64,000 nt of DNA from Hydrogenophaga sp. RAC07 (GTDB taxonomy: Bacteria; Pseudomonadota; Gammaproteobacteria; Burkholderiales; Burkholderiaceae_C), in assembly GCF_001713375.1 (NCBI RefSeq), contig NZ_CP016449.1, positions 2,108,001 to 2,172,000 on the forward strand. Direction: 5' to 3'. The translations under genes were made by a program, and so were the position numbers. How positions within the stretch are numbered: position 1 is the first letter of the stretch; the number at the start of each line of letters is the position of its first letter. Below, one piece after another: positions 1 through 64,000 of this stretch. The notes under the pieces are model-generated. The model made no database searches, had not been told where the DNA came from, and saw only the letters and a list, made by a program, of their open reading frames with translations.

Positions 1-2045
<2,045 letters not shown>

Positions 2046-2461
2046 CGGCAGATTGTGCCGGATGGTCTTCTTTGGCGCTGGTGCCGGGCGGACGGGCCTG
2101 GCGAACGCCGGGCTTGGCCAGGATCTCCACATAGGCCTCTGTCGCGCCCTCTTTGGCCACGGCGTCCAGGCTCGCCATCAGGGCGGAGAGGTGCACCACC
2201 TCGGCGCTGTCTTTCGTGGCACCGCAGCGGCAGTCGAAGTCCAGAAAATCCACCCCTTCGGGCAGGTCGCGGCGGCGCTCGCGCTTGAGGTATTTTCGGA
2301 TCTCGTGTTTGACGGCTTCGAGCACGCGGTCGCGGTGACGGCCCTCTTGGGTCAGCTGGAAGGTTTTTCTCATGGCAGTCGGGCGCGTGCAGCGCGAAGT
2401 CAGGGAACAAGTCCGGGAATGAAGGGCGCGATTATGCGCGCCGGGGTATCCTGCGTCGCAC

Positions 2462-3064
2462 ATGACACCCCGCGAACAACACCCCACGCCCAGCAAGGAC
2501 GAGATCGCCCTGCTCGAGCCGTTCGACCGCCTGGGCATGGACCGCATCGTGCTGGTCAACACCGCCCGGCAGGCGCGTGAGGCCTGTGCCGAGTTGATCG
2601 ACAGCGCCGTCTGGGGCTTCGACACCGAGTCCAAGCCCACCTTTTTCAAGGACCAGCTCTCCGACGGGCCACACATCGTGCAACTCGCCAATCTGCAGCG
2701 CGCCTGGGTGTTCCAGTTGCACGACCCGGCCTGCCGTGAGCAGGTGGCGGCCCTGCTGGCAGATGCTCACCACACCAAGGCCGGCTTTGGCCTTGGCGAC
2801 GACACCAAACGCATCGTCTCCAAACTGGCGGTGGAGCCAGCGTCGGTGCTGGAGCTCAACACGGTGTTTCGCGAACGCGGCTACCGCAAGGACATGGGCG
2901 TGAAGGGAGCCGTGGCGGTGTTGTTCAACCGGCGCTTCCTCAAATCGAAGAAGGCCGCCACGTCGAACTGGGCCAACCCGCACCTGAGCGAGTCGCAGCT
3001 GGTCTACGCGGCCAATGATGCTTACGCCGCAGCGCGCGTGTTTGACGCTCTCGGTCTGCGCTGA
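2462..3064 (+). CDS. DEDDy 3'-5' exonuclease domain protein (RNase D-like)
   Basis: 200 residues forming a stand-alone DnaQ/RNase D-type 3'-5' exonuclease domain. The metal-binding residues are visible: D-x-E in WGFDTESK (about residues 52-58), an Asp in GFGLGDDTKRI, and the Y-x3-D motif in YAANDAYAAARVF near the C-terminus. There is no HRDC domain, so it is not a full RNase D; similar short proteins are annotated only as 3'-5' exonucleases. The substrate (RNA or DNA) cannot be read from the sequence. It is transcribed divergently from DUF6172-uvrB across an 88-nt gap and converges on the DUF3820 gene. Confidence 0.88.
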   Translation: MTPREQHPTPSKDEIALLEPFDRLGMDRIVLVNTARQAREACAELIDSAVWGFDTESKPTFFKDQLSDGPHIVQLANLQRAWVFQLHDPACREQVAALLADAHHTKAGFGLGDDTKRIVSKLAVEPASVLELNTVFRERGYRKDMGVKGAVAVLFNRRFLKSKKAATSNWANPHLSESQLVYAANDAYAAARVFDALGLR

Positions 3065-3070
3065 CCGAAC

Positions 3071-3283
3071 TCAGCGCCGCCGCAACGGCGTGAGCAGATC
3101 GCCCAGGCCGTTGTGGTCGATCTCGTGCATGAGCTGCAGAAGACGCCCCACCTCGCTCTTGGGAAAGCCCTCACGCGCAAACCAGTTGAGGTAGTTGCCC
3201 GGCAGGTCCGCGATCACGCGGCCCTTGTGTTTGCCGAACGGCATTTCCACCGTGAGCAGTCGCTCCAGATCTTCGGGTTTCAT
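3071..3283 (-). CDS. DUF3820 family protein
   Basis: 70 residues, MKPEDLERLLTVEMPFGKHKGRVIADLPGNYLNWF..., matching DUF3820. The family signature is the MPFGKHKG...LP..YL.WF core. Function is unknown; related small proteins sometimes sit beside exonuclease or helicase genes, which fits the neighbouring exonuclease. It ends only 6 nt from the convergent exonuclease stop and is divergent from the acyltransferase gene across 50 nt. Confidence 0.85.
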   Translation of the reverse strand: MKPEDLERLLTVEMPFGKHKGRVIADLPGNYLNWFAREGFPKSEVGRLLQLMHEIDHNGLGDLLTPLRRR

Positions 3284-3333
3284 GCGGTGGCATCGTACCG
3301 CCGAGCCTGCGCCCGTCGCCGATACTTCGTGCC

Positions 3334-3933
3334 ATGCAACGCACGATCTTCACCACACCCGTCGTCAACACGCTCTTGCGCGCCTTCTCGATCGGGTTCC
3401 TGAAACTCACCGGCTGGCGCGTGGAAGGCGCCCTGCCCGCCCACGCCGACCGCAGCGTGCTGATCGCAGCACCCCACACCAGCAACTGGGACCTGCCCTA
3501 CACCTTGATGGTGGCCTTTGCCTTGCGGCTCAACATCCGGTGGATGGGCAAACAGAGCCTTTTCCGTGCGCCGTTTGGCGGCGTCATGCGCTGGCTCGGC
3601 GGCATCGCGGTCAACCGGGCGCAGTCCACCAACCTGGTGGCGGCATCGGCCCAGGCGATCCGCGAGGCCGACGGGCCGCTGCAGCTCATCGTGCCGCCCG
3701 AGGGCACACGCAGCAAGACGCGCTACTGGAAGACCGGCTTCTACTACATCGCCCGCGAGGCGCAGGTGCCCATCGTGATGGCCTACATGGACTACGAGCG
3801 CAAGATCAGCGGCCTGGGTCCGCTGTTCGAACCCACCGGCGATGTGGAGGCCGACATGGCGGCCATCAAGGCGTTCTACGCGCCGTTCAAAGGCAAGAAC
3901 GCCGCGCAGTTCGAGTCGACCGACCCCAGCTGA
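3334..3933 (+). CDS. PlsC-like lysophospholipid acyltransferase family protein
   Basis: 199 residues of the PlsC/LPLAT fold. The catalytic H-x4-D motif is HTSNWD at about residues 50-55, and the phosphate-binding block is PPEGTRSK at about 128. Family members move an acyl group from acyl-ACP or acyl-CoA to lysophosphatidate or related lipids at the inner membrane face. Length and motif order match the short subfamily (PlsC proper is usually 240-260 residues), so the substrate is uncertain. It converges on the aminotransferase gene with a 9-nt gap. Confidence 0.85.
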   Translation: MQRTIFTTPVVNTLLRAFSIGFLKLTGWRVEGALPAHADRSVLIAAPHTSNWDLPYTLMVAFALRLNIRWMGKQSLFRAPFGGVMRWLGGIAVNRAQSTNLVAASAQAIREADGPLQLIVPPEGTRSKTRYWKTGFYYIAREAQVPIVMAYMDYERKISGLGPLFEPTGDVEADMAAIKAFYAPFKGKNAAQFESTDPS

Positions 3934-3942
3934 GCCGCTGGA

Positions 3943-5145
3943 TCAGAGTGCCTGGGCCAGCCGTCCCACGCCCTCTTCGATCTTGTCCAGCCCCACGGTG
4001 GCAAAGCTCAGGCGCAGCGTGGCGGGGTCGGGATTGCGGGCGTAGAACGGTGCGCCCGGCACAAACGCCACTCCTTTGTCGATCGCGCGTTTGGCCAGCT
4101 CGGCGCCACCGGCCACCTTGCCACCCGCGCCGGTGAGCCGCGCCCAGATGAACAGGCCGCCTTGCGGCTGCACGAACTCGATGGCCTCACCCAGTTCGCG
4201 CCGCAGCGCATGGCCCATGGTGGTGGCACGCTCGGCATACACCTGCCGCACCCTGGCCAGCGTGGCGGGCATGCGCCCGGCCTTGAGGTACTGCGCAGCC
4301 GTGGCCTGCGCAAAGGTGCTGGTGTGTGCATCGCTGAATTGTTTGCACATGGTGGCCTTGGCCAGCAGTTCGGCCGGGCCCACCATCCAGCCCACGCGCA
4401 GGCCGGGGCTGAGCACCTTGCTCAGGCTGCCGCAATGCACCAGCCGCTCGCGGCTGCCGGGCACCCCGGCGCTCAGGGCCAGCAGGCTGGGCGGCGGCGC
4501 CTCGCCAAAGTACAGATCGCCGTACGGATCGTCTTCCACGATCAGCGTGTCGTGCCTGACCGCCATCTCGAGCACCGCCTGGCGCCGCGCCTGGCTCATG
4601 AGCGCGCCGCTGGGGTTGCCGAAGGTGGGGATGAGGTAGACGAACTTTGGCTTGTGCTCGGCAATCAGCTGCTCCAGCTTGTCGGTCTGCGTGCCTTCGC
4701 CGTCCACCGGAACCGTGATGAGTTCGGCGCCATACAGGCGGAAGCACTGGATGGTGGCGAGAAAGGTGGGGCCTTCCACGATCACCTTGTCGCCGGGCGA
4801 GATCAGCGTTTTGCCCAGCAGGTCCAGACCCTGCTGGCTGCCGGTGGTGACGATGAGGTCGTTGGCCGCTACGCCGCTCACGCCTTTGCCGGCCATGAAG
4901 CTGGCGATCTGCTCGCGCAGCGGCTGGTGGCCTTCGGTGGCGCCGTACTGCAGTGCCGCGCCTGGCTCCTCGGAAAGCGCGGTGTTCACCGCTTCGCGAA
5001 TGCCGTCCACATCGAACAGCGCGCTGTCGGGGAAGCCGCCAGCAAAACTGATGATGCCGGGCCGGCCCAGCAGCTTGAAGAGTTCGCGGATGGCGGAGGT
5101 TTCTACGTTGTTGAGGCGGTCGGCAAAGGGAATGGTGAAGGGCAT
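3943..5145 (-). CDS. PLP-dependent aminotransferase, class I/II (MocR/AAD-like fold)
   Basis: 400 residues starting MPFTIPFADRLNNVETSAIRELFKLLGRPGIISFAGGFPDS. It is a fold-type I aminotransferase of the family that includes 2-aminoadipate and aromatic/branched-chain aminotransferases. Visible motifs are the cofactor-binding TTGSQQGLDLLGK, the NPSG loop (PTFGNPSGA), VEDDPYGDLYF, and the Schiff-base lysine in HCGSLSKVLSPGLRVGW. The exact amino donor cannot be read from sequence. The start overlaps the last 43 nt of the upstream DUF2917 gene, so the two are co-expressed under control of the region shared with the divergent LysR gene. Confidence 0.9.
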   Translation of the reverse strand: MPFTIPFADRLNNVETSAIRELFKLLGRPGIISFAGGFPDSALFDVDGIREAVNTALSEEPGAALQYGATEGHQPLREQIASFMAGKGVSGVAANDLIVTTGSQQGLDLLGKTLISPGDKVIVEGPTFLATIQCFRLYGAELITVPVDGEGTQTDKLEQLIAEHKPKFVYLIPTFGNPSGALMSQARRQAVLEMAVRHDTLIVEDDPYGDLYFGEAPPPSLLALSAGVPGSRERLVHCGSLSKVLSPGLRVGWMVGPAELLAKATMCKQFSDAHTSTFAQATAAQYLKAGRMPATLARVRQVYAERATTMGHALRRELGEAIEFVQPQGGLFIWARLTGAGGKVAGGAELAKRAIDKGVAFVPGAPFYARNPDPATLRLSFATVGLDKIEEGVGRLAQAL

Positions 5146-5441
5146 GGTGGCGGTTTCCGTGAGAGCGTGGACAACGGCCACCATTCTCGCGCACTGGCTG
5201 CGCGTGGCTCCGCGGCTCCGCTCAGGCGCAACACCGAGTCTTTCAGTGCATAGGCGATCACACGCTGCTGCGGCCGCGTGGTGAAGACCTCGCCGGGCTG
5301 CAGCACCACGTCGCGCTGCTCGTGGTCCAGCGTGATCCAGACACTGCCCTCGCGGCAGACCAGGCGCAGCGCGCCCCGGGGAATGACCTGCAAGGCCTTG
5401 TGGGGCATGTTGAGGTCGACGGTCAAGGTTTCGGTTTTCAT
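5103..5441 (-). CDS. DUF2917 domain-containing protein
   Basis: 112 residues. The N-terminal 75 match DUF2917, a small beta-rich, cupin-like domain: MPHKALQVIPRGALRLVCREGSVWITLDHEQRDVVLQPGEVF. The last 35 residues are Pro/Arg/Ser-rich and overlap the aminotransferase start in another frame, so the tail may be unconstrained. An AGGAG precedes the ATG. In Burkholderiales this family often sits between a LysR regulator and a transporter or aminotransferase gene, as here. Function unknown. Confidence 0.8.
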   Translation of the reverse strand: MKTETLTVDLNMPHKALQVIPRGALRLVCREGSVWITLDHEQRDVVLQPGEVFTTRPQQRVIAYALKDSVLRLSGAAEPRAASAREWWPLSTLSRKPPPCPSPFPLPTASTT

Positions 5442-5454
5442 GGAACGCTCCTTT

Positions 5455-5469
5455 CACATCAGGGATGTG
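5455..5469. promoter_or_regulatory. Inverted repeat in DUF2917/LysR divergent region
   Basis: CACAT-N5-ATGTG lies 14 nt upstream of the DUF2917 ATG, in the 74-nt region shared with the divergent LysR gene. A candidate -10 for the LysR direction (TATACT) is at 5491-5496. LysR proteins usually bind an interrupted palindrome between divergent genes, so this is a candidate operator by position. It does not match the strict T-N11-A form well. Confidence 0.35.
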
Positions 5470-5515
5470 CATGACTGTACGGAGCGGTCCTATACTGCGC
5501 AAACGCTCTTTTTGA

Positions 5516-6469
5516 ATGTCTGGTATGCCATTTGAGAATGTGAAAACCCTCCCCCCGCCGATGCCGAGATCGCAGATGCTGCGGCTGGACCTGCTGCCCT
5601 GCTTCGACGTTGCCGCGCGAACGCTGAGCTTCACCCAGGCGGCGCAGGAACTGAGCCTCACGCAGTCGGCGGTGAGCCGGCAGATCCAGTTGCTGGAAGA
5701 GAGCCTGGGCGTGGCGCTGTTCGAGCGCGGACACCGCTCGCTCACGCTCACCGAGGCCGGCGAGGTGATGCAGCGCGCCACGCGCGACGCGCTGGAGCGC
5801 CTGCGCGATGCTTCGGCGCGCGTGCGGCCCGGCCCGGGCCTGCGACAGGTCGCCATGACCTGCACGCACGGCTTTGCCTCGTTGTGGCTGATCCCGCGGC
5901 TCGCGCGCTTCACCGCCAGCCACCCGCAGGTGGACGTGCGCATCTCGGCATCGATGGAGATCATGGACCTGGAGCGACAGCGGCTCGACGTGGCGGTGCG
6001 TTTTGTGCCGTCCAGCGTGGGCCGGGGGCAGGCGCTGTTCGAGGAAATGGTGCAGCCCCTGTGCGCGCCCGCGCTGCTGCGCGACAAGACAGCTCCGCTG
6101 CGCCAGCCCGCCGACCTCGCCCGGCACACCCTGCTCACGATGGAGAAGCCCGCCGGTTTTGCGCTCACCTCGGACTGGGACCCCTGGTTCCAGGTGATGG
6201 GCCTGCAGGACATGCGCATGAAGAACACCATGCATTTCACCCAGTACGCCGACGCAGTCGCCGCCGCCGTGGCCGGGCAAGGCGTGGTGATCGGCCGGCT
6301 TCCGCTGCTGCAGTCGCTGGTGAACGAGAAAAAACTCGTGGCGCCATTCCGCAGCGGCGCGGCGGCCACGCGCCGGGGCTACTACCTGGAGGTCGCGGCC
6401 CACGCCGACCGCAACGCCGACGCGCAGGACTTCGCGCGCTGGCTGCGCGCCGAGGCCGAGCGGCCCTGA
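5516..6469 (+). CDS. LysR-family transcriptional regulator (GcvA-like)
   Basis: 317 residues. An N-terminal winged helix-turn-helix (FDVAARTLSFTQAAQELSLTQSAVSRQIQLLEESLGVALFERG) is followed by a periplasmic-binding-type effector domain (from about residue 100). It resembles the GcvA/AmpR branch. The first ATG lacks a clear ribosome site; starts at in-frame ATGs a few codons on (5525, 5561, or just before MLRLDLLPCF) are also possible, the last matching the usual LysR length best. It is divergent from DUF2917-aminotransferase, its probable target. Confidence 0.9.
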   Translation: MSGMPFENVKTLPPPMPRSQMLRLDLLPCFDVAARTLSFTQAAQELSLTQSAVSRQIQLLEESLGVALFERGHRSLTLTEAGEVMQRATRDALERLRDASARVRPGPGLRQVAMTCTHGFASLWLIPRLARFTASHPQVDVRISASMEIMDLERQRLDVAVRFVPSSVGRGQALFEEMVQPLCAPALLRDKTAPLRQPADLARHTLLTMEKPAGFALTSDWDPWFQVMGLQDMRMKNTMHFTQYADAVAAAVAGQGVVIGRLPLLQSLVNEKKLVAPFRSGAAATRRGYYLEVAAHADRNADAQDFARWLRAEAERP

Positions 6470-6489
6470 GCGCATGTGAGAATCCGCGC

Positions 6490-7125
6490 ATGAAAACCGC
6501 CCAGATCGAAGCCTTCTTCGCCACGCTCCAGGCCGCCAATCCCACCCCGCAGACCGAGCTCGAATACACCAGCGTGTTCGAGCTGCTGGCCGCCGTGCTG
6601 CTCTCGGCCCAGGCGACCGATGTGGGCGTGAACAAGGCCACGCGCAGGCTGTTTCCGGTGGCGAACACGCCGCAAAAAATCCTGGACCTCGGGCTCGAAG
6701 GACTGGAGGGCTACATCAAGACCATCGGCCTGTACCGCAGCAAGGCCAGGCACCTCATGGAAGCCTGCCGCATGCTCGTGGAGCAACACGGCGGCGAGGT
6801 ACCGCGCACGCGCGAAGCGCTCGAAGCCCTGCCCGGCGTGGGCCGCAAGACCGCCAACGTGGTGCTCAACGTGGCCTTTGGCCAGCCCACCATGGCGGTG
6901 GACACGCACATTTTTCGCGTGAGCAACCGCACCGGCCTGGCGCCCGGCAAGACGCCGCTGGCGGTGGAGCAGCAGTTGTTGAAGCGTGTGCCACCCGCCT
7001 ACGCGGTGGATTCGCACCACTGGCTGATCCTGCACGGGCGCTATGTGTGCCAGGCGCGCAAGCCGCTGTGCCCGAAGTGCGCGGTGATCGCGTACTGCGA
7101 TTTCAGGGACAAGACCCCGGCCTGA
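6490..7125 (+). CDS. nth: Endonuclease III (DNA glycosylase/AP lyase)
   Basis: 211 residues, the standard length for Nth, which removes oxidised pyrimidines and nicks abasic sites in base excision repair. Visible are the helix-hairpin-helix LPGVGRKTANVVLNVAFG with the catalytic Lys, the catalytic Asp in VDTHIFRVSNR, and the C-terminal [4Fe-4S] ligand set CQARKPLCPKCAVIAYC with C-x6-C-x2-C-x5-C spacing. It follows the LysR stop by 20 nt and converges on the end of the cobalamin operon. Confidence 0.97.
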   Translation: MKTAQIEAFFATLQAANPTPQTELEYTSVFELLAAVLLSAQATDVGVNKATRRLFPVANTPQKILDLGLEGLEGYIKTIGLYRSKARHLMEACRMLVEQHGGEVPRTREALEALPGVGRKTANVVLNVAFGQPTMAVDTHIFRVSNRTGLAPGKTPLAVEQQLLKRVPPAYAVDSHHWLILHGRYVCQARKPLCPKCAVIAYCDFRDKTPA

Positions 7126-7135
7126 CAGCGCCTGC

Positions 7136-7666
7136 TCACCGCACCAGCGGCAATACACAGCCTGTGCCAAGCACGGTCCGACCCGACAACAAGGCGAACC
7201 GGGTGCCTGTCGTGAGCTGGGCCATGGCCAACTCGGGGCGCAGGAACTGAACCTCCAGCGTGCAAGGCACTTCGGGCACCGGTTCCCCATCCGAGGGCAC
7301 CGCCAGGCGGGTGGTGAATCCTTCGGAGCCCACCACCAGGGCGCCATCGAAGTGACCCGCGCGGATCGGACGGCTGAGGCGGGGCGTGTCGGCCGCCAGC
7401 AAGGTGAGTTCGATGCGGGCATGGGGCTCGAAAGGAGTGCCGGCCACGAAGCCTTGCAACTGGTGCCTGGGCGCCCGCGCGCGCTGCATCAACCACCCGA
7501 TGACGTTGCCCACGATGGGCAGCCACAGCACCATCAGCAGGGAGCCCACATCGCGCGCCAGCGAGGGCTGTGGCGCGAACCAGCGCACCAGGCCTCCGAT
7601 GAGGGCCAGCACCAGCATCATCACAGCCATGATCTGGCGGCGGGAGGACATGGAAGTCGGGGTCAT
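7136..7666 (-). CDS. Hypothetical membrane protein, last gene of the B12/biotin run
   Basis: 176 residues from the ATG at 7666 (an ATG at 7651 giving MSSRRQIM is equally plausible). Two hydrophobic segments (IMAVMMLVLALIGGLVRWF and VGSLLMVLWLPIVGNVIGWLM) near the N-terminus look like membrane helices. They are followed by a soluble, beta-rich C-terminal part of about 110 residues. I do not recognise a family. It begins 22 nt after cobC, so it is probably co-transcribed, but nothing links it to B12 by sequence. Confidence 0.65.
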   Translation of the reverse strand: MTPTSMSSRRQIMAVMMLVLALIGGLVRWFAPQPSLARDVGSLLMVLWLPIVGNVIGWLMQRARAPRHQLQGFVAGTPFEPHARIELTLLAADTPRLSRPIRAGHFDGALVVGSEGFTTRLAVPSDGEPVPEVPCTLEVQFLRPELAMAQLTTGTRFALLSGRTVLGTGCVLPLVR

Positions 7667-7688
7667 GGTGTGGTGGTGGGGGGATGTT

Positions 7689-8243
7689 TCAGAAAGACAG
7701 CGAGGTCCAGCCACCCGGCTCGGGCGCGTCCTTGGGCCACTGGGCAGCATCACCGATGTGGGCGCCGCCCGTGGCCACGATGTGGCGCACCGCGCGGATC
7801 ACGCCGGCGTGCGTGACCCACACGACGTCGGTGCTGGTCGCAGACCGCACGTCGTCCAGCGCGGCGGCCACACGGTAGAGCAGCATCTGCGTGCTCTCGA
7901 CGCCACCAAAGCGGTGGTGCGCGAAGTCGGCCATCCACTCATCAAACGCGCTTCGCGGCATGCTGTCCCAGCGCTGCAACTCCCAGGCGCCAAAGTCCAT
8001 TTCGTTCAGCCGTGTGTCCATTCGCGCTGCGCCCAGTTCGGGCCGCGCGGCCTGCAGCGCGCTGACCATCTGCTGCGCGCGCAACAGGCCCGACACCCAC
8101 ACCGGCGTGCCCGGTGGCGGCAGTGGGGCAAAGGCGTTTGCGGCCTCGCGCGTGAGCACGGCGTCGGCCGGCACGTCGCTCGAGCCGTAACACAGGCCGT
8201 CGGGCAGCAACACGCGCGCGTGGCGCAGCAGCCAGAGTTTCAT
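7689..8243 (-). CDS. cobC: Histidine phosphatase, probable alpha-ribazole phosphatase
   Basis: 184 residues of the histidine phosphatase superfamily. The N-terminal motif LLRHARVLLPDGLCYGSSDVP carries the catalytic Arg-His and the CYG.sD signature typical of CobC; the second catalytic His is in VVWVTHAGVIRAV. CobC removes the 5' phosphate of alpha-ribazole phosphate or of adenosylcobalamin phosphate at the end of B12 nucleotide-loop assembly. The start overlaps the cobS stop as ATGA. The usual RHG is RHA here, which is common among CobC proteins. Confidence 0.85.
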   Translation of the reverse strand: MKLWLLRHARVLLPDGLCYGSSDVPADAVLTREAANAFAPLPPPGTPVWVSGLLRAQQMVSALQAARPELGAARMDTRLNEMDFGAWELQRWDSMPRSAFDEWMADFAHHRFGGVESTQMLLYRVAAALDDVRSATSTDVVWVTHAGVIRAVRHIVATGGAHIGDAAQWPKDAPEPGGWTSLSF

Positions 8244-9043
8244 GAGAGCGCAAGGGCCAGGCCCAGGTAGAACAGCACTTCGCTCACCTGTTGCGTGGCG
8301 CCCAGGCCATCGCCAGTGAAGCCTTGCAGCCGGCGCTGCAGCAAGCGCCACATCCAGGCCAGGCCGATCGCGGCGCCGAGCACGGCCTGTGCCCACGGCA
8401 CATCAGGCAGCAGCCACACCACGAGCACCATGGCCAGCGCCCACCACAGCAGGCCCGCAGCCAGCGCGCCATTCGACAGACTCTCGGCCAGCGGTTTGCT
8501 TTTGGACTGCGGTGTGTCCCCCACGTGCGGCAACGTGCGGATCACGAACAACGGCGCCGTGCGCGAGGTGACATGGGCAGCGAACAGCGCCACCACCGCG
8601 AGCCAGGCGTCCGTTTGCGCCAGCAGCGCGAGCAGCGCTACCTTGGCGAGCACCACCAGCACCAGCGCGATCGCGCCATAGCTGCCGATGCGCGAGTCCT
8701 TCATGATCTCCAACGCCCGGCCGCGGTCCATGCTGCCGCCCAGCCCGTCGGCCAGATCGGCCAGCCCGTCCTCGTGAAAGGCGCCGGTGAGCAGCACGCC
8801 GAACACAGTGCTGGCAATCGCCGCCACCCAGGGCGCTGCGGGCACTGGCGGCAGGGCCAGCAGCAGACCCCACAACACCGCCGCCGTGAGCACACCCACG
8901 ATCCAGCCCACACCCGGGAAATGCGCGGCGCTGGCGCGCAGCATGGCGGGACTGAAGCCCACCCAGTCGGCCAGGCGCCCTGTCACCGGGATGCGGGTGA
9001 AGAACTGCAGGGCCAACAGGAAATGACGGACGAACTGCGTCAT
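8240..9043 (-). CDS. cobS: Adenosylcobinamide-GDP ribazoletransferase (cobalamin synthase)
   Basis: 267 residues, an integral membrane enzyme that joins adenosylcobinamide-GDP and alpha-ribazole (phosphate) to give adenosylcobalamin (phosphate). The conserved acidic motif GAFHEDGLADLADGLGG (about residue 100) and the following MKDSRIGSYGA block are diagnostic. Several hydrophobic helices span the rest. The start MTQFVRHFLLALQFFTRIPV was chosen because it matches the family N-terminus and overlaps the cobT stop as ATGA; the frame is open further upstream inside cobT. Confidence 0.95.
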   Translation of the reverse strand: MTQFVRHFLLALQFFTRIPVTGRLADWVGFSPAMLRASAAHFPGVGWIVGVLTAAVLWGLLLALPPVPAAPWVAAIASTVFGVLLTGAFHEDGLADLADGLGGSMDRGRALEIMKDSRIGSYGAIALVLVVLAKVALLALLAQTDAWLAVVALFAAHVTSRTAPLFVIRTLPHVGDTPQSKSKPLAESLSNGALAAGLLWWALAMVLVVWLLPDVPWAQAVLGAAIGLAWMWRLLQRRLQGFTGDGLGATQQVSEVLFYLGLALALS

Positions 9044-10089
9044 GCGCGCGCTGGAGCTGCCTCGTCGCTGCGCGACACACCCGCCGCCTCGAAGCTCGCC
9101 ATCTCGCGCAGCAACGCACACGCGCTCACCAGCAGCGGCCAGGCCAGTGCTGCGCCCGAGCCTTCGCCCAGGCGCAGGCCCAGGTCCAGCAGCGGCTGCG
9201 CCTTGAGGTGGGCGAGCATCAACACATGGCCACGCTCGCCCGAGCGGTGCGAGAACACACAGCGCTGCAACACGTGCGGTTGCATGTGCGCAGCCACCAG
9301 CACGGCAGACGTCGCGATGAAGCCGTCGACCACGATCACGCGCCGCTCCTCCGCGGCCTGCAGCACGGCGCCCACCAGCGTGGCGATCTCGAAACCACCG
9401 AAGGCCGCGAGCGCGTCCAGTGGCGTCTTCGCGTCGGCGTGACGCGCGAGCACATCGCCCAGGATGCCGATCTTGCGCTGGACGGCCGACGCATCGAGCC
9501 CCGTGCCGGCACCGGTGACCTCGGCCACGTCCAACCCGACCAGGCGCGCGAGCAGCATGGACGCGGCCGAGGTGTTGCCAATGCCCATTTCACCGAGCAG
9601 CAAGGCGTTGCCCGGCAGGCCCTGCAACACCTCGCGGCCGTTGTTGATGGCCTGCGCGCACTGCTCCGCGCTCATGGCCGGGCCTTCGAGCGCGTCGGCC
9701 GTGCCGTGTGCGATCTTGCGGATGACCAGTCCGTCGCGTTCAGCGAAGTCGTGCTTCACGCCGCAGTCCACCACCGTGAGGCCGATGCCGTGCTGGCGCG
9801 CGAGCACGCTCACCGCCGCGCCGCCGGCCAGAAAGTTCTCCACCATCTGCCAGGTCACGTCGCTGGGATACGCCGACACACCGCGCGCGGCCAGCCCGTG
9901 GTCGCCCGCGCACACCAGCATTTGTGGCGACCGCAGCTCGGGCGCCGTGGTGCCGAGAATCAGGCCGATGCGCTGCGCCAGCGCTTCAATGCGGCCAAGC
10001 GAGCCCAGCGGCTTGGTCTTGTTGTCCAGCGCGCGCTGCAAGGCTCGGGCGAGTTCGGGTTGGGAGATGTCGGCAATGTTCGTGTTCAT
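9040..10089 (-). CDS. cobT: Nicotinate-nucleotide:dimethylbenzimidazole phosphoribosyltransferase
   Basis: 349 residues, the usual length. CobT transfers ribose phosphate from nicotinate mononucleotide to dimethylbenzimidazole (or another lower ligand) to form alpha-ribazole phosphate. Visible are the N-terminal TKPLGSLGRIE motif, GEMGIGNTSAAS near residue 165, and the C-terminal RLGEGSGAALAWPLL that carries the catalytic Glu. It overlaps cobQ upstream and cobS downstream by 4 nt each. Confidence 0.97.
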   Translation of the reverse strand: MNTNIADISQPELARALQRALDNKTKPLGSLGRIEALAQRIGLILGTTAPELRSPQMLVCAGDHGLAARGVSAYPSDVTWQMVENFLAGGAAVSVLARQHGIGLTVVDCGVKHDFAERDGLVIRKIAHGTADALEGPAMSAEQCAQAINNGREVLQGLPGNALLLGEMGIGNTSAASMLLARLVGLDVAEVTGAGTGLDASAVQRKIGILGDVLARHADAKTPLDALAAFGGFEIATLVGAVLQAAEERRVIVVDGFIATSAVLVAAHMQPHVLQRCVFSHRSGERGHVLMLAHLKAQPLLDLGLRLGEGSGAALAWPLLVSACALLREMASFEAAGVSRSDEAAPARA

Positions 10090-11537
10090 GGTGCGATGAG
10101 TTGATCGAGCACGCCGGGCTCGAAGTGGGTTTTGATGAAATCGGCCAGGCCGTTGAACACGGTGTCCAGCGTGGGTGCGGTGGCGCCGAACAGCGCGTGC
10201 AGCACGCGCGGGTCTTCAAACAAGCCGTGCAGGTAGACGCCGAGCACGTTGCCCGCCGCGTTCTGCCAGCCCAGGCCGTTGGGCAGCACTTCTCGCGCGA
10301 TGTCGCCACCCGCCGCCATGGCGGGATGCTGGGCGGTCTGGCCGTGGTGGATCTCGTAGCCGGCAGCGGCCACACCCGAGAGCGCGGTCCACGCGCCATG
10401 CAGGGTGCCGAACGTGGTGTGGGTGTGGCGCACGGTCTTTTGCAGATCGAACTGCGTCACCAGCGGCAGCAGGCCGAGACCGGGTGCGTTGCCGTCGATG
10501 CCGTGCGTGTCGATCAGCGCCTCGCCCAGCATCTGCAGTCCGCCGCACACGCCCAGCACCGCCCCGCCCTGCGCGGCGTGTGCGGCGATCGCGCGGTCCA
10601 GCCCCTGCGTGCGCAGCCAGGCCAGGTCGGCGGCGGTGGCCTTGCTGCCGGGCAGCACGAGCCAGTCGGCGCCGGCGCAGTCGGCCGGTGCGCGCGCCCA
10701 GACCAGGCGCACGCCCGGCACGTTCTTGAGTGGCTGGAATTCGTCGAGGTTGCTGATGCGGGGGTAGGCAATGACCGCCACCGTCTTGCTCACGGTGCCC
10801 GAAGCGCGTGTCCTGTCATCGAAGACGCCATCTTCTTCGGGCAGGCCGTGCTGCCACCACATCGGCAGCGTGGCCACCGTGGGCACACCGGTCAGGTCCT
10901 GCAGCATCTGCGGCGCGGGTGCCAGCAGGCTGGCGTCACCGCGGAACTTGTTGAGCACGAAGCCGTGGATCAGCGCGCGCTCTTCTTCGGGCAACAGCGC
11001 CCAGGTGCCGTAAAGGTGGGCGAAGGCGCCGCCGCGGTCGATGTCGCTCACGAGCAGGCAGCGCGCGTTTGCGTGCAGCGCCACGCGCATGTTCACGATG
11101 TCGCTGGCGTGCAGGTTGATCTCGGCCGGCGAACCCGCACCCTCGATCACCACCACGTCGTTCTCCGCCATCAGGGCTTCAAGCGCGGCGGCGATCTGCG
11201 GCCACACGTGCAGGCTGCGGCCGCGCCACGGCATGCTGGAAAGCGCTTCGTTCACCTGTCCCATCAACACCACCTGGCTGCGCGTATCGGCCTCGGGCTT
11301 GAGCAGCAGCGGGTTCATGCGCACCTCGGGTTCGGCGCGCGCGGCGAGCGACTGGAAGTACTGGGCAGAGCCGATCTCACCACCGGCCACCACCCTTGCG
11401 TTGTTGCTCATGTTTTGAGCCTTGAACGGAGCGACCTTGAGGCCCTGCCGCGCGTAATGCCGGCACAGCGCGGTGGTGAGCCAGCTCTTGCCGGCGCCGC
11501 TGGTGGTGCCCAGCACCATCACACAACGCGCGGTCAT
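10086..11537 (-). CDS. cobQ: Cobyric acid synthase (glutamine-hydrolysing)
   Basis: 483 residues. CobQ amidates adenosylcobyrinic acid a,c-diamide at positions b, d, e and g using glutamine and ATP. The N-terminal synthetase domain has GTTSGAGKS (residues 10-18) and the family motif KAQNMSNNARV. The C-terminal class I glutaminase-like domain contains the nucleophile Cys in LGVCGGLQMLGE and a late His in GYEIHHG. It overlaps cobD and cobT by 4 nt each. Its substrate is supplied by the products of cobB and cobO in the same run. Confidence 0.97.
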   Translation of the reverse strand: MTARCVMVLGTTSGAGKSWLTTALCRHYARQGLKVAPFKAQNMSNNARVVAGGEIGSAQYFQSLAARAEPEVRMNPLLLKPEADTRSQVVLMGQVNEALSSMPWRGRSLHVWPQIAAALEALMAENDVVVIEGAGSPAEINLHASDIVNMRVALHANARCLLVSDIDRGGAFAHLYGTWALLPEEERALIHGFVLNKFRGDASLLAPAPQMLQDLTGVPTVATLPMWWQHGLPEEDGVFDDRTRASGTVSKTVAVIAYPRISNLDEFQPLKNVPGVRLVWARAPADCAGADWLVLPGSKATAADLAWLRTQGLDRAIAAHAAQGGAVLGVCGGLQMLGEALIDTHGIDGNAPGLGLLPLVTQFDLQKTVRHTHTTFGTLHGAWTALSGVAAAGYEIHHGQTAQHPAMAAGGDIAREVLPNGLGWQNAAGNVLGVYLHGLFEDPRVLHALFGATAPTLDTVFNGLADFIKTHFEPGVLDQLIAP

Positions 11538-12508
11538 TGCATCACCTCTGCGTGGGCCAGTGCCTGACCCAAGGCCCGCTGCGCTTCGGGCGGCAGCACA
11601 CCCAGGCGCCAGTGGCTCGGCAGGCCGAACGACGTGGTGTCGCGCAGCTTGATGCCGGTCGCGCGCAGGGCCGGCGCGTCGAGCGGGCGCCGCGGCGCGG
11701 CGCAGACATAGTTCGCTTCGCTGGGCAATGCCTGCCAGCCCAACTCGGCCAGCAGGTCCAGCTGTTCACGCTTCCAGCCGCGCAAGGTCTGCAGGCTCAG
11801 CGCCAGCCAGTCTTGCGCGGCGGGTGATACCCAGGCTCCCAGCAGCGCCACGGCGTGCGCGCCCAGGGGCCACGAGGGCGCGAGCTGGTCCAGCGCACGC
11901 GCCTCGGCCCCGGCGCGCTCGGGCGCGATGGCATACGCACCGCGCACCCCCGTGAGGCCCATCGCCTTGTTGGGTGTCCAGAGTTGCCACACGCCTTGCA
12001 GCGTGGCGGGGTCCAGGCTGCAGCGCCCGCTCAGGCGCAGCGGTTCGTAGGCGCGGTCCAGCACCACGGGCGCACCCGACGCCGCCACACGCTGCGCCAT
12101 CGGCTCGGCCTGGCCCAGCGGGCTCGAAGGCTCGCACAACCAGGCCAGCTGGGCACGCGCCGGGTCGTGCACGACCTCGAACTGCCAGGCTTGCGCGGCG
12201 TGGGCGTAGTCGCCATAGGCCAGTGCCGGCAGCCAGACCTGCTGTCCGCCTTCGCGCGCCACCCAGGCGGTGAAGCGGCCGATGAATTCGCTCGCGCTGC
12301 CGGCCAGCACGATGCGCGCAGCGTCCACCGCATGAAACGCGGCGAGGGATTCGCGCAGGGCCGTGTACGCGGGGTCGGGGTAATGGCGCGCATCCGCCTG
12401 CTGCACAGCGTTGAGCGCGCTCGGACAGGGACCACAGGCGTTGACGTTGGTGGAGAAGTCCCACCGGGGAACACCCTGGGCGTCGGGCCCGCCGTGTGTG
12501 ATCGTCAT
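11534..12508 (-). CDS. cobD: Threonine-phosphate decarboxylase-like PLP enzyme
   Basis: 324 residues, fold-type I PLP enzyme of the family that makes (R)-1-amino-2-propanol phosphate, the linker attached by CbiB. Visible are the N-terminal THGG...WDFSTNVNACGP motif, the ASEFIGRF cofactor region and the PLP lysine in WTPNKAMGLTGVRGAYA. It is somewhat shorter than Salmonella CobD (364). The start at 12508 gives MTITHGG and overlaps the cbiB stop as ATGA. In Pseudomonas-style naming this gene is cobC. Confidence 0.9.
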   Translation of the reverse strand: MTITHGGPDAQGVPRWDFSTNVNACGPCPSALNAVQQADARHYPDPAYTALRESLAAFHAVDAARIVLAGSASEFIGRFTAWVAREGGQQVWLPALAYGDYAHAAQAWQFEVVHDPARAQLAWLCEPSSPLGQAEPMAQRVAASGAPVVLDRAYEPLRLSGRCSLDPATLQGVWQLWTPNKAMGLTGVRGAYAIAPERAGAEARALDQLAPSWPLGAHAVALLGAWVSPAAQDWLALSLQTLRGWKREQLDLLAELGWQALPSEANYVCAAPRRPLDAPALRATGIKLRDTTSFGLPSHWRLGVLPPEAQRALGQALAHAEVMQ

Positions 12509-13470
12509 GGCGCATACCTCCAGGCCAGCACGCCCCACAGCACCGCAGCCACCGTGAGCAGGGACACCACGCGGCCGGCCAGCCGCAGCGCCTGCGCGGT
12601 GTCGGCGGCCTGCGGGCTGCGACCCGCACCATGCAGTTCATACACGCCGGGTTTGCCCAGCCGCACGTCCAGCGCCAGCGCCATCGCAGCCATGGGCCAG
12701 CCGCTGTTGGGCGACGGGGTGCGCCGCGCTTGCGCCGCCAGCGTGTGCATGCCGCTCGCCGCACCCAACAGGCCCAGCAAGGCGCCGGTGAGGCGCGCGG
12801 GCAGCCACGACAACACGTCGTCGGCGCGCGCGGCCCACTTGCCAGCCCAGGTCCAGTCGCGACCGCCACGCTCGCCACGGTAACCCCACATGGCGTCGGC
12901 CGTGTTGGCAAAGCGGTAGAGCGCAGCACCCGGCAGACCGGCGATGGCAAACCAGAACAGGGGTGCCACCACCGAATCGTTGAGGTTTTCGGCCAGCGAT
13001 TCGATGGCGCTTTCGCGCACCTGCGCGGCTTCGAGCGCGCTCACGTCGCGGCTCACCAGCCAGGCCAGTCGTGCCCGCCCGGCCGGCAGCGACTCCATCA
13101 GCGCGGCTTCCACTGCCCTCACCTCGTCTCGCAACATGCGCCAGGCCAGCAGGGGTTTGAGCAGGACACCAAGCACCAGCGCCTGCGCCCACCACAGCCA
13201 GCCGGCCATGGCGCCCACCAGCACGATCGCAAGGACCACCACCAGCACCGCACCGAAGCTCCAGGCCAGCGCACCCCCGACGAAGGCGCGCGCGGCGTGC
13301 GGCGGGGCGTCCACCGCGGGTGCCACGCGCGAACCCATGAAGTCCAGGTACCGCCCCATGGCCACCACCGGGTGCCAGCGCGCGGGCGGTTCACCCAGCG
13401 CACGGTCCAGCGCGAGCGCCACCAGCACCGCGAGCGGTGCGGCAATGGCCGGCAAGAGGGGTTCGAGCAT
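12505..13470 (-). CDS. cbiB: Adenosylcobinamide-phosphate synthase
   Basis: 321 residues, integral membrane protein that couples cobyric acid with aminopropanol (phosphate) to give cobinamide (phosphate). Family motifs are LALDRALGEPPARWHPVVAMGR at the N-terminus, RESAIESLAENLNDSVVAPLFW in the middle, and YRFANTADAMWGYR. About five membrane helices are evident. It starts 5 nt after the bioF stop and overlaps cobD as ATGA, so it is the first cobalamin gene downstream of the embedded biotin block. In Pseudomonas-style naming this gene is cobD. Confidence 0.95.
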   Translation of the reverse strand: MLEPLLPAIAAPLAVLVALALDRALGEPPARWHPVVAMGRYLDFMGSRVAPAVDAPPHAARAFVGGALAWSFGAVLVVVLAIVLVGAMAGWLWWAQALVLGVLLKPLLAWRMLRDEVRAVEAALMESLPAGRARLAWLVSRDVSALEAAQVRESAIESLAENLNDSVVAPLFWFAIAGLPGAALYRFANTADAMWGYRGERGGRDWTWAGKWAARADDVLSWLPARLTGALLGLLGAASGMHTLAAQARRTPSPNSGWPMAAMALALDVRLGKPGVYELHGAGRSPQAADTAQALRLAGRVVSLLTVAAVLWGVLAWRYAP

Positions 13471-13475
13471 GGTGG

Positions 13476-14723
13476 TCAGGCCTCGACCGGCGCCATCGAT
13501 GCGGTGGCAGGTCGCATGCCCAAGGCGCGGGCCGCGCTGCGCAGCGCGCGCAACAGCGTGTCCACATCCTCGGGCTGATGCGCAGCCGACAGCGCAATGC
13601 GCAGCCGCGCCGTGCCCGCCGGCACGGTGGGCGGGCGGATCGCCGGAACCCACAAGCCCTGTTCGCGCAGGGCCGTCATCACCGCCAGCGCGGCGGCGTT
13701 GTCGCCGATCACCAGGGGCTGGATGGCCGTGTCCGAGGGCATCAGGGTCCAGCCGGCGGCATCAACCGCGGCATCGGCGCCGGGCGCCAGGCCATCGCGC
13801 AGCTGTGCGATGCACGCCTGCAAATGCTGGCGCCGGTGCTCGCCATCGACCCCCAGCACGCAGCGCAGGCTGGCGCGCACCGCCTCGGCCAGCAGGGCTG
13901 GTGCCGCGGTGGCGTAGGTGTAGCTGCGGGTTTTCTGCAGCAACCACTCCACCAGCCGATCGGGCCCGGCCACAAAGGCGCCGGCCACGCCCAGGGCCTT
14001 GCCCAGCGTGGCCATGTAGAGCACCCGCGGCGAGGCGTGTGCCCCGGTGAGGCCGGTGGCGGCCAGCGCGCCGCGGCCTTGCGGGCCGAGCACGCCGAAA
14101 CCGTGAGCGTCGTCCAGCAAGAGCAGCGCGTCGTGCCGCTCGCACAACGCGTGCAGGCCCGCGATGTCGGCGATGTCGCCGTCCATGCTGAACACGGCGT
14201 CGCTGATCACCAGCTTGCGGCGGGCCGGGCAGGCCGCCAGCAGCGCGTCGAGTTGCGGCAGATCGGCATGTCGGTAGCGGTGCACCAGGGCTTTGGACAG
14301 CCGGGCACCATCGATCAGGCAGGCGTGGTTGAGCGCGTCGGAAAACAAGGCATCACCCTCGCCCACCAGCGCGGGCACCATGCTCGCGTTGGTGGCATAG
14401 CCGGCGTAAAAGTACAGCGCGCGCGGCAGGCCCACGGCCTCGGCCAGTTCGCGCTCCAGCGCCGCGTTGGCCACGCTGTGGCCACTGACCATGGGCGACG
14501 CGCCCGCCCCCACGCCGTAGCGGTCCACCGCGGCGTGCACCGCTTCGCGCAGCGCGGGCGCCTGCGACAGACCCAGGTAGTCGTTGCTGCAGAAGGCCAG
14601 CAGGGATTCGCCATCGACCAAGAGCCGGGCGCCCTGCGCCGGCACCACCTCGCGCCGGCGGCGGCGTAGCGCCTGGGCGTCCAGCGCGGCCAGGCGGTCA
14701 TCGAATTCGTTCAACCAGCTCAT
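13476..14723 (-). CDS. bioF: 8-amino-7-oxononanoate synthase
   Basis: 415 residues, PLP-dependent alpha-oxoamine synthase that condenses pimeloyl thioester with L-alanine in the first step of biotin ring assembly. Visible are [24 protein letters not shown], the cofactor-contacting [10 protein letters not shown], and the Schiff-base lysine in [14 protein letters not shown]. The C-terminus (about 25 residues) is slightly longer than usual. It follows bioD by 10 nt and precedes cbiB by 5 nt. Confidence 0.96.
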
Positions 14724-14733
14724 CGTGTTTCCT

Positions 14734-15414
14734 CTACCGCCAGGCCGCGGGCAGGTCCAGTGCGATCTCGCCGGGCCGGGGGGTGGGTGTGTGCCAGGGC
14801 ACGCTGCCCAGCAGGGGCGCTGGCAACCAGCGGCGCAGGGTGTCGATGTTTTCGTCGCGACAGGCCATGTCGGGGTCGATGGCGTTGGCCACCCAGCCGG
14901 CCAGTTGCAGACCGTCGGCGCGGATGGCTTCGGCGCTCAGCAGGGCGTGGTTCAAGCACCCCAGGCGCACGCCCACCACCAGCACCACGGGCGCGCCGAT
15001 GGCTTTGGCGAGATCGGCCAGGGTTTCGCGCTCGTTGACCGGCACACGCCAGCCGCCGGCTCCTTCGACCACCACCACGTCCGCATGCTCTTTCAGCGCG
15101 CGGTGTGCGATCAACAGGTCGGCCACGGCCACGGATCGCCCGGCGCGCTCGGCCGCGAGGTGCGGCGCCATGGCATCGGGCAGGGCCACCGGGTTGTCGA
15201 ATTCGGCGGGCACGGCCACGCTGGAGGCTTCGCGCAGCGCCAACACGTCCTCGCTGATCCATTGCCCCTGGTGATCGATCAGGCCCGCCGCCACCGGCTT
15301 CATGCCGACCACGCGTCGGTGGTGCTGCGCCAGCGCGCGCAAGAGCGCCGCACTCACCAGCGTCTTGCCCACGCCGGTGTCGGTGCCGGTGACGAAGCAA
15401 CCGTCAAACGCCAT
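14734..15414 (-). CDS. bioD: ATP-dependent dethiobiotin synthetase
   Basis: 226 residues. BioD closes the ureido ring of dethiobiotin from 7,8-diaminopelargonic acid, CO2 and ATP. The P-loop GTDTGVGKT is at residues 10-18, followed by the substrate-binding Lys in MKPVAAG and EGAGGWRVP. Length is normal. Its start overlaps the end of bioA by 11 nt, implying translational coupling. Confidence 0.96.
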
Positions 15415-16780
15415 CGCAGACCCCGTCCAGCGCGAGCGCGATGAACGGCTCTTCTTCGGCCAGCGTGGCCTGCAGCGCGGCGAGCGCGCCCGTGGCCAGA
15501 AAGGCCCCCTCGGCTTCGTCGATCACATACGGCGGCATGGCGTACAGCGTGTGGCCGATGGGCCGCAGCAGCAGACCTTGGTCGAGCGCATGGCGTGCGT
15601 ATCGGCGGGCGAAGTCGGGCAGGCTGCTGGACACGTCCCACGCGAAGATCATTCCGGAGCGGCGCGCGTGGCGCACACGCGGGTGGGCAGACAGGGGCGC
15701 AAACTGCGCGGCCAGACGCTCGCCGGTGGCCACGTTGTGCCGCAGCGCGTCGGTCTGGTCGAACAGGTCCAGCGTGGCCAGGGCCGCACGGCAGGCCAGC
15801 GGGTTGCCGGTGTAGCTGTGCGAATGCAGGAAACCGCGCGCAACCTGGTCATCAAAGAAGGCGGCGTAGACCTCGTCGGTGGTGAGCACCACCGACAGCG
15901 GCAGCGTGCCGCCGGTCAGGCCCTTGGACAGGCACAGGAAGTCGGGCCGGATGCCGGCCTGCTGGTGCGCGAACAGCGTGCCGGTGCGTCCAAAGCCGAC
16001 CGCGATCTCGTCGAGCACCAGGTGCACCTGGTAGCGGTCGCAGAGTTCGCGCGCGCGCCGCAGGTACACGACGTCGTGCATGGCCATGCCGGCGGCGCAC
16101 TGCACCAGCGGCTCGACGATGAGGGCGGCCGTGTCCTCGTGGTGTTCGGCCAGCCAGTCGGCCAGCGCCGCCGCCGCACGCTCGGCCACGTCGGCGTTTG
16201 ATTCACCGGGCGCGGCCGCGCGGGCATCGGGACTGGGCACGGTGGCGCCCAGGCGCACCAGCGGCGCGTAGGCCTCGCGAAACAGCGCGATGTCGGTCAC
16301 GGCCAGCGCGCCCACGGTCTCGCCGTGGTAGCCCCCGGCCACACCGACGAAACGGTTCTTGCGCGCGCGTCCGGCGTTGCGCCAATGGTGTGCGCTCATC
16401 TTGAGCGCGATCTCGGTGGCGCTCGCGCCGTCGCTGCCATAGAACGCGTGGCCCAGGCCGGTGAGCGCTGACAGGCGCTCCGACAGCTCCACCACCGGCG
16501 CGTGGGTGAAGCCGGCGAGCATCACGTGGTCCAGCGTGTTGAGCTGGTCGACCAGCGCGGCGCGGATGGCGGGGTGGTTGTGCCCGAACAGGTTGACCCA
16601 CCAGGAGCTGATCGCATCGAGGTAGCGCCGGCCTTCGTGGTCGTGCAGCCACACGCCCTCGGCCCGCGCCACGGGAATCAGCGGCAAGGCCGCGCCGTCG
16701 GGCGCGTGCAGCTTCATCTGCGTGCACGGGTGCCACACCGCCGCGAGGCTGCGCTGGCGCCAGGCTTCGTTGACGGACAT
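15404..16780 (-). CDS. bioA: Adenosylmethionine-8-amino-7-oxononanoate aminotransferase
   Basis: 458 residues, class III PLP aminotransferase that uses S-adenosylmethionine as the amino donor. Family motifs are VWHPCTQMK near the N-terminus, ISSWWVNLFGHNHP, YGSDGASATEIALKM, GGYHGETVGAL, and the PLP lysine in CLSKGLTGGTLPLS. It sits 10 nt after bioB. Biotin genes in the order B-A-D-F on one strand make a compact block. Confidence 0.96.
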   Translation of the reverse strand: MSVNEAWRQRSLAAVWHPCTQMKLHAPDGAALPLIPVARAEGVWLHDHEGRRYLDAISSWWVNLFGHNHPAIRAALVDQLNTLDHVMLAGFTHAPVVELSERLSALTGLGHAFYGSDGASATEIALKMSAHHWRNAGRARKNRFVGVAGGYHGETVGALAVTDIALFREAYAPLVRLGATVPSPDARAAAPGESNADVAERAAAALADWLAEHHEDTAALIVEPLVQCAAGMAMHDVVYLRRARELCDRYQVHLVLDEIAVGFGRTGTLFAHQQAGIRPDFLCLSKGLTGGTLPLSVVLTTDEVYAAFFDDQVARGFLHSHSYTGNPLACRAALATLDLFDQTDALRHNVATGERLAAQFAPLSAHPRVRHARRSGMIFAWDVSSSLPDFARRYARHALDQGLLLRPIGHTLYAMPPYVIDEAEGAFLATGALAALQATLAEEEPFIALALDGVCDGV

Positions 16781-16790
16781 CGCAGTAACC

Positions 16791-17801
16791 TCAGGCGCGG
16801 CGCGCCTGCATGCCCAGCTTGGCCAACAGGTTCATGTCGGCCGCCACGTCGGGGTTGCCGGTGGTGAGCAGCTTCTCACCGTAAAAGATGGAGTTGGCGC
16901 CGCCCAGGAAACACAGGGCCTGCACCGCCTCGCTCATCTGCTGGCGTCCGGCCGAGAGGCGCACGCGGGCGCGCGGCATGGTGATGCGCGCCACGGCGAT
17001 GGTGCGCACGAACTCCAGCAGGTCCAGGTCGGGCTGGTCCGCCAGCGGCGTGCCCTGCACCTTCACCAGGTTGTTGATCGGCACCGACTCCGGGTAGTCG
17101 GGCGCAAGGTTGGCGAGCTGGGCCACGAGCGCGGCGCGCTGGCGGCGCGACTCGCCCATGCCCACGATGCCGCCGCAGCAGACCTTCACGCCCGCGCCGC
17201 GCACGCGCTCCAGCGTGTCCAGGCGGTCCTGGTAGTCGCGCGTGGTGATCACTTCGCCGTAAAAATCAGGCGCGCTGTCCAGGTTGTGGTTGTAGTAATC
17301 CAGGCCGGCATCGCGCAGGGTTTCGGCATGGCCGTCATTGAGCATGCCCAGCGTGGCGCACGCCTCCAGGCCTTCTTCCTTCACGGCGCGCACGAGTTCG
17401 GCCACGGCGTCCACGTCGCGGTCCTTCGGCGCGCGCCAGGCCGCGCCCATGCAGAAGCGGGTTGCGCCTGCCTGCTTCGCGCGCTGCGCGGCCTCGCGCA
17501 CGGCGGCCACGCCCATGAGCTTGCCGGCTTCCAGACCGGTGTCGAAATGCACCGACTGCGGGCAGTAGCCGCAGTCCTCGGGGCAGCCGCCGGTCTTCAC
17601 CGACAACAAGGTGGCGAGCTCGACTTCGGTCGGGTCGAAGTGCTCGCGGTGCACGGTCTGCGCGCGGTGGATCAGCTCGGAGAACGGCAGGTCGAACAGC
17701 GCGGCCACATCGTCGACCGACCAGCGTTCGGTGGTGGCGGGAGCCGCGGAGGGGCGTGGCACGAGGCGCACAGGTTGTTCGTTCAGGGTGGTCGTGGTCA
17801 T
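16791..17801 (-). CDS. bioB: Biotin synthase (radical SAM)
   Basis: 336 residues. BioB inserts sulfur into dethiobiotin by radical SAM chemistry. The SAM-cluster cysteines are C73, C77 and C80 in [12 protein letters not shown]; downstream Cys residues ([33 protein letters not shown]) and Arg in the SAGRQQM block supply the [2Fe-2S] cluster. It begins only 24 nt after cobO, leaving no room for a separate bio promoter outside cobO coding sequence. Confidence 0.97.
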
Positions 17802-17825
17802 GGCTCTCTTCTTTCGGGAACAAGT

Positions 17826-18407
17826 TCAATCTTCAATGCCGCGCTGGGCGGGAATGCCCGCCTTGAACGCGTGTTTCACCAGGGTCATCTCGGTCACGGT
17901 GTCGGCCAACTCGATGATCTCGGGCGGGCAGCGCCGCCCGGTGATGACCACGTGCACATGGCGCGGGCGCTCACGCAAGGTCTGCAACACGTCGTCGAGC
18001 GGCAGCCAGCCATAGATCAGCGGGTAGGTCAGCTCGTCGAGCGTGACCATGAAATATTCACCCCCGAGGATAGCCGCGCGTGCTTTCTGCCAGCCGTCGC
18101 GCGCCAGCTGGGCCGAATGCTCCAGATCCTGGCTCTTCCAGCTGAAACCGTCCCCAAGTCCTTCAATGGGCAAACCGAGTTGCTCGAAGATGCGGTGCTC
18201 ACCAAAACGCGCCGAAGGGACCTTCATGAACTGGAAGATCTTCACCAGCTTGCCATGCACGTGGGTGCGGCCAAACGCCCGCAGCGCAAGCCCGAAGGCA
18301 GCGGTGCTTTTGCCCTTGCCATCACCGGTGTGCACGATCACCAGGCCGCGGCGTTCACCCTCGGGCTTCTCGTAGCGTTTGTCGGTGGGGGGGGATTCGA
18401 TCTGCAT
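17826..18407 (-). CDS. cobO: Corrinoid adenosyltransferase (BtuR/CobO type)
   Basis: 193 residues of the CobA/CobO/BtuR family, which attaches the 5'-deoxyadenosyl group to the cobalt of corrinoids. The inverted P-loop GDGKGKSTAAFG lies at residues 28-39 and is followed by FQFMKVPS, GEYFMVTLDELTYPL and the C-terminal VITGRRCPPEIIELADTVTEM, all diagnostic. The ATG at 18407 gives MQIESPP; the frame is open further upstream without family similarity. It is the last cobalamin gene before bioB. Confidence 0.96.
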   Translation of the reverse strand: MQIESPPTDKRYEKPEGERRGLVIVHTGDGKGKSTAAFGLALRAFGRTHVHGKLVKIFQFMKVPSARFGEHRIFEQLGLPIEGLGDGFSWKSQDLEHSAQLARDGWQKARAAILGGEYFMVTLDELTYPLIYGWLPLDDVLQTLRERPRHVHVVITGRRCPPEIIELADTVTEMTLVKHAFKAGIPAQRGIED

Positions 18408-18424
18408 CAACAGTCTCCAAAAAT

Positions 18425-19186
18425 TCAACGGGGCAGTGCCACCCACTGGTCGCCCAGCGGGTGGATGGCGATGCGGTGGTCAAAAACGTCTTCCAGCGCC
18501 AGGTGGGTCACGGGGTCCGCGCAAGCGCCCTGGTGCACCACGCGGCCTTGCGCCATCACCACCATCTGGTCGGCATGCAGCGCCATGCCGATCTCGTGCA
18601 GCACGCTCACCACCGTCTTGCCCTGCGCCACCAGCTCGCGCACCAGCAGCAGCCAGTCGGCCTGGTGCGGTGGGTCGAGGTTGGCCAGGGGTTCGTCCAT
18701 CAGCAGCACGTCGGCGTCCACCGCGAGCAGGCGCGCCAGCAGCACACGCTGGCGTTCACCGCCCGAGAGAGCGCCCAGCGGCCGTTCGCGCCAGTCCCAC
18801 GCCTGGGTGGCGCGCAAGGCCTGCTCCACGGCCACGCGGTCGGCGTGCGAAGGCGGCACCAGCCAGGGCTGGTGCGGCAGGCGCCCGAGCATGGCCACGT
18901 CCCACACGCTGAGGTCGTCCGCGCCCTGCTCGCCCTGCCCCAGCCAGGCCAGGCAGCGCGCACGTTCGCGGCCGCGCCATTGGCCCAAGGGCCGGTCCAT
19001 CAGCTGCACCTGGCCGCTGTGCGGCAGCAGTCCGGCCAGCACCTTGAGCAGGGTGGACTTGCCGGCGCCGTTGGGCCCGACCACGCTGGTCCAGCGCGAA
19101 GCTTCAAAAGCCACATCGACGCTGTGCAGCACCGGCGTGCCGCCCAGCGACACACCAATCCCGGTGGTGTGAAGAGCGTGCTTCAC
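18425..19186 (-). CDS. btuD: ABC transporter ATPase, B12/iron-chelate type
   Basis: 253 residues from a GTG start that overlaps the permease stop (GTGA). Walker A GPNGAGKST is at residues 37-45, the signature LSGGERQR at about 140, Walker B LLMDEPLANLD, and the switch His in SVLHEIGMAL. By context it energises corrinoid import with the neighbouring permease and binding protein. Sequence alone does not separate BtuD from FecE-type ATPases; the gene neighbourhood decides. Confidence 0.9.
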   Translation of the reverse strand: MKHALHTTGIGVSLGGTPVLHSVDVAFEASRWTSVVGPNGAGKSTLLKVLAGLLPHSGQVQLMDRPLGQWRGRERARCLAWLGQGEQGADDLSVWDVAMLGRLPHQPWLVPPSHADRVAVEQALRATQAWDWRERPLGALSGGERQRVLLARLLAVDADVLLMDEPLANLDPPHQADWLLLVRELVAQGKTVVSVLHEIGMALHADQMVVMAQGRVVHQGACADPVTHLALEDVFDHRIAIHPLGDQWVALPR

Positions 19187-20187
19187 AGCGCACTCCCCGG
19201 CCGGCGGCGCCGGTGCATCAGCCACAACAAATAGCTGCCACCCAGCACCGCGGTGAGCACGCCCACGGGCAGTTCCTGCGGCGCGATGATCCAGCGCGCC
19301 AACACGTCGGCGGCCATCAGCAGCAGGCCGCCCATCAAGGCGCTCAGCACCAGCAGCCGGGCGTGCGTGGTCTTGACGATGGAGCGCACCAGATGCGGCG
19401 AGGCCAGGCCCACGAAAGCGATCAAACCGGTCTGCGCCACGGCCGCGCCGGTGGCCAGCGCCAGCACCGCCACCAGCACGCCGCGCACGGCGCCCAGGGG
19501 CAGGCCCAGGCTCAGCGCCGTGGATTCGCCCAGGGCCAGACCGTCGAGCACACGGCCCAGCGAGGCCGCCACCAGCACGGCCACCAGCAACATGGCCGCC
19601 ATCACGCCGCACGCCGCCCAGCCCACAAAACCGGTGCTGCCCAGCATGAAGCCCTGCATGGCCTGCAAGGTGTCGGGCGAAGCGATGGTGACCAGATCGC
19701 GCCCGGCGCCCAGCACCACACCCACGATCACGCCGGCCAGCAGCAGGCGCAGCGTGTGCTGAACGCCCTTGGCCAGGGCCAGCGTGAGCACCACGCCGAG
19801 CACCGCGCCGGCGAACGCGGCGCTGGTGAGTCCCAGGCGCACCAGCCACTGGGTGGCAAACGGTGAGGTGCCGAACAAGGCCAGCGCCAGCGCCACACCA
19901 AGCGCCGCGCCCGAGGCACTGCCCAGCAGGTACGGATCGGCCAGCGGGTTGCGAAACAGGCCCTGTGCCACCGCACCGGCCAGGCCCAGCAACCCACCGG
20001 CCACCCAGGCGCCCAGCGTGCGCGGCAAACGGATGTCCCACAGGATCTGCCAGGCCACCGGGTCGTTGTGCGCGTTCAGCACGCTGTCAAACCCGGTGCT
20101 GCCCACCCCGGCGCCCAGCAGCAGCACGGCCGCCGCCGCCACCAGCAAAGCACAGGCGAGCCAGAGGCTGTGGCGGGCTCCGCTCAC
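19183..20187 (-). CDS. btuC: FecCD-family ABC permease, probable B12 importer
   Basis: 334 residues with about ten hydrophobic helices, starting at a GTG (VSGARHSLWLACALL) that overlaps the btuF stop as GTGA. Diagnostic segments are DIRLPRTLGAWVAGGLLGLAGAVAQGLFRNPLADPYLLGSASGA and the cytoplasmic coupling region GLIAFVGLASPHLVR. It forms the membrane channel for the binding protein upstream and the ATPase downstream. The frame is open for a further 700 nt upstream inside btuF; the GTG is chosen by family alignment and overlap pattern. Confidence 0.92.
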   Translation of the reverse strand: MSGARHSLWLACALLVAAAAVLLLGAGVGSTGFDSVLNAHNDPVAWQILWDIRLPRTLGAWVAGGLLGLAGAVAQGLFRNPLADPYLLGSASGAALGVALALALFGTSPFATQWLVRLGLTSAAFAGAVLGVVLTLALAKGVQHTLRLLLAGVIVGVVLGAGRDLVTIASPDTLQAMQGFMLGSTGFVGWAACGVMAAMLLVAVLVAASLGRVLDGLALGESTALSLGLPLGAVRGVLVAVLALATGAAVAQTGLIAFVGLASPHLVRSIVKTTHARLLVLSALMGGLLLMAADVLARWIIAPQELPVGVLTAVLGGSYLLWLMHRRRRPGSAL

Positions 20188-21062
20188 CGGAGCCCCTTTT
20201 CGCTGATGCAGCGCGCCATCACCCGCGCGGCTTCGGCCATGCGCGGGCCCGGGCGCACCAGCACGTCGGACTCTTCGGCGGTGAACACGCACACGCGCTG
20301 CTCGCGCAGGGCGCGCATGCCGCTCCAGCCCGGGCGCTGCGCCATGCCATGCACGTTGCGGGCGCCGATCATGATCAGGTCGGGGTTGGCGCGCACCACG
20401 TACTCGGGGTTGATGCGCGGAAACGGGCCGAGATCGGGTGTGACGATGTTCTGCACGCCCAGGCGCGCCATCAGTTCGCCAATGAACGACTGCGTGCCGG
20501 CGGCGTAACCACCCGCGCTGACCTCGTAGTACACGCGCAGCGAACGTGCTCCGGGCGGCAACGACTGCGCCGCCGCCATCACGCCGGCGTCGATGGCGCG
20601 CCAGATGCGCTGGGCATCGGGCACTTCCAGCAACTGGCCCAGCTTGCCCATGACACGTTGCGCGTCGGCCGAGCTCTTGGGCTCCATCGCCAGCACCTTC
20701 AGACCCAGCGCTTCGAGCCGCTGCACACCGCGCGACGACGTGGCCATCAGCACCACGTCGGGTTTGAGCGCCACGATGGCTTCGATGTTGGGATCGATGC
20801 CGCCGCCCGCCTTGGGCAGCGCGCGCACCGACGCAGGGTGGTTGGAATACCGGTCCACGCCCACCAGCCGGTGGCACTGACCGAGTTCGCACACCGTCTC
20901 GGTGAGCGATGGCAAGAGCGAGACGATGCGCTGCGGCGACTGCGGCAGCGACACCACAACGCCGCGGTCGTCGGTCACCTGCAGGCCCGCCGCGTGCAAT
21001 GCGCCGGCCCAGCAGAGCAAGGCGACGGCACTCAGCCAGCGTCCGATGAGCATGTGTTTCAC
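20184..21062 (-). CDS. btuF: Periplasmic corrinoid-binding protein
   Basis: 292 residues. A signal peptide (residues 1-24, cleavage after ALHA) precedes a PF01497-type binding domain with RIVSLLPSLTETVCELGQCHRLVGVDRYSNHP near the N-terminus, as in BtuF. The protein should deliver corrinoid to BtuCD. It overlaps cobU by 4 nt and btuC by 4 nt. A second, signal-less homologue is encoded at 21615-22433. Confidence 0.92.
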   Translation of the reverse strand: MKHMLIGRWLSAVALLCWAGALHAAGLQVTDDRGVVVSLPQSPQRIVSLLPSLTETVCELGQCHRLVGVDRYSNHPASVRALPKAGGGIDPNIEAIVALKPDVVLMATSSRGVQRLEALGLKVLAMEPKSSADAQRVMGKLGQLLEVPDAQRIWRAIDAGVMAAAQSLPPGARSLRVYYEVSAGGYAAGTQSFIGELMARLGVQNIVTPDLGPFPRINPEYVVRANPDLIMIGARNVHGMAQRPGWSGMRALREQRVCVFTAEESDVLVRPGPRMAEAARVMARCISEKGLR

Positions 21063-21622
21063 CCGGGTTCCTTCAATGTCAGCGGCAGGCCGGCGGCCAT
21101 CAAGGTGACACGCAAACAGACCGCCGCCACCGCCTGGTTCAGACCCCCCAGCGCATCCACAAAGGAACGCACTTCGCGCCCCATCGGAATCACACCCAGG
21201 CCGATTTCATTGCCCACCAGCACCACCGGGCCCTTGGCCTGTTCGATGGCGCGGCACAGTTCCCTGATCGGCAGCTCCGCGTCCAGCGGCGCACCTTGCG
21301 CGGGCATCAACAGGTTGGTCAGCCACAGCGTGAGGCAGTCCACCACCACCAGGGTGTGGGGCGCGCTGTGCCGCTGCAGCACCTCGGCGAGAGCCAGAGG
21401 TTCTTCCAACGTGACCATGCCGGGCACACGCACCATGCGATCGCGCTGGTGCCTGGCGATGCGCTCGCGCATCTCGTCGTCCCAGGCCTGTCCGGTGGCG
21501 ATCAGCAACGCGCGGTGCGCCACGGTGGCGTCCAACCACTGTTTGGCGATCATCTCGGCGCGGCGCGACTTGCCGCTTTTCTGGCCACCGAGGATGAATT
21601 CGCTGCGCGCGATCTCAACCAT
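21059..21622 (-). CDS. cobU: Adenosylcobinamide kinase/guanylyltransferase
   Basis: 187 residues. CobU/CobP phosphorylates adenosylcobinamide and transfers GMP to form adenosylcobinamide-GDP. Visible are the P-loop FILGGQKSGKSRRAE (residues 9-23), ARHQRDR in the guanylylation region, VVDCLTLWLTNLL (Walker B type) and VGNEIGLGVIPMGREVRSFVDALG. Length is normal. The start overlaps the upstream cobalamin-binding-like gene by 8 nt. Confidence 0.96.
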   Translation of the reverse strand: MVEIARSEFILGGQKSGKSRRAEMIAKQWLDATVAHRALLIATGQAWDDEMRERIARHQRDRMVRVPGMVTLEEPLALAEVLQRHSAPHTLVVVDCLTLWLTNLLMPAQGAPLDAELPIRELCRAIEQAKGPVVLVGNEIGLGVIPMGREVRSFVDALGGLNQAVAAVCLRVTLMAAGLPLTLKEPG

Positions 21623-22433
21623 GCTCGTGCATCCAGTCAGACACGATGCGGTGCATCCGGGCCACCCCGTCGGTGAGTGCCGCCGGACCCGGCTGCAGGA
21701 TGTCGGCCGACTTGATCTCGAACAACTGCCCGGTCTTCACGGCGGCCACGTCCTGCCAGCCGGCGCGCGCGGCCACCTTCTCGGGCCGGAACTTCTTGCC
21801 GCACCACGAGCCGATGATGATGTCGGGGTTGCGGCGCACGATCTCGGCACCGTCGGCAATGATGCGGTGCTTGCCCAGCGACTGCGTGGCCAGCTCGGGA
21901 AAACAGTCGTCGCCGCCAGCGATGCCCAGCAGCTCCGACACCCAGCGGATGCCGCTGATGTGCGGCTCGTCCCATTCTTCAAAGAACACACGCGGGCGGC
22001 GCTTGCCCTGCGCCTGCAATGACTCCACCGATTGGCGAATGCCGTCCAGCCGCACCCGGTTGGCCTCGATCCACGCCAGGCCGGCATCAGCGCAACCCAC
22101 CATGGCCGCCACCTGGAACAGCATGGAATGGATCTCGTCCACGCTGCGCTGGTTGAACACCGTCACCTGCACGCCGGCACGGATCAGCAGCGCCGCGATG
22201 TCGGCCTGCAGATCCGAAAAACCGAACACGCAGTCCGGCTGCAGCGCCAGGATCTTGTCGATCTTCGCGCTGAGGAAGGCACTGACCTTGGGTTTTTCTT
22301 CGCGCGCCCGGCGCGGGCGCACCGTGTAGCCCGAGATGCCGACGATGCGGCTCTCCTGCCCCAGCAGGTAAAGCCACTCGGTGGTCTCTTCGGTGAGGCA
22401 GACGATGCGCTGCGGGCCGAGGGTGTTGGTCAA
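21615..22433 (-). CDS. BtuF-like corrinoid-binding protein without signal peptide
   Basis: 272 residues from a TTG start (LTNTLGPQRIVCLTEETTEWLYLLG) whose last bases form the cobB stop (TTGA); AGGAGG lies about 7 nt upstream, which supports this unusual start. The fold family is the same as BtuF (PF01497), with RIVCLTEETTEWLYLLGQESRIVGIS replacing the usual N-terminus. There is no signal peptide, so it should remain in the cytoplasm unless a longer start exists inside cobB. Related genes in Burkholderiales are called cobalamin-binding protein. It could buffer or hand over corrinoid between CobB/CobU-type enzymes, but that role is inference. Confidence 0.8.
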   Translation of the reverse strand: MTNTLGPQRIVCLTEETTEWLYLLGQESRIVGISGYTVRPRRAREEKPKVSAFLSAKIDKILALQPDCVFGFSDLQADIAALLIRAGVQVTVFNQRSVDEIHSMLFQVAAMVGCADAGLAWIEANRVRLDGIRQSVESLQAQGKRRPRVFFEEWDEPHISGIRWVSELLGIAGGDDCFPELATQSLGKHRIIADGAEIVRRNPDIIIGSWCGKKFRPEKVAARAGWQDVAAVKTGQLFEIKSADILQPGPAALTDGVARMHRIVSDWMHEHG

Positions 22434-23773
22434 TCGGTGCCTCCTGGCAGGAACAGCGACGCTGTGGCCGCCGGGCTGGATGCAAACCAGGCGTGGAAGT
22501 ACGTCGCCTGCACGGAACCCAGACGGTACATCGCTTCGCCCGCGCCGCTGGCACCGCCGCGCGCGGGCTCGGTGCGCCGCACCGGCTCCAGGCTGGACTC
22601 GCACCGCGAGTAATGAAACGTGTGGCCGCGCAGTTCGCCGGCGGGGAGCGTGAGCCGCTGCGGCCCGAGCGCGGCCAGGCGCTTCTGCATGGCCACGGTC
22701 CCTGGCAGCAAGCCCCACATCGCATGGGTCTCGCCCTCGAGCGTCACCAAGGTGTCGAACAACAGCATCATGCCGCCGCACTCCGCCCACAAGGGCCGAC
22801 CCGCCTTCACATGCGCGCTCAGGCCGGCTCGGCAGGCGGTGCCCGAGGACAGCGTGGTCGCGTGCAATTCGGGATAGCCACCGGGCAACCACACCGCATC
22901 GCACGGCGGCAGCGGATCGTCGGCCAGCGGCGAGAAAAAGACCAGCTCGGCACCCAGACCACGCAGCACGTCAAGGTTGGCCGGGTAAACGAAGCAGAAG
23001 GCGGCGTCTTTTGCCACCGCGATGGTCTTGCCCGACAGCGAAGGTGTTTGCGCGGGCGGCACCGAAGGTGACGCAAAAGACACCGACCACTGCGCCAGCG
23101 CCGCAGTGTCCATACGCCCCAGGGGCGTGCCCGCGAGGGCATCGGCCGCTGCGTCCAGCCGTGCCAACGCATCAGGGATTTCAGACGCCACGGTAAGTCC
23201 AAGGTGCCGTTCGGGCAGCGAGAACGCAGCATCGCGCATGACCGCACCCAGAAAGAACGAGTCCGTTCGCGTGCCGTCACCCACCAGCGCGTCCTGCAGC
23301 ATCTGCGCATGGCGCGCACTGGCCACCCGGTTGGCCAGCACCCCGGCCCAGGGCAAGCCGGGACGGAAATGCTGCAATCCAAACGCCAGTGCACCGAAGG
23401 TGCCCGCCATGGCCGAAGCATCGATCACCGCCAGCACCGGCAAACCAAAGCACTGCGCGAGGTCGGCAGCGCTGGGCTCTCCGTCGAACAAGCCCATCAC
23501 GCCTTCAACAACGATTAGGTCGGACTCCGCCGCAGCGGCATGCAGGCGTGCCCGGGCGTCGTCTTCACCGGTCATCCACAGGTCGAGGTTGTGCACCGGC
23601 TGCCCGGTGGCCAGTGCGAGCCAGTGCGGGTCCAGAAAGTCGGGCCCGCACTTGAAAGCCCGCACGCGCCGACCGGCCCGCGCATGCAGGCGCGCCAGCG
23701 CCGACGCCACGGTGGTCTTGCCCTGGCCGGAGGCCGGGGCCGCCACCAGGATGGCCGGGCACATCGCGGTCAT
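22430..23773 (-). CDS. cobB: Cobyrinic acid a,c-diamide synthase
   Basis: 447 residues, the usual length for CobB/CbiA. It amidates the a and c side chains of (hydrogeno)cobyrinic acid with glutamine and ATP. The N-terminal P-loop APASGQGKT is at residues 12-20, followed by FKCGPDFLDP and EGVMGLFDG. The C-terminal glutaminase domain carries the nucleophile in LWAECGGMMLL and a late His in FHYSRCE. It overlaps btuB upstream (ATGA) and the binding-protein gene downstream (TTGA). The name refers to cobyrinic acid synthase, not to the CobB deacylase. Confidence 0.96.
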   Translation of the reverse strand: MTAMCPAILVAAPASGQGKTTVASALARLHARAGRRVRAFKCGPDFLDPHWLALATGQPVHNLDLWMTGEDDARARLHAAAAESDLIVVEGVMGLFDGEPSAADLAQCFGLPVLAVIDASAMAGTFGALAFGLQHFRPGLPWAGVLANRVASARHAQMLQDALVGDGTRTDSFFLGAVMRDAAFSLPERHLGLTVASEIPDALARLDAAADALAGTPLGRMDTAALAQWSVSFASPSVPPAQTPSLSGKTIAVAKDAAFCFVYPANLDVLRGLGAELVFFSPLADDPLPPCDAVWLPGGYPELHATTLSSGTACRAGLSAHVKAGRPLWAECGGMMLLFDTLVTLEGETHAMWGLLPGTVAMQKRLAALGPQRLTLPAGELRGHTFHYSRCESSLEPVRRTEPARGGASGAGEAMYRLGSVQATYFHAWFASSPAATASLFLPGGTD

Positions 23774-25602
23774 TTCATCGGCCGCCAGTCCAGCGTGACG
23801 TAAGCCGCCCGGCCAGGCTGGTTGTAGCCGCGAGCGGTCTCGTACACCTTGTCGGCCAGGTTGTTCAAGCGCAGGTTGAGCGACCAGTCTTTGGCAACGC
23901 GCACACCCGTGTGGAGGTCCAGCGTCGCAAAACCAGGCAGGCGCAAGGTGTTCGCAGCGTTGTCAAAACGGTCGGACTGGGCGAGTAGCGAAGCCCCCCA
24001 GGTCCAGGCGCCGACGCGGTGGTCGAGGTTCAGGGTGAGCACCTCATCCGAACGGCGTTGCAGCTTCAGGCCGTTGGTCAGGTTGCGAGCGTCCAGCAGC
24101 TCCAGGTTCGCGTTCCACGCCCACGCGCCCACTGAGCCGGTGTAGCCCAGCGACCAGCCTTCCATGCGGGCCCTGGGCACGTTGGTCACCACCGGCTGGG
24201 TGGTGATGAAGCCACGCACCCGGTTGTCGAACCGGGTGAGCTTCACCTCGTGCATGCCGCGGCTGTAGGTCAGACCCACCTCACGGTTCTTGCCGCGCTC
24301 GGGTTGGGTGCTCGGGTTGCCGTTGAACGTGGGAGACACCCAGTACAGCGTGTTGAACGACGGCATCTTGAACGAAGTGCCATAAGCGATGTGCGGGCGC
24401 CACTGCGGCGTGATCTGGTAACCATAGCTGGCGAAGCCGGTGGTGGCGCCACCGAACTGCGAGTTGCTGTCGCGCCGCAGGTTGGCCTGCCACAGGTGTT
24501 GGCCGCCCTGGCCCTGCACCCCGACGAAGCCGGCGTTGGTGGTGCGGCTGTTCACAGAGTAGGTCTGCGTGCCAGACACCGCCTCCTTGATCGACTCCAG
24601 GCCCACGATCACGTTGCCAACGACAGTGTCCCAGTCGTGCTGCAGGGTGGCCTGGGTCTGCGCCGTGTTGAAGCGCGAGGTCGAGGTCGATGTCAGGCTG
24701 GTGGCGTTGTCGTCGCTGCGTGCCAGCTTGAACTTCGTGCGCGAATCGGCCGACCAATGGCGCTCCAGCCCCCAGGCGGCCACGCGGGTGGTCACGTCGG
24801 TGCGAACCTCGAACGGGTTGAGCCCCTGGTCATACTCGGTGGTGCCGTCGGCCTGGGTGAACTGCAGGTCGGTCGACCAGCCCGGCGCCAGCGTCCAACG
24901 CATCGAAGCCGAAACACTGTCCTGATCGAAGCCGTCGTCGTCGGGGTTGTGCCCGTTCGAAGCAACTTTCGGATTGGTCGCCGAAAACCCGGTCTCACGC
25001 AGCGTGCTGGCGTTGAGCGAGTATGTGAAGCTGTCGGTGCCACCACTCAGGCCGGCAGATGCGGCGCGGTGGCCGTAGCTGCCCAGCGTCACGCTGGCGC
25101 CGGGGTGAAATCCTTTGGTGCCACGTTTGGTGAAGATCTGCACCACGCCACCCACCGCATCGCTGCCGTAGAGCGCAGAGGCCGGTCCCTTGAGGACCTC
25201 GATGCGGTCGATGATGCCCAGCGGGATGTTGTCCAGGCTGGCCGAGCCAGCGGTTGAGGAACCGTAACGAACGCCGTCAACCAGCAGCAGCACGTGGCGC
25301 GTTTCGGTCCCCCGCACAAACAGACCGGACTGTTTGCCCAGGCCGCCGTTGGCCGACATCTGCAAGCCGGCGTTGCGTGAGAGCACTTCGGAGAGCGAAC
25401 GGCCAGCCGATCGCTTAAGAACCTCGGCTTCGATCACCACGACGTCGCTGAGCACGGCATCGGTGCGTGTTTCGACGCGGGTTGCCGTCACCACGGTTTC
25501 TTTCAGCAGCGCGTAGGTGTCGGTTTGGGCGTGCGAGGGCAAAGCTGCCAGAACGGCCAGCGGCAGCGCGGCCAGAGGCGCGCGCAGTTTTTGGATTTTC
25601 AT
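23770..25602 (-). CDS. btuB: TonB-dependent outer-membrane B12 receptor
   Basis: 610 residues. A signal peptide (1-25, ending PSHA) precedes a TonB-box-like ETVVTATRV, then a plug domain (SLSEVLSRNAGLQM...LFVRGTETRHVLLLVDGVRYG...IDRIEVLKGPASALYGSDAVGGVVQIFTKRG in outline) and a 22-strand barrel ending LRLNNLADKVYETARGYNQPGRAAYVTLDW. The motifs and length match BtuB. The start codon has no clear ribosome site (CTCTTGTTTCTTCATC precedes it), which fits control by the riboswitch leader immediately upstream. It is the first gene of the 19-gene run. Confidence 0.95.
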   Translation of the reverse strand: MKIQKLRAPLAALPLAVLAALPSHAQTDTYALLKETVVTATRVETRTDAVLSDVVVIEAEVLKRSAGRSLSEVLSRNAGLQMSANGGLGKQSGLFVRGTETRHVLLLVDGVRYGSSTAGSASLDNIPLGIIDRIEVLKGPASALYGSDAVGGVVQIFTKRGTKGFHPGASVTLGSYGHRAASAGLSGGTDSFTYSLNASTLRETGFSATNPKVASNGHNPDDDGFDQDSVSASMRWTLAPGWSTDLQFTQADGTTEYDQGLNPFEVRTDVTTRVAAWGLERHWSADSRTKFKLARSDDNATSLTSTSTSRFNTAQTQATLQHDWDTVVGNVIVGLESIKEAVSGTQTYSVNSRTTNAGFVGVQGQGGQHLWQANLRRDSNSQFGGATTGFASYGYQITPQWRPHIAYGTSFKMPSFNTLYWVSPTFNGNPSTQPERGKNREVGLTYSRGMHEVKLTRFDNRVRGFITTQPVVTNVPRARMEGWSLGYTGSVGAWAWNANLELLDARNLTNGLKLQRRSDEVLTLNLDHRVGAWTWGASLLAQSDRFDNAANTLRLPGFATLDLHTGVRVAKDWSLNLRLNNLADKVYETARGYNQPGRAAYVTLDWRPMK

Positions 25603-25694
25603 GATGAAGAAACAAGAGACAAAGCCCTCACCGCCTTCCCCGACGGTGCCTGAGCGTCACGGCAACGCGCCTGTCGCCAGACGCACCACCACCT

Positions 25695-25905
25695 TGTTGG
25701 CCGGTATCCGGGCTGACAGAACAACCTTCATCGCCTTCCCAGTCGACACGGTGTGTCGTCCAGTGGCTGCGTGATGAAAGCGGAGTGGCCCGATCTGCGT
25801 CGGGTCTCTCGTCTGCTTACCGTTGCGGGGGCAGCGCAGGTTAGGTTCGCCCTTGTGGACTCGCCCTCCTGCTTCCCGTTGAACTGCGGCATGTGAACCA
25901 CACCG
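25695..25905 (-). ncRNA. Cobalamin (AdoCbl-type) riboswitch
   Basis: Read on the minus strand, the 379-nt leader before btuB carries the canonical B12 elements in order: AACGGGAAGCAGG, then CTGCCCCCGCAACGGTAAG (complement of about 25814-25832), then GCCACTGG, then CTGGGAAGGCGATGAAGG (complement of about 25724-25742), and finally the B12 box AGCCCGGATACCGGCC (complement of 25700-25715). Binding of adenosylcobalamin to such elements represses the downstream gene. No strong T-tract hairpin lies between the B12 box and the btuB ATG, so translational control is more likely. The rest of the gap (25603-25694) shows nothing else. Confidence 0.95.
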
Positions 25906-25923
25906 CGAGCACCAACAAGCGGC

Positions 25924-25951
25924 ATTCTAAGCCGCACCCGCCTGGGCCAAC
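25924..25951 (-). promoter_or_regulatory. Candidate promoter of the btuB/cob/bio leader
   Basis: On the minus strand TAGAAT (complement of 25924-25929) is preceded after 15-16 nt by GTTGGCC (complement of 25945-25951). A start near 25917 would place the riboswitch at the very 5' end of the transcript. The elements are only partial matches to -35/-10. Confidence 0.4.
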
Positions 25952-25953
25952 CC

Positions 25954-25959
25954 TACAAT
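25954..25959 (+). promoter_or_regulatory. Candidate -10 element for the zapB-like/zapA genes
   Basis: TACAAT lies 22 nt upstream of the ATG at 25982, with a weak -35 region. The same hexamer precedes the 6S RNA at 26708-26713. Confidence 0.4.
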
Positions 25960-25981
25960 GTGAAAACTGCGAGTCCCCACC

Positions 25982-26230
25982 ATGGCCGATCCCAAGCACC
26001 TTGACCAGATCACCGAACGTGTCGAACGCCTGCTGTTGCGACACGAAGAACTGCAGCGCACCAATGCCCTGCTGGTCGAGCAGGTGCACTCGTTGCAGGC
26101 CGAGCGCGATTCGCTCAAATCCCGACTGATGGCAGCGCGCGCCCGCATCGATGCACTGCTCGAACGCCTGGCCCCCAGCCCGGTCGACACGGCCCGGTCG
26201 CCGTCCGACATCCACAAGGACCACACGTGA
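25982..26230 (+). CDS. ZapB-like coiled-coil cell-division protein
   Basis: 82 residues with a continuous heptad pattern from about residue 6 to 65 (LDQITERVERLLLRHEELQRTNALLVEQVHSL...), i.e. a small coiled coil. Short coiled-coil genes directly before zapA in betaproteobacteria are usually called ZapB-like/TIGR02449. ZapB-type proteins bind ZapA and help condense the FtsZ ring. The stop overlaps the zapA start (GTGA region, 4 nt), supporting a paired function. Similarity is mainly coiled coil, so the name rests on context. Confidence 0.7.
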   Translation: MADPKHLDQITERVERLLLRHEELQRTNALLVEQVHSLQAERDSLKSRLMAARARIDALLERLAPSPVDTARSPSDIHKDHT

Positions 26231-26625
26231 ACAAGCCCGGCAGCAAACAGATCGAGGTTCAGATCATGGGCCAGAGCTACCTGCTCTCGTGCCCACCCGG
26301 TGGCGAGTCGTCCTTGCTCGACGCGGTGGAGCGTGTGGACACGGCCATGTGCCGCATCCGCGACGCGGGCAAGGTGAAAGCGCGCGACCGCATCGCGGTG
26401 CTGGCGTCACTCAACCTGGCATTTGAACTCTCGCAGAAAGAAGCCGAACGACTCGAAGCCGAGAGCTTCCAGGCATCGTCGTTCGGCCAGGCTGACAACA
26501 GCGCGTTTGCCGAAGCCGGTGGCGCGTTTGATCACGATCCGCTGGACCCGCACACGCAAGCGCGCGTGGACGAACTCATGCGTCGGCTCGACCAGACACT
26601 CGACAAGGACGGTCGTCTGATTTGA
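26227..26625 (+). CDS. zapA: Cell division protein ZapA
   Basis: 132 residues, starting at GTG. The N-terminal half (IEVQIMGQSYLLSCPPGGESSLLDAVERVDTAMCRIRD...RIAVLASLNLAFEL) is the ZapA domain, which bundles FtsZ protofilaments. The C-terminus (RVDELMRRLDQTLD) forms a short coiled coil used for tetramerisation. The zapA-ssrS order is conserved across gamma- and betaproteobacteria and is seen here. Confidence 0.9.
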   Translation: MNKPGSKQIEVQIMGQSYLLSCPPGGESSLLDAVERVDTAMCRIRDAGKVKARDRIAVLASLNLAFELSQKEAERLEAESFQASSFGQADNSAFAEAGGAFDHDPLDPHTQARVDELMRRLDQTLDKDGRLI

Positions 26626-26707
26626 CCCTGTCGCGTGTGCTTTGGCACCGTCCGTCACTGCGGCTTCTTTTCTTTCCCCCCAGCCCGCGCAGGCCATGCG
26701 CAGCACC

Positions 26708-26713
26708 TACAAT
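26708..26713 (+). promoter_or_regulatory. -10 element of the 6S RNA promoter
   Basis: TACAAT ends 6 nt before the predicted 5' end of the 6S RNA at 26720. No clear TTGACA is seen at the expected spacing. Confidence 0.5.
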
Positions 26714-26719
26714 TTGCTC

Positions 26720-26890
26720 GTCTGCAGTGCGCGCCGGGCTTTATATTTCCTTGAACCAATGCTCATAGAGCCCGGGCTTGGTACATTGCGTGGCTGGCGT
26801 GAGCGTCTCGCGTCAGACGATCCCGAAGCCACGCTGCCCTTGCCCACCTGAACCCCGGTTCAGGATGCCGGTCCGGCGGCACTTGCAGAC
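26720..26890 (+). ncRNA. ssrS: 6S RNA
   Basis: 171 nt. The two ends pair as a closing stem: GTCTGCAGTGCGCGCCGG at the 5' end against CCGGCGGCACTTGCAGAC at the 3' end. Between them are the CCTTGAACCAATGCTC and GAGCCCGGGCTTGG segments and the hairpin CCTGAAC-CCCG-GTTCAGG (26848-26866 region) typical of beta-proteobacterial 6S RNA. 6S RNA mimics an open promoter and sequesters sigma-70 RNA polymerase in stationary phase. Position after zapA is the conserved one. The ends are set by the stem and may differ by a few bases. Confidence 0.88.
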
Positions 26891-26897
26891 ACCTTTC

Positions 26898-27713
26898 ATG
26901 CCTCTAGATCCCCTGTTGATTCTTGAATTGGCCGCGCTCGGCCTGGGTACCGGCTTCCTCGCCGGCTTGTTGGGAATCGGAGGCGGCATGCTCATGGTGC
27001 CCTTCATCACCTTCATCCTCTCGACCCGGGGTGTGGAGGCGGACCTCGCGGTCAAGATGGCCATCGCCACCTCCATGGCCACCATCATCTTCACGTCCAT
27101 CTCCAGCGTGCGCGCCCACCACAAACGCGGCGCCGTGCGATGGGACATCGTCAAAGGCCTGGCCCCCGGTATCGTGCTGGGCTCCATGATTGCCAGCCTG
27201 GGCGTGTTTGCCTTGCTCAAAGGCAGTTGGCTCGCGTTCTTCTTCGCCGGCTTCGTGAGCTTCTCGGCCACGCAGATGCTGCTCGACAAGAAACCCAAGC
27301 CCACGCGCACCATTCCGGGCACGCCGGGCTTGCTTGGTGCGGGCGGCGTCATCGGTTTTCTCTCGGGCCTGGTCGGCGCAGGTGGCGGCTTCGTGAGCGT
27401 GCCCTTCATGACCTGGTGCAACGTCGCCATCCACAACGCCGTGGCCACCAGCGCAGCGCTGGGTTTTCCGATTGCGCTGGCCAACGCGGTGGGCTACATC
27501 GTGGCCGGCCAGAACGTGCAGAACCTGCCCGCCGGCGCGGTGGGCTACATCTACCTGCCAGCGCTGGTGGTGATCGCCTGCGTGAGCGTGCTCATGGCAC
27601 CACTGGGTGTGAAGGCAGCGCACGCGCTGCCGGTGAAATCGCTCAAGCGCGTGTTCGCCGGCCTGCTCTACATGCTGGCGGCGTACATGCTCCACAAAGG
27701 CATCACGGCCTAA
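26898..27713 (+). CDS. TauE/SafE-family sulfite/anion exporter
   Basis: 271 residues, about eight membrane helices in two repeats. The repeated family motif appears as GFLAGLLGIGGGMLMVP (about residues 20-36) and GFLSGLVGAGGGFVSVPFM (about 155-175). Members move sulfite, sulfoacetate, taurine-derived or other small anions. The ATG at 26898 has no clear ribosome site and lies only 8 nt after the 6S RNA end; a longer in-frame start would lie inside the 6S gene. The substrate is unknown. Confidence 0.88.
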   Translation: MPLDPLLILELAALGLGTGFLAGLLGIGGGMLMVPFITFILSTRGVEADLAVKMAIATSMATIIFTSISSVRAHHKRGAVRWDIVKGLAPGIVLGSMIASLGVFALLKGSWLAFFFAGFVSFSATQMLLDKKPKPTRTIPGTPGLLGAGGVIGFLSGLVGAGGGFVSVPFMTWCNVAIHNAVATSAALGFPIALANAVGYIVAGQNVQNLPAGAVGYIYLPALVVIACVSVLMAPLGVKAAHALPVKSLKRVFAGLLYMLAAYMLHKGITA

Positions 27714-27784
27714 CCACCAAGCGGCGCGGGTCGCTGATCCCAAGGGGGCTGGCCTTGCCTGGGGCGGCCCAGCGAAGCGACCGC

Positions 27785-28288
27785 CTAGTTGAGCGCTCGG
27801 TCGGCGACCACGATGCCGTCTTCATCGGCATAGAGCCAGTCGCCCGGCCTCACCCACACACCCTGGATCTGCACCGCCACATCGCGCTGGCCTTCGTTGC
27901 GTTTCTCGGTGGGCAGCGGCATGGAGGCCAGCGCGCGGATGCCGGTGTTGCTTGCGGCCAGTTCGGCCACATCGCGCACACAACCATCGATCACCACACC
28001 GGCCCAGCCGTTGCGCGCAGCAGCTGCAGCCAGATTGCCGCCGAGCAGTGCGCGGCGCAGCGAGCCACCACCGTCCACCACGAGTACTCGACCCTCGCCC
28101 GCGCTGTCCACCGCAGCCTTCACCAGCGAGTTGTCTTCAAAACATTTGACGGTGACCACCGACCCACAAAACCGCTGCACCGCACCGAAGTCGCGGAACA
28201 CCGGCGGCAGCACACGAAACGCGCCGGAGCTGTCGTTCTTGTGAACGTCGCACAGATCGCAGGTGGCAAAAGCAGGTGTGTCGGTCAT
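27785..28288 (-). CDS. rraA: RraA-family protein (RNase E regulator / HMG aldolase-like)
   Basis: 167 residues, matching RraA length. Visible motifs are FATCDLCD near the N-terminus, VTVKCFEDNSLVKAAVD, DGGGSLRRALLGGNLAAAA and the IDGCVRD segment whose Arg-Asp is catalytic in 4-hydroxy-4-methyl-2-oxoglutarate aldolases of this fold. The protein may therefore inhibit RNase E, act as an aldolase, or both; sequence alone does not decide. The ATG at 28288 matches the family start; longer frames lack similarity. The 71 nt to the convergent TauE gene show no clear terminator. Confidence 0.88.
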   Translation of the reverse strand: MTDTPAFATCDLCDVHKNDSSGAFRVLPPVFRDFGAVQRFCGSVVTVKCFEDNSLVKAAVDSAGEGRVLVVDGGGSLRRALLGGNLAAAAARNGWAGVVIDGCVRDVAELAASNTGIRALASMPLPTEKRNEGQRDVAVQIQGVWVRPGDWLYADEDGIVVADRALN

Positions 28289-28460
28289 GGTGTGTCCTCT
28301 GAAAAGTGGTTCGCGCGCAATGAGCAAGGCTGCGCCGCATTGGAGCAGATGCGCCCGCAAGCCCCGCCGCGCTTGGCTTCGGGCGCATCGAAGTGTTGTT
28401 TTCCCCGCCAAAAAGCCGCGTTCCCCCTCTCAAAACGGAGAAAAAACCGCGTTGCCCACC

Positions 28461-28489
28461 TTGGATTGCACAGGCATCTCCATTAGCAT
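28461..28489 (+). promoter_or_regulatory. Sigma-70-like promoter of the SWIB gene
   Basis: TTGGAT (28461-28466), a 17-nt spacer and TAGCAT (28484-28489) lie about 70 nt upstream of the SWIB ATG. The rest of the 269-nt divergent gap with rraA holds only A- and C-rich sequence. Confidence 0.5.
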
Positions 28490-28557
28490 CCGAGACACCA
28501 GTGTGAAAGCGCGTTTTCCACTGGGAAGTCAGTCAACTTCTAGAAGGAAATTCAACC

Positions 28558-29040
28558 ATGGCAACTGCGAAGAAAGCTCCCGCTAAAAAAGCGGCTCCGG
28601 CCAAGAAGGCTGCTGCTCCGGCAAAGAAGGCCGCTCCGGCCAAGAAAGCCGCGGCACCTGCCAAGAAGGCTGCGCCTGCGAAGAAAGCGGCTCCTGCGAA
28701 GAAAGCTGCTCCGGCCAAAAAAGCCGCTCCAGCCAAAAAGGCTGCTCCCGCCAAGAAGGTCGCCGCCAAGAAAGCCGCCCCAGCCAAGAAGCGCACGCCC
28801 AACGCCGCGTTCATGAAAGCGCTGACCCCCAGCGCCGCTCTGGCCGCCATCGTGGGTGCCAGCCCCCTGCCGCGCACCGAAGTCACCAAGAAGATCTGGG
28901 ACTACATCAAGAAGAACAAGCTGCAGGACTCGGTCAACCGTCGCATGATCAATGCCGACGCCAAGCTCAAGGAAATCTTCAAGAAGGCCCAGGCCTCCAT
29001 GTTCGAGATGACCAAGCTGGTCAACGACCACCTGAAGTGA
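28558..29040 (+). CDS. SWIB/MDM2-domain protein with PAKKA histone-like tail
   Basis: 160 residues. Residues 1-80 are almost only Ala, Lys and Pro in reiterated PAKKAA units, resembling H1-like nucleoid proteins. Residues 84-158 form a SWIB/MDM2 domain (NAAFMKALTPSAALAAIVG...EVTKKIWDYIKKNKLQDSVNRRMINADAKLKEIF), a protein-protein interaction fold known from chromatin remodellers and found in Chlamydia and many betaproteobacteria. A good ribosome site (AGAAGGAAA) precedes the ATG. A strong terminator follows. Role is probably DNA compaction or nucleoid-linked regulation; that is inference. Confidence 0.92.
   Translation: MATAKKAPAKKAAPAKKAAAPAKKAAPAKKAAAPAKKAAPAKKAAPAKKAAPAKKAAPAKKAAPAKKVAAKKAAPAKKRTPNAAFMKALTPSAALAAIVGASPLPRTEVTKKIWDYIKKNKLQDSVNRRMINADAKLKEIFKKAQASMFEMTKLVNDHLK
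28570..28797 (+). repeat. Degenerate repeats encoding PAKKAA units
   Basis: About twelve imperfect repeats of 15-18 nt (variants of GCTCCGGCCAAGAAGGCT) encode the basic tail of the SWIB protein. Codon variation between units shows they are old or selected rather than freshly duplicated, yet the tract is still a candidate for length variation between strains. Confidence 0.85.
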
Positions 29041-29074
29041 TCCGGGCCCTCGCACCCCATCGGGTGTGACCGCC

Positions 29075-29107
29075 AGCAAAGCCGACGCGAGTCGGCTTTG
29101 CTGTTTT
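29075..29107 (+). terminator. Intrinsic terminator after the SWIB gene
   Basis: Perfect 12-bp stem AGCAAAGCCGAC / GTCGGCTTTGCT with a GCGA loop, followed by GTTTTT. It ends 34 nt after the SWIB stop and insulates the cyclase gene downstream. Confidence 0.92.
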
Positions 29108-29178
29108 TGGCTATCGCACTGACGGCATCCAGGGTCAGTTGTGAGAAACTGCAACGCAACCCGCATACCCCCACCGGC

Positions 29179-31008
29179 ATGAACAGCAGCTCCCAATCCA
29201 GCACTCCGGCCCAAGCGGTCAACGGTGCCATGGCGACAGCGCCCGCCCTGCCCCAGCAACTGCACAAGGTGGTGCTGGTGATGGATCTGGTGGAGTCGGT
29301 GCGGCTCATGGCCGCCAACGAGGCGGCGGTGGTCAACCAGTGGCGCGGCTTCGTGCACCACGCCACCACCGTGGTGCTGCCCGAATGCAAGGGTCGCATG
29401 GTCAAGAGCCTGGGCGACGGCATGCTGGTGGAGTTTGACCAGCCCACCGACGCGGTGCGCGCGGCCCTGACGCTGCACAAGTACTTTGCCCCGCTCAATG
29501 ACACCTTGCCTGCGAGCCAGCGTCTCTACCTTCGGGCGGGACTCAACGCCACCAATCTGTATGCCGACGAAAACGATGTTTACGGCCACGGGGTGAATCT
29601 CGCTGCCCGCGTGGCCGACCTGGCCGCACCGGGCGAGACCATCATCACCGCCAGCGTGTTCGACGGCATCGTGGTCGGCATGGACGCTGAGGTGGAAGAC
29701 CGTGGTGAAAACTACCTGAAGCACTGGCCCGAGCCGGTTCGCACCTGGGCCATCCATTCGGTCACCGCAGGGTCGTCTGCGCTCCGCGCGCAGGTGCCCG
29801 AAGGCACTGCGCTGGACTTCCGCCCGTCCATTGCCGTGGTGCCGTTCGAAACGCGCAGCCACGCGGCCGAGCAGTTCGTCATCGGTGAGTTGATTGCAGA
29901 CGGGGTCATCGCACAACTCGCCCGCAGTCCTGACCTCCGCGTGATTTCCCGCCTGTCCACCACGGCGTTCCGGGGTCGCACCTCGTCCGCGGGCGAGATC
30001 GGTCGGCACCTCGAGGCCACCTTTGTGCTGGGCGGCAGCTACGTGACCTACGGCGACAAGGTCGTGATCATGGCCCAGCTGACCGACAACCGCCGCGAAG
30101 AAGTGATCTGGGCCGATCGGCTCACCGGCGACGTGCGCGACCTGATGGAAGTTCAGAGCGCCCTGCTGGATGCCTTGTGCTCGGCCTGCTCCAGGGCGTT
30201 GCTGCACGATGTGGTGCAACGCACGCTGGTGCTGCCCTTGCCTCAACTGGACAGCAACGCATTGCTGCTCGGTGGCATCACGCTGATGCACCGCTCCACG
30301 CCGAGAGACCTGCAGCGCAGCCACCAGTTGCTGGAGGCGGTGGTGGATCGTCACAAGCGCGTGGCCACACCCTGGGCCTGGCTGGCCAAGTGGCACATCA
30401 TGCAGGTGGTGCAAGGGCTCTCAAGCGAACCCGCGCGAGACTTTCAACGCGCCATCGACACCGCCGACCGCGCGCTCGATCTGGAGCCCGCCAGCTCCCT
30501 GGCCATGGCCATCAAGGGGCATGCGCTCTGCCACCTGGGTGAAGACGTGGATGCATCGCATCGGCTGCTCCAGGAAGCTACGCAGAGCAACCCGAACGAT
30601 CCGATGGCCTGGCTGTACAACAGCGTGTGGTCAACCATGTGGGGCACACCCGAGGATTCGATGGTGGAAGCCGAGAATGCCCTGCATCTCTCGCCACTGG
30701 ATCCGCAGAAGTACTATTTCGAAATGATGCTGGCAACGAGCTGTGCAGCCATGGAACAGTGGGAGAGAGCCGTCGAGATTTGTCGCTCATCGCTCTCGAA
30801 GAATCGATATCACCTACCGACGATCCGATGCTTGATCGTTGCCCAACTGGAAAGTGGTGGTGTCGCAGCAGCAAAGGAAGCATTTGAACTGATGCGTGCG
30901 CTTCAGCCCGATCTGACGATTGCAAAGTACATGGCCGCGGGCGGACACAGCCCACTGCGCAAGCGCGTAGCAAGTGCCCTGACCCAGTTGGGACTTCCCG
31001 TTCACTAA
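29179..31008 (+). CDS. Class III nucleotide cyclase with TolB-like and TPR regions
   Basis: 609 residues from the ATG at 29179. Residues 28-195 are a class III adenylate/guanylate cyclase domain: metal-binding D36 (VVLVMDLVESVRL) and D80 (KSLGDGMLVEF), and the transition-state pair N140/R144 in GHGVNLAARV are all present, so activity is plausible. Residues 215-330 (RPSIAVVPFET...GEIGRHLEATFVLGGSYV...VIWADRLTGD) match the TolB-amino-terminal-like domain of CadC/FlgO-type proteins, followed by TPR-like helices to the end. This cyclase-TolB-TPR layout is known in rhizobia and betaproteobacteria, with unknown signals. There is no membrane segment. It heads a three-gene operon. The last 400 nt use more A/T-rich codons than the rest. 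Confidence 0.88.
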   Translation: MNSSSQSSTPAQAVNGAMATAPALPQQLHKVVLVMDLVESVRLMAANEAAVVNQWRGFVHHATTVVLPECKGRMVKSLGDGMLVEFDQPTDAVRAALTLHKYFAPLNDTLPASQRLYLRAGLNATNLYADENDVYGHGVNLAARVADLAAPGETIITASVFDGIVVGMDAEVEDRGENYLKHWPEPVRTWAIHSVTAGSSALRAQVPEGTALDFRPSIAVVPFETRSHAAEQFVIGELIADGVIAQLARSPDLRVISRLSTTAFRGRTSSAGEIGRHLEATFVLGGSYVTYGDKVVIMAQLTDNRREEVIWADRLTGDVRDLMEVQSALLDALCSACSRALLHDVVQRTLVLPLPQLDSNALLLGGITLMHRSTPRDLQRSHQLLEAVVDRHKRVATPWAWLAKWHIMQVVQGLSSEPARDFQRAIDTADRALDLEPASSLAMAIKGHALCHLGEDVDASHRLLQEATQSNPNDPMAWLYNSVWSTMWGTPEDSMVEAENALHLSPLDPQKYYFEMMLATSCAAMEQWERAVEICRSSLSKNRYHLPTIRCLIVAQLESGGVAAAKEAFELMRALQPDLTIAKYMAAGGHSPLRKRVASALTQLGLPVH

Positions 31009-31024
31009 TAGTCAAGGAGCTGAT

Positions 31025-31144
31025 ATGAGTGGTGGCATGAGCGGCGGCATGAGTGGTGGCATGAGCGGTGGCATGAGTGGTGGCATGAGCGGTGGCATGA
31101 GCGGTGGCATGAGCGGTGGCATGAGCGGTGGCATGAGCGGGTCC
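31025..31144 (+). repeat. 12-nt tandem repeat at the start of the haloperoxidase-like gene
   Basis: Ten 12-nt units, consensus ATGAGCGGTGGC, run from the first codon; only third positions vary (GGT/GGC, AGT/AGC) and the last unit ends GGGTCC. The unit keeps the frame, so gain or loss of copies changes only the number of MSGG blocks. Five adjoining units (31085-31132) are nearly identical, suggesting recent expansion. Confidence 0.95.
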
Positions 31145-32140
31145 ATCGTGTCGGCCGACGCCCTCATCCTGAGCCGTGCCGCCATCGTCGGCCCCTTCGT
31201 CGGCGCGAACCTTCATGTCAACGAGCCCGCCTTCGACAAGGCAGTCAACCTGGCCCTGTGGGCCGACGGCCCCCGCGTCGAAGCCTGCTTCTCGGATCTC
31301 GTCGAAGGCCTGCTCTTCAGAACACGCAGCGGCCCCAAGGAAGCGATGCTGGAGTTCGCCAACCTGCAGGCCAGCAACATCCAGCGCAAGCCCCTGGTGA
31401 AGCTGCGCGCGCCCACCAAGCAGCAGTTCAAGAAGCAGCTCGATCTGACGGCCGCCTACGCCGACCTGCGCGCCGATCGCGCCGCCGAAATCGTGGCGCA
31501 AACGGGGCTGCCCGTGGCGTTCTGGTCTTCCGTGGTGGGGCTCACAGCACACCGCCACAAGAAGACCCTGCAGCTCATGGACCTCATGTTCTCGCTGTGT
31601 GTGCATGTGGAGATGCGCTTCAAGCACATCTTCGCCAGCCTGCGCCCGGTGGCGATGTCGCCGCAGATCCAGCCCATGATCGAAACACCGGGGCACGGCA
31701 GCTGGCCGAGCGGCCACGCCACCGAAGCGTTTGCTTTTGCCGTGTTGCTGGAGGCACTGCTCAACGCAGCGTCGCCCACGAACGGCACGCCCAACGGCAC
31801 CGAGAGCCGCGAACAGCTGCAGCGACTGGCCGCACGCATTGCCACCAACCGTGTGGTGGCCGGTGTGCATTTTCCGGTGGACAGCGCGGCCGGACGCCTG
31901 CTCGGCACGGCACTCGCCGAATTCCTGGTGGCGCGTGCCACCGGCACCAAGGTGCACGAGCGCGGTTTCGACGGCCGCCTGTTCGAAGGCCCCAACGGCG
32001 AACCGCTGGACTTCAACCTGCACCAGTCGATGGACCACACCAGCGGCCACGCCTGCACCCGATCGGCCAGTGCCACGGGCGTGGGCAATGCACCTCTGGT
32101 GGCCTGGCTGTGGGAGGAAGCGCTCAAGGAGTGGGCATGA
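31025..32140 (+). CDS. Vanadium-haloperoxidase/PAP2-superfamily protein with MSGG repeats
   Basis: 371 residues. Residues 1-40 are nine MSGG units plus MSGS. The rest matches the vanadium-dependent haloperoxidase/type 2 phosphatidic acid phosphatase fold; the three oxyanion motifs are intact: K200-x6-R207-P208, P228-S-G-H231, and R276-x5-H282-x3-D286. The same residues bind vanadate in haloperoxidases and phosphate in PAP2 enzymes. The soluble character and lack of a signal peptide favour a haloperoxidase-like or soluble phosphatase role, undetermined. AAGGAG precedes the first ATG, though every repeat unit also begins with an in-frame ATG. The stop overlaps the protease start by ATGA. Confidence 0.85.
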   Translation: MSGGMSGGMSGGMSGGMSGGMSGGMSGGMSGGMSGGMSGSIVSADALILSRAAIVGPFVGANLHVNEPAFDKAVNLALWADGPRVEACFSDLVEGLLFRTRSGPKEAMLEFANLQASNIQRKPLVKLRAPTKQQFKKQLDLTAAYADLRADRAAEIVAQTGLPVAFWSSVVGLTAHRHKKTLQLMDLMFSLCVHVEMRFKHIFASLRPVAMSPQIQPMIETPGHGSWPSGHATEAFAFAVLLEALLNAASPTNGTPNGTESREQLQRLAARIATNRVVAGVHFPVDSAAGRLLGTALAEFLVARATGTKVHERGFDGRLFEGPNGEPLDFNLHQSMDHTSGHACTRSASATGVGNAPLVAWLWEEALKEWA

Positions 32141-34134
32141 GCGCGGCGCCGGGCCGCCCCAAGCAAGCTCGCCCCGCCGTGCGCAGCACGAAGGGACCTC
32201 GAATGACCGCGGGTTGGTCCCCGCTGCCCACCGGCGAATTCACCGGCATTCACTGGAGCGCGCCGGGCGCGATTGACGGACAAGACCCTTACCTGGCCTG
32301 GGCCGAGGCCGACAGGTTCGCGGGCTACCGCGTGGAACCCCAAGGCAAACCGCCGAAGTGGTTGCCCATCGTCATTGAACTCGCACCGGACGCCAATGTG
32401 CCGGCGCTGGTGGACGCCTCGAACGTCAGGTGGCTCCAGATCCCGCGCGTGTACCTCAACCTGCCGGCGCTGCGCTTTTGCACCGCGCATGCGAAACCCA
32501 AGTTCTTCAAGAAGCTGCGCACAGACCCGCAGCTGCGCGGCTTGATCCAGCGCTATGAGCTGGGCCTGCCGGTGGGTCACCACACGCAGCCGATCCACGA
32601 CCCCTGCACGCCGGGATCGGACCCCGTGGTGGCGCCCGATCGGCTCAGCGGCAAGGTGCTGGGTGTGATCGACGGCGGACTCGCGTTTGCCAACCAGGTG
32701 TTTCTCAATCCACAAGGCCGCACGCGGGTCCAACACTTCTGGCGCCAGGACGATACCGATGACGGCAACTGGCCGGGCAACGAGCCTCACCACCAGACGC
32801 CGCTGGACCCGGCCCGCGCCGGCCCGCGGCCACGCGACATGGGCTATGGCCACGAGCTCTCGGGCGCTGCGATCAACGACGCCATGGCCGAGTACACACA
32901 CGGAGGACGGTTGGACGAAGACGCGCTCTACCAACACCTCCAGCTCTGGGACCTGAGCAAACCCGTCAACCACGGCACGCACGTGATGAGCCTGGCCTGC
33001 GGCAAAGGCAATCAGTTGAACCCGACGGACGACGTGGCCAGCCGCTGCGATCTGATCGCGGTGCAGCTGGATTGGTCCAACGTGCTCGACACCTCGGGCG
33101 GCGCCATGAACGTGAGCGTGCTCGACGCACTCATGTACATCCTGGCGCGCTGCACGCCGCAAGCCCAACTGGTGGTGAACATCAGCTGGGGCACGCTGGC
33201 CGGCCCACACGACGGCAGCTCCATCCTGGAGGCTGCGATGGACCAACTGATCGATCTGTACGGGGGGCGTCTGCAGGTAACGGTGCCCGCGGGCAACGCC
33301 TACCAAAGCCGCACCCACGCCAACGACACGCTCGCACCGGGCGCATCGGTGCCCTTGCACTGGCGCATACAACCTGACGACCACACGCAAAGTTTTTTGG
33401 AGATCTGGATACCCTACGGGGCACAGGGTGTGACGATCAGCGTTGCGCCACCGGGCCATGCGCAGGCCCTGCCGCCGCTGCACAAAGGCCAGTCCGGCTT
33501 GTGGCTGGGAGCCGATGACCTCCCTGTGTGCGGCCTGATCTTTCCGAACGATTCGGCACTCGGCACGGGCAGCACCTGTGCGCTGCTCGCACTGGCGCCC
33601 ACCTTCAGCCGCCACGCCAAGGCAGCCACCGCGCCCTTCGGTGCCTGGCAAGTGACGCTCACCAACACCGGCACCGAACCGGTGGTGTTCGACGCTTACG
33701 TGGAGCGCGACGACGTGGCGCTGGGCCAGAACACCGGGGCCCGGCAGTCGTACTTTGAAGACGCGTGGTACGACACCAGCGGCAACATCGGCAGCTTCGT
33801 GGACCACCCGGACAACCCCACCCCCATCCGCCGCAGCGGCACCTTCAACAGCCTCTCGACCGGGCAGAACACGGTGAGTGTGGGCGGTACCCGCCGACAG
33901 GCTTCACCCGGCGGGCACTTTGCGCGCTACTCGCCGCGCAAGCCCGACCCGGACGCGAGCCGCCCGCAACGCGCTGGCGTGAAGAAAGTGCCCGACACGC
34001 TGGCGGTGAGCGACGACAACCCGGCGTTGTGGGGTGTGCTGGGCGCCGGCAGTTTGAGTGGCAGCGTGGTGCGGCTGGCGGGCACCAGTTCGGCTGCACC
34101 GCAGGAAGCGCGGCGCCTGATCAACAGGCCTTGA
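32137..34134 (+). CDS. S8 (subtilisin-like) serine protease
   Basis: 665 residues. The catalytic triad is visible: D179 (LGVIDGGL), H279 (NHGTHVMSLACG) and S651 (AGTSSAAPQ), with the oxyanion Asn in VPAGNAYQS. No signal peptide or membrane segment is present. About 170 residues precede the Asp, and some 350 residues separate the Asn and Ser regions, including a predicted beta-sandwich-like insert (FGAWQVTLTNTGTEPVVFDAYVERDD). The chain ends only 14 residues after the catalytic Ser, shorter than in typical subtilisins. The start overlaps the upstream stop (ATGA), so it is translationally coupled to the haloperoxidase-like gene. It converges on the Crp/Fnr gene with 3 nt between. Confidence 0.88.
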   Translation: MSAAPGRPKQARPAVRSTKGPRMTAGWSPLPTGEFTGIHWSAPGAIDGQDPYLAWAEADRFAGYRVEPQGKPPKWLPIVIELAPDANVPALVDASNVRWLQIPRVYLNLPALRFCTAHAKPKFFKKLRTDPQLRGLIQRYELGLPVGHHTQPIHDPCTPGSDPVVAPDRLSGKVLGVIDGGLAFANQVFLNPQGRTRVQHFWRQDDTDDGNWPGNEPHHQTPLDPARAGPRPRDMGYGHELSGAAINDAMAEYTHGGRLDEDALYQHLQLWDLSKPVNHGTHVMSLACGKGNQLNPTDDVASRCDLIAVQLDWSNVLDTSGGAMNVSVLDALMYILARCTPQAQLVVNISWGTLAGPHDGSSILEAAMDQLIDLYGGRLQVTVPAGNAYQSRTHANDTLAPGASVPLHWRIQPDDHTQSFLEIWIPYGAQGVTISVAPPGHAQALPPLHKGQSGLWLGADDLPVCGLIFPNDSALGTGSTCALLALAPTFSRHAKAATAPFGAWQVTLTNTGTEPVVFDAYVERDDVALGQNTGARQSYFEDAWYDTSGNIGSFVDHPDNPTPIRRSGTFNSLSTGQNTVSVGGTRRQASPGGHFARYSPRKPDPDASRPQRAGVKKVPDTLAVSDDNPALWGVLGAGSLSGSVVRLAGTSSAAPQEARRLINRP

Positions 34135-34137
34135 CTG

Positions 34138-34785
34138 TTACCAGCGCGCGGGCAGGTTTTTGAGCAACCAGATCCAGCGCTCGCGCACGGCGATGTAGCC
34201 GCCGGTCTCGAGGTCCTTCAGCAAGCGGCTCACCATCTCGCGTGAGCAGGCCAGGTGCTGCGCCATCTGCTGGTGGGTCAGGCGCTCCTTGAGCGCGCGT
34301 TCACCCTGCTCGTTGGGCATTTGCGCCATGCTGTTGAGCAGGCGCACGAGGCGGCCGTACACGTCGATGAGCGCCACGCTGCGCGCACTCTCGGTGGCCA
34401 GCCGCGCACGGCGGATCAGGCGGGCCATGAGCTCCAGCGCGAATTCAGGGTGTTCGGCGATGTAGGCCAGCAGCGTGGCGCGGGTCACCACCGCGCAGAT
34501 GCTGGGCTCGGCCGCCTCCACGTTGGCCGAGCGCGGCCCGCCGTCCAGCGACATCTCGCCCACGTACTCCAGCGGGCCGTACAGGCCCAGGGTCAGTTCA
34601 CGGCCATTGTTGTCCGACAGAAAGGCCCGCAGGCGCCCCTGCAGCACGATGTAGAGGGTGTCGCCGGTCTCACCTTCCTGGATCAGCAGCGTGCCGCGGC
34701 GGTAACGGCGCTGCACGCCCTGGGCGGCCAGCGCTTCAATGTGTTGGTTGGGATGGGCAAAGGCAACAGGCAGAGTGACCGGCAT
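34138..34785 (-). CDS. Crp/Fnr-family transcriptional regulator
   Basis: 215 residues. An N-terminal cyclic-nucleotide-binding-type beta-roll (GTLLIQEGETGDTLYIVLQGRLRAFL...YGPLEYVGEMSLDGGPRSANVEAAEPS) is followed by the dimerisation helix and an HTH_CRP motif (LTHQQMAQHLACSREMVSRLLKDLE). No N-terminal Cys cluster, so it is not an oxygen-sensing FNR. The GEMSLDGGPRSA segment resembles the cAMP-binding loop of CRP but with an altered Arg-Ser-Ala, so effector binding is plausible, not certain. It lies 6 nt after the PAS-LuxR gene and next to a cyclase operon. Confidence 0.9.
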   Translation of the reverse strand: MPVTLPVAFAHPNQHIEALAAQGVQRRYRRGTLLIQEGETGDTLYIVLQGRLRAFLSDNNGRELTLGLYGPLEYVGEMSLDGGPRSANVEAAEPSICAVVTRATLLAYIAEHPEFALELMARLIRRARLATESARSVALIDVYGRLVRLLNSMAQMPNEQGERALKERLTHQQMAQHLACSREMVSRLLKDLETGGYIAVRERWIWLLKNLPARW

Positions 34786-34791
34786 TCAGGC

Positions 34792-35487
34792 TCACGGGTG
34801 GATGGAATCCGAAGAATTGTGGGGCATGGGCATGACGATGCGCAAGGCGGGCACCACGGGGGGCAGGCTGTTGATGCGCTGGAGCAGGCGGCGAATGCTG
34901 GGCGAGCCCGCCTTCTCGCGCAGGGTCTTGATCTGGCTGCGGATGGTGGACGGGGCCACACCGTGCTCGGCCGCAATCTCCGGAATCTCCAGGCCGCGGC
35001 ACAGACCCATGAGCACCGCTTCTTCGCTCGGGCTCAGGCCAATGGTGCGCGCGAACATGCGCACAGCGAGGTTGTCGCAGGCGCTCTGGCGCGAGAGCAT
35101 CACCAGCACCGTGGGCGTGTCGGCCTCGAGTGGGTGGCTCAGAGGCGTGAACGCCAGCGAGAGTTCCCGCTCGCCCTTGTTCAACAACACCAGGCGGCGC
35201 TGCCCGCGGAACGCGGCTTCCGTGGCGTTCTGCAACTGCGAGGTGAAATCGGCGTTGCTGCCAAGCAAGCTGTTGCCGTAGGACATGAGCATGCGCCCGC
35301 TGGCGAGCTCGTGCCGCGCGAGGTGGTTGGCGTGCAGGATCGTGCCCTGCGCATCGATGATCAGGACGCCGTAGTCGACCTCGTCGAGCGCCCTGAGCAG
35401 GTGTGTACGGCCCAGCGGGTGCTGCGTGCCGAGATCAAACGCGTCGTCTGAGCCCGAAAACCTCGCCGTTCCTGTGGACAGAGCCAT
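34792..35487 (-). CDS. PAS-like/LuxR-type transcriptional regulator
   Basis: 231 residues. Residues 30-130 look like a PAS-type sensor (LDEVDYGVLIIDAQGTILHANHLARHEL...). Residues 148-205 are a LuxR/GerE helix-turn-helix (IGLSPSEEAVLMGLCRGLEIPEIAAEHGVAPSTIRSQIKTLREKAG). The usual signature is slightly altered (EIAAEHGVAPSTIRSQ), and no receiver domain is present. It precedes the Crp/Fnr gene by 6 nt. A GTGA-TGTAT-TCAC palindrome at 35567-35579, about 80 nt upstream of the ATG, is a candidate site for autoregulation. Confidence 0.85.
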   Translation of the reverse strand: MALSTGTARFSGSDDAFDLGTQHPLGRTHLLRALDEVDYGVLIIDAQGTILHANHLARHELASGRMLMSYGNSLLGSNADFTSQLQNATEAAFRGQRRLVLLNKGERELSLAFTPLSHPLEADTPTVLVMLSRQSACDNLAVRMFARTIGLSPSEEAVLMGLCRGLEIPEIAAEHGVAPSTIRSQIKTLREKAGSPSIRRLLQRINSLPPVVPALRIVMPMPHNSSDSIHP

Positions 35488-35617
35488 GACCGTTCTCCTT
35501 CTGATTGGATGAACCAGTCTAGGCAGCCCTGCCCTTCAGGCGGTGTACGGAAGTGCCAGCGCATTTGTGATGTATTCACCAAGCACCCTGGCCGCCAAGG
35601 CCGCCAAGGCCGCAGGG

Positions 35618-37315
35618 TCAGGCCTGGGCGCGCGCCCGGATGGCGCTCAGCGTGCCACGGGTGGTGATCACGTCCACATCGATCATCACCTCGATCACGC
35701 TGCCGCCGGGTGCGGCCAGCGCGCGTTGCAGCGCGGGCTCGAACTCCGCGGTATGGGTGATGCGTTCGGCCGCGTAACCATAGGCACGGGCCAGCGCGCA
35801 GAAGTCCGGATTGGACAAACCCGAGCCGCTCACGTGGGCCGGGTACTCGCGCTCCTGGTGCATGCGGATGGTGCCGAAGCTGCCGTTGTTGAGCAGCAGC
35901 ACGATGCTCTTCGCGCCGTGCTGCACCGCGGTGGCCAGTTCCTGGCCGTTCATGAGGAAATCGCCGTCACCCGCGATGGTGAAGGCCGTGCGCCCGGTGA
36001 GGATGGCCGCACCGATGCCGGCCGGCACACCGTAGCCCATGGCGCCATTGGTGGGTGCCAGTTGCGTCTTGTGGCCCTTGACCAGGCCGTGGTAGCGGAA
36101 GAAGCGGTGCAGCCAGCTCGCAAAGTTGCCCGCGCCGTTGGTGAGCACGGCGTCTGCCGGCAAGTGCTGCTGGAGCGTGTTGATGATGGCCGGCATGTCG
36201 ATGGTGCCGGGCAAGGTGATGCCGCCGTTGGCGGGGTCGATGTTGGCCAGGTAGTCGGCATGGCAAGCCTGCGCCCAGCCGCTCCATGGCACGGTGGGCG
36301 GTGCGGTGAGCACCTCGAGGCTGCGCGCCGCCGCGTTCATGGTGGCGTTGATCGCCAGGGTGGGCTGGTACACCCGGCCCAGCTCTTCGGCGCTGGCGTG
36401 GATGTGCACCAGCTTCTGCTTCGGCACCGGTGCTTCGATCAGCGTGTAGCCGCCGGTGGTGGATTCGCCCAGGCGCGGGCCGATGGCGATGAGCAGGTCG
36501 CTCTCGCGCACGCGCGCGGCCAGTGCGGGGTTGATGCCCAGACCCACGTCGCCCGCATACAGCGCGTGGTGGTTGTCAAAGGTGTCCTGGAAGCGGAAGG
36601 CGTTGGTCACCGGCAGTTGCCAGTTCTCGGCAAAACGCTGCAGCGCGGCGGCGGACTGCGGCGTCCAGCCGCCGCCACCCGCGATCACCAGTGGCCGCTC
36701 GCTGGCCAGCAGCAGCGTGCGCAGCTCGCGCAACGCACCCGGGTCGCTCCAGGCCTGCACCGGCTCCACGCGCGGCAGGGGCTGCGCCTCCACGGTCTGC
36801 GTGAGCATGTCTTCGGGCAGCACCAGAACCACCGGGCCGGGCCGGCCATTCATGGCGGTGGCGAAGGCACGCGCCACGTATTCGGGAATGCGGCGCGCGT
36901 CGTCGATGCGCTCCACGCGTTTGGCCATGCCCTTGGTGGACGGGCCGAAGAACGACAAATAGTCGACCTCCTGAAAGGCCTCGCGGTCGCGCGCGTCGCT
37001 GGCCACATCGCCGATGAACAGCACCATGGGCGTGCTGTCCTGAAACGCGGTGTGCAGACCGATGGACGCGTTGGTGGCACCGGGCCCTCGCGTCACGAAA
37101 CACACGCCGGGGCGCCCGTTGAGCTTGCCCTGGGCCTCGGCCATGAAGGCCGCGCCGCCTTCCTGCCGGTTGGTGACGAAACGGATGCGGTCGGCGCGTG
37201 CGTGAAAGCCGTCGAGCACGGCGAGGTAACTCTCACCCGGAACCCCGAAAGCGTGGGTCACGCCCTGGGCGATCAGGCAGTCAATCAGCAGGTGTCCAGC
37301 AATTTTTGAAGTCAT
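35618..37315 (-). CDS. Thiamine-diphosphate enzyme, acetolactate synthase-like
   Basis: 565 residues of the ThDP-dependent decarboxylase/synthase family. The catalytic Glu lies in NRQEGGAAFMAEA (about residue 52), and the ThDP-Mg motif GDGDFLMNGQEL...LLNNGSFG is near residue 435. It lacks a neighbouring regulatory (ilvN) subunit and the sequence is not IlvB-typical, so it is more likely a catabolic carboligase or decarboxylase of unknown substrate. It converges on nothing: downstream is the luxR gene on the same strand across 130 nt. Confidence 0.85.
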   Translation of the reverse strand: MTSKIAGHLLIDCLIAQGVTHAFGVPGESYLAVLDGFHARADRIRFVTNRQEGGAAFMAEAQGKLNGRPGVCFVTRGPGATNASIGLHTAFQDSTPMVLFIGDVASDARDREAFQEVDYLSFFGPSTKGMAKRVERIDDARRIPEYVARAFATAMNGRPGPVVLVLPEDMLTQTVEAQPLPRVEPVQAWSDPGALRELRTLLLASERPLVIAGGGGWTPQSAAALQRFAENWQLPVTNAFRFQDTFDNHHALYAGDVGLGINPALAARVRESDLLIAIGPRLGESTTGGYTLIEAPVPKQKLVHIHASAEELGRVYQPTLAINATMNAAARSLEVLTAPPTVPWSGWAQACHADYLANIDPANGGITLPGTIDMPAIINTLQQHLPADAVLTNGAGNFASWLHRFFRYHGLVKGHKTQLAPTNGAMGYGVPAGIGAAILTGRTAFTIAGDGDFLMNGQELATAVQHGAKSIVLLLNNGSFGTIRMHQEREYPAHVSGSGLSNPDFCALARAYGYAAERITHTAEFEPALQRALAAPGGSVIEVMIDVDVITTRGTLSAIRARAQA

Positions 37316-37336
37316 GGCGGCATTGTGCCGCGCTCG

Positions 37337-38575
37337 CTAGCGCCCCGCTGCCGTGCGCTGGCCCACGCCCACCGCAGCATACACCGAGACCATCAACACC
37401 AGCGCGGCTCCCGCCAGCGTAAGCCCGTACCAGCCGCGGTCCATGGTCAGGCCGAAGATCAGCGGCGACAGGGCAAAGCCCACATCGAGTCCCGAGTACA
37501 CCGTGCCATACACACGGCCGGTGGCGCCTTTGGGGGTCGCCTTCTTGATCATCATGTCGCGGCTGGGCCCGCCCACGCCCACGGCGAAACCGGTGGCGGC
37601 CAGCGCCACCATGGTGCCCACGGCACCGAGCCAACCGGTGGCGCACACCAGCAGCAGCAACGCACCCCCGGTCATGGCGATGGCCACCACACGGTCGCTG
37701 GACCAGCGATGGCTCTGGCCATAGGCCGCCACAAAACCGCCCACCAGCATGCCCAGCGCCGAGCACAGCATGTAGGCGCTGATGGTCAATGTGGCCATCT
37801 CCACGCTCACACCGTGCACCACGTTGAGAATGGACGGTGCGAAGGTCTGCACGACGGCCAGCGTCATGGTGGAGAGCAGAAAGAACGCGAAGCACCACCA
37901 CACCACCGGCAGCTTGAGAAAGGCCAGATCGCCTCCCCGGGGCGCATCGGCGTGGCGGACCACCACCTCGGTCAGCAGCTTGTCGCGTTGCCAGAACAGC
38001 ACCGCCAGCACAACGACGTACAACAACGCCGCACCCAGGTAAGCGGTTCGCCAATCGGACAGCGCGGTGATGCCGATCAGAAACGCCGGCGCCAGCGCCC
38101 AGCCGAGGTTGCCGGTGAGACCATGAGCACTGAAGGCATGGCCCAGCCGGGGCGTGGACACGCGCTGGTTGAGGATGGTGAAGTCGGCCGGGTGAAACGG
38201 CGCGTTGCCCAGGCCGGCCAGCATGGCCACCAGCACCAGGCCGGTGTAGCCGGTGGCCTGCGAAGCGGCCAGCGCTGCCAGCAAAAAGCAGCTGATGGCA
38301 GCGAACAGCACCGGCCGCGCGCCGATGCGGTCCACCAGGAAACCCGAGAGTGCCTGGCCGCTTCCCGAAATGACAAAGAACAGGCTCATCAAAAGCCCGA
38401 CATCGGAATAGCTCAGACCAAAATCGCGAATGAACACCGGAAACAGCGGTGCGAGCAGCAGGTGGGAAAAGTGTGATGTGGCGTGCGCCAGGCCCACCAA
38501 GCCGATGACGGTGGCGTCCTGCTTGAGGGGAACGGGATTGGCGGGCGCAAGGGCACCCAGGGCAGCTGTGTTCAT
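37337..38575 (-). CDS. MFS transporter
   Basis: 412 residues, twelve predicted helices. The start MNTAALGALAPANPVPLKQDATVIGLVGLAHATSHFSH fits the family, with the loop motif GFLVDRIGARPVLF (MFS motif A type) between helices 2 and 3 and GGFVAAYGQSHRW in the second half. Substrate unknown. It lies 21 nt upstream of the TPP enzyme gene on the same strand, suggesting that the transporter imports or exports that enzyme's substrate or product. Divergent from an AraC-type regulator. Confidence 0.9.
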   Translation of the reverse strand: MNTAALGALAPANPVPLKQDATVIGLVGLAHATSHFSHLLLAPLFPVFIRDFGLSYSDVGLLMSLFFVISGSGQALSGFLVDRIGARPVLFAAISCFLLAALAASQATGYTGLVLVAMLAGLGNAPFHPADFTILNQRVSTPRLGHAFSAHGLTGNLGWALAPAFLIGITALSDWRTAYLGAALLYVVVLAVLFWQRDKLLTEVVVRHADAPRGGDLAFLKLPVVWWCFAFFLLSTMTLAVVQTFAPSILNVVHGVSVEMATLTISAYMLCSALGMLVGGFVAAYGQSHRWSSDRVVAIAMTGGALLLLVCATGWLGAVGTMVALAATGFAVGVGGPSRDMMIKKATPKGATGRVYGTVYSGLDVGFALSPLIFGLTMDRGWYGLTLAGAALVLMVSVYAAVGVGQRTAAGR

Positions 38576-38601
38576 GCAGGTGATCGTACGGCGCCAGGGG
38601 C

Positions 38602-39525
38602 ATGCAAAATGGCGATGGAACGACAAGATTCATCGCAAACCAGCCAAGCTCCTCCGCCATGCCGCCTGCTCGCCGCCGCCCTGCCCCTCGCGCCCTGCCG
38701 CTGGGCGACACCGATCCCTACCGTCCCACGCCAGAGCACCCGGTGCGGTGCCGGGCGCGCCAGATCGACAGCGACAACCAGTTCGAGCCCCACAACCACG
38801 CCTGGGGCCAATTGGCCTACTGCACCAGCGGCCTGATGCAGGTGACGGTGCTGCAGGCACCCGAGACCACCACCATCGTGCCGCCCTCGCGCGCCGTGTG
38901 GATACCGCCGGGTGCACGCCACGCGGTGACCATCGTCGAGGCTGCCCATTTGCTCACGCTCTACATCGACGAGGGTGCCGTGCCGGCGCACTGGACCCAG
39001 TCGCGCGTGATGGTGGTCTCGCCCCTGCTGCGCGAACTCGTGCACACGCTGGACCGGCCCCAGCCACCCACGCCGGACGCCGAGCGTGCACTGCTGACTT
39101 TGCTGCTGCACGAAATGGAGCTCGCCGACACCCAACCGCTGGGCGTGCCCATGCCGAGTGCCAGCGGTGGCGACCGCCGGCTGCGCAACCTGTGCGAGGC
39201 CGTGATGCAGTCGCCGGCCCAACATGCCACGCTGGCAGCCTGGGCGGCGCATGCGGGCGCGAGCGAACGCACGCTGGCGCGGCTGTTTCGCGACGAGCTG
39301 GGCACGAGCTTTGCGCGCTGGCGCCAGCAGGTGGTGCTGGCGCACGCCATGCCCATGCTGGCGCGCGGTGTGTCGGTGGGTCGCGTGGCGCAGGCCAGTG
39401 GTTATGCGAGCGAGAGCGCGTTTTCAGCCATGTTCAAGTCGGCCATGGGCTTGCCGCCCACCCGGCTGCTGGCCCGGAGCCAGGCCAGACCTCAGGCGGC
39501 CACAGCGTCTTCGATGCGGGCCTGA
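38602..39525 (+). CDS. AraC-family transcriptional regulator
   Basis: 307 residues from the ATG at 38602; an ATG at 38659 (MPPARRRPAP) would also be reasonable as neither has a good ribosome site. The N-terminal cupin-like arm (HNHAWGQLAYCTSGLMQVTV...PPSRAVWIPPGARHAV) is followed by a C-terminal double helix-turn-helix (ASERTLARLFRDELGTSFARWRQQVVLAHAMPML...GRVAQASGYASESAFSAMFKSAMGLPP). Divergent from the MFS gene with a 26-nt gap, so it probably regulates the transporter. Its last 34 nt overlap the convergent DUF1631 gene. Confidence 0.9.
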   Translation: MQNGDGTTRFIANQPSSSAMPPARRRPAPRALPLGDTDPYRPTPEHPVRCRARQIDSDNQFEPHNHAWGQLAYCTSGLMQVTVLQAPETTTIVPPSRAVWIPPGARHAVTIVEAAHLLTLYIDEGAVPAHWTQSRVMVVSPLLRELVHTLDRPQPPTPDAERALLTLLLHEMELADTQPLGVPMPSASGGDRRLRNLCEAVMQSPAQHATLAAWAAHAGASERTLARLFRDELGTSFARWRQQVVLAHAMPMLARGVSVGRVAQASGYASESAFSAMFKSAMGLPPTRLLARSQARPQAATASSMRA

Positions 39526-41969
39526 TCGGCCGCAATGGCCTCGATGGCCTTGCGTACCACGCTCTGGCCGTCCACCGGGCGCAGCAGGCGGTTGGCGATC
39601 AGCCGTTCGCAGCTGCGCTTGGTCATGGAGTGCGGACGGCCGCCCCGGCTCACAAACATGAACAGCGTGCCGCGCGTGCTGGCCCAGATCAGCTGCGCAC
39701 GCAGCCATTCGCGGTGCGAGTACAGGTCGACCCAGTCGCCTTCGCGCAGGCCGGCGAGCAGGGTTATGGCGTCGAACGGAATGTCCTCTTCGCTCTCCGC
39801 TTCGCTGAAGCTCGACACCACGGCCTGCTCGGCACCACCGGCGGCTCGGCCCTCGGTGAGCTCGGAGAAATCGGTGGGCAAGGTGTCCTCGAAGCCCGCC
39901 GCTTCCAGCTCCACGCGTCCGAGCCAGGGCTGGGCTGCCTTGCGCGGTTTGCGTTGTTCGGGCGTGGCCGGCAAGGTTTCGTCCAGCTCCATCGACATGG
40001 ACGAGGTGTCCAGCGGCACCGGATCCGAGGCGCTCGCATCGGCCCTGGCGCGCGCGCGCCGCAGACCCAGCACCGGTTGGTGCAGGCGCATGAGCGCGTC
40101 GAAGAACGGTTTGGTCTCGTCGCGCGTTTTGCCCAGCGACTCCAGGCCGGCGTGCAGCGTCTTGAGCATGCCGGGCACCATCTCCAGCAACTGGGACGGC
40201 AGGCGCAGCGTGACTTCTTTCTTGGTGCTCCAGAGCAGGTTGGACACCACCTTGCGGTAACCGCCCGGATCGGTCTCACCGCGCGGCGCATTGAGCTGGG
40301 CCGAAGCGATGGCGAGCGCCCACGGGCCGTAGAGGAAATCGAGGATGAAGCCCGGCGCGTGGTCCACATCGGGGCGCTGGCTCAGATCCCACGCCACCTG
40401 GTCGGCGAGCGTCTGGCGCGCTTCGGCGTGACGGATCGCCTGCAGGTTGCTGCCTTTGGCGGCCTCGTCGTCGCGGTCCTGGGTTTCCCACTCCTGCAGC
40501 AGCTCGTCCAGCGCGATGGCAAAGGCCTGCGGGTCCTCGGTCTCCAGCTCGTTGAGCGCATTGAACGCCTGCTGCACCGGACCGAAGAACTCGGCGAACT
40601 CGCTGGCGAACTCGTCGTTGTACCGGAAACTGCGTTGTGCCACGCACTCCACCAGGCGGCGCGCCGGGTGGGCGTCTTCGCTGAAGAAACGCGGGTTGGC
40701 CATGGCCAGGCGCAACAGCGAAGGCTCCAGCGCCACCACCGCTTCGCGCACCGGCGCCAGCAGCAGCGGATCTTGCGCGACCTGGTTGACCAGCTTGCGC
40801 ACCACGTCCAGGCCCATGGCCTGCGCCACGCGTTCGGCCTTCTGCTTGAGCTGCATGAGCACGCGGGCGCGCTCGTGGGCGGCGGCAAAGTCGCCCCAGG
40901 TCTTCTGGCTGAGCTGGGTGCCGATGTCCACCGCGCGCGCGGGACGGTCCACCACCGGCAGCGCCTTGTACTGCTGGCTGCGTTGCACCACCATCGACTC
41001 GTCGAGCGTGGGGATGGCGGCAAAGGCCTCGATGGCCGCGAGCTCCTCGCTCACCTGCTCGTAGTACTCCGGCGCGAGCGACTGCTCGTAACGCTGGCCA
41101 CCCCGCTCCAGGAAGTTGTGCAGGTACTGGTTGTCCACCGGCGTCTGCAGGCGGGCCAACTGCGGCATGTCGGGCACGAAATCACCAAAGTGCGCCTCGC
41201 CCGTGCTGTCGCCCCGGTATTCCAGAGGCGCCTGGCCCGAGGGGTTCCATTCGGTGGCCGCCGGGCCGGCGCCGCGGGCCGCACGCGCCGAGCTGGCGGC
41301 CGACCGCGACGCCGCACCCGGCGCTTCGGCCAGCAGGCGCACGCGGTAGCCCGCTTCCTGCACGTTGGCGCGTTGCAGCACCAGCGTCAGGCGGGCATAG
41401 AGCCCTTTGAGTTCATGGCCGATGGCCTTGCCGCAGTGGCGCAGCCAGAGTGCGCGCAGCTGCGAGTCGGATTCGTCCAGCGCCATCATCTCGCGCAGCG
41501 CCCGCACAAACACCGCGGGACGCAGTGGGTTCATGTCGGCCTGCACGGTGGCCAGGCCCTGCAGCGAGCTCATGAGCGCATCCAGCACCTTGAGCTCCTG
41601 CTCCAGCGGGGGCAGCAGGCTCTGCAGCAAGCGGGCGGATTCAATCGATTCGGTGACGGTGTCGTCTTCCACCAGCGAGAGGTAGGCCGATTCGCTCAGC
41701 AATGTGGTGCGGGACGAGGTGGGCGCATCGGTGGGCACGGCAAAGGCTTCGCGCAAGCGTTGCGGGTAGTCGGCCACCCAGCCCTCTTTTTCCTGGCGCA
41801 TGCGCCACCAGGCGGTGGCCAGGCGGTCGCGCTGGGCCACGTCCATGCATTGTTTTTCGGCCTCTTGCAGGCCGACCACGGCCGCGTCGATGCAACGCCC
41901 CAGCATCGCGGGGGCGTCTTCAAGGGCCTCGGCAAGGCACTGTTGCAACAATCTGGGGGGTACTGTCAT
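39492..41969 (-). CDS. DUF1631 family protein
   Basis: 825 residues, matching DUF1631 (PF07793), a large mostly helical family in beta- and gammaproteobacteria, often mislabelled as thymidine phosphorylase. The N-terminus (RDRLATAWWRMRQEKEGWVADYPQRLREAF) and SLVEDD..ESIESARLLQSL are family features. Residues about 730-800 (LREGDWVDLYSHREWLRAQLIWASTRGTLFMFVSRGGR) resemble a PilZ-like beta-barrel that in relatives can bind c-di-GMP; that is inference. No membrane segment. A Crp-type palindrome lies 35 nt upstream of its ATG. Confidence 0.85.
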   Translation of the reverse strand: MTVPPRLLQQCLAEALEDAPAMLGRCIDAAVVGLQEAEKQCMDVAQRDRLATAWWRMRQEKEGWVADYPQRLREAFAVPTDAPTSSRTTLLSESAYLSLVEDDTVTESIESARLLQSLLPPLEQELKVLDALMSSLQGLATVQADMNPLRPAVFVRALREMMALDESDSQLRALWLRHCGKAIGHELKGLYARLTLVLQRANVQEAGYRVRLLAEAPGAASRSAASSARAARGAGPAATEWNPSGQAPLEYRGDSTGEAHFGDFVPDMPQLARLQTPVDNQYLHNFLERGGQRYEQSLAPEYYEQVSEELAAIEAFAAIPTLDESMVVQRSQQYKALPVVDRPARAVDIGTQLSQKTWGDFAAAHERARVLMQLKQKAERVAQAMGLDVVRKLVNQVAQDPLLLAPVREAVVALEPSLLRLAMANPRFFSEDAHPARRLVECVAQRSFRYNDEFASEFAEFFGPVQQAFNALNELETEDPQAFAIALDELLQEWETQDRDDEAAKGSNLQAIRHAEARQTLADQVAWDLSQRPDVDHAPGFILDFLYGPWALAIASAQLNAPRGETDPGGYRKVVSNLLWSTKKEVTLRLPSQLLEMVPGMLKTLHAGLESLGKTRDETKPFFDALMRLHQPVLGLRRARARADASASDPVPLDTSSMSMELDETLPATPEQRKPRKAAQPWLGRVELEAAGFEDTLPTDFSELTEGRAAGGAEQAVVSSFSEAESEEDIPFDAITLLAGLREGDWVDLYSHREWLRAQLIWASTRGTLFMFVSRGGRPHSMTKRSCERLIANRLLRPVDGQSVVRKAIEAIAADQARIEDAVAA

Positions 41970-42003
41970 CGCCTGGTTGCGGAAGTCGGCCGCTCGGTCG
42001 GGG

Positions 42004-42019
42004 TGTGAGACAAGTCACG
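42004..42019. promoter_or_regulatory. Crp-type palindrome
   Basis: TGTGA-GACAAG-TCACG, one base off a perfect CRP half-site pair with 6-nt spacer, in the 245-nt region between DUF1631 and the small gene at 42215. On the minus strand TATAAC (complement of 42021-42026) could be the -10 for DUF1631, so a bound Crp would overlap its start site. Nothing else is seen in the rest of this gap. Confidence 0.5.
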
Positions 42020-42214
42020 GTTATACCCGTGCCGCCGATCGGAAGCATGCCAGCGCGGAGATAAGGCCCTTATCGCTCCCTGAACGGTCAACCGGGCCGT
42101 CCGGTGGCGAAATCCCCGGGCCAGACGCCGGAGCGTCAACGTCGTGTCACATCTGGCATGCAACATGCAAGCGAGGCTGTCACTGCCTTTGCTCAGGCTT
42201 CAGGGAACACAAGA

Positions 42215-42466
42215 ATGGGAAGTATTCGGCGCTACGCCAAAACCGCCATGGCATGGGAGGCCCTGTCACGCCCCGATGCCGTGGGCCGGGAGGTCCACAC
42301 CTTGCTGCTCATGGCCAACGGCCGGCGCAGCGAACAAGAGTTGTCGCTGCTGCTGGGCGCCGATGTCTCGGAGCTGGCCTATGGCCTGATGGAAAAGGGT
42401 TATCTGCAAAAGACAGGCGCCCTGTTTCTGCCCGAAGCCGACGACGACGCGCAGGCCAGCGCCTGA
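42215..42466 (+). CDS. Small conserved hypothetical protein
   Basis: 83 residues, MGSIRRYAKTAMAWEALSRPDAVG.... An AGGGAA lies 7 nt before the ATG. The sequence (LLLMANGRRSEQELSLLLGADVSELAYGLMEKGYLQKTG) looks like a small winged-helix-like fold with the pattern of many degraded or short regulator domains. I do not know a named family. It is divergent from DUF1631 and ends 18 nt from the convergent aldehyde dehydrogenase. Confidence 0.65.
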   Translation: MGSIRRYAKTAMAWEALSRPDAVGREVHTLLLMANGRRSEQELSLLLGADVSELAYGLMEKGYLQKTGALFLPEADDDAQASA

Positions 42467-42483
42467 ACGCGCTCAGGCGCGGT

Positions 42484-43911
42484 TCACAACCAGCGCTTGA
42501 GCAAGCCCATGATCTGGTCGAAGCGCCGACCGTAGGGTGGGTAGAACAAATGCCCCATGGAGAAGCGTGACTGCACCAGAACGGGCTTTTGCTGGGTGAA
42601 CCGCAGGAACCCGGTTTCGCCGTGGTACGCGCCCCAGCCACTCTCACCCACGCCGCCGAACGGCAGGCCTTCGTGGGCCACGTGCATCAGCGTGTCGTTG
42701 ACGCTCACGCCGCCGCTCACCGTGTTGGCCATGACCCGGTCGCGCGCGGCGGTGTCGGTGCCAAACCAGTAGAGCGCCAGCGGCCGCGGGCGCGCGTTGA
42801 TGTAGCGGATGGCTTCGTCCAGGGCGTCGTACACCACCACCGGCAGGATGGGGCCGAAGATTTCTTCATCCATCAGCTTCAAGCCCGGGCTGGGGTTGAA
42901 CACCAGGGTGGGTTTCATCTGGCGCGCCGAGCCGGATTCGTTGGTGCTTGCCGGGGGCGCCACATCCACCACACGAGCCCCCAGGGCGTTGGCTTCGTTC
43001 AGCAGAGCCTGCAGGCGGGCCTGGTGGCGGTCACTCACGATGGCGGCGTAGTCGGGGTTGCCGGCGATGGTGGGGAACAGGCGGGCCACGGAGGCGGTGT
43101 AGGCACGTTCGAACGCGGCTTCCTGGCCGCGCGGCAGCAACACATAGTCGGGTGCGATGCAGGTCTGCCCCGCATTGAGCAGCTTGCCGTGGGCGATCTT
43201 GACCGCTGCCTCGTCCAGGTTGCACGACGCGTCCACGATGCAGGGCGACTTGCCACCCAGCTCCAGCGTGGTGGGCGTGAGGTTGGCCGCAGCGGCTGCG
43301 GCGACTTTGCGGCCCACGGCGGTGGAGCCGGTGAAGAACAGGTGGTCGAACGGCAGGCAGGCGAAATCGTGGGCCACGTCGGCGCCACCGAGCACCACGC
43401 TGAACTCGTCGGCCGAAAACGCGCCCTGCACCAGCGAGGCCATGAGCGCCGAACTGTGGGGTGTGAGTTCGCTGGGTTTGAGCATCACGCGGTTGCCCGC
43501 AGCCAGCGCGGTGGCGGCCGGGCCCAGGTTGAGCTGCAGCGGGTAATTCCAGGGGCCGATGACGCCGACCACCCCCAACGGCTGGCGCTGGATGTGCGCA
43601 CTGGCGGGCTGCAGGTACAGCGGCGTGGCCACGCGGCGGGTTTTCATCCAGTGCGGCAGTTCCTTGTGGAGCTGTCCGATGGCCGCGCGCAGGACAAAGA
43701 GGTCGGCCACCTCGGTGAGCTGGCGCGAGCGCACGCCGAAGTCGGCCTGCACCGCCTCGGACAACGCGGCCCCGTGCTGGTCGATCAGGTTCTTCAACCG
43801 CCCCAGGCGGTCCCGGCGCAAGGCCAGCGGCACGTCGATCTGCTGACGGCTGGCGCTGTGCTGCGCGTCAAACAGCGCGCGCAGGGGAAGGGTCGGGGGT
43901 ATCTGGGTCAT
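42484..43911 (-). CDS. Coniferyl-aldehyde-dehydrogenase-like enzyme
   Basis: 475 residues of the aldehyde dehydrogenase superfamily, in the branch annotated as coniferyl aldehyde dehydrogenase (CalB) and fatty aldehyde dehydrogenases. Visible are the GPWNYPLQLNLGPAATALAAGN cofactor region, FTGSTAVGRKVA, the catalytic Glu in LELGGKSPCIV and the nucleophile Cys in LNAGQTCIAPDY (about residue 250). It oxidises hydroxycinnamyl or long-chain aldehydes to acids with NAD(P)+. The C-terminal FYPPYG..F..IMGLLKRWL is typical of this branch. Confidence 0.82.
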   Translation of the reverse strand: MTQIPPTLPLRALFDAQHSASRQQIDVPLALRRDRLGRLKNLIDQHGAALSEAVQADFGVRSRQLTEVADLFVLRAAIGQLHKELPHWMKTRRVATPLYLQPASAHIQRQPLGVVGVIGPWNYPLQLNLGPAATALAAGNRVMLKPSELTPHSSALMASLVQGAFSADEFSVVLGGADVAHDFACLPFDHLFFTGSTAVGRKVAAAAAANLTPTTLELGGKSPCIVDASCNLDEAAVKIAHGKLLNAGQTCIAPDYVLLPRGQEAAFERAYTASVARLFPTIAGNPDYAAIVSDRHQARLQALLNEANALGARVVDVAPPASTNESGSARQMKPTLVFNPSPGLKLMDEEIFGPILPVVVYDALDEAIRYINARPRPLALYWFGTDTAARDRVMANTVSGGVSVNDTLMHVAHEGLPFGGVGESGWGAYHGETGFLRFTQQKPVLVQSRFSMGHLFYPPYGRRFDQIMGLLKRWL

Positions 43912-43951
43912 GGCGCCATGATAGGACTGGCAACCTTGGTCGGGTAGAGGC

Positions 43952-43979
43952 GCAGCCCCATCCCGACGGATGGGGCTGC
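43952..43979 (-). terminator. Stable hairpin after clpB
   Basis: Perfect 12-bp stem GCAGCCCCATCC / GGATGGGGCTGC with a CGAC loop, 17 nt downstream of the clpB stop. No T-tract follows in either direction, so it is either a transcript-end stabiliser or a weak terminator. Confidence 0.5.
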
Positions 43980-43996
43980 ACCTTCCCGATGCCGGC

Positions 43997-46615
<2,619 letters not shown>

Positions 46616-46647
46616 GAGGGGTACTCCCGGAAAGGTGACTACGTCCT

Positions 46648-46675
46648 ACATGGAGCTGACGCGCGGGCTTTCAAG
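46648..46675 (-). promoter_or_regulatory. Sigma-32 (heat-shock) promoter of clpB
   Basis: On the minus strand CTTGAAA (complement of 46669-46675), a 13-nt spacer and CTCCATGT (complement of 46648-46655), very near the sigma-32 consensus CTTGAAA-N13-16-CCCCATNT. It lies about 33 nt upstream of the clpB ATG. Confidence 0.8.
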
Positions 46676-46705
46676 CCATTGTTTGCAATGGGGTCTTGCC
46701 CACCC

Positions 46706-47944
46706 TCAGCTCTTCAGGGCTTCGAGCGAAAAGCCGGCGATCTTCTTGTAGCTGTCGGAAATCTCTCGCAGTTCGGCCTGGCTGATGAGGTCGTCGATGT
46801 GGCGAAACGGTTTGTCGCCACTGAGTTCGTCCACCTTGATGTTGATGAAGTCGGGCGGCACGTTGCGGTTGGTCTGCACCACCCGGCTGGTGGCCTCGCG
46901 TCGCTGGGCTTCGTAGGCGTTCAGCGCGGCAACAGCGTCGGGTTGGCGCGCCAGTTCGGTGGCCAGGGTGCGGGCATCGATCAGGGCCTGGGCCGAACCG
47001 TTCGAACCCCGCGGGTACATGGGGTGCGCGGCATCACCCATCAAGGTCACGCGGCCAAACGTCCACTGGTCCAGCGGATCCTTGTCCACCATCGGGTACT
47101 CCAGCACCTGCTCCGCGCCGCGGATCAGCGCAGGCACATCCAGCCAGTCGAACCGCCAGTCTTCAAAGATGCCCACGAAGTCGTTCACCTGGCCGCCCTG
47201 GTTCCAGTCGTTCATGGCGTCGCCCGGTCGCTGGATCTCGGCCATCCAGTTGATGAGCTGGTTGCCCTGCCCGTCCACGTTGTCCACGATGGGGTAAATC
47301 ACCATCTTGCCGGTCTTGATGGAACCCACGCGCATGTAACTCTTGCCGCCCAGGATGGGCTTGTGGCGGGTCACGCCGCGCCAAGTGTTGATGCCGGCGA
47401 AGGCCAGCTTGTCCTGGGGGTGGAACTGCTTGCGCACGGCCGAATGGATGCCGTCGCAGGCCACCACGATGTCGGCCTGCACCGGCTCGCGGGCCGCGCC
47501 CTGGGCATCGGTGAAATGCACCGTTGCGCCAAGGGCGTCTTGCGTGACGTGCGTGCAGCGGTGTCCCGTGTGGATGCGCTCGGCCCCCAGGCGCTGCAGG
47601 GCCGCGTCGAACAGGATACGGTGCAACTTGCCGCGGTGGATGCCGATTTCGGGGACGGCGTAACCCGCGTGGCGCCCACGCGGTTCGCGGTAGATGTACT
47701 GACCGAAGCGGTTGAAGAACACGCTCTCCAGGTTTTCGATGCCCACCGCTTCCAGCGCGGGCTGCAGTCCCAGCGCGGCGAGTTCACGCATGGCGTGGGG
47801 CAGCAAGGTGATGCCCACGCCGAGTTCGCGCACTTCGGGCACGCTCTCGTACACGTCGCAGGCCATGCCCCGCTGGTGCAGATTCAACGCCAGCGACAGG
47901 CCGGCGATGCCGCCGCCCACCACGGCCACACGGGGCTGGGTCAT
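46706..47944 (-). CDS. PhzS-like flavin-dependent monooxygenase
   Basis: 412 residues, class A flavoprotein monooxygenase. The FAD motif GGGIAGLSLALNLHQRG is at residues 10-26, DG (ACDGIHSAVRK) near 160, and GDAAHPMYPRGSNGSAQALIDA at about 290-310. The pattern GVGITLLPHAMRELAALGL with PRGRHAGY...SIHRGKLH-like spacing is close to the PhzS/3-hydroxybenzoate hydroxylase branch. It probably hydroxylates an aromatic acid produced or imported with its neighbours. Same-strand order is decarboxylase, Bug receptor, monooxygenase. Confidence 0.82.
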   Translation of the reverse strand: MTQPRVAVVGGGIAGLSLALNLHQRGMACDVYESVPEVRELGVGITLLPHAMRELAALGLQPALEAVGIENLESVFFNRFGQYIYREPRGRHAGYAVPEIGIHRGKLHRILFDAALQRLGAERIHTGHRCTHVTQDALGATVHFTDAQGAAREPVQADIVVACDGIHSAVRKQFHPQDKLAFAGINTWRGVTRHKPILGGKSYMRVGSIKTGKMVIYPIVDNVDGQGNQLINWMAEIQRPGDAMNDWNQGGQVNDFVGIFEDWRFDWLDVPALIRGAEQVLEYPMVDKDPLDQWTFGRVTLMGDAAHPMYPRGSNGSAQALIDARTLATELARQPDAVAALNAYEAQRREATSRVVQTNRNVPPDFINIKVDELSGDKPFRHIDDLISQAELREISDSYKKIAGFSLEALKS

Positions 47945-47954
47945 GACCCCGCCC

Positions 47955-48923
47955 TCACTCGGGCTTGACGCCGTTGCGCCGGATCACATCGCCCCAGCGC
48001 GGGTAGTCCTTGGCGACCAGGGCGGTGAGTTCGTCGGTGGTGGAAGCGGCGGCGTCCATGCCGGCACGGCCCAGCAAGTCCTTGATTTCGGGCAAACGCA
48101 TGATGGTGGCGATCTCGGTGTTGAGCTTGCTCACCACCGGCGCGGGCGTCTTGGAAGGGGAGAAGAAGGCGTACCAGAGGTCGACTTCCACGTCCTTCAC
48201 GCCCAGCTCGCCGAAGGTGGCCACCTCGGGCGCCACCGGGTGCCGCTTCGGACTGCCGACGGCCAGTGCGTTGAGCCGGCCGGCCTTCACGAAGCCCTGC
48301 GCAATGTGCACTGGCAGAAAGCCCACCATGATTTCGCCGCCCAGCAGATCGTTGGTGTAACCGGCGGTGCCACGGTAGGGCACGTGCAGCATGAACAGGC
48401 CGGTGCGGGCCTTGAACAGCTCCATGGCCATGTGGTGCGGCGTGCCGACGCCTGGCGAGCCGAACGTGACCGATCCCGGCTTGGCCTTGGCCGCTGTCAC
48501 GAGCTCGGACATCGTGCGCAGGTTGGTCTTGGGATTGGCGACCAACATCAGCGTGCCCCAGGCGGCCAGGGACACCGACGAGAAGTCCTTCACCGGGTCA
48601 AACGGCACGTTCTTGTAGATCTGCGAGGCCATCAACATGGTGTTGGCGCCCATCAACAGGGTGTGGCCGTCCGGGTTCGACTTGGCCACCGCATCGGCGC
48701 CGATGTTGCCGCTGGCGCCGGGCGTGTTCTGCACGATCACCGGTTGGCCGAGCCGTTCGCTCAGGCGTGGGCCGACGGCGCGGGCAATGGTGTCCATGCC
48801 GGTGCCGGGTGTGAACGGCACGATGATCTTGATGGGCTGGCTGGGCCAGGTCTGCGCCTGCAGACCCAGCGAACCGGCCAGCAGCACCAGTCCGGCCATC
48901 AGTTTGAGCGACGTTGTTTTCAT
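47955..48923 (-). CDS. Bug-family periplasmic solute-binding protein (TTT type)
   Basis: 322 residues. A signal peptide (residues 1-23, ending LQAQ) precedes the Bug fold: PIKIIVPFTPGTGMDTIARAVGPRLSERLGQPVIVQNTPGASGNIGADAVAKSNPDGHTLLMG, the DPVKDFSSVSL motif and DLWYAFFSPSKTP. Bug receptors are expanded in Burkholderiales and bind carboxylates; transport partners (tctA/B) are not in this window. An AGGAGA precedes the ATG. Between the decarboxylase and the monooxygenase genes. Confidence 0.92.
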   Translation of the reverse strand: MKTTSLKLMAGLVLLAGSLGLQAQTWPSQPIKIIVPFTPGTGMDTIARAVGPRLSERLGQPVIVQNTPGASGNIGADAVAKSNPDGHTLLMGANTMLMASQIYKNVPFDPVKDFSSVSLAAWGTLMLVANPKTNLRTMSELVTAAKAKPGSVTFGSPGVGTPHHMAMELFKARTGLFMLHVPYRGTAGYTNDLLGGEIMVGFLPVHIAQGFVKAGRLNALAVGSPKRHPVAPEVATFGELGVKDVEVDLWYAFFSPSKTPAPVVSKLNTEIATIMRLPEIKDLLGRAGMDAAASTTDELTALVAKDYPRWGDVIRRNGVKPE

Positions 48924-48970
48924 GTTTTGTCTCCTGGGATGTCTCTGTTGTTGAAAGAAAACCGGATCGC

Positions 48971-50044
48971 TCAGCGCGGAGGGATCTTGAACACGGTCTC
49001 TGCGTTCGTCTGGAAAAAGCGCTTCTTGTGCTCGGGGCTCATGGTCATGCCATCCAGCGCGATCACCTCATCCACCGCGTGCTGGTAAGGGTAGTCCATC
49101 GCATAGAGCACGCGGTCGGCGCCCAGGAAATCCTGACTGAACTTGATGGCCGGCTCCCACGCCACGCCGCTGTTGGTGATGTACACGTTTTCGCGCAGGT
49201 AGTCGCTGGGCTGGCGGCGCAGCGGTTTCACGCTGTCGTAGCGCTGCGACTTCACCGTGGCGCGGTGCATGTAGTCCAGCCGGTAAGCCCAGAACGGCAA
49301 GGCCTCGCCCATGTGACCCAGGATCAGGCGCAGCTTGGGAAAGCGATCGAAGACACCTGCCGTGATGATGCGCAAGGCATGCAAACCGGTCTCCACGCCA
49401 AAGCCATAGATCGCGCCGTCCAGCCCGGCTTCCATAAAGGGCTCGTACATGCCCGGTGGCAACGAATTGGGGTGCAGGTAAATCGGCGCGTCGTGGGCTT
49501 CGGCGGCGGCGAAGATGTCCCAGAACTTGGTGTCCGACAGGTATTCGCCCTGGGTGTGCGAGTTGATCACCACGGCGTTCATGCCGAGCTGGCTCACGCC
49601 GCGCTCGATTTCCTTGGCCGCGGCCTGCGGGTCTTGCGGCGCCACGGCGATCATGCCGGCGAAGCGCGTCGGGTGGCGGCGGATTGCGTCGGCCAGGTAG
49701 TCGTTGGCAATGCGGGCGAACGACACCGCGGTGGCCTTGTCCATGACCTGCACGCCCGGCGACGTCAGCGCGAGCACCTGCATGTCCACGCCACAGTCGT
49801 CCATGTGCTTCAGCCGCAGTGCGTCCATGTCGGTCAGGCACCGCATGATGTGCTGGGCGCGCTCGCTCGGGCTGCTCATGTAAAAGCCCATCAGACCCCG
49901 GAAGCCGGGGTCCACGTTGGCGCCGCTGAGGATGCGCCGGTAGATCTCCAGCATCTCGGGCGGGGCAAACGCCTCTTCGGTGGCAATGCGCAAATAGGGC
50001 GCGGGTCCCGGGTGGCGGGTGGACGATGGGTCCGGCAGCTGCAT
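48971..50044 (-). CDS. Amidohydrolase-family decarboxylase, LigW/gamma-resorcylate type
   Basis: 357 residues from the ATG at 50044, which has an AAGGAGA seven bases upstream. It is close to 5-carboxyvanillate decarboxylase LigW in the segments I remember (YLRIATEEAFA, GFYMSSPSERAQ, ALTSPGVQ, VINSHTQG, GFGVETGLHALRIIT, GHMGEALPFWAYRLDYMH, TNSGVAWEPAIKF, MDYPYQ). Metal ligands of the family are visible: Glu in TEEAF, His in IYLHP, His in LGHMGE and Asp in AMDYPYQ. It should decarboxylate a hydroxylated aromatic acid; the precise substrate is unknown. Confidence 0.85.
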   Translation of the reverse strand: MQLPDPSSTRHPGPAPYLRIATEEAFAPPEMLEIYRRILSGANVDPGFRGLMGFYMSSPSERAQHIMRCLTDMDALRLKHMDDCGVDMQVLALTSPGVQVMDKATAVSFARIANDYLADAIRRHPTRFAGMIAVAPQDPQAAAKEIERGVSQLGMNAVVINSHTQGEYLSDTKFWDIFAAAEAHDAPIYLHPNSLPPGMYEPFMEAGLDGAIYGFGVETGLHALRIITAGVFDRFPKLRLILGHMGEALPFWAYRLDYMHRATVKSQRYDSVKPLRRQPSDYLRENVYITNSGVAWEPAIKFSQDFLGADRVLYAMDYPYQHAVDEVIALDGMTMSPEHKKRFFQTNAETVFKIPPR

Positions 50045-50066
50045 GCTTGTCTCCTTGGTGTGTGGA

Positions 50067-50080
50067 CAAATCTTAATTTG
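50067..50080. promoter_or_regulatory. Candidate LysR operator
   Basis: CAAAT-CTTA-ATTTG, a perfect inverted repeat, lies in the 96-nt gap between the decarboxylase (minus) and the LysR gene (plus), about 22 nt upstream of the decarboxylase start. Confidence 0.5.
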
Positions 50081-50140
50081 CTGCGGTTTGCACAACAACA
50101 TCAAAATCACGGGCTCACCTTTTCCAGATCGCGATCAATC

Positions 50141-51067
50141 ATGGACACACTGGCCAACCTCAAAGCGTTCGTGGCAAGCGCCGAAACGGGCAGCTTCTCG
50201 GCTGCTGCGCGGCAGTTCGACCTCGTTCCCTCGGTCATCAGCAAACGGGTCGAGCAGCTGGAGTGGCGCATCCGGGCGCCCCTCTTCACGCGAACCACCC
50301 GCAAGCTCACCTTGACCGACGTGGGCGAGCGCTACTTGCCCGTGGTGCGGGCGCTGGTGCGCCAGGTGGACGACGCGCTGGCCGGCATGGCCCAGGCCAG
50401 TGGCGAATTGGAGGGGCACATCCGCATCAAGATCCCGACCACGCTGGGTGTGTTGAACCTGAGCGACCTGCTCAGCCGCTTTCTGGCCGAACAACCCCTG
50501 GTCAGCATGGAGATCGTGCTGGCGGACCGCTCGGTCAATCCGCTGGAAGAAGGCTTCGACATCGCCATCGGTGCCCGCCCCGAGTCCTACGGCCAAGTGA
50601 AGGACCTCCCGCTGTGCCCCGTCCGCCGCCAGCTGTGTGCCGCACCCGCGTACCTGCAGCGCCGGGGCACGCCCCAGCGTCCGGCCGACCTGATGGATCA
50701 CGACTGCCTGGCGTTTGCCACCTCGGGAACGCGCTGGGAGTTCCAAGGGCCGCAGGGGCTGGTGGGGGTGGATGTGCGCGCCAAGCTCAAAAGCAACGAC
50801 GGCATGGCGCTGCGCCAGGCCGCGCTGGACGGCATGGGCATCACGCTGCTGGCGGACTACCTCGTAGCCCCTTCTTTGGCCACCAGCAGCCTGCAGGTGG
50901 TGCTGCCGGACTACAAGTTGCCCGACCTGTGGCTCAAGGCGCTGGTGCCGGCCAACCGCATCGACCTTCCCCGCATCCGAAGCCTGCTGCATTGGCTCAC
51001 CTTGCAACTGCAGTCGACTTCGCTGGGGAGCGCACCGGCCATTCAGTCCGATGCCTGGCGCCAGTAG
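50141..51067 (+). CDS. LysR-family transcriptional regulator
   Basis: 308 residues starting MDTLANLKAFVASAETGSFSAAARQFDLVPSVISKRVEQLEWRIRAPLFTRTTRKLTLT, a clear LysR winged helix; the effector domain follows from about residue 90. Divergent from the decarboxylase-Bug-monooxygenase genes, so it is their probable regulator. The last 25 nt overlap the convergent GNAT gene. Confidence 0.92.
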   Translation: MDTLANLKAFVASAETGSFSAAARQFDLVPSVISKRVEQLEWRIRAPLFTRTTRKLTLTDVGERYLPVVRALVRQVDDALAGMAQASGELEGHIRIKIPTTLGVLNLSDLLSRFLAEQPLVSMEIVLADRSVNPLEEGFDIAIGARPESYGQVKDLPLCPVRRQLCAAPAYLQRRGTPQRPADLMDHDCLAFATSGTRWEFQGPQGLVGVDVRAKLKSNDGMALRQAALDGMGITLLADYLVAPSLATSSLQVVLPDYKLPDLWLKALVPANRIDLPRIRSLLHWLTLQLQSTSLGSAPAIQSDAWRQ

Positions 51068-51798
51068 GCGTAGCGCCATGCCACGGTGAGGCCGGCGCGG
51101 CGGTACAGGGCCAGTGCGGGCTGGTTGCTCGCATCGACCTGCAAGAAGACGCATGTCAGACCCCGACGCGCCGCCTCGGCGGCCATGGCGATCAGCACGC
51201 GCCCAGCCAGACCCTGACCGCGCCGGGCCGCCGCCGTGCGCATGCCGTGCACACCCAGCCACCCATGGCCGAACGAAGCAGCGCCGCAGGCCACCATTTG
51301 CCCCCGCTCACGCACCGAGGCAAACAGGGTGCCGGTGGCACGGCCAAGCGTTCGCGAGCGGCTGGCACCATCGGCGGGGTCCAGGCCCTCGCCCAGGAAC
51401 ATGGCCATCCACTCGGCATCCGGCGTGGTGTCCAGGTCCGCCGGCGGGCCGGCCGGCAAATCCAGCAAACGCTGAACTTCGCCGGTCATGGTCAGGGTGG
51501 GCTGTTCGCGCCGCCAGCCGCGCAGTGTCAGGGCGTCAAACCAGGGCTGAAAGGACGCCAGATCGGGCAGGCGCAAACGCGGCTCGAATCCCAGTGCGGC
51601 GTAACGCGCCATGATGGCAGGCAGCAGTTCGGGGTCGTGCTGTCCGTGGTGCAGCGGCACGGCGCTGCGGGCGCGGCCCACGGTGCCGTGGTCCATGGGC
51701 AGCAGCCAGCCGGGCAGCGACTCCACCACCTCGGGTGCCACCGCCTGCAGCGTGGCGCGTTCGATGGCGTCGATGTCGGCTGCGTCGAGCATGGACAC
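51043..51798 (-). CDS. GNAT-family N-acetyltransferase
   Basis: 251 residues. The C-terminal 130 residues show the acetyl-CoA-binding pattern (GVHGMRTAAARRGQGLAGRVLIAMAAEAARRG) and a late strand with LQVDASNQPALALYRRAGLTVAWRYAYW typical of GNAT. The N-terminal 110 residues are a family-specific extension. Substrate unknown. It is the last gene of the alaA-to-moaE run; its start is 13 nt after moaE. The ATG at 51792 is an alternative start. Confidence 0.85.
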   Translation of the reverse strand: MSMLDAADIDAIERATLQAVAPEVVESLPGWLLPMDHGTVGRARSAVPLHHGQHDPELLPAIMARYAALGFEPRLRLPDLASFQPWFDALTLRGWRREQPTLTMTGEVQRLLDLPAGPPADLDTTPDAEWMAMFLGEGLDPADGASRSRTLGRATGTLFASVRERGQMVACGAASFGHGWLGVHGMRTAAARRGQGLAGRVLIAMAAEAARRGLTCVFLQVDASNQPALALYRRAGLTVAWRYAYWRQASD

Positions 51799-51810
51799 GC
51801 CGCCGGCCGG

Positions 51811-52284
51811 TCAGCTGTTGGTGGCGGCGATGCCCCAGCGCGCCAACGCAGCGTCGTCGCTCACGCGTGCGTCCACCCAGCGCGCGCCCTCGGGCGTCTG
51901 CTCTTTTTTCCAGAACGGCGCCTGGGTCTTGAGGTAGTCCATGAGGAATTCGCAGGCCTGGAAGCTTTGGCCGCGGTGCGCCGAACTCACGGCCACCAGC
52001 ACGATCTGGTCCAGCGGCTGCAACAACCCCACGCGATGGATGACGCGTGCGCCGAAGATGTCGAAACGGCGGTGCGCCTCGTCGATCATGGCCTCGATGG
52101 ATTTTTCGGTCATGCCCGGATAGTGCTCCAGCTCCATGGTGCTGACGCTCAGACCGTCATTGCGATCCCTGACCGTGCCGATGAAGCTGCAGACCGCGCC
52201 AATGCCCTTTTCCGCTTCGCGCAGATGGGCAACCTCGGTGCTGAGGTCGAAGTCTTCGGTCTGGATGCTGACGCGAGCGCTCAT
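51811..52284 (-). CDS. moaE: Molybdopterin synthase catalytic subunit
   Basis: 157 residues. MoaE pairs with MoaD to convert cyclic pyranopterin monophosphate to molybdopterin. Conserved segments are GAVCSFIGTVRDRNDG, the MELEHYPGMTEKSI block, RVGLLQPLDQIVLVAVSSAHRGQSFQACEFLMDYLKTQAPFWKKE, which contains the catalytic lysines. It starts 1 nt after the moaD stop. Confidence 0.96.
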   Translation of the reverse strand: MSARVSIQTEDFDLSTEVAHLREAEKGIGAVCSFIGTVRDRNDGLSVSTMELEHYPGMTEKSIEAMIDEAHRRFDIFGARVIHRVGLLQPLDQIVLVAVSSAHRGQSFQACEFLMDYLKTQAPFWKKEQTPEGARWVDARVSDDAALARWGIAATNS

Positions 52285-52285
52285 G

Positions 52286-52537
52286 TCAGCCCCCAGTCAC
52301 AGGCGGAAAGAAACCCACCTCGGCGCCCTCGCTGAGCACAGCGGTTTCGTCGCTCATGGTCTGGTTCAAGGCCACACGCACCGAATTGCCAGGCGCGAGC
52401 GCCTCGGCATAAGCGCCGCCGCGCGCCACGAGCTCGGCCCGCAGCTCGGCCAGCGTGCGGGCCTGGGTGTCGAGGGCTTCGCTGCCGGTGCCCAGGGCCT
52501 CGCGGATGGAAGCGAAATAACGCAGCTGGACTTTCAT
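52286..52537 (-). CDS. moaD: Molybdopterin synthase sulfur carrier subunit
   Basis: 83 residues with ubiquitin-like fold and the C-terminal Gly-Gly (PPVTGG) that is thiocarboxylated. The ATG at 52537 overlaps the moeA stop (ATGA). Small size and position between moeA and moaE fit the role. Confidence 0.94.
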   Translation of the reverse strand: MKVQLRYFASIREALGTGSEALDTQARTLAELRAELVARGGAYAEALAPGNSVRVALNQTMSDETAVLSEGAEVGFFPPVTGG

Positions 52538-53817
52538 GCGAGCAGGTCCGACAAAGAAATGAATGAAACCGGATCGCCGTGGGCGATCGTGCTGCCGGCC
52601 GGGTTGTCCACCAGACCGTCGGCCCACACCACCGAAGTCAGCACTCCCGAGCTCTGGTTGGGGAACAGATCGAGGCCACCCGCAGCATTGCGGCGCACGC
52701 GCAGGAACTCGCGGCGTTTGTCGGCTTTGGCCAGCGTGAAATGAGCAGGCAGCGTGGTGGCTTTCAGCGCCGTTGCTTCGACGCCTTGCAAACGCAACAG
52801 AAAAGGCCGCACCAGGAGCAGGAAGGTCACGAAGCTGGACACCGGGTTGCCGGGCAGACCGATGAAGTGGCAAGGCTTGGCCGCATCGGCGCCGGCCCCG
52901 GCGTCGCGCTTCACGGTACCGTAGGCAAACGGCTTGCCCGGCTTCATGGCGATCTGCCAGAGGTCCAGGCTGCCGAGCTGCTGCACGGCGGGTTTGATGT
53001 GGTCTTCTTCGCCCACCGACACACCGCCGCTGGTGAGGATGAGGTCGTGGTGATCGGCCGCCGTCTTGAGCGCGGCCAGCGTCGCGTCGCGCTTGTCCGG
53101 CACGATGCCCAGGTCGCTCACCTCACAGCCCAGGCGGTGCAGCAGCGCGCGCAGGAAAAAGCGGTTGGAGTTGTAGATGGCGCCGGGCTTCATGGCCTCG
53201 GGCGGCACATCGCCCGGCATCACGAGTTCGTCGCCAGTGGAAAACAGCGCCACGCGCGGGCGCGCCACCACGCTGAGGTGCGCCAGGCCCAGGCTGGCGG
53301 CCAGACCCAGGCTCGCGGGCGACAGGCGTTCGCCTTTCGCCAGCACCACGGCGCCTCGCAGGACGTCTTCGCCCGCTCGTCGCACCCACTGCCCCGGCTG
53401 GGGAACGGCCTGGATGTGCACTCCGTGGATACTGCCACCCACCTCGATGGTGTCTTCCTGCATCACCACCGCATCGGCACCAGCGGGCATGGGTGCACCG
53501 GTGAAGATGCGCGCGCAGGTGCCGGGCTCCAGCGGTTCGCCTGCGTGGCCGGCGGCAATGCGCTGCGTCACGGCCAGCACCTTGCCGGGCTCGGTCACGT
53601 CGGCTGCCCGCAGGGCATAACCGTCCATGGACGAGTTGTCATTGGGCGGCACCTGCAGCGCAGACACCAGATCCTGCGCCAGCACACGGCCATCCGCCGC
53701 GAAGCTGGTCACGGTCTCGACGCCGGTCAAGGGGCGCGCGTGAGCGAGCAGATTGACCAAAGCGTCGTCCAGCGACTTCAGGGGTGCGCGGTGTTGGGGA
53801 GGTTGGGACGAAGTCAT
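52534..53817 (-). CDS. moeA: Molybdopterin molybdenumtransferase
   Basis: 427 residues. MoeA inserts molybdate into adenylated molybdopterin. Motifs are PPNDNSSMDGYALRAAD, IFTGAPMPAGADAVVMQEDT, the LTSGGVSVGEEDHIKPAV loop, MKPGKPFAYG and GLPGNPVSSF. The start overlaps the mobB stop as ATGA. Confidence 0.96.
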   Translation of the reverse strand: MTSSQPPQHRAPLKSLDDALVNLLAHARPLTGVETVTSFAADGRVLAQDLVSALQVPPNDNSSMDGYALRAADVTEPGKVLAVTQRIAAGHAGEPLEPGTCARIFTGAPMPAGADAVVMQEDTIEVGGSIHGVHIQAVPQPGQWVRRAGEDVLRGAVVLAKGERLSPASLGLAASLGLAHLSVVARPRVALFSTGDELVMPGDVPPEAMKPGAIYNSNRFFLRALLHRLGCEVSDLGIVPDKRDATLAALKTAADHHDLILTSGGVSVGEEDHIKPAVQQLGSLDLWQIAMKPGKPFAYGTVKRDAGAGADAAKPCHFIGLPGNPVSSFVTFLLLVRPFLLRLQGVEATALKATTLPAHFTLAKADKRREFLRVRRNAAGGLDLFPNQSSGVLTSVVWADGLVDNPAGSTIAHGDPVSFISLSDLLA

Positions 53818-54347
53818 AGGCTCAACGGGGTGCGGTATTCAAACCGCTCCGCATTGTCGACCAACCACGCAGCCACGTCATCGGCCACGTTCAAATCCAG
53901 CACAGGGCAATGGGCAGCCACCGGCAGCGCACCGGCGTCATCGGTGGCGATGGCCACGATGTGTTGATCGCCCGGAAAGCGCAGCGGCTTGCCGTGACTC
54001 TGACGCCAGACCTCGACCTTGGGCAGGTTGCTCTGCTTGAAGCCCTCGACCAGCACCCAGTCGACATCGGCGCGCAGCTGGGCCAGCAGGTCGTGCACCG
54101 AATGCTCGGCGACGGCTTCGAGTTCGCGCATCAGCACCAGCCGTCTGGGCGAAGCGGCCAGCACCTCGAAGGCGCCGGCTTCGCGGTGGCGCCAGGTGTC
54201 CTTGCCCGGGTGGTCGATGTCGAAGCTGTGGTGCGCGTGCTTGACCACCGACACGCGCTGGCCACGCAGCTTGAGCGCAGGAATCAGCTGTTCGACCAGT
54301 GTGGTTTTGCCCGATCCCGAAAAGCCGGCGAATCCAACGACCCTCAT
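53814..54347 (-). CDS. mobB: Molybdopterin-guanine dinucleotide biosynthesis protein B
   Basis: 177 residues. MobB is a small GTP-binding adapter for MGD synthesis. The P-loop GFSGSGKTTL starts at residue 7, followed by VVKHAHHSFDIDHPGKDTWRHREAGA and LVEGFKQ. The ATG at 54347 overlaps the thrC stop (ATGA), so a cofactor gene is translationally coupled to an amino acid gene. Confidence 0.94.
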   Translation of the reverse strand: MRVVGFAGFSGSGKTTLVEQLIPALKLRGQRVSVVKHAHHSFDIDHPGKDTWRHREAGAFEVLAASPRRLVLMRELEAVAEHSVHDLLAQLRADVDWVLVEGFKQSNLPKVEVWRQSHGKPLRFPGDQHIVAIATDDAGALPVAAHCPVLDLNVADDVAAWLVDNAERFEYRTPLSL

Positions 54348-55786
54348 GCGCGGGCGCACTGCTCGGCCACAAAGGCCTGCACGGCGGCGGTGCTTGCCAG
54401 CATCACGCGCACGCGCTTGGGCAGGTCTTCAATGCCTTCAAACTGCGGCGGGCGGTGCGGCTGCTGCCCCAACGCTTCCACGATGGTCTCGGCGAACTTG
54501 ATCGGCAGCGCGGTCTCCAGAACGATCATGGACACGCCGGGCTGCAGGTGTTCGCGCGCCACTTTCACACCATCGGCGGTGTGGGTGTCGATCATCACGC
54601 CGTGGCGCTTGAACACATCGCGGATCGTATCGAGGCGGTCCTGGTGCGTGCTCTTGCCGCTGCGAAAACCATAGCGGGCGGCGGCGTCTGCAAATGCCGG
54701 GTCGGCACCCAGGTCAAAGCGACCTTCGCGTGCCAGCGCGTCCCCGAACAGCGCTTTGACGCGGGCGCCGTCACGGCCGAGCAGGTCGAACATGAAGCGC
54801 TCGAAGTTGCTGGCCTTGGAGATGTCCATTGACGGGCTCGACGTCTCGTGCGTGTCGGCGCTGGCGCGCACGCGGTACACGCCGGTGCGAAAGAACTCGT
54901 CGAGCACGTCGTTCTCGTTGGTGGCCACCACCAGCTGATCGATCGGCAGGCCCATCTGGCGCGCCACGTGGCCGGCACACACGTTGCCGAAGTTCCCGCT
55001 GGGCACGGTGAAGGAGACGCGCTCGGTGTCGTGGCTGGTCGCCTGGAAGTAGCCGGCAAAGTAATAGACCACCTGCGCCAACAGCCGCGCCCAGTTGATC
55101 GAGTTCACGGTGCCGATCTTGTGCGCGCGCTTGAACGCCAGGTCGTTGCTCACGTTCTTGACGATGTCCTGACAGTCGTCGAACACGCCTTCGATCGCGA
55201 TGTTGTGGATGTTCTCGTCCATCAGGCTGAACATCTGCGCTTGCTGGAACGGGCTCATGCGCCCGTGCGGGCTGAGCATGAACACACGCACACCCTTCTT
55301 GCCGCGCATGGCGTATTCGGCCGCGCTGCCGGTGTCGCCCGAGGTGGCACCAAGGATGTTGAGTTCTTCGCCGCGGCGCGCCAGTTCGTACTCGAAAAGA
55401 TTGCCCAGCAACTGCATCGCCATGTCCTTGAAGGCCAGCGTGGGGCCGTTGGACAGGGCTTCCAGGTAGAACCCTGACTCCAGCTTCTTCAGCGGCACGA
55501 TCTGCGGGGTGCCGTAGACCGCTTCGGTGTAGGTCCTCTGGCACAGCGCGCGCAGGTGCGCGGGGGGAATGTCGTCGATGTAGAGCGAGAGGACTTCGAA
55601 GGCCAGCGCCGCGTAGCCACCGGCCGCCCCCTGGTTGAACACTTCGCGCCAGCGCGCCAGCGTGGCGGCATCGACCTGCGGGTAACGCTCGGGCAGGTAC
55701 AGACCTCCATCGGGCGCGAGGCCTTCGAGCAGGATTTCGCAGAAGTGCTTGCGCGCCGGGTCGCCGCGCGTGGAGAGGTACAGCAT
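54344..55786 (-). CDS. thrC: Threonine synthase
   Basis: 480 residues, the long proteobacterial type. ThrC converts O-phosphohomoserine to threonine. The N-terminus MLYLSTRGDPARKHFCEILLEGLAPDGGLYLPERYP is diagnostic; the PLP lysine lies in SNGPTLAFKDMAMQ, and the phosphate loop is ATSGDTGSAA. The frame is open well upstream inside hom; the ATG at 55786 shares one base with the hom stop (TGATG), so translation is coupled. Confidence 0.97.
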   Translation of the reverse strand: MLYLSTRGDPARKHFCEILLEGLAPDGGLYLPERYPQVDAATLARWREVFNQGAAGGYAALAFEVLSLYIDDIPPAHLRALCQRTYTEAVYGTPQIVPLKKLESGFYLEALSNGPTLAFKDMAMQLLGNLFEYELARRGEELNILGATSGDTGSAAEYAMRGKKGVRVFMLSPHGRMSPFQQAQMFSLMDENIHNIAIEGVFDDCQDIVKNVSNDLAFKRAHKIGTVNSINWARLLAQVVYYFAGYFQATSHDTERVSFTVPSGNFGNVCAGHVARQMGLPIDQLVVATNENDVLDEFFRTGVYRVRASADTHETSSPSMDISKASNFERFMFDLLGRDGARVKALFGDALAREGRFDLGADPAFADAAARYGFRSGKSTHQDRLDTIRDVFKRHGVMIDTHTADGVKVAREHLQPGVSMIVLETALPIKFAETIVEALGQQPHRPPQFEGIEDLPKRVRVMLASTAAVQAFVAEQCARA

Positions 55787-57117
55787 CAGTTCAGCTCTTC
55801 CTTGCGGATGCGCACGATGGGTGCGAGCACGGTGGGCAGCTTCTGCAGCTGTGCCAGGGCGTCGTTCATGGTGCCTTCGCGGGTGTTGTGCGTGAGGATG
55901 ATCAGATCCGTGGACGTGCCGCCTTCGCCACTCACCTCGTCGGCCTCGCGCTGCAGCACCGCGTCGATGCTGATGCCCGAGCCCGCCAGCAGACCGGTGA
56001 CCTGGGCGAGCACGCCGGCCTCGTCGGCCACGCGCAGGCGCAGGTAATAGCTCGTCACCACCTCGCTCATGGGCAGCACGCTCAAATCGCTCATCGCATC
56101 GGGCTGGAAGGCCAGGTGCGGCACGCGGTGGTGCGGGTCGGCGGTGTGCAGGCGCGTGATGTCGACCAGGTCGGCGATCACGGCGCTGGCGGTGGGCTCG
56201 CTGCCCGCACCCTTGCCGTAGTACAGCGTGGTGCCCACGGCATCGCCCTGCACCACCACCGCGTTCATCGCGCCTTCCACATTGGCGATCAGGCGCTTGG
56301 CCGGCACCAGACTGGGATGCACACGCAGCTCGATGCCCTGGGCTGTGCGCTTGGTGATGCCCAGCAGCTTGATGCGGTAGCCGAGCTGTTCGGCGTACTT
56401 GATGTCGGTGGCGCTCAGCTGGGTGATGCCTTCCACATAGGCCTTGTCGAATTGCACCGGGATGCCGAAGGCGATCGCGCTCATGAGCGTGACCTTGTGT
56501 GCAGCGTCCACACCCTCGATGTCGAAGGTCGGGTCGGTCTCGGCGTAGCCCAGCCGCTGTGCCTCCTTGAGCACGACGGCAAAGTCCAGGCCTTTGTCGC
56601 GCATTTCGGAGAGGATGAAGTTGGTTGTGCCGTTGATGATGCCGGCGATCCACTGGATGCTGTTGGCCGTGAGGCCCTCACGCAGCGCCTTGATGATGGG
56701 AATGCCACCGGCCACCGCCGCTTCAAACGCCACCATCACACCTTTGGCCGAGGCCGCGGCAAAAATCTCGGTGCCGTGCACCGCCAGCAGCGCCTTGTTG
56801 GCCGTGACCACGTGTTTGCCGGCGGCGATGGCTTCCATCACCAGCGACTTCGCGATGCCGTAGCCGCCGATGAGCTCGATCACGATGTCGATGTCGGGGT
56901 TCGCAATGACCGCACGGGCATCGTTCACCACCTGCACGTTCGGGCCCACGATGGACTGCGCACGTGCGGTGTCGAGGTCGGCCACCATGGTGATCTCGAT
57001 GCCACGGCCGGCGCGCCGGCGGATCTCTTCCTGGTTGCGCTGCAGCACGTTGAATGTGCCGCTGCCCACGGTGCCTATGCCCAGAAGGCCTACTTGGATC
57101 GGTTTCATGTCGGTCAT
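55786..57117 (-). CDS. hom: Homoserine dehydrogenase
   Basis: 443 residues with an N-terminal NAD(P) Rossmann motif (GLLGIGTVGSGTFNVL), the catalytic central domain (NGTTNFILSEM...YAETDPTFDIEGVDAAHK) and a C-terminal ACT domain (YYLRLRVADEAGVLAQVTGLLAGSGISI) that gives feedback control by threonine. Standard for Burkholderiales. It follows alaA by 14 nt. Confidence 0.97.
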   Translation of the reverse strand: MTDMKPIQVGLLGIGTVGSGTFNVLQRNQEEIRRRAGRGIEITMVADLDTARAQSIVGPNVQVVNDARAVIANPDIDIVIELIGGYGIAKSLVMEAIAAGKHVVTANKALLAVHGTEIFAAASAKGVMVAFEAAVAGGIPIIKALREGLTANSIQWIAGIINGTTNFILSEMRDKGLDFAVVLKEAQRLGYAETDPTFDIEGVDAAHKVTLMSAIAFGIPVQFDKAYVEGITQLSATDIKYAEQLGYRIKLLGITKRTAQGIELRVHPSLVPAKRLIANVEGAMNAVVVQGDAVGTTLYYGKGAGSEPTASAVIADLVDITRLHTADPHHRVPHLAFQPDAMSDLSVLPMSEVVTSYYLRLRVADEAGVLAQVTGLLAGSGISIDAVLQREADEVSGEGGTSTDLIILTHNTREGTMNDALAQLQKLPTVLAPIVRIRKEELN

Positions 57118-57131
57118 GGTTGGGAGAAAAA

Positions 57132-58358
57132 TCAGGTGCCGTGGCGTTTTCGCCAGCCCTCGAAGAACCGGGCGACGCGGTTGATGGCTTCACGCAGGTC
57201 GTCTTCGTGCGGCAGGAACACGATGCGGAAGTGCTGGTTATCGGGGTAGTTGAAGCCGGAACCCTGCACCAGCATCACGCGCGTTTCCTGCAGCAGTTCC
57301 AGGAACATCTGCTGGTCGTCCTCGATCGGGTAGATCTTTGGGTCGAGCTTGGGGAACATGTAGAGCGCGGCCGATGGCTTGACGCAGCTCACCCCCGGAA
57401 TGGCGGTGATGAGCTCGTGGGCCAGATCGCGCTGACGGCGCAGCCGTCCGCCTTCGCCCACCAGATCGTTGATGCTCTGGTAACCGCCAAGCGCGGTTTG
57501 AATCGCCCACTGGCCCGGCACGTTGGCGCACAGGCGCATGTTCGAGAGCATGTTCAGGCCCTCGATGTAGTCCTTGGCCGGCTTTTTGTCGCCCGAGACG
57601 ATGAGCCAGCCGGCTCGGTAACCGCACGAGCGGTAACTCTTGGAGAGCGAGTTGAAGGTCAGCGTGAGCACGTCGTCCGACAAGCTGGCAATCGCCGTGT
57701 GTTTGACGCCGTCGTACAGCACCTTGTCGTAGACCTCGTCGGCAAAGATCACCAGGCCATGCTCACGTGCAATCTCGACGATGGCCTTGAGCAGCTCGTC
57801 GGAGTACAGCGCGCCGGTCGGGTTGTTGGGGTTGATGACCACGATGCCCTTGGTGGCCGGTGTGATCTTGCGGCGGATGTCGTCCAGATCCGGCATCCAG
57901 CCGTTGGACTCGTCGCACATGTAGTGCACCGGCGTCCCACCCGAGAGACTCACGGCGGCTGTCCACAGCGGGTAGTCGGGTGCGGGCAGCAGCAGCTCGT
58001 CGCCGTCGTCCAGCAGCGCGTTGGTCGCCATCACGATCAGTTCGCTCGCGCCGTTTCCGAGGTAAATGTCGTCGAGCGTCACGCCCTTGATGCCCTGCGT
58101 CTGCGTCTCGTGCATCACCGCCTTGCGTGCGCCGAAGATGCCCTTGCTGTCCGAATAACCCGCCGAGTTCGGCAGGTTGCGGATCATGTCCTGCTGGATC
58201 TCCTCGGGCGCATCGAACCCAAACACCGCCAGGTTGCCGATGTTCAGGCGAATGATCTTGTGACCCTCGTCTTCCATCTTCCGCGCGGCGTCCATGATGG
58301 GCCCGCGAATGTCGTAGCACACGTTGGCCAGCTTGGCGGATTTCTGGATGGTCTTCAA
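57132..58358 (-). CDS. alaA: Alanine-synthesising aminotransferase (AlaA-like)
   Basis: 408 residues from a TTG start (LKTIQKSAKLANVCYDIRGPIMDAARKMEDEGHK) with AGGGAG six bases upstream; no ATG fits the family N-terminus. It is very close to AlaA: PDYPLWTAAVSLSGG, VVINPNNPTGALYS, FADEVYDKVLYDG and the PLP lysine in FNSLSKSYRSCGYRAGW. AlaA transfers an amino group from glutamate to pyruvate. It heads alaA-hom-thrC. A TATAAC on the minus strand (complement of 58421-58426) is a candidate -10. Confidence 0.92.
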   Translation of the reverse strand: MKTIQKSAKLANVCYDIRGPIMDAARKMEDEGHKIIRLNIGNLAVFGFDAPEEIQQDMIRNLPNSAGYSDSKGIFGARKAVMHETQTQGIKGVTLDDIYLGNGASELIVMATNALLDDGDELLLPAPDYPLWTAAVSLSGGTPVHYMCDESNGWMPDLDDIRRKITPATKGIVVINPNNPTGALYSDELLKAIVEIAREHGLVIFADEVYDKVLYDGVKHTAIASLSDDVLTLTFNSLSKSYRSCGYRAGWLIVSGDKKPAKDYIEGLNMLSNMRLCANVPGQWAIQTALGGYQSINDLVGEGGRLRRQRDLAHELITAIPGVSCVKPSAALYMFPKLDPKIYPIEDDQQMFLELLQETRVMLVQGSGFNYPDNQHFRIVFLPHEDDLREAINRVARFFEGWRKRHGT

Positions 58359-58497
58359 AGTCGCTCCCTGGGGGTTCTGGGGTCGTGCGGCACGGTGTTC
58401 CCCGTGCACTGCACCGGGCGTTATATTCGGTCTCGTCTGCAGGGAAAACCTGCAATTTGACCACAGTTCTGCACCCCGTCCGATCGGCCACCGCCCC

Positions 58498-58878
58498 ATG
58501 AAACTGCACTCCGACAAGCTGGATATCCAGTCCGTCACCGGCTATGGCGACGGCTGGATCGCGGTGAACGGGCAGCGCCATTTCAACAGCCTGGTGCTCA
58601 CGCCCAAAGGCGCGTTGTTGCCGTGGCCCTGCGACCGCTTCGAATTGCTCGAAGCCTCGCACTTCGACCTGCTCGTCGAGCAGTCCACCGAGGCACCCGA
58701 ACTCGTCGTTTTCGGCAGCGGTTCGAAGTTGCGCTTTGCACCACCGGCCTTGCTGCGGAGCTTGATGGCCCGGCGCATCGGTGTTGAAACCATGGACACG
58801 GCAGCCGCCTGCCGCACCTACAACATCCTGGCAGGCGAAGGCCGGCGCGTGGTGGCGGCTTTGCTGCTGGAGACCTGA
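58498..58878 (+). CDS. Mth938-like (NDUFAF3-fold) protein
   Basis: 126 residues, MKLHSDKLDIQSVTGYGDGWIAVNGQRHFNSLVLTPKGALLPW..., matching the Mth938 domain, whose eukaryotic relative NDUFAF3 helps assemble complex I. Motifs are ELVVFGSGSKLRFAPPALLRSL and IGVETMDTAAACRTYNILAGEGRRVVAALLL. It is divergent from alaA. No clear ribosome site. Confidence 0.85.
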   Translation: MKLHSDKLDIQSVTGYGDGWIAVNGQRHFNSLVLTPKGALLPWPCDRFELLEASHFDLLVEQSTEAPELVVFGSGSKLRFAPPALLRSLMARRIGVETMDTAAACRTYNILAGEGRRVVAALLLET

Positions 58879-58930
58879 AGCGCTGGCCGACGCCGGGGGC
58901 CTCCCGCATGACGGACGGGCCCAATCAGGG

Positions 58931-58936
58931 TAAAAT
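58931..58936 (+). promoter_or_regulatory. Candidate -10 for the peroxiredoxin gene
   Basis: TAAAAT, 109 nt upstream of the bcp ATG, starts a leader of about 100 nt. No clear -35 is seen. Confidence 0.4.
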
Positions 58937-59044
58937 AGCCGATTGTTTCCTGCCACGGGTCCCATTGCTGCAACGCAGGGCTCGCCGTGAAACAGCCGGG
59001 AAGCCAACGCATCACCACCAACTTACGTCAGGGGTCCACGCAGT

Positions 59045-59521
59045 ATGGCAGTCGTTGTCAATAAACCCATTCCCGAATTCGAATCGATGGCCACCGGTGG
59101 CATCAAGGTTAGCAACCAGACACATCTGGGCCAGACCATCGTCTTGTACTTTTACCCCAAGGACAACACGCCCGGCTGCACCACCGAGGCCATGCAGTTC
59201 CGCGACAAGTACAAGGACTTCGTGAAGGCCGGCGCCCAGGTGTTCGGTGTCTCCCGCGACAACATGAAATCGCACGACGAATTCAAGACCAAGCTCGAGC
59301 TGCCGTTCGAGTTGATCGCCGACACCGAAGAAAAAATGTGCCACATGTTCGGCGTGGTCAAAAACAAGATCATGTACGGCAAGAAGGTCAAGGGCATTGA
59401 GCGCAGCACCTTCCTGATCGGCCCCGACGGTGTGTTGAAGGAAGAGTGGCGCGGCCTGAAAGTGCCGGGTCATGTGGAAGACGTGCTCAAGGCCGTCAAG
59501 ACCCTCAAGAAAGCCGCCTGA
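59045..59521 (+). CDS. bcp: Thioredoxin-dependent peroxiredoxin (Bcp/PrxQ type)
   Basis: 158 residues. The peroxidatic Cys is C45 in FYPKDNTPGCTTEA. The resolving Cys five residues later, found in classical Bcp, is replaced here by Met (CTTEAM), so it probably works as a 1-Cys type or uses another Cys (EKMCHMFG). Bcp reduces hydroperoxides with thioredoxin. Confidence 0.93.
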   Translation: MAVVVNKPIPEFESMATGGIKVSNQTHLGQTIVLYFYPKDNTPGCTTEAMQFRDKYKDFVKAGAQVFGVSRDNMKSHDEFKTKLELPFELIADTEEKMCHMFGVVKNKIMYGKKVKGIERSTFLIGPDGVLKEEWRGLKVPGHVEDVLKAVKTLKKAA

Positions 59522-59644
59522 TTGGTGATCGGCAGTCTGGGCTGCTGACCTGAGGGGAGCCCGTCACGGGAGTCATGCATAATGATTTCATGACGCCGGG
59601 AAGCCTCTCATCCCCACCCCTTCTGCCCACTTCAAGCAGACTCC

Positions 59645-59679
59645 AAAGCCGCCCGGTCACCCCGGCGGCTTTTTGTTTT
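59645..59679 (+). terminator. Intrinsic terminator between bcp and phoH
   Basis: Stem AAAGCCGCC / GGCGGCTTT with a 10-nt loop, followed by TTGTTTT. It ends about 30 nt before the phoH ATG and so ends bcp transcription or a short upstream transcript. Confidence 0.85.
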
Positions 59680-59708
59680 ACAGCCTCGCGCTGAACACAC
59701 AAGCCCAC

Positions 59709-61481
59709 ATGCCACTGCCCCCCGCCCCTTCCAAACGCGCCGCCCTCCTGTCACCCGAAGCCTACAGCCTCAAAGCGGCCGAAGAGCCTTTCGAGCTGGA
59801 GGTCGTCACAGCACCCGTTGTGGTCTTGCCTGAGGCCCAACCCGCACGATTGCCAGAGCGCGAAGCCGTGGCCCTGGCGCCACCCCCAGCAGCCAAAACC
59901 GCCGGTCGTGCAGGTGGCCGCGGACGCAAGCCGGCAGTGGCAACCCCTGTGGTGGCCGAGCGCTCGGAAACCGCACCCGTGCTGCAGAAAGCCACGACAC
60001 CAGTGATTCCGGCTCCGCGAAGCCCACAGTCGGCGCAGGTCACGGCCTCGTCGGGTAGCCGCCGTCGTACTGCGGGCAAGGCAGGCAACGGCCCAGCCAG
60101 GCTGTTCGTGCTGGACACCAACGTATTGCTGCACGACCCGATGAGCCTGTTCCGCTTTGAGGAACACAACATCTTCCTGCCCATGATCGTGCTCGAAGAG
60201 CTTGATGGTCACAAGAAGGGCATGACGGAAGTGGCGCGCAATGGGCGCCAGACCAGCCGCACGCTCGACGCCCTGGTGGCGCAGCAAGGAGGTGACATGA
60301 CCAAGGGCCTCAAGCTCTCGGCCACCGGTCACCACGGCGCGCGCGGCCTGCTGTTCTTCCAGACCGAACCGCTGGAAAGCAGCCTGCCATCCAGCCTGCC
60401 GCAAGGCAAGGCCGACAACCAGATCCTGGGTGTGGTGCATTCGCTGCGCCAGCGCCATCCCGAACGTGAGGTCATCCTGGTGTCGAAAGACATCAACATG
60501 CGCGTGAAAGCGCGCGCGCTCGGCCTGGCAGCAGAAGACTACCAAAACGACAAGACGCTGGACGACGGCGAACTGCTGTACGCGGGCGCGCTGGCGCTGC
60601 CGCAGGACTTCTGGACGCGCCAGAGCAAGACCATTGAGAGCTGGCAGAGCGGCAGCCACACCTTCTACCGCGTCAGCGGTCCGGCGGTGGGGCAGTTCTA
60701 CATCAACCAGTTTGTGTATTTCGAAGCGCCGGGCGAGCCTTCGCTGTACGCCCGTGTGACCGAAATCCGCGACAAGACAGCGGTTCTCAAGACACTCAAG
60801 GACTACACCCACCTGAAAAATGCCGTGTGGGGCGTGACCAGCCGCAACCGCGAACAGAACTTCGCGCTCAACCTCCTGATGGACCCCGAGATCGACTTCG
60901 TCACGCTGGCCGGCACAGCCGGCACCGGCAAGACGCTGATGGCCTTGGCCAGCGGTCTCACCCAGGTCCTCGACGACCGCCGCTACACCGAGATCATCAT
61001 GACCCGTGCCACCGTGAGCGTGGGCGAGGACATCGGCTTCCTGCCCGGCACCGAAGAGGAAAAGATGGGTCCCTGGATGGGTGCGCTCGACGACAACCTG
61101 GAGTTCCTGGCCAAGGGTGACGGTGGCAACGCAGGCGAATGGGGCCGCGCGGCCACCAACGAGCTGATCCGCAGCCGCATCAAGGTCAAGAGCATGAACT
61201 TCATGCGCGGCCGCACCTTCATGAACAAGTACGTGATCATCGACGAGGCGCAGAACCTGACGCCCAAGCAGATGAAAACGCTGATCACGCGAGCCGGCCC
61301 GGGCACCAAGATCATCTGCATGGGCAACCTGGCACAGATCGACACGCCTTACCTGACCGAAGGCTCGTCAGGCCTCACGTTCGCAGTGGACCGCTTCAAG
61401 GGCTGGCCGCACGGTGGGCACATCACGCTGGCGCGCGGTGAGCGTTCACGCCTGGCCGATTTCGCTTCCGAGGTGCTTTGA
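59709..61481 (+). CDS. PIN-PhoH fusion ATPase
   Basis: 590 residues. Residues 1-130 are Pro/Ala-rich and poorly conserved. Residues 133-285 form a PIN nuclease-like domain (RLFVLDTNVLLHDPMSLFRFEEHNIFLPMIVLEELDGHKKG; acidic residues D, E and D in VSKDINMRVKARALGL remain). Residues 360-590 form a PhoH ATPase domain with Walker A GTAGTGKTLMA and Walker B YVIIDEAQN. This is the PhoH2 architecture, for which RNA helicase/RNase activity has been shown in other bacteria. Gene ends just before an IS inserted in its terminator. Confidence 0.92.
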   Translation: MPLPPAPSKRAALLSPEAYSLKAAEEPFELEVVTAPVVVLPEAQPARLPEREAVALAPPPAAKTAGRAGGRGRKPAVATPVVAERSETAPVLQKATTPVIPAPRSPQSAQVTASSGSRRRTAGKAGNGPARLFVLDTNVLLHDPMSLFRFEEHNIFLPMIVLEELDGHKKGMTEVARNGRQTSRTLDALVAQQGGDMTKGLKLSATGHHGARGLLFFQTEPLESSLPSSLPQGKADNQILGVVHSLRQRHPEREVILVSKDINMRVKARALGLAAEDYQNDKTLDDGELLYAGALALPQDFWTRQSKTIESWQSGSHTFYRVSGPAVGQFYINQFVYFEAPGEPSLYARVTEIRDKTAVLKTLKDYTHLKNAVWGVTSRNREQNFALNLLMDPEIDFVTLAGTAGTGKTLMALASGLTQVLDDRRYTEIIMTRATVSVGEDIGFLPGTEEEKMGPWMGALDDNLEFLAKGDGGNAGEWGRAATNELIRSRIKVKSMNFMRGRTFMNKYVIIDEAQNLTPKQMKTLITRAGPGTKIICMGNLAQIDTPYLTEGSSGLTFAVDRFKGWPHGGHITLARGERSRLADFASEVL

Positions 61482-61499
61482 TTCGAAGGCTCAAGATGC

Positions 61500-61519
61500 C
61501 AACAAAAAACCCGGCCACG
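61500..61519 (+). terminator. Left half of the terminator split by the IS
   Basis: CAACAAAAAACCCGGC followed by loop CACG. Together with 62969-62984 it once formed a perfect 16-nt bidirectional terminator (CCCGGC-CACG-GCCGGG with A6/T6). The insertion separates the halves. Confidence 0.9.
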
Positions 61520-61526
61520 TGAACTG

Positions 61527-61569
61527 CACCCCAAAAGTTGGACATCAATCCAACCTTTGGGGTGTTTTT
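61527..61569 (+). terminator. Hairpin plus T-tract at the left end of the IS
   Basis: CACCCCAAA-A-GTTGGA / TCCAAC-C-TTTGGGGTG (15 pairs, one mismatch), loop CATCAA, then TTTTT. It lies between the left terminal repeat and the transposase ATG. It should end transcripts entering from phoH, and its 3' arm (GGGGTG) holds the only ribosome-site-like sequence for orfA. Confidence 0.75.
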
Positions 61570-61570
61570 C

Positions 61571-62101
61571 ATGGCGAGACACGATGAGAGCTTCAAGCTC
61601 GAAGTGGTACAGCAATATCTTTCTGAGTCTTCAGGCGCGCGAACGATAGCCTTGCGATATGGGCTGGACCACGGGACAGTGCGCCGCTGGGTCGAGGGGT
61701 ATCGCCTTCATGGAGTGGAAGGGCTGCGCAAGAAGTTCAGCCACTACGACGAGCAGTTCAAGATGAACGTGCTGTGCCGGATGTGGCGAGAGGAGCTTTC
61801 CTGCCGCCAGGTGACTGCATTGTTCGATATACGCGGTGGGCATGGCGTCGTATCGGGCTGGGAGCGTCAGTATCATGAGGGCGGTATAGACGCCCTCAAG
61901 CCCAAACGACGACGCGGCCCGAAGTTGATGACAGCGCCCAAGCCACCCGATCCCCCGCCACCACATGCCAACGACGTAAGCACGCTGGACGCGCTGCGCA
62001 AGGAAAACGAACATCTGCGCGCGGAGGTGGCGTACCTAAAAAAATTGGATGCCTTGGTTCGAGTGAATCGGCAAGCTGCGCAGAAAAAGCGCAAGCCGTG
62101 A
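61571..62101 (+). CDS. IS3-family transposase OrfA
   Basis: 176 residues. Two helix-turn-helix blocks (LEVVQQYLSESSGARTIALRYGLDHGTVRRWVEGYRLHG and MNVLCRMWREELSCRQVTALFDIRGGHGVVSGWERQYHEGG) bind IS ends, and a leucine-zipper-like helix (LDALRKENEHLRAEVAYLKKL) ends the protein. A run of seven A at 62038-62044 (CTA AAA AAA TTG) can promote -1 frameshifting to give OrfAB. The start ATG follows the T-tract directly. Confidence 0.92.
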   Translation: MARHDESFKLEVVQQYLSESSGARTIALRYGLDHGTVRRWVEGYRLHGVEGLRKKFSHYDEQFKMNVLCRMWREELSCRQVTALFDIRGGHGVVSGWERQYHEGGIDALKPKRRRGPKLMTAPKPPDPPPPHANDVSTLDALRKENEHLRAEVAYLKKLDALVRVNRQAAQKKRKP

Positions 62102-62931
62102 TCGGACTGAGGCAGGACCACCCGTTACCCGCGCTGCTCAAGGCCGCAGGGCTGTCGCGCAGCACGTTCTACTACCAGGCCAAAGTGCTTGAAGCCGGCG
62201 ACAGGTACGCTGGGCTGAAGACGCGCATCCGTGCCATCTACGAGCGCCACAAGGGCCGATACGGATATCGGCGCATCACTGCTGCTCTTTGCCATGCAGG
62301 CGAGGTCATCAACCACAAGACTGTTCAGCGTCTGATGCAGGCTCTTGGCCTGAAATCTCTGGTGCGACCCAAGAAGTACCGCTCCTACCGTGGACAGATC
62401 GCCGCCGCTCCCAATTTGCTGAATCGCCAATTCGAGGCCAACGGAGCAAACCAGAAATGGGTGACTGATGTGACCGAATTCAATGTCGGGGGCAACAAGC
62501 TCTACCTGTCCCCGGTGATGGACCTCTACAACGGGGAAATTGTGGCCTACGAGATGCTTGAGCGCCCTGTCTTCGCGCTGGTGGGGCGCATGCTGAAGAA
62601 AGCGCTGGCCCGGCTCTCAGACCAAGATTCGCCGCTGCTTCACTCCGATCAGGGCTGGCAGTACCAGATGCCCGCCTACAGACGCCAACTCATCGACCAT
62701 GGACTGCACCAAAGCATGTCGCGCAAGGGCAACTGTCTGGACAACGCAGCGATGGAGAGCTTCTTCGGCACGTTGAAAAGCGAGTTCTTCTACTTGACCA
62801 AATTCGCAAGCATCAAGCAACTCCAGCAAGGCCTACATCGCTACATCCACTACTACAACCACCACCGCATCAAGCTCAAACTCAAAGGCCTGAGTCCAGT
62901 TCAATACCGGATTCAGGCCTTGAGCCGCTGA
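62098..62931 (+). CDS. IS3-family transposase OrfB (DDE integrase domain)
   Basis: 277 residues from GTG; usually made as an OrfAB fusion. A helix-turn-helix-like N-terminus (LLKAAGLSRSTFYYQAKVLE) is followed by the HTH_21 region (YGYRRITAALCHAGEVINHKTVQRLMQALGLKSLVRPKKYRSYRG) and the integrase core: the first Asp in WVTDVTEF, the second in LLHSDQGWQYQ, and the Glu in NAAMESFFGTLKSEFF. All three acidic residues are present, so the element could be active. Confidence 0.94.
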   Translation: MIGLRQDHPLPALLKAAGLSRSTFYYQAKVLEAGDRYAGLKTRIRAIYERHKGRYGYRRITAALCHAGEVINHKTVQRLMQALGLKSLVRPKKYRSYRGQIAAAPNLLNRQFEANGANQKWVTDVTEFNVGGNKLYLSPVMDLYNGEIVAYEMLERPVFALVGRMLKKALARLSDQDSPLLHSDQGWQYQMPAYRRQLIDHGLHQSMSRKGNCLDNAAMESFFGTLKSEFFYLTKFASIKQLQQGLHRYIHYYNHHRIKLKLKGLSPVQYRIQALSR

Positions 62932-62964
62932 CTTCTAACCGTCCAACTAATTGGGGTCAGTTCA

Positions 62965-62984
62965 CACGGCCGGGTTTTTTGTTG
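62965..62984 (-). terminator. Right half of the terminator split by the IS
   Basis: CACG target duplication followed by GCCGGGTTTTTTGTTG, the exact complement of 61500-61515. dnaB transcripts, coming from the right, meet only this arm and then the IS, so the original dnaB terminator is lost. Confidence 0.9.
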
Positions 62985-62996
62985 TGCACCATCTGA

Positions 62997-64000
62997 TCAG
63001 AAGTCGCCACCGCCGGCCAGACTCTCGAAGCGCGTGAGCATGTTCAGGAAGGCCAGCTTCACCGTGCCCGTTGGGCCGTTTCGCTGCTTGCCGATGATGA
63101 TCTCGGCCACACCGGGTTCCTTGCACGCGTCCTTGGTGTAGTACTCGTCGCGGTAGATGAACATGATGATGTCCGCATCCTGCTCGATGGCGCCCGATTC
63201 GCGCAGGTCGCTCATCATGGGGCGTTTGTCGGTACGGGTCTCCACACTTCGGTTGAGCTGCGAGAGCGCAATCACAGGACACTGCAATTCCTTGGCCAGC
63301 ATCTTCAGGCCACGCGAGATCTCGCCCAGCTCGGAAGCTCGGTTGTCACCGTCGCCACCGCTGCCGCTCATGAGCTGCAAGTAGTCCACCACGATCAGGC
63401 CGAGCTTGCCGCACTGGCGCGAGAGGCGTCGTGCGTTGGCGCGCAGCACGCTGGCGGTGAGACCCGGGGTTTCGTCGATGTGCAGCGACACGTTGCGCAG
63501 CTTCTCGATGGCTTCGGTCAAGCGCGGCCACTCGTCGTCGGTGAGTTTGCCGTTGCGCAGGTGGGACTGGTTGATCCGGCCGATCGAGCCGACGATACGC
63601 ACCGCCAACTGCGAGGCACCCATCTCCATGGAAAACACCGCCACCGGCAGGCCTTCGTTGAGCGCCACGTGTTCGGCGATGTTGATCGCAAACGCGGTCT
63701 TGCCCATGGACGGGCGCGCGGCCAACACGACCAGATCACCGGCTTGCAGGCCTGAAGTCATGCGGTCCAGATCGACGAATCCGGTGGGCACGCCGGTGAT
63801 GTCGTTGGGGTTGTCGGCCATTTCCTGCACGCGGTCGAGCAGCTCGACCACCAGCGTGTCCATGCCCTGGAAGCCCTCCTTCATCCGCGAACCTTCTTCG
63901 CCGATGTTGAAGATCTTCTGCTCAGCCTCGTCGAGGATCTTGTCGACCGACTTGCCCTGCGTGTTGAAGGCTGCGGTGGCGATCTCGTCGCTGGCAGCCA
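62997..64000 (-). CDS. dnaB: Replicative DNA helicase DnaB (N-terminus beyond window)
   Basis: About 334 residues of the C-terminal part, starting inside the linker region (AASDEIATAAFNTQGKSVDKILDEAEQKIFNI). The RecA-like ATPase core has Walker A RPSMGKTAFA, the Walker B VVDYLQLM and the arginine-finger region SQLNRSVETRTDKRPMMSDLRESGAIEQDAD. The DnaG-binding N domain lies outside the window. It is the helicase that opens the fork ahead of Pol III. Confidence 0.97.
   Translation of the reverse strand, partial: AASDEIATAAFNTQGKSVDKILDEAEQKIFNIGEEGSRMKEGFQGMDTLVVELLDRVQEMADNPNDITGVPTGFVDLDRMTSGLQAGDLVVLAARPSMGKTAFAINIAEHVALNEGLPVAVFSMEMGASQLAVRIVGSIGRINQSHLRNGKLTDDEWPRLTEAIEKLRNVSLHIDETPGLTASVLRANARRLSRQCGKLGLIVVDYLQLMSGSGGDGDNRASELGEISRGLKMLAKELQCPVIALSQLNRSVETRTDKRPMMSDLRESGAIEQDADIIMFIYRDEYYTKDACKEPGVAEIIIGKQRNGPTGTVKLAFLNMLTRFESLAGGGDF

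Follow-up and report, generated by a model that had tools for sequence, protein, structure and literature searches.

Why should an insertion sequence (IS) lie exactly in the loop of a transcription terminator? The question is raised by the interval between two convergent genes of Hydrogenophaga sp. RAC07 (genome G000), close to the end of the window, the whole 64,000-nt stretch analyzed here (contig NZ_CP016449.1, positions 2,108,001 to 2,172,000). In the list of open reading frames these genes occupy positions 59673 to 61481 of the plus strand and, for the 3′ part of the second, 62997 to 64000 of the minus strand. We take them to be phoH and dnaB, names given in the initial annotation, which fit the translations and were assigned independently of any family search.

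The split terminator between phoH and dnaB

The two arms of the putative terminator, CAACAAAAAACCCGGC (61500 to 61515) and GCCGGGTTTTTTGTTG (62969 to 62984), are perfect reverse complements that would form a 16-bp stem with a 4-nt loop. The left arm starts 18 nt past the phoH stop codon and the right arm ends 12 nt ahead of that of dnaB. Between each arm and the IS stands one copy of the target-site duplication CACG (61516 to 61519 and 62965 to 62968), which is the loop sequence. The initial annotation had placed the IS at the center of this loop, between complementary 16-nt arms and two CACG copies, and on re-reading the sequence this description is exact. Among the 551 positions tested in the flanks of the site, no other matches its hairpin score.

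The further proposal, that the element had entered the center of a bidirectional terminator, is borne out as a prediction by relatives that lack the IS. A search of the genus matched phoH in 63 relatives, and 29 of these were examined as loci. The palindrome is an intact, perfect two-sided terminator in 18 of them, which favors targeting; eight have another arrangement, two could not be evaluated, and one (G059) carries an element. In G054 and G048 the stem is nearly the same as in RAC07, with the loop CATG. These empty sites also bear on the idea that the flanking arms are long inverted repeats of the element itself. Although the arms recur around different copies with a similar layout of A-tract and GC stretch, their sequences vary from copy to copy and each pairs with its own partner only, the duplication separates arm from element, and the arms exist in relatives without the IS. 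Empty sites and copy-specific arms thus contradict this explanation, to which we give practically no credence.

The element and its copies in RAC07

Similarity searches, profile matches and the sequence itself identify the 1445-bp element (61520 to 62964, plus strand) as an IS150-like member of the IS3 family. The left terminal inverted repeat is TGAACTGCACCCCAAAAGTTGGAC (61520 to 61543), and the right one (62941 to 62964) reads TGAACTGACCCCAATTAGTTGGAC on the other strand. orfA is listed at 61538 to 62101 of the plus strand, with a likely start at the ATG at 61571, and its product matches the helix-turn-helix (HTH) profiles HTH_28 and HTH_Tnp_1. orfB (62098 to 62931, same strand) encodes a DDE transposase matching rve, rve_2 and HTH_21, and scores 338.9 bits against NF033516 (transpos_IS3; cut-off 160). 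An A AAA AAA run at 62038 to 62044, in phase with orfA when worked out manually, is the probable −1 frameshift site, as orfB lies in the −1 register downstream of it. The element thus shows the family's rve-type orfB, an HTH-encoding orfA upstream, TG...CA ends with inverted repeats, and a 3-5 bp duplication. An Rfam search of positions 61000 to 63500 returned no match, and phage records gave two partial matches.

Three copies were found in RAC07 by similarity search, together with some weaker relatives (L005-L007). All three are predicted to split terminators, again favoring targeting: besides the CACG site, AAAAAGGCCCGCA and TGCGGGCCTTTTT enclose a duplicated CGT, and CAACAAAAAACCCGCT and TCCAGCGGGTTTTTTGTTG a duplicated GGAG, in the same layout. 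Two copies are identical across the 1444 bases compared (the query ended at 62963, one base short), and the third is identical in both of the pieces into which another element divides it.

The interrupting element is 1451 bp long with ends GGCGGATTCAAC and is presumably IS30-like, judged by its protein. It splits the third copy at element position 1140-1142 (L402:854-2304, equivalent to G000:C1:1503853-1505303). A similar IS30-like insertion in L403, at about 988-2439 (G079:C3), occupies the same conserved spot of orfB, the HSDQGWQ-coding motif, in a related element. Such IS30-like elements may target IS3 transposase genes.

Repeated insertions at the same loops

At the phoH-dnaB locus of G059, the right end of the element adjoins phoH and the left end adjoins dnaB, the reverse of the arrangement in RAC07, and the duplication is ATT. 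The terminator downstream of a gene that we take to be acs, a name given from translations, holds the element in three species: RAC07 (copy 3), G059 and G028. Read in the direction of acs, the duplications are CTCC, ACTC and TTTG, respectively, and the element is reversed in G028. Each G059 site was assembled from a pair of contigs, both broken within the element, with their pairing deduced. Because orientation or duplication differs between the species, a single inherited insertion is rejected at either locus, and independent insertions appear to be the simplest reading. Inversion in place combined with a matching later change in both duplications would, formally, also account for the shared sites.

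Target preference across many copies

Further loci were collected by similarity searches and by scans for the left end of the element alone, without regard to the flanks, and include Burkholderiales, Halomonas and Enterobacterales along with a few other phyla. The copies fetched are part of those known; in G1222, for instance, 20 of 39 places were fetched by region. One left-end scan gave at least 117 stretches, all of which were read into the left-flank set, and among 370 genomes of the class the left-end pattern was matched in RAC07 and G028 only. Left flanks that were shorter than 60 nt, contained N or shared their last 30 nt with another flank were dropped before counting.

In the 239 distinct left flanks that remained, the frequency of A reaches 0.69 at −16 and that of C+G 0.80 at −9, with composition near-even past −25. 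A test for an A-tract followed by a GC arm is passed by 156 of these flanks and failed by 83, against 338 passes at 8977 control positions 60-560 nt further out within the same flanks (Fisher p 6e-146, neighboring control positions not being independent). Where both sides were available (32 copies), the test is passed on the left in 25 and on the right in 21.

Right ends were found by regular expression in 33 of 90 long-enough bodies, and their flanks were rejoined; the other 57 include some miniatures, described below, and others that are unexplained. Since the right end had to match the expression, this two-sided set leans toward elements with right ends like the present one. Each site was given the best hairpin score within 10 nt of the duplication, ranked against other positions in the same flanks. 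The rank lies in the top 5% for 29 of the 33 sites and in the top 1% for 23; a stricter search, within 3 nt, gives 26 and 21. The four sites outside the top 5% are L081, L174, L300 and L257, the last with a mis-called right end, for which another reading gives the duplication ATGAC. The insertion lies within 1.5 nt of the hairpin center in 26 of 33 copies, and a duplication of at least 3 nt is likewise present in 26, so that the pattern of IS elements that target repetitive extragenic palindromes (REP), insertion on a palindrome axis with a short duplication, is reproduced here. Strong hairpins with the insertion 3.5-7 nt off center occur at L067, L068, L070 and L071.

The hairpin ranks within each site's own flanks, in combination with the enrichment among the 239 left flanks, rule out chance as the cause of the phoH-dnaB insertion. 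A different matter is survival: insertions might be random, with those persisting that fell in harmless intergenic sites, where terminators are common. Terminators are indeed intergenic, coding insertions would presumably be purged, and the convergent sites at phoH-dnaB, at the second RAC07 copy and at one G028 copy look harmless. Yet survival leaves unexplained the centering on the loop, the constant spacing of the A-tract across the left flanks and the repeated hits at the same loops. It also leaves unexplained the behavior of a related clade, found in RAC07 itself (L005-L007) and in sister genera, whose ends carry the extra tips TGAAYCGCCCCGG. In this control clade the A-tract/GC signal is found in 0 of 18 distinct flanks, and among six two-sided sites a loop hairpin reaches the 5% level in none by the strict search and in one (0.044) by the wide search. 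Survival without targeting is therefore, in our estimate, very unlikely.

The control clade has doubled tips at both ends, with TGAAYCGCCCCGG a few bases outside TGAACTGACCCCC (L017, L045, L050-L053, L055-L058 and L414-L431, as well as L005-L007). A doubling of another kind is seen in Cupriavidus pauculus (G1223), where at least three copies carry two left ends, spaced by 137 bp, in front of the remaining element (C1:340615/340752, C9:32879/33016 and C34:65950/66087).

Terminators or palindromes

A background of about 300 kb contains 1277 hairpins of five or more G-C pairs, of which 1180 lack an A or T tract, 91 have one and six have both. A core of five G-C pairs is present in 24 of the 33 targets and missing in nine; four of the 24 are tract-free, eight have one tract and 12 have both. 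A simple comparison with hairpins that have no tract carries less weight, because part of the background hairpins are located within genes, from which insertions would be purged. Tracts on both sides are found in 12 of the 20 tract-bearing targets as against 6 of 97 such background hairpins (p 2e-7). The comparison suggests that the targets are terminators, not mere palindromes, and the two-sided enrichment suggests a symmetric signal in the DNA.

This result also bears on whether the transposase might instead follow transcription, by way of RNA polymerase paused at terminators, an RNA hairpin or an R-loop. Terminators are defined by transcription, and a preference for them over other palindromes is what such coupling would produce. 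The tracts on both sides and the insertion in both orientations point instead to a symmetric DNA signal, and the REP palindromes into which ISKpn1 inserts do not, according to PMC1525189, act as terminators. We regard transcription coupling as improbable, although less so than survival alone. The target would more probably be read at the DNA level, either as an inverted repeat of A-tract, GC palindrome and T-tract or as a hairpin extruded from it, and not via the transcript.

The flanks establish that the element sits at or near the center of predicted hairpins, usually with 3-5 bp of the loop duplicated, that both orientations and many hosts are represented, and that different species carry it at the same terminator. 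Our preferred reading, to which we assign a probability of about 0.87 on the sequence comparisons, is that an IS3 element of the IS150 kind is directed to the loops of intrinsic terminators, above all those composed of an A-tract, a GC stem and a T-tract.

Hairpins at the ends of the element

If terminators are split by insertion, what becomes of termination? The element carries a hairpin at each end. The left-end hairpin (61526 to 61569, plus strand), a predicted terminator and/or translation block, is followed by UUUU just ahead of the likely orfA ATG. It faces phoH and folds at −27.9 kcal/mol (z −5.6). Among 119 distinct left ends, 111 reach a folding energy of −15 kcal/mol or better, and a run of at least four T comes next in 92. 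The initial annotation had the element supplying its own terminator for phoH, which stands as a prediction from this hairpin and its U run. A simple consensus scan of positions 60500 to 63800 gave three terminator-like sites (shuffle mean 2.9), and neither end hairpin is among them.

The left-end hairpin may act by terminating transcription, by masking the orfA ribosome site, or in both ways. That it serves as a translation block and not as a terminator, concealing the ribosome site in read-through RNA, is a reading that we consider possible but less likely than not. GGGGTG lies in its 3′ arm shortly ahead of the ATG, and hairpins guarding a translation start are known from other IS elements. 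Against this stand the T runs that follow most of the left ends. The two roles can coexist, and only the part of the explanation that concerns the end hairpins is affected by the choice.

The right-end hairpin (62885 to 62921, minus strand) lies inside orfB and faces transcription from dnaB; its conservation is seen in folding and in compensatory changes. Of 33 right ends, some of them identical, 31 fold at −30 kcal/mol or better on the other strand. Covariation was assessed in 19 distinct stretches chosen by hand (L071, also distinct, was left out), in which 95.4% of the stem cells are paired. Five pairs have changed on both sides, a number reached in 3 of 500 shuffles; cells changed on both sides number 22, against 8.4 in shuffles, and the covariation score of 0.300 was equaled in none of 500. 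Further pair types occur in ordinary numbers (62 of 500 shuffles). By eye, a third-position change in a Gly codon pairs with an Ala-to-Pro codon change opposite, from which the stem seems to be kept at the expense of the protein. Since the T-rich tail falls on lysine codons of the coding strand, we infer no more than a putative terminator role for this hairpin. The claim that the insertion breaks the terminator for dnaB holds as far as the split itself goes, but as an account of a dnaB left without a terminator it is probably incomplete, given a hairpin that would face dnaB transcription, albeit with a poor T-rich tail.

The hairpins at both ends would bar external transcription from the transposase gene and would partly stand in for the split terminator. 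If they both block entry and replace the terminator, insertion would cost the host little.

Miniature derivatives

Among the hits without a right end are miniatures of 43-54 bp in which the left end is joined to an inverted copy of its own tip. An exact pattern for them, present in 3 of 399 genomes of the order, was scored at 18 distinct sites (L081 being a full element), and the hairpin ranks in the top 5% of the flanks in nine. This scoring read the plus strand only; L139 and L434 fall outside it and had their flanks read separately. L092 passes in the scoring that covered looser matches and not in that of the exact pattern. Four looser miniatures, L114, L160, L199 and L200, also have hairpins in the top 5% and show 3-5 nt duplicated. 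When the flanks are included in the fold, each of 11 miniature sites gives a single long hairpin, at −43.5 to −80.3 kcal/mol, and insertion of a miniature is therefore predicted to lengthen the terminator hairpin while its arms stay in place.

Miniatures in the loops of hairpins or predicted terminators occur in several phyla (L198, L200, L160, L114, L199, L150, L088, L130, L073, L167 and L092). At L434, read by eye, the miniature is flanked by GGCCGTCTGAAAGG and its complement, which contain GCCGTCTGAA, presumably the Neisseria uptake sequence.

Related elements and known systems

The OrfB of this element is 56.6% identical to that of IS150 and 62.3% to that of ISKpn1, and both are nested among its relatives in an OrfB tree. 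Terminator insertion extends across most forks of this tree, which has weak deep forks and includes no members of other IS3 subgroups. IS150, ISKpn8 and ISEnfa3, of the IS150 subgroup, have OrfB proteins 50-58% identical to the present one and similar ends, and the right-end stem is similar in IS150, ISKpn8 and ISKpn1. Single copies of several elements were read by eye. Unlike the present element, those of IS150 and ISKpn8 are not in terminators and that of ISEnfa3 is in a hairpin without a T-tract; that of ISKpn1 is in a REP-like palindrome and that of an Acinetobacter relative in a terminator.

Group IIC introns insert beside terminators, but they are retroelements with a ribozyme, and nothing comparable is present here. 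A literature search recognized no IS3 or IS150-type element in terminator loops with duplication of the loop, a weak negative, as most subscription papers and ISfinder were outside its scope.

The available text of PMC1525189 describes ISPsy8, of the IS3 family, as inserting on the symmetry axis of REP palindromes with a 3-bp duplication, and cites IS1397 and ISKpn1, of the same family, for insertion into REP/PU palindromes. These elements share with the present one the family and the insertion on a palindrome axis, and ISKpn1 is nested among its relatives. As far as that text goes, their target is a repeated, conserved REP, whereas here the targets are predicted intrinsic terminators that have A/T tracts and stems varying from site to site.

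IS1272 and TnSha1, of the IS1182 family, target hairpins without a sequence consensus, many of them terminators, and hit the same terminator several times and in both orientations, according to the available parts of PMC4923244 and PMC5678879. The targeting of hairpins and terminators and the repeated hits in both orientations are thus common ground. In the same sources these elements cut in the stem and delete hairpin sequence without a duplication; the present element has a transposase of another family, keeps both arms at the sites listed and duplicates the loop (at least 3 nt in 26 of 33). As far as these partial sources go, the insertion of IS3 elements on a REP axis (PMC1525189) and the targeting of terminators by IS1272, accompanied by deletion (PMC4923244; PMC5678879), are already published, and insertion of an IS150-type element into terminator loops with the loop duplicated is apparently new.

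A wider reading would have the whole IS150 subgroup inserting in hairpin loops, with terminators the usual target and the REP sites of ISKpn1 and IS1397 a special case. The transposase would read the DNA hairpin itself, the end hairpins would take over termination, and the 43-54 bp palindromic derivatives would merely lengthen terminator hairpins at almost no cost to the host. We consider this wider reading possible but rather doubtful.

Implications

If the preferred reading of terminator targeting is correct, one lineage within a very common family of IS elements lands in intrinsic terminators, and in the same ones repeatedly across species. Its sites would offer a defined, sequence-variable set of targets with which to study how a DDE transposase recognizes a DNA hairpin. 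An element of this kind may determine the 3′ ends of the genes beside it, and palindromes of roughly 50 bp inside terminators may be miniature mobile elements.
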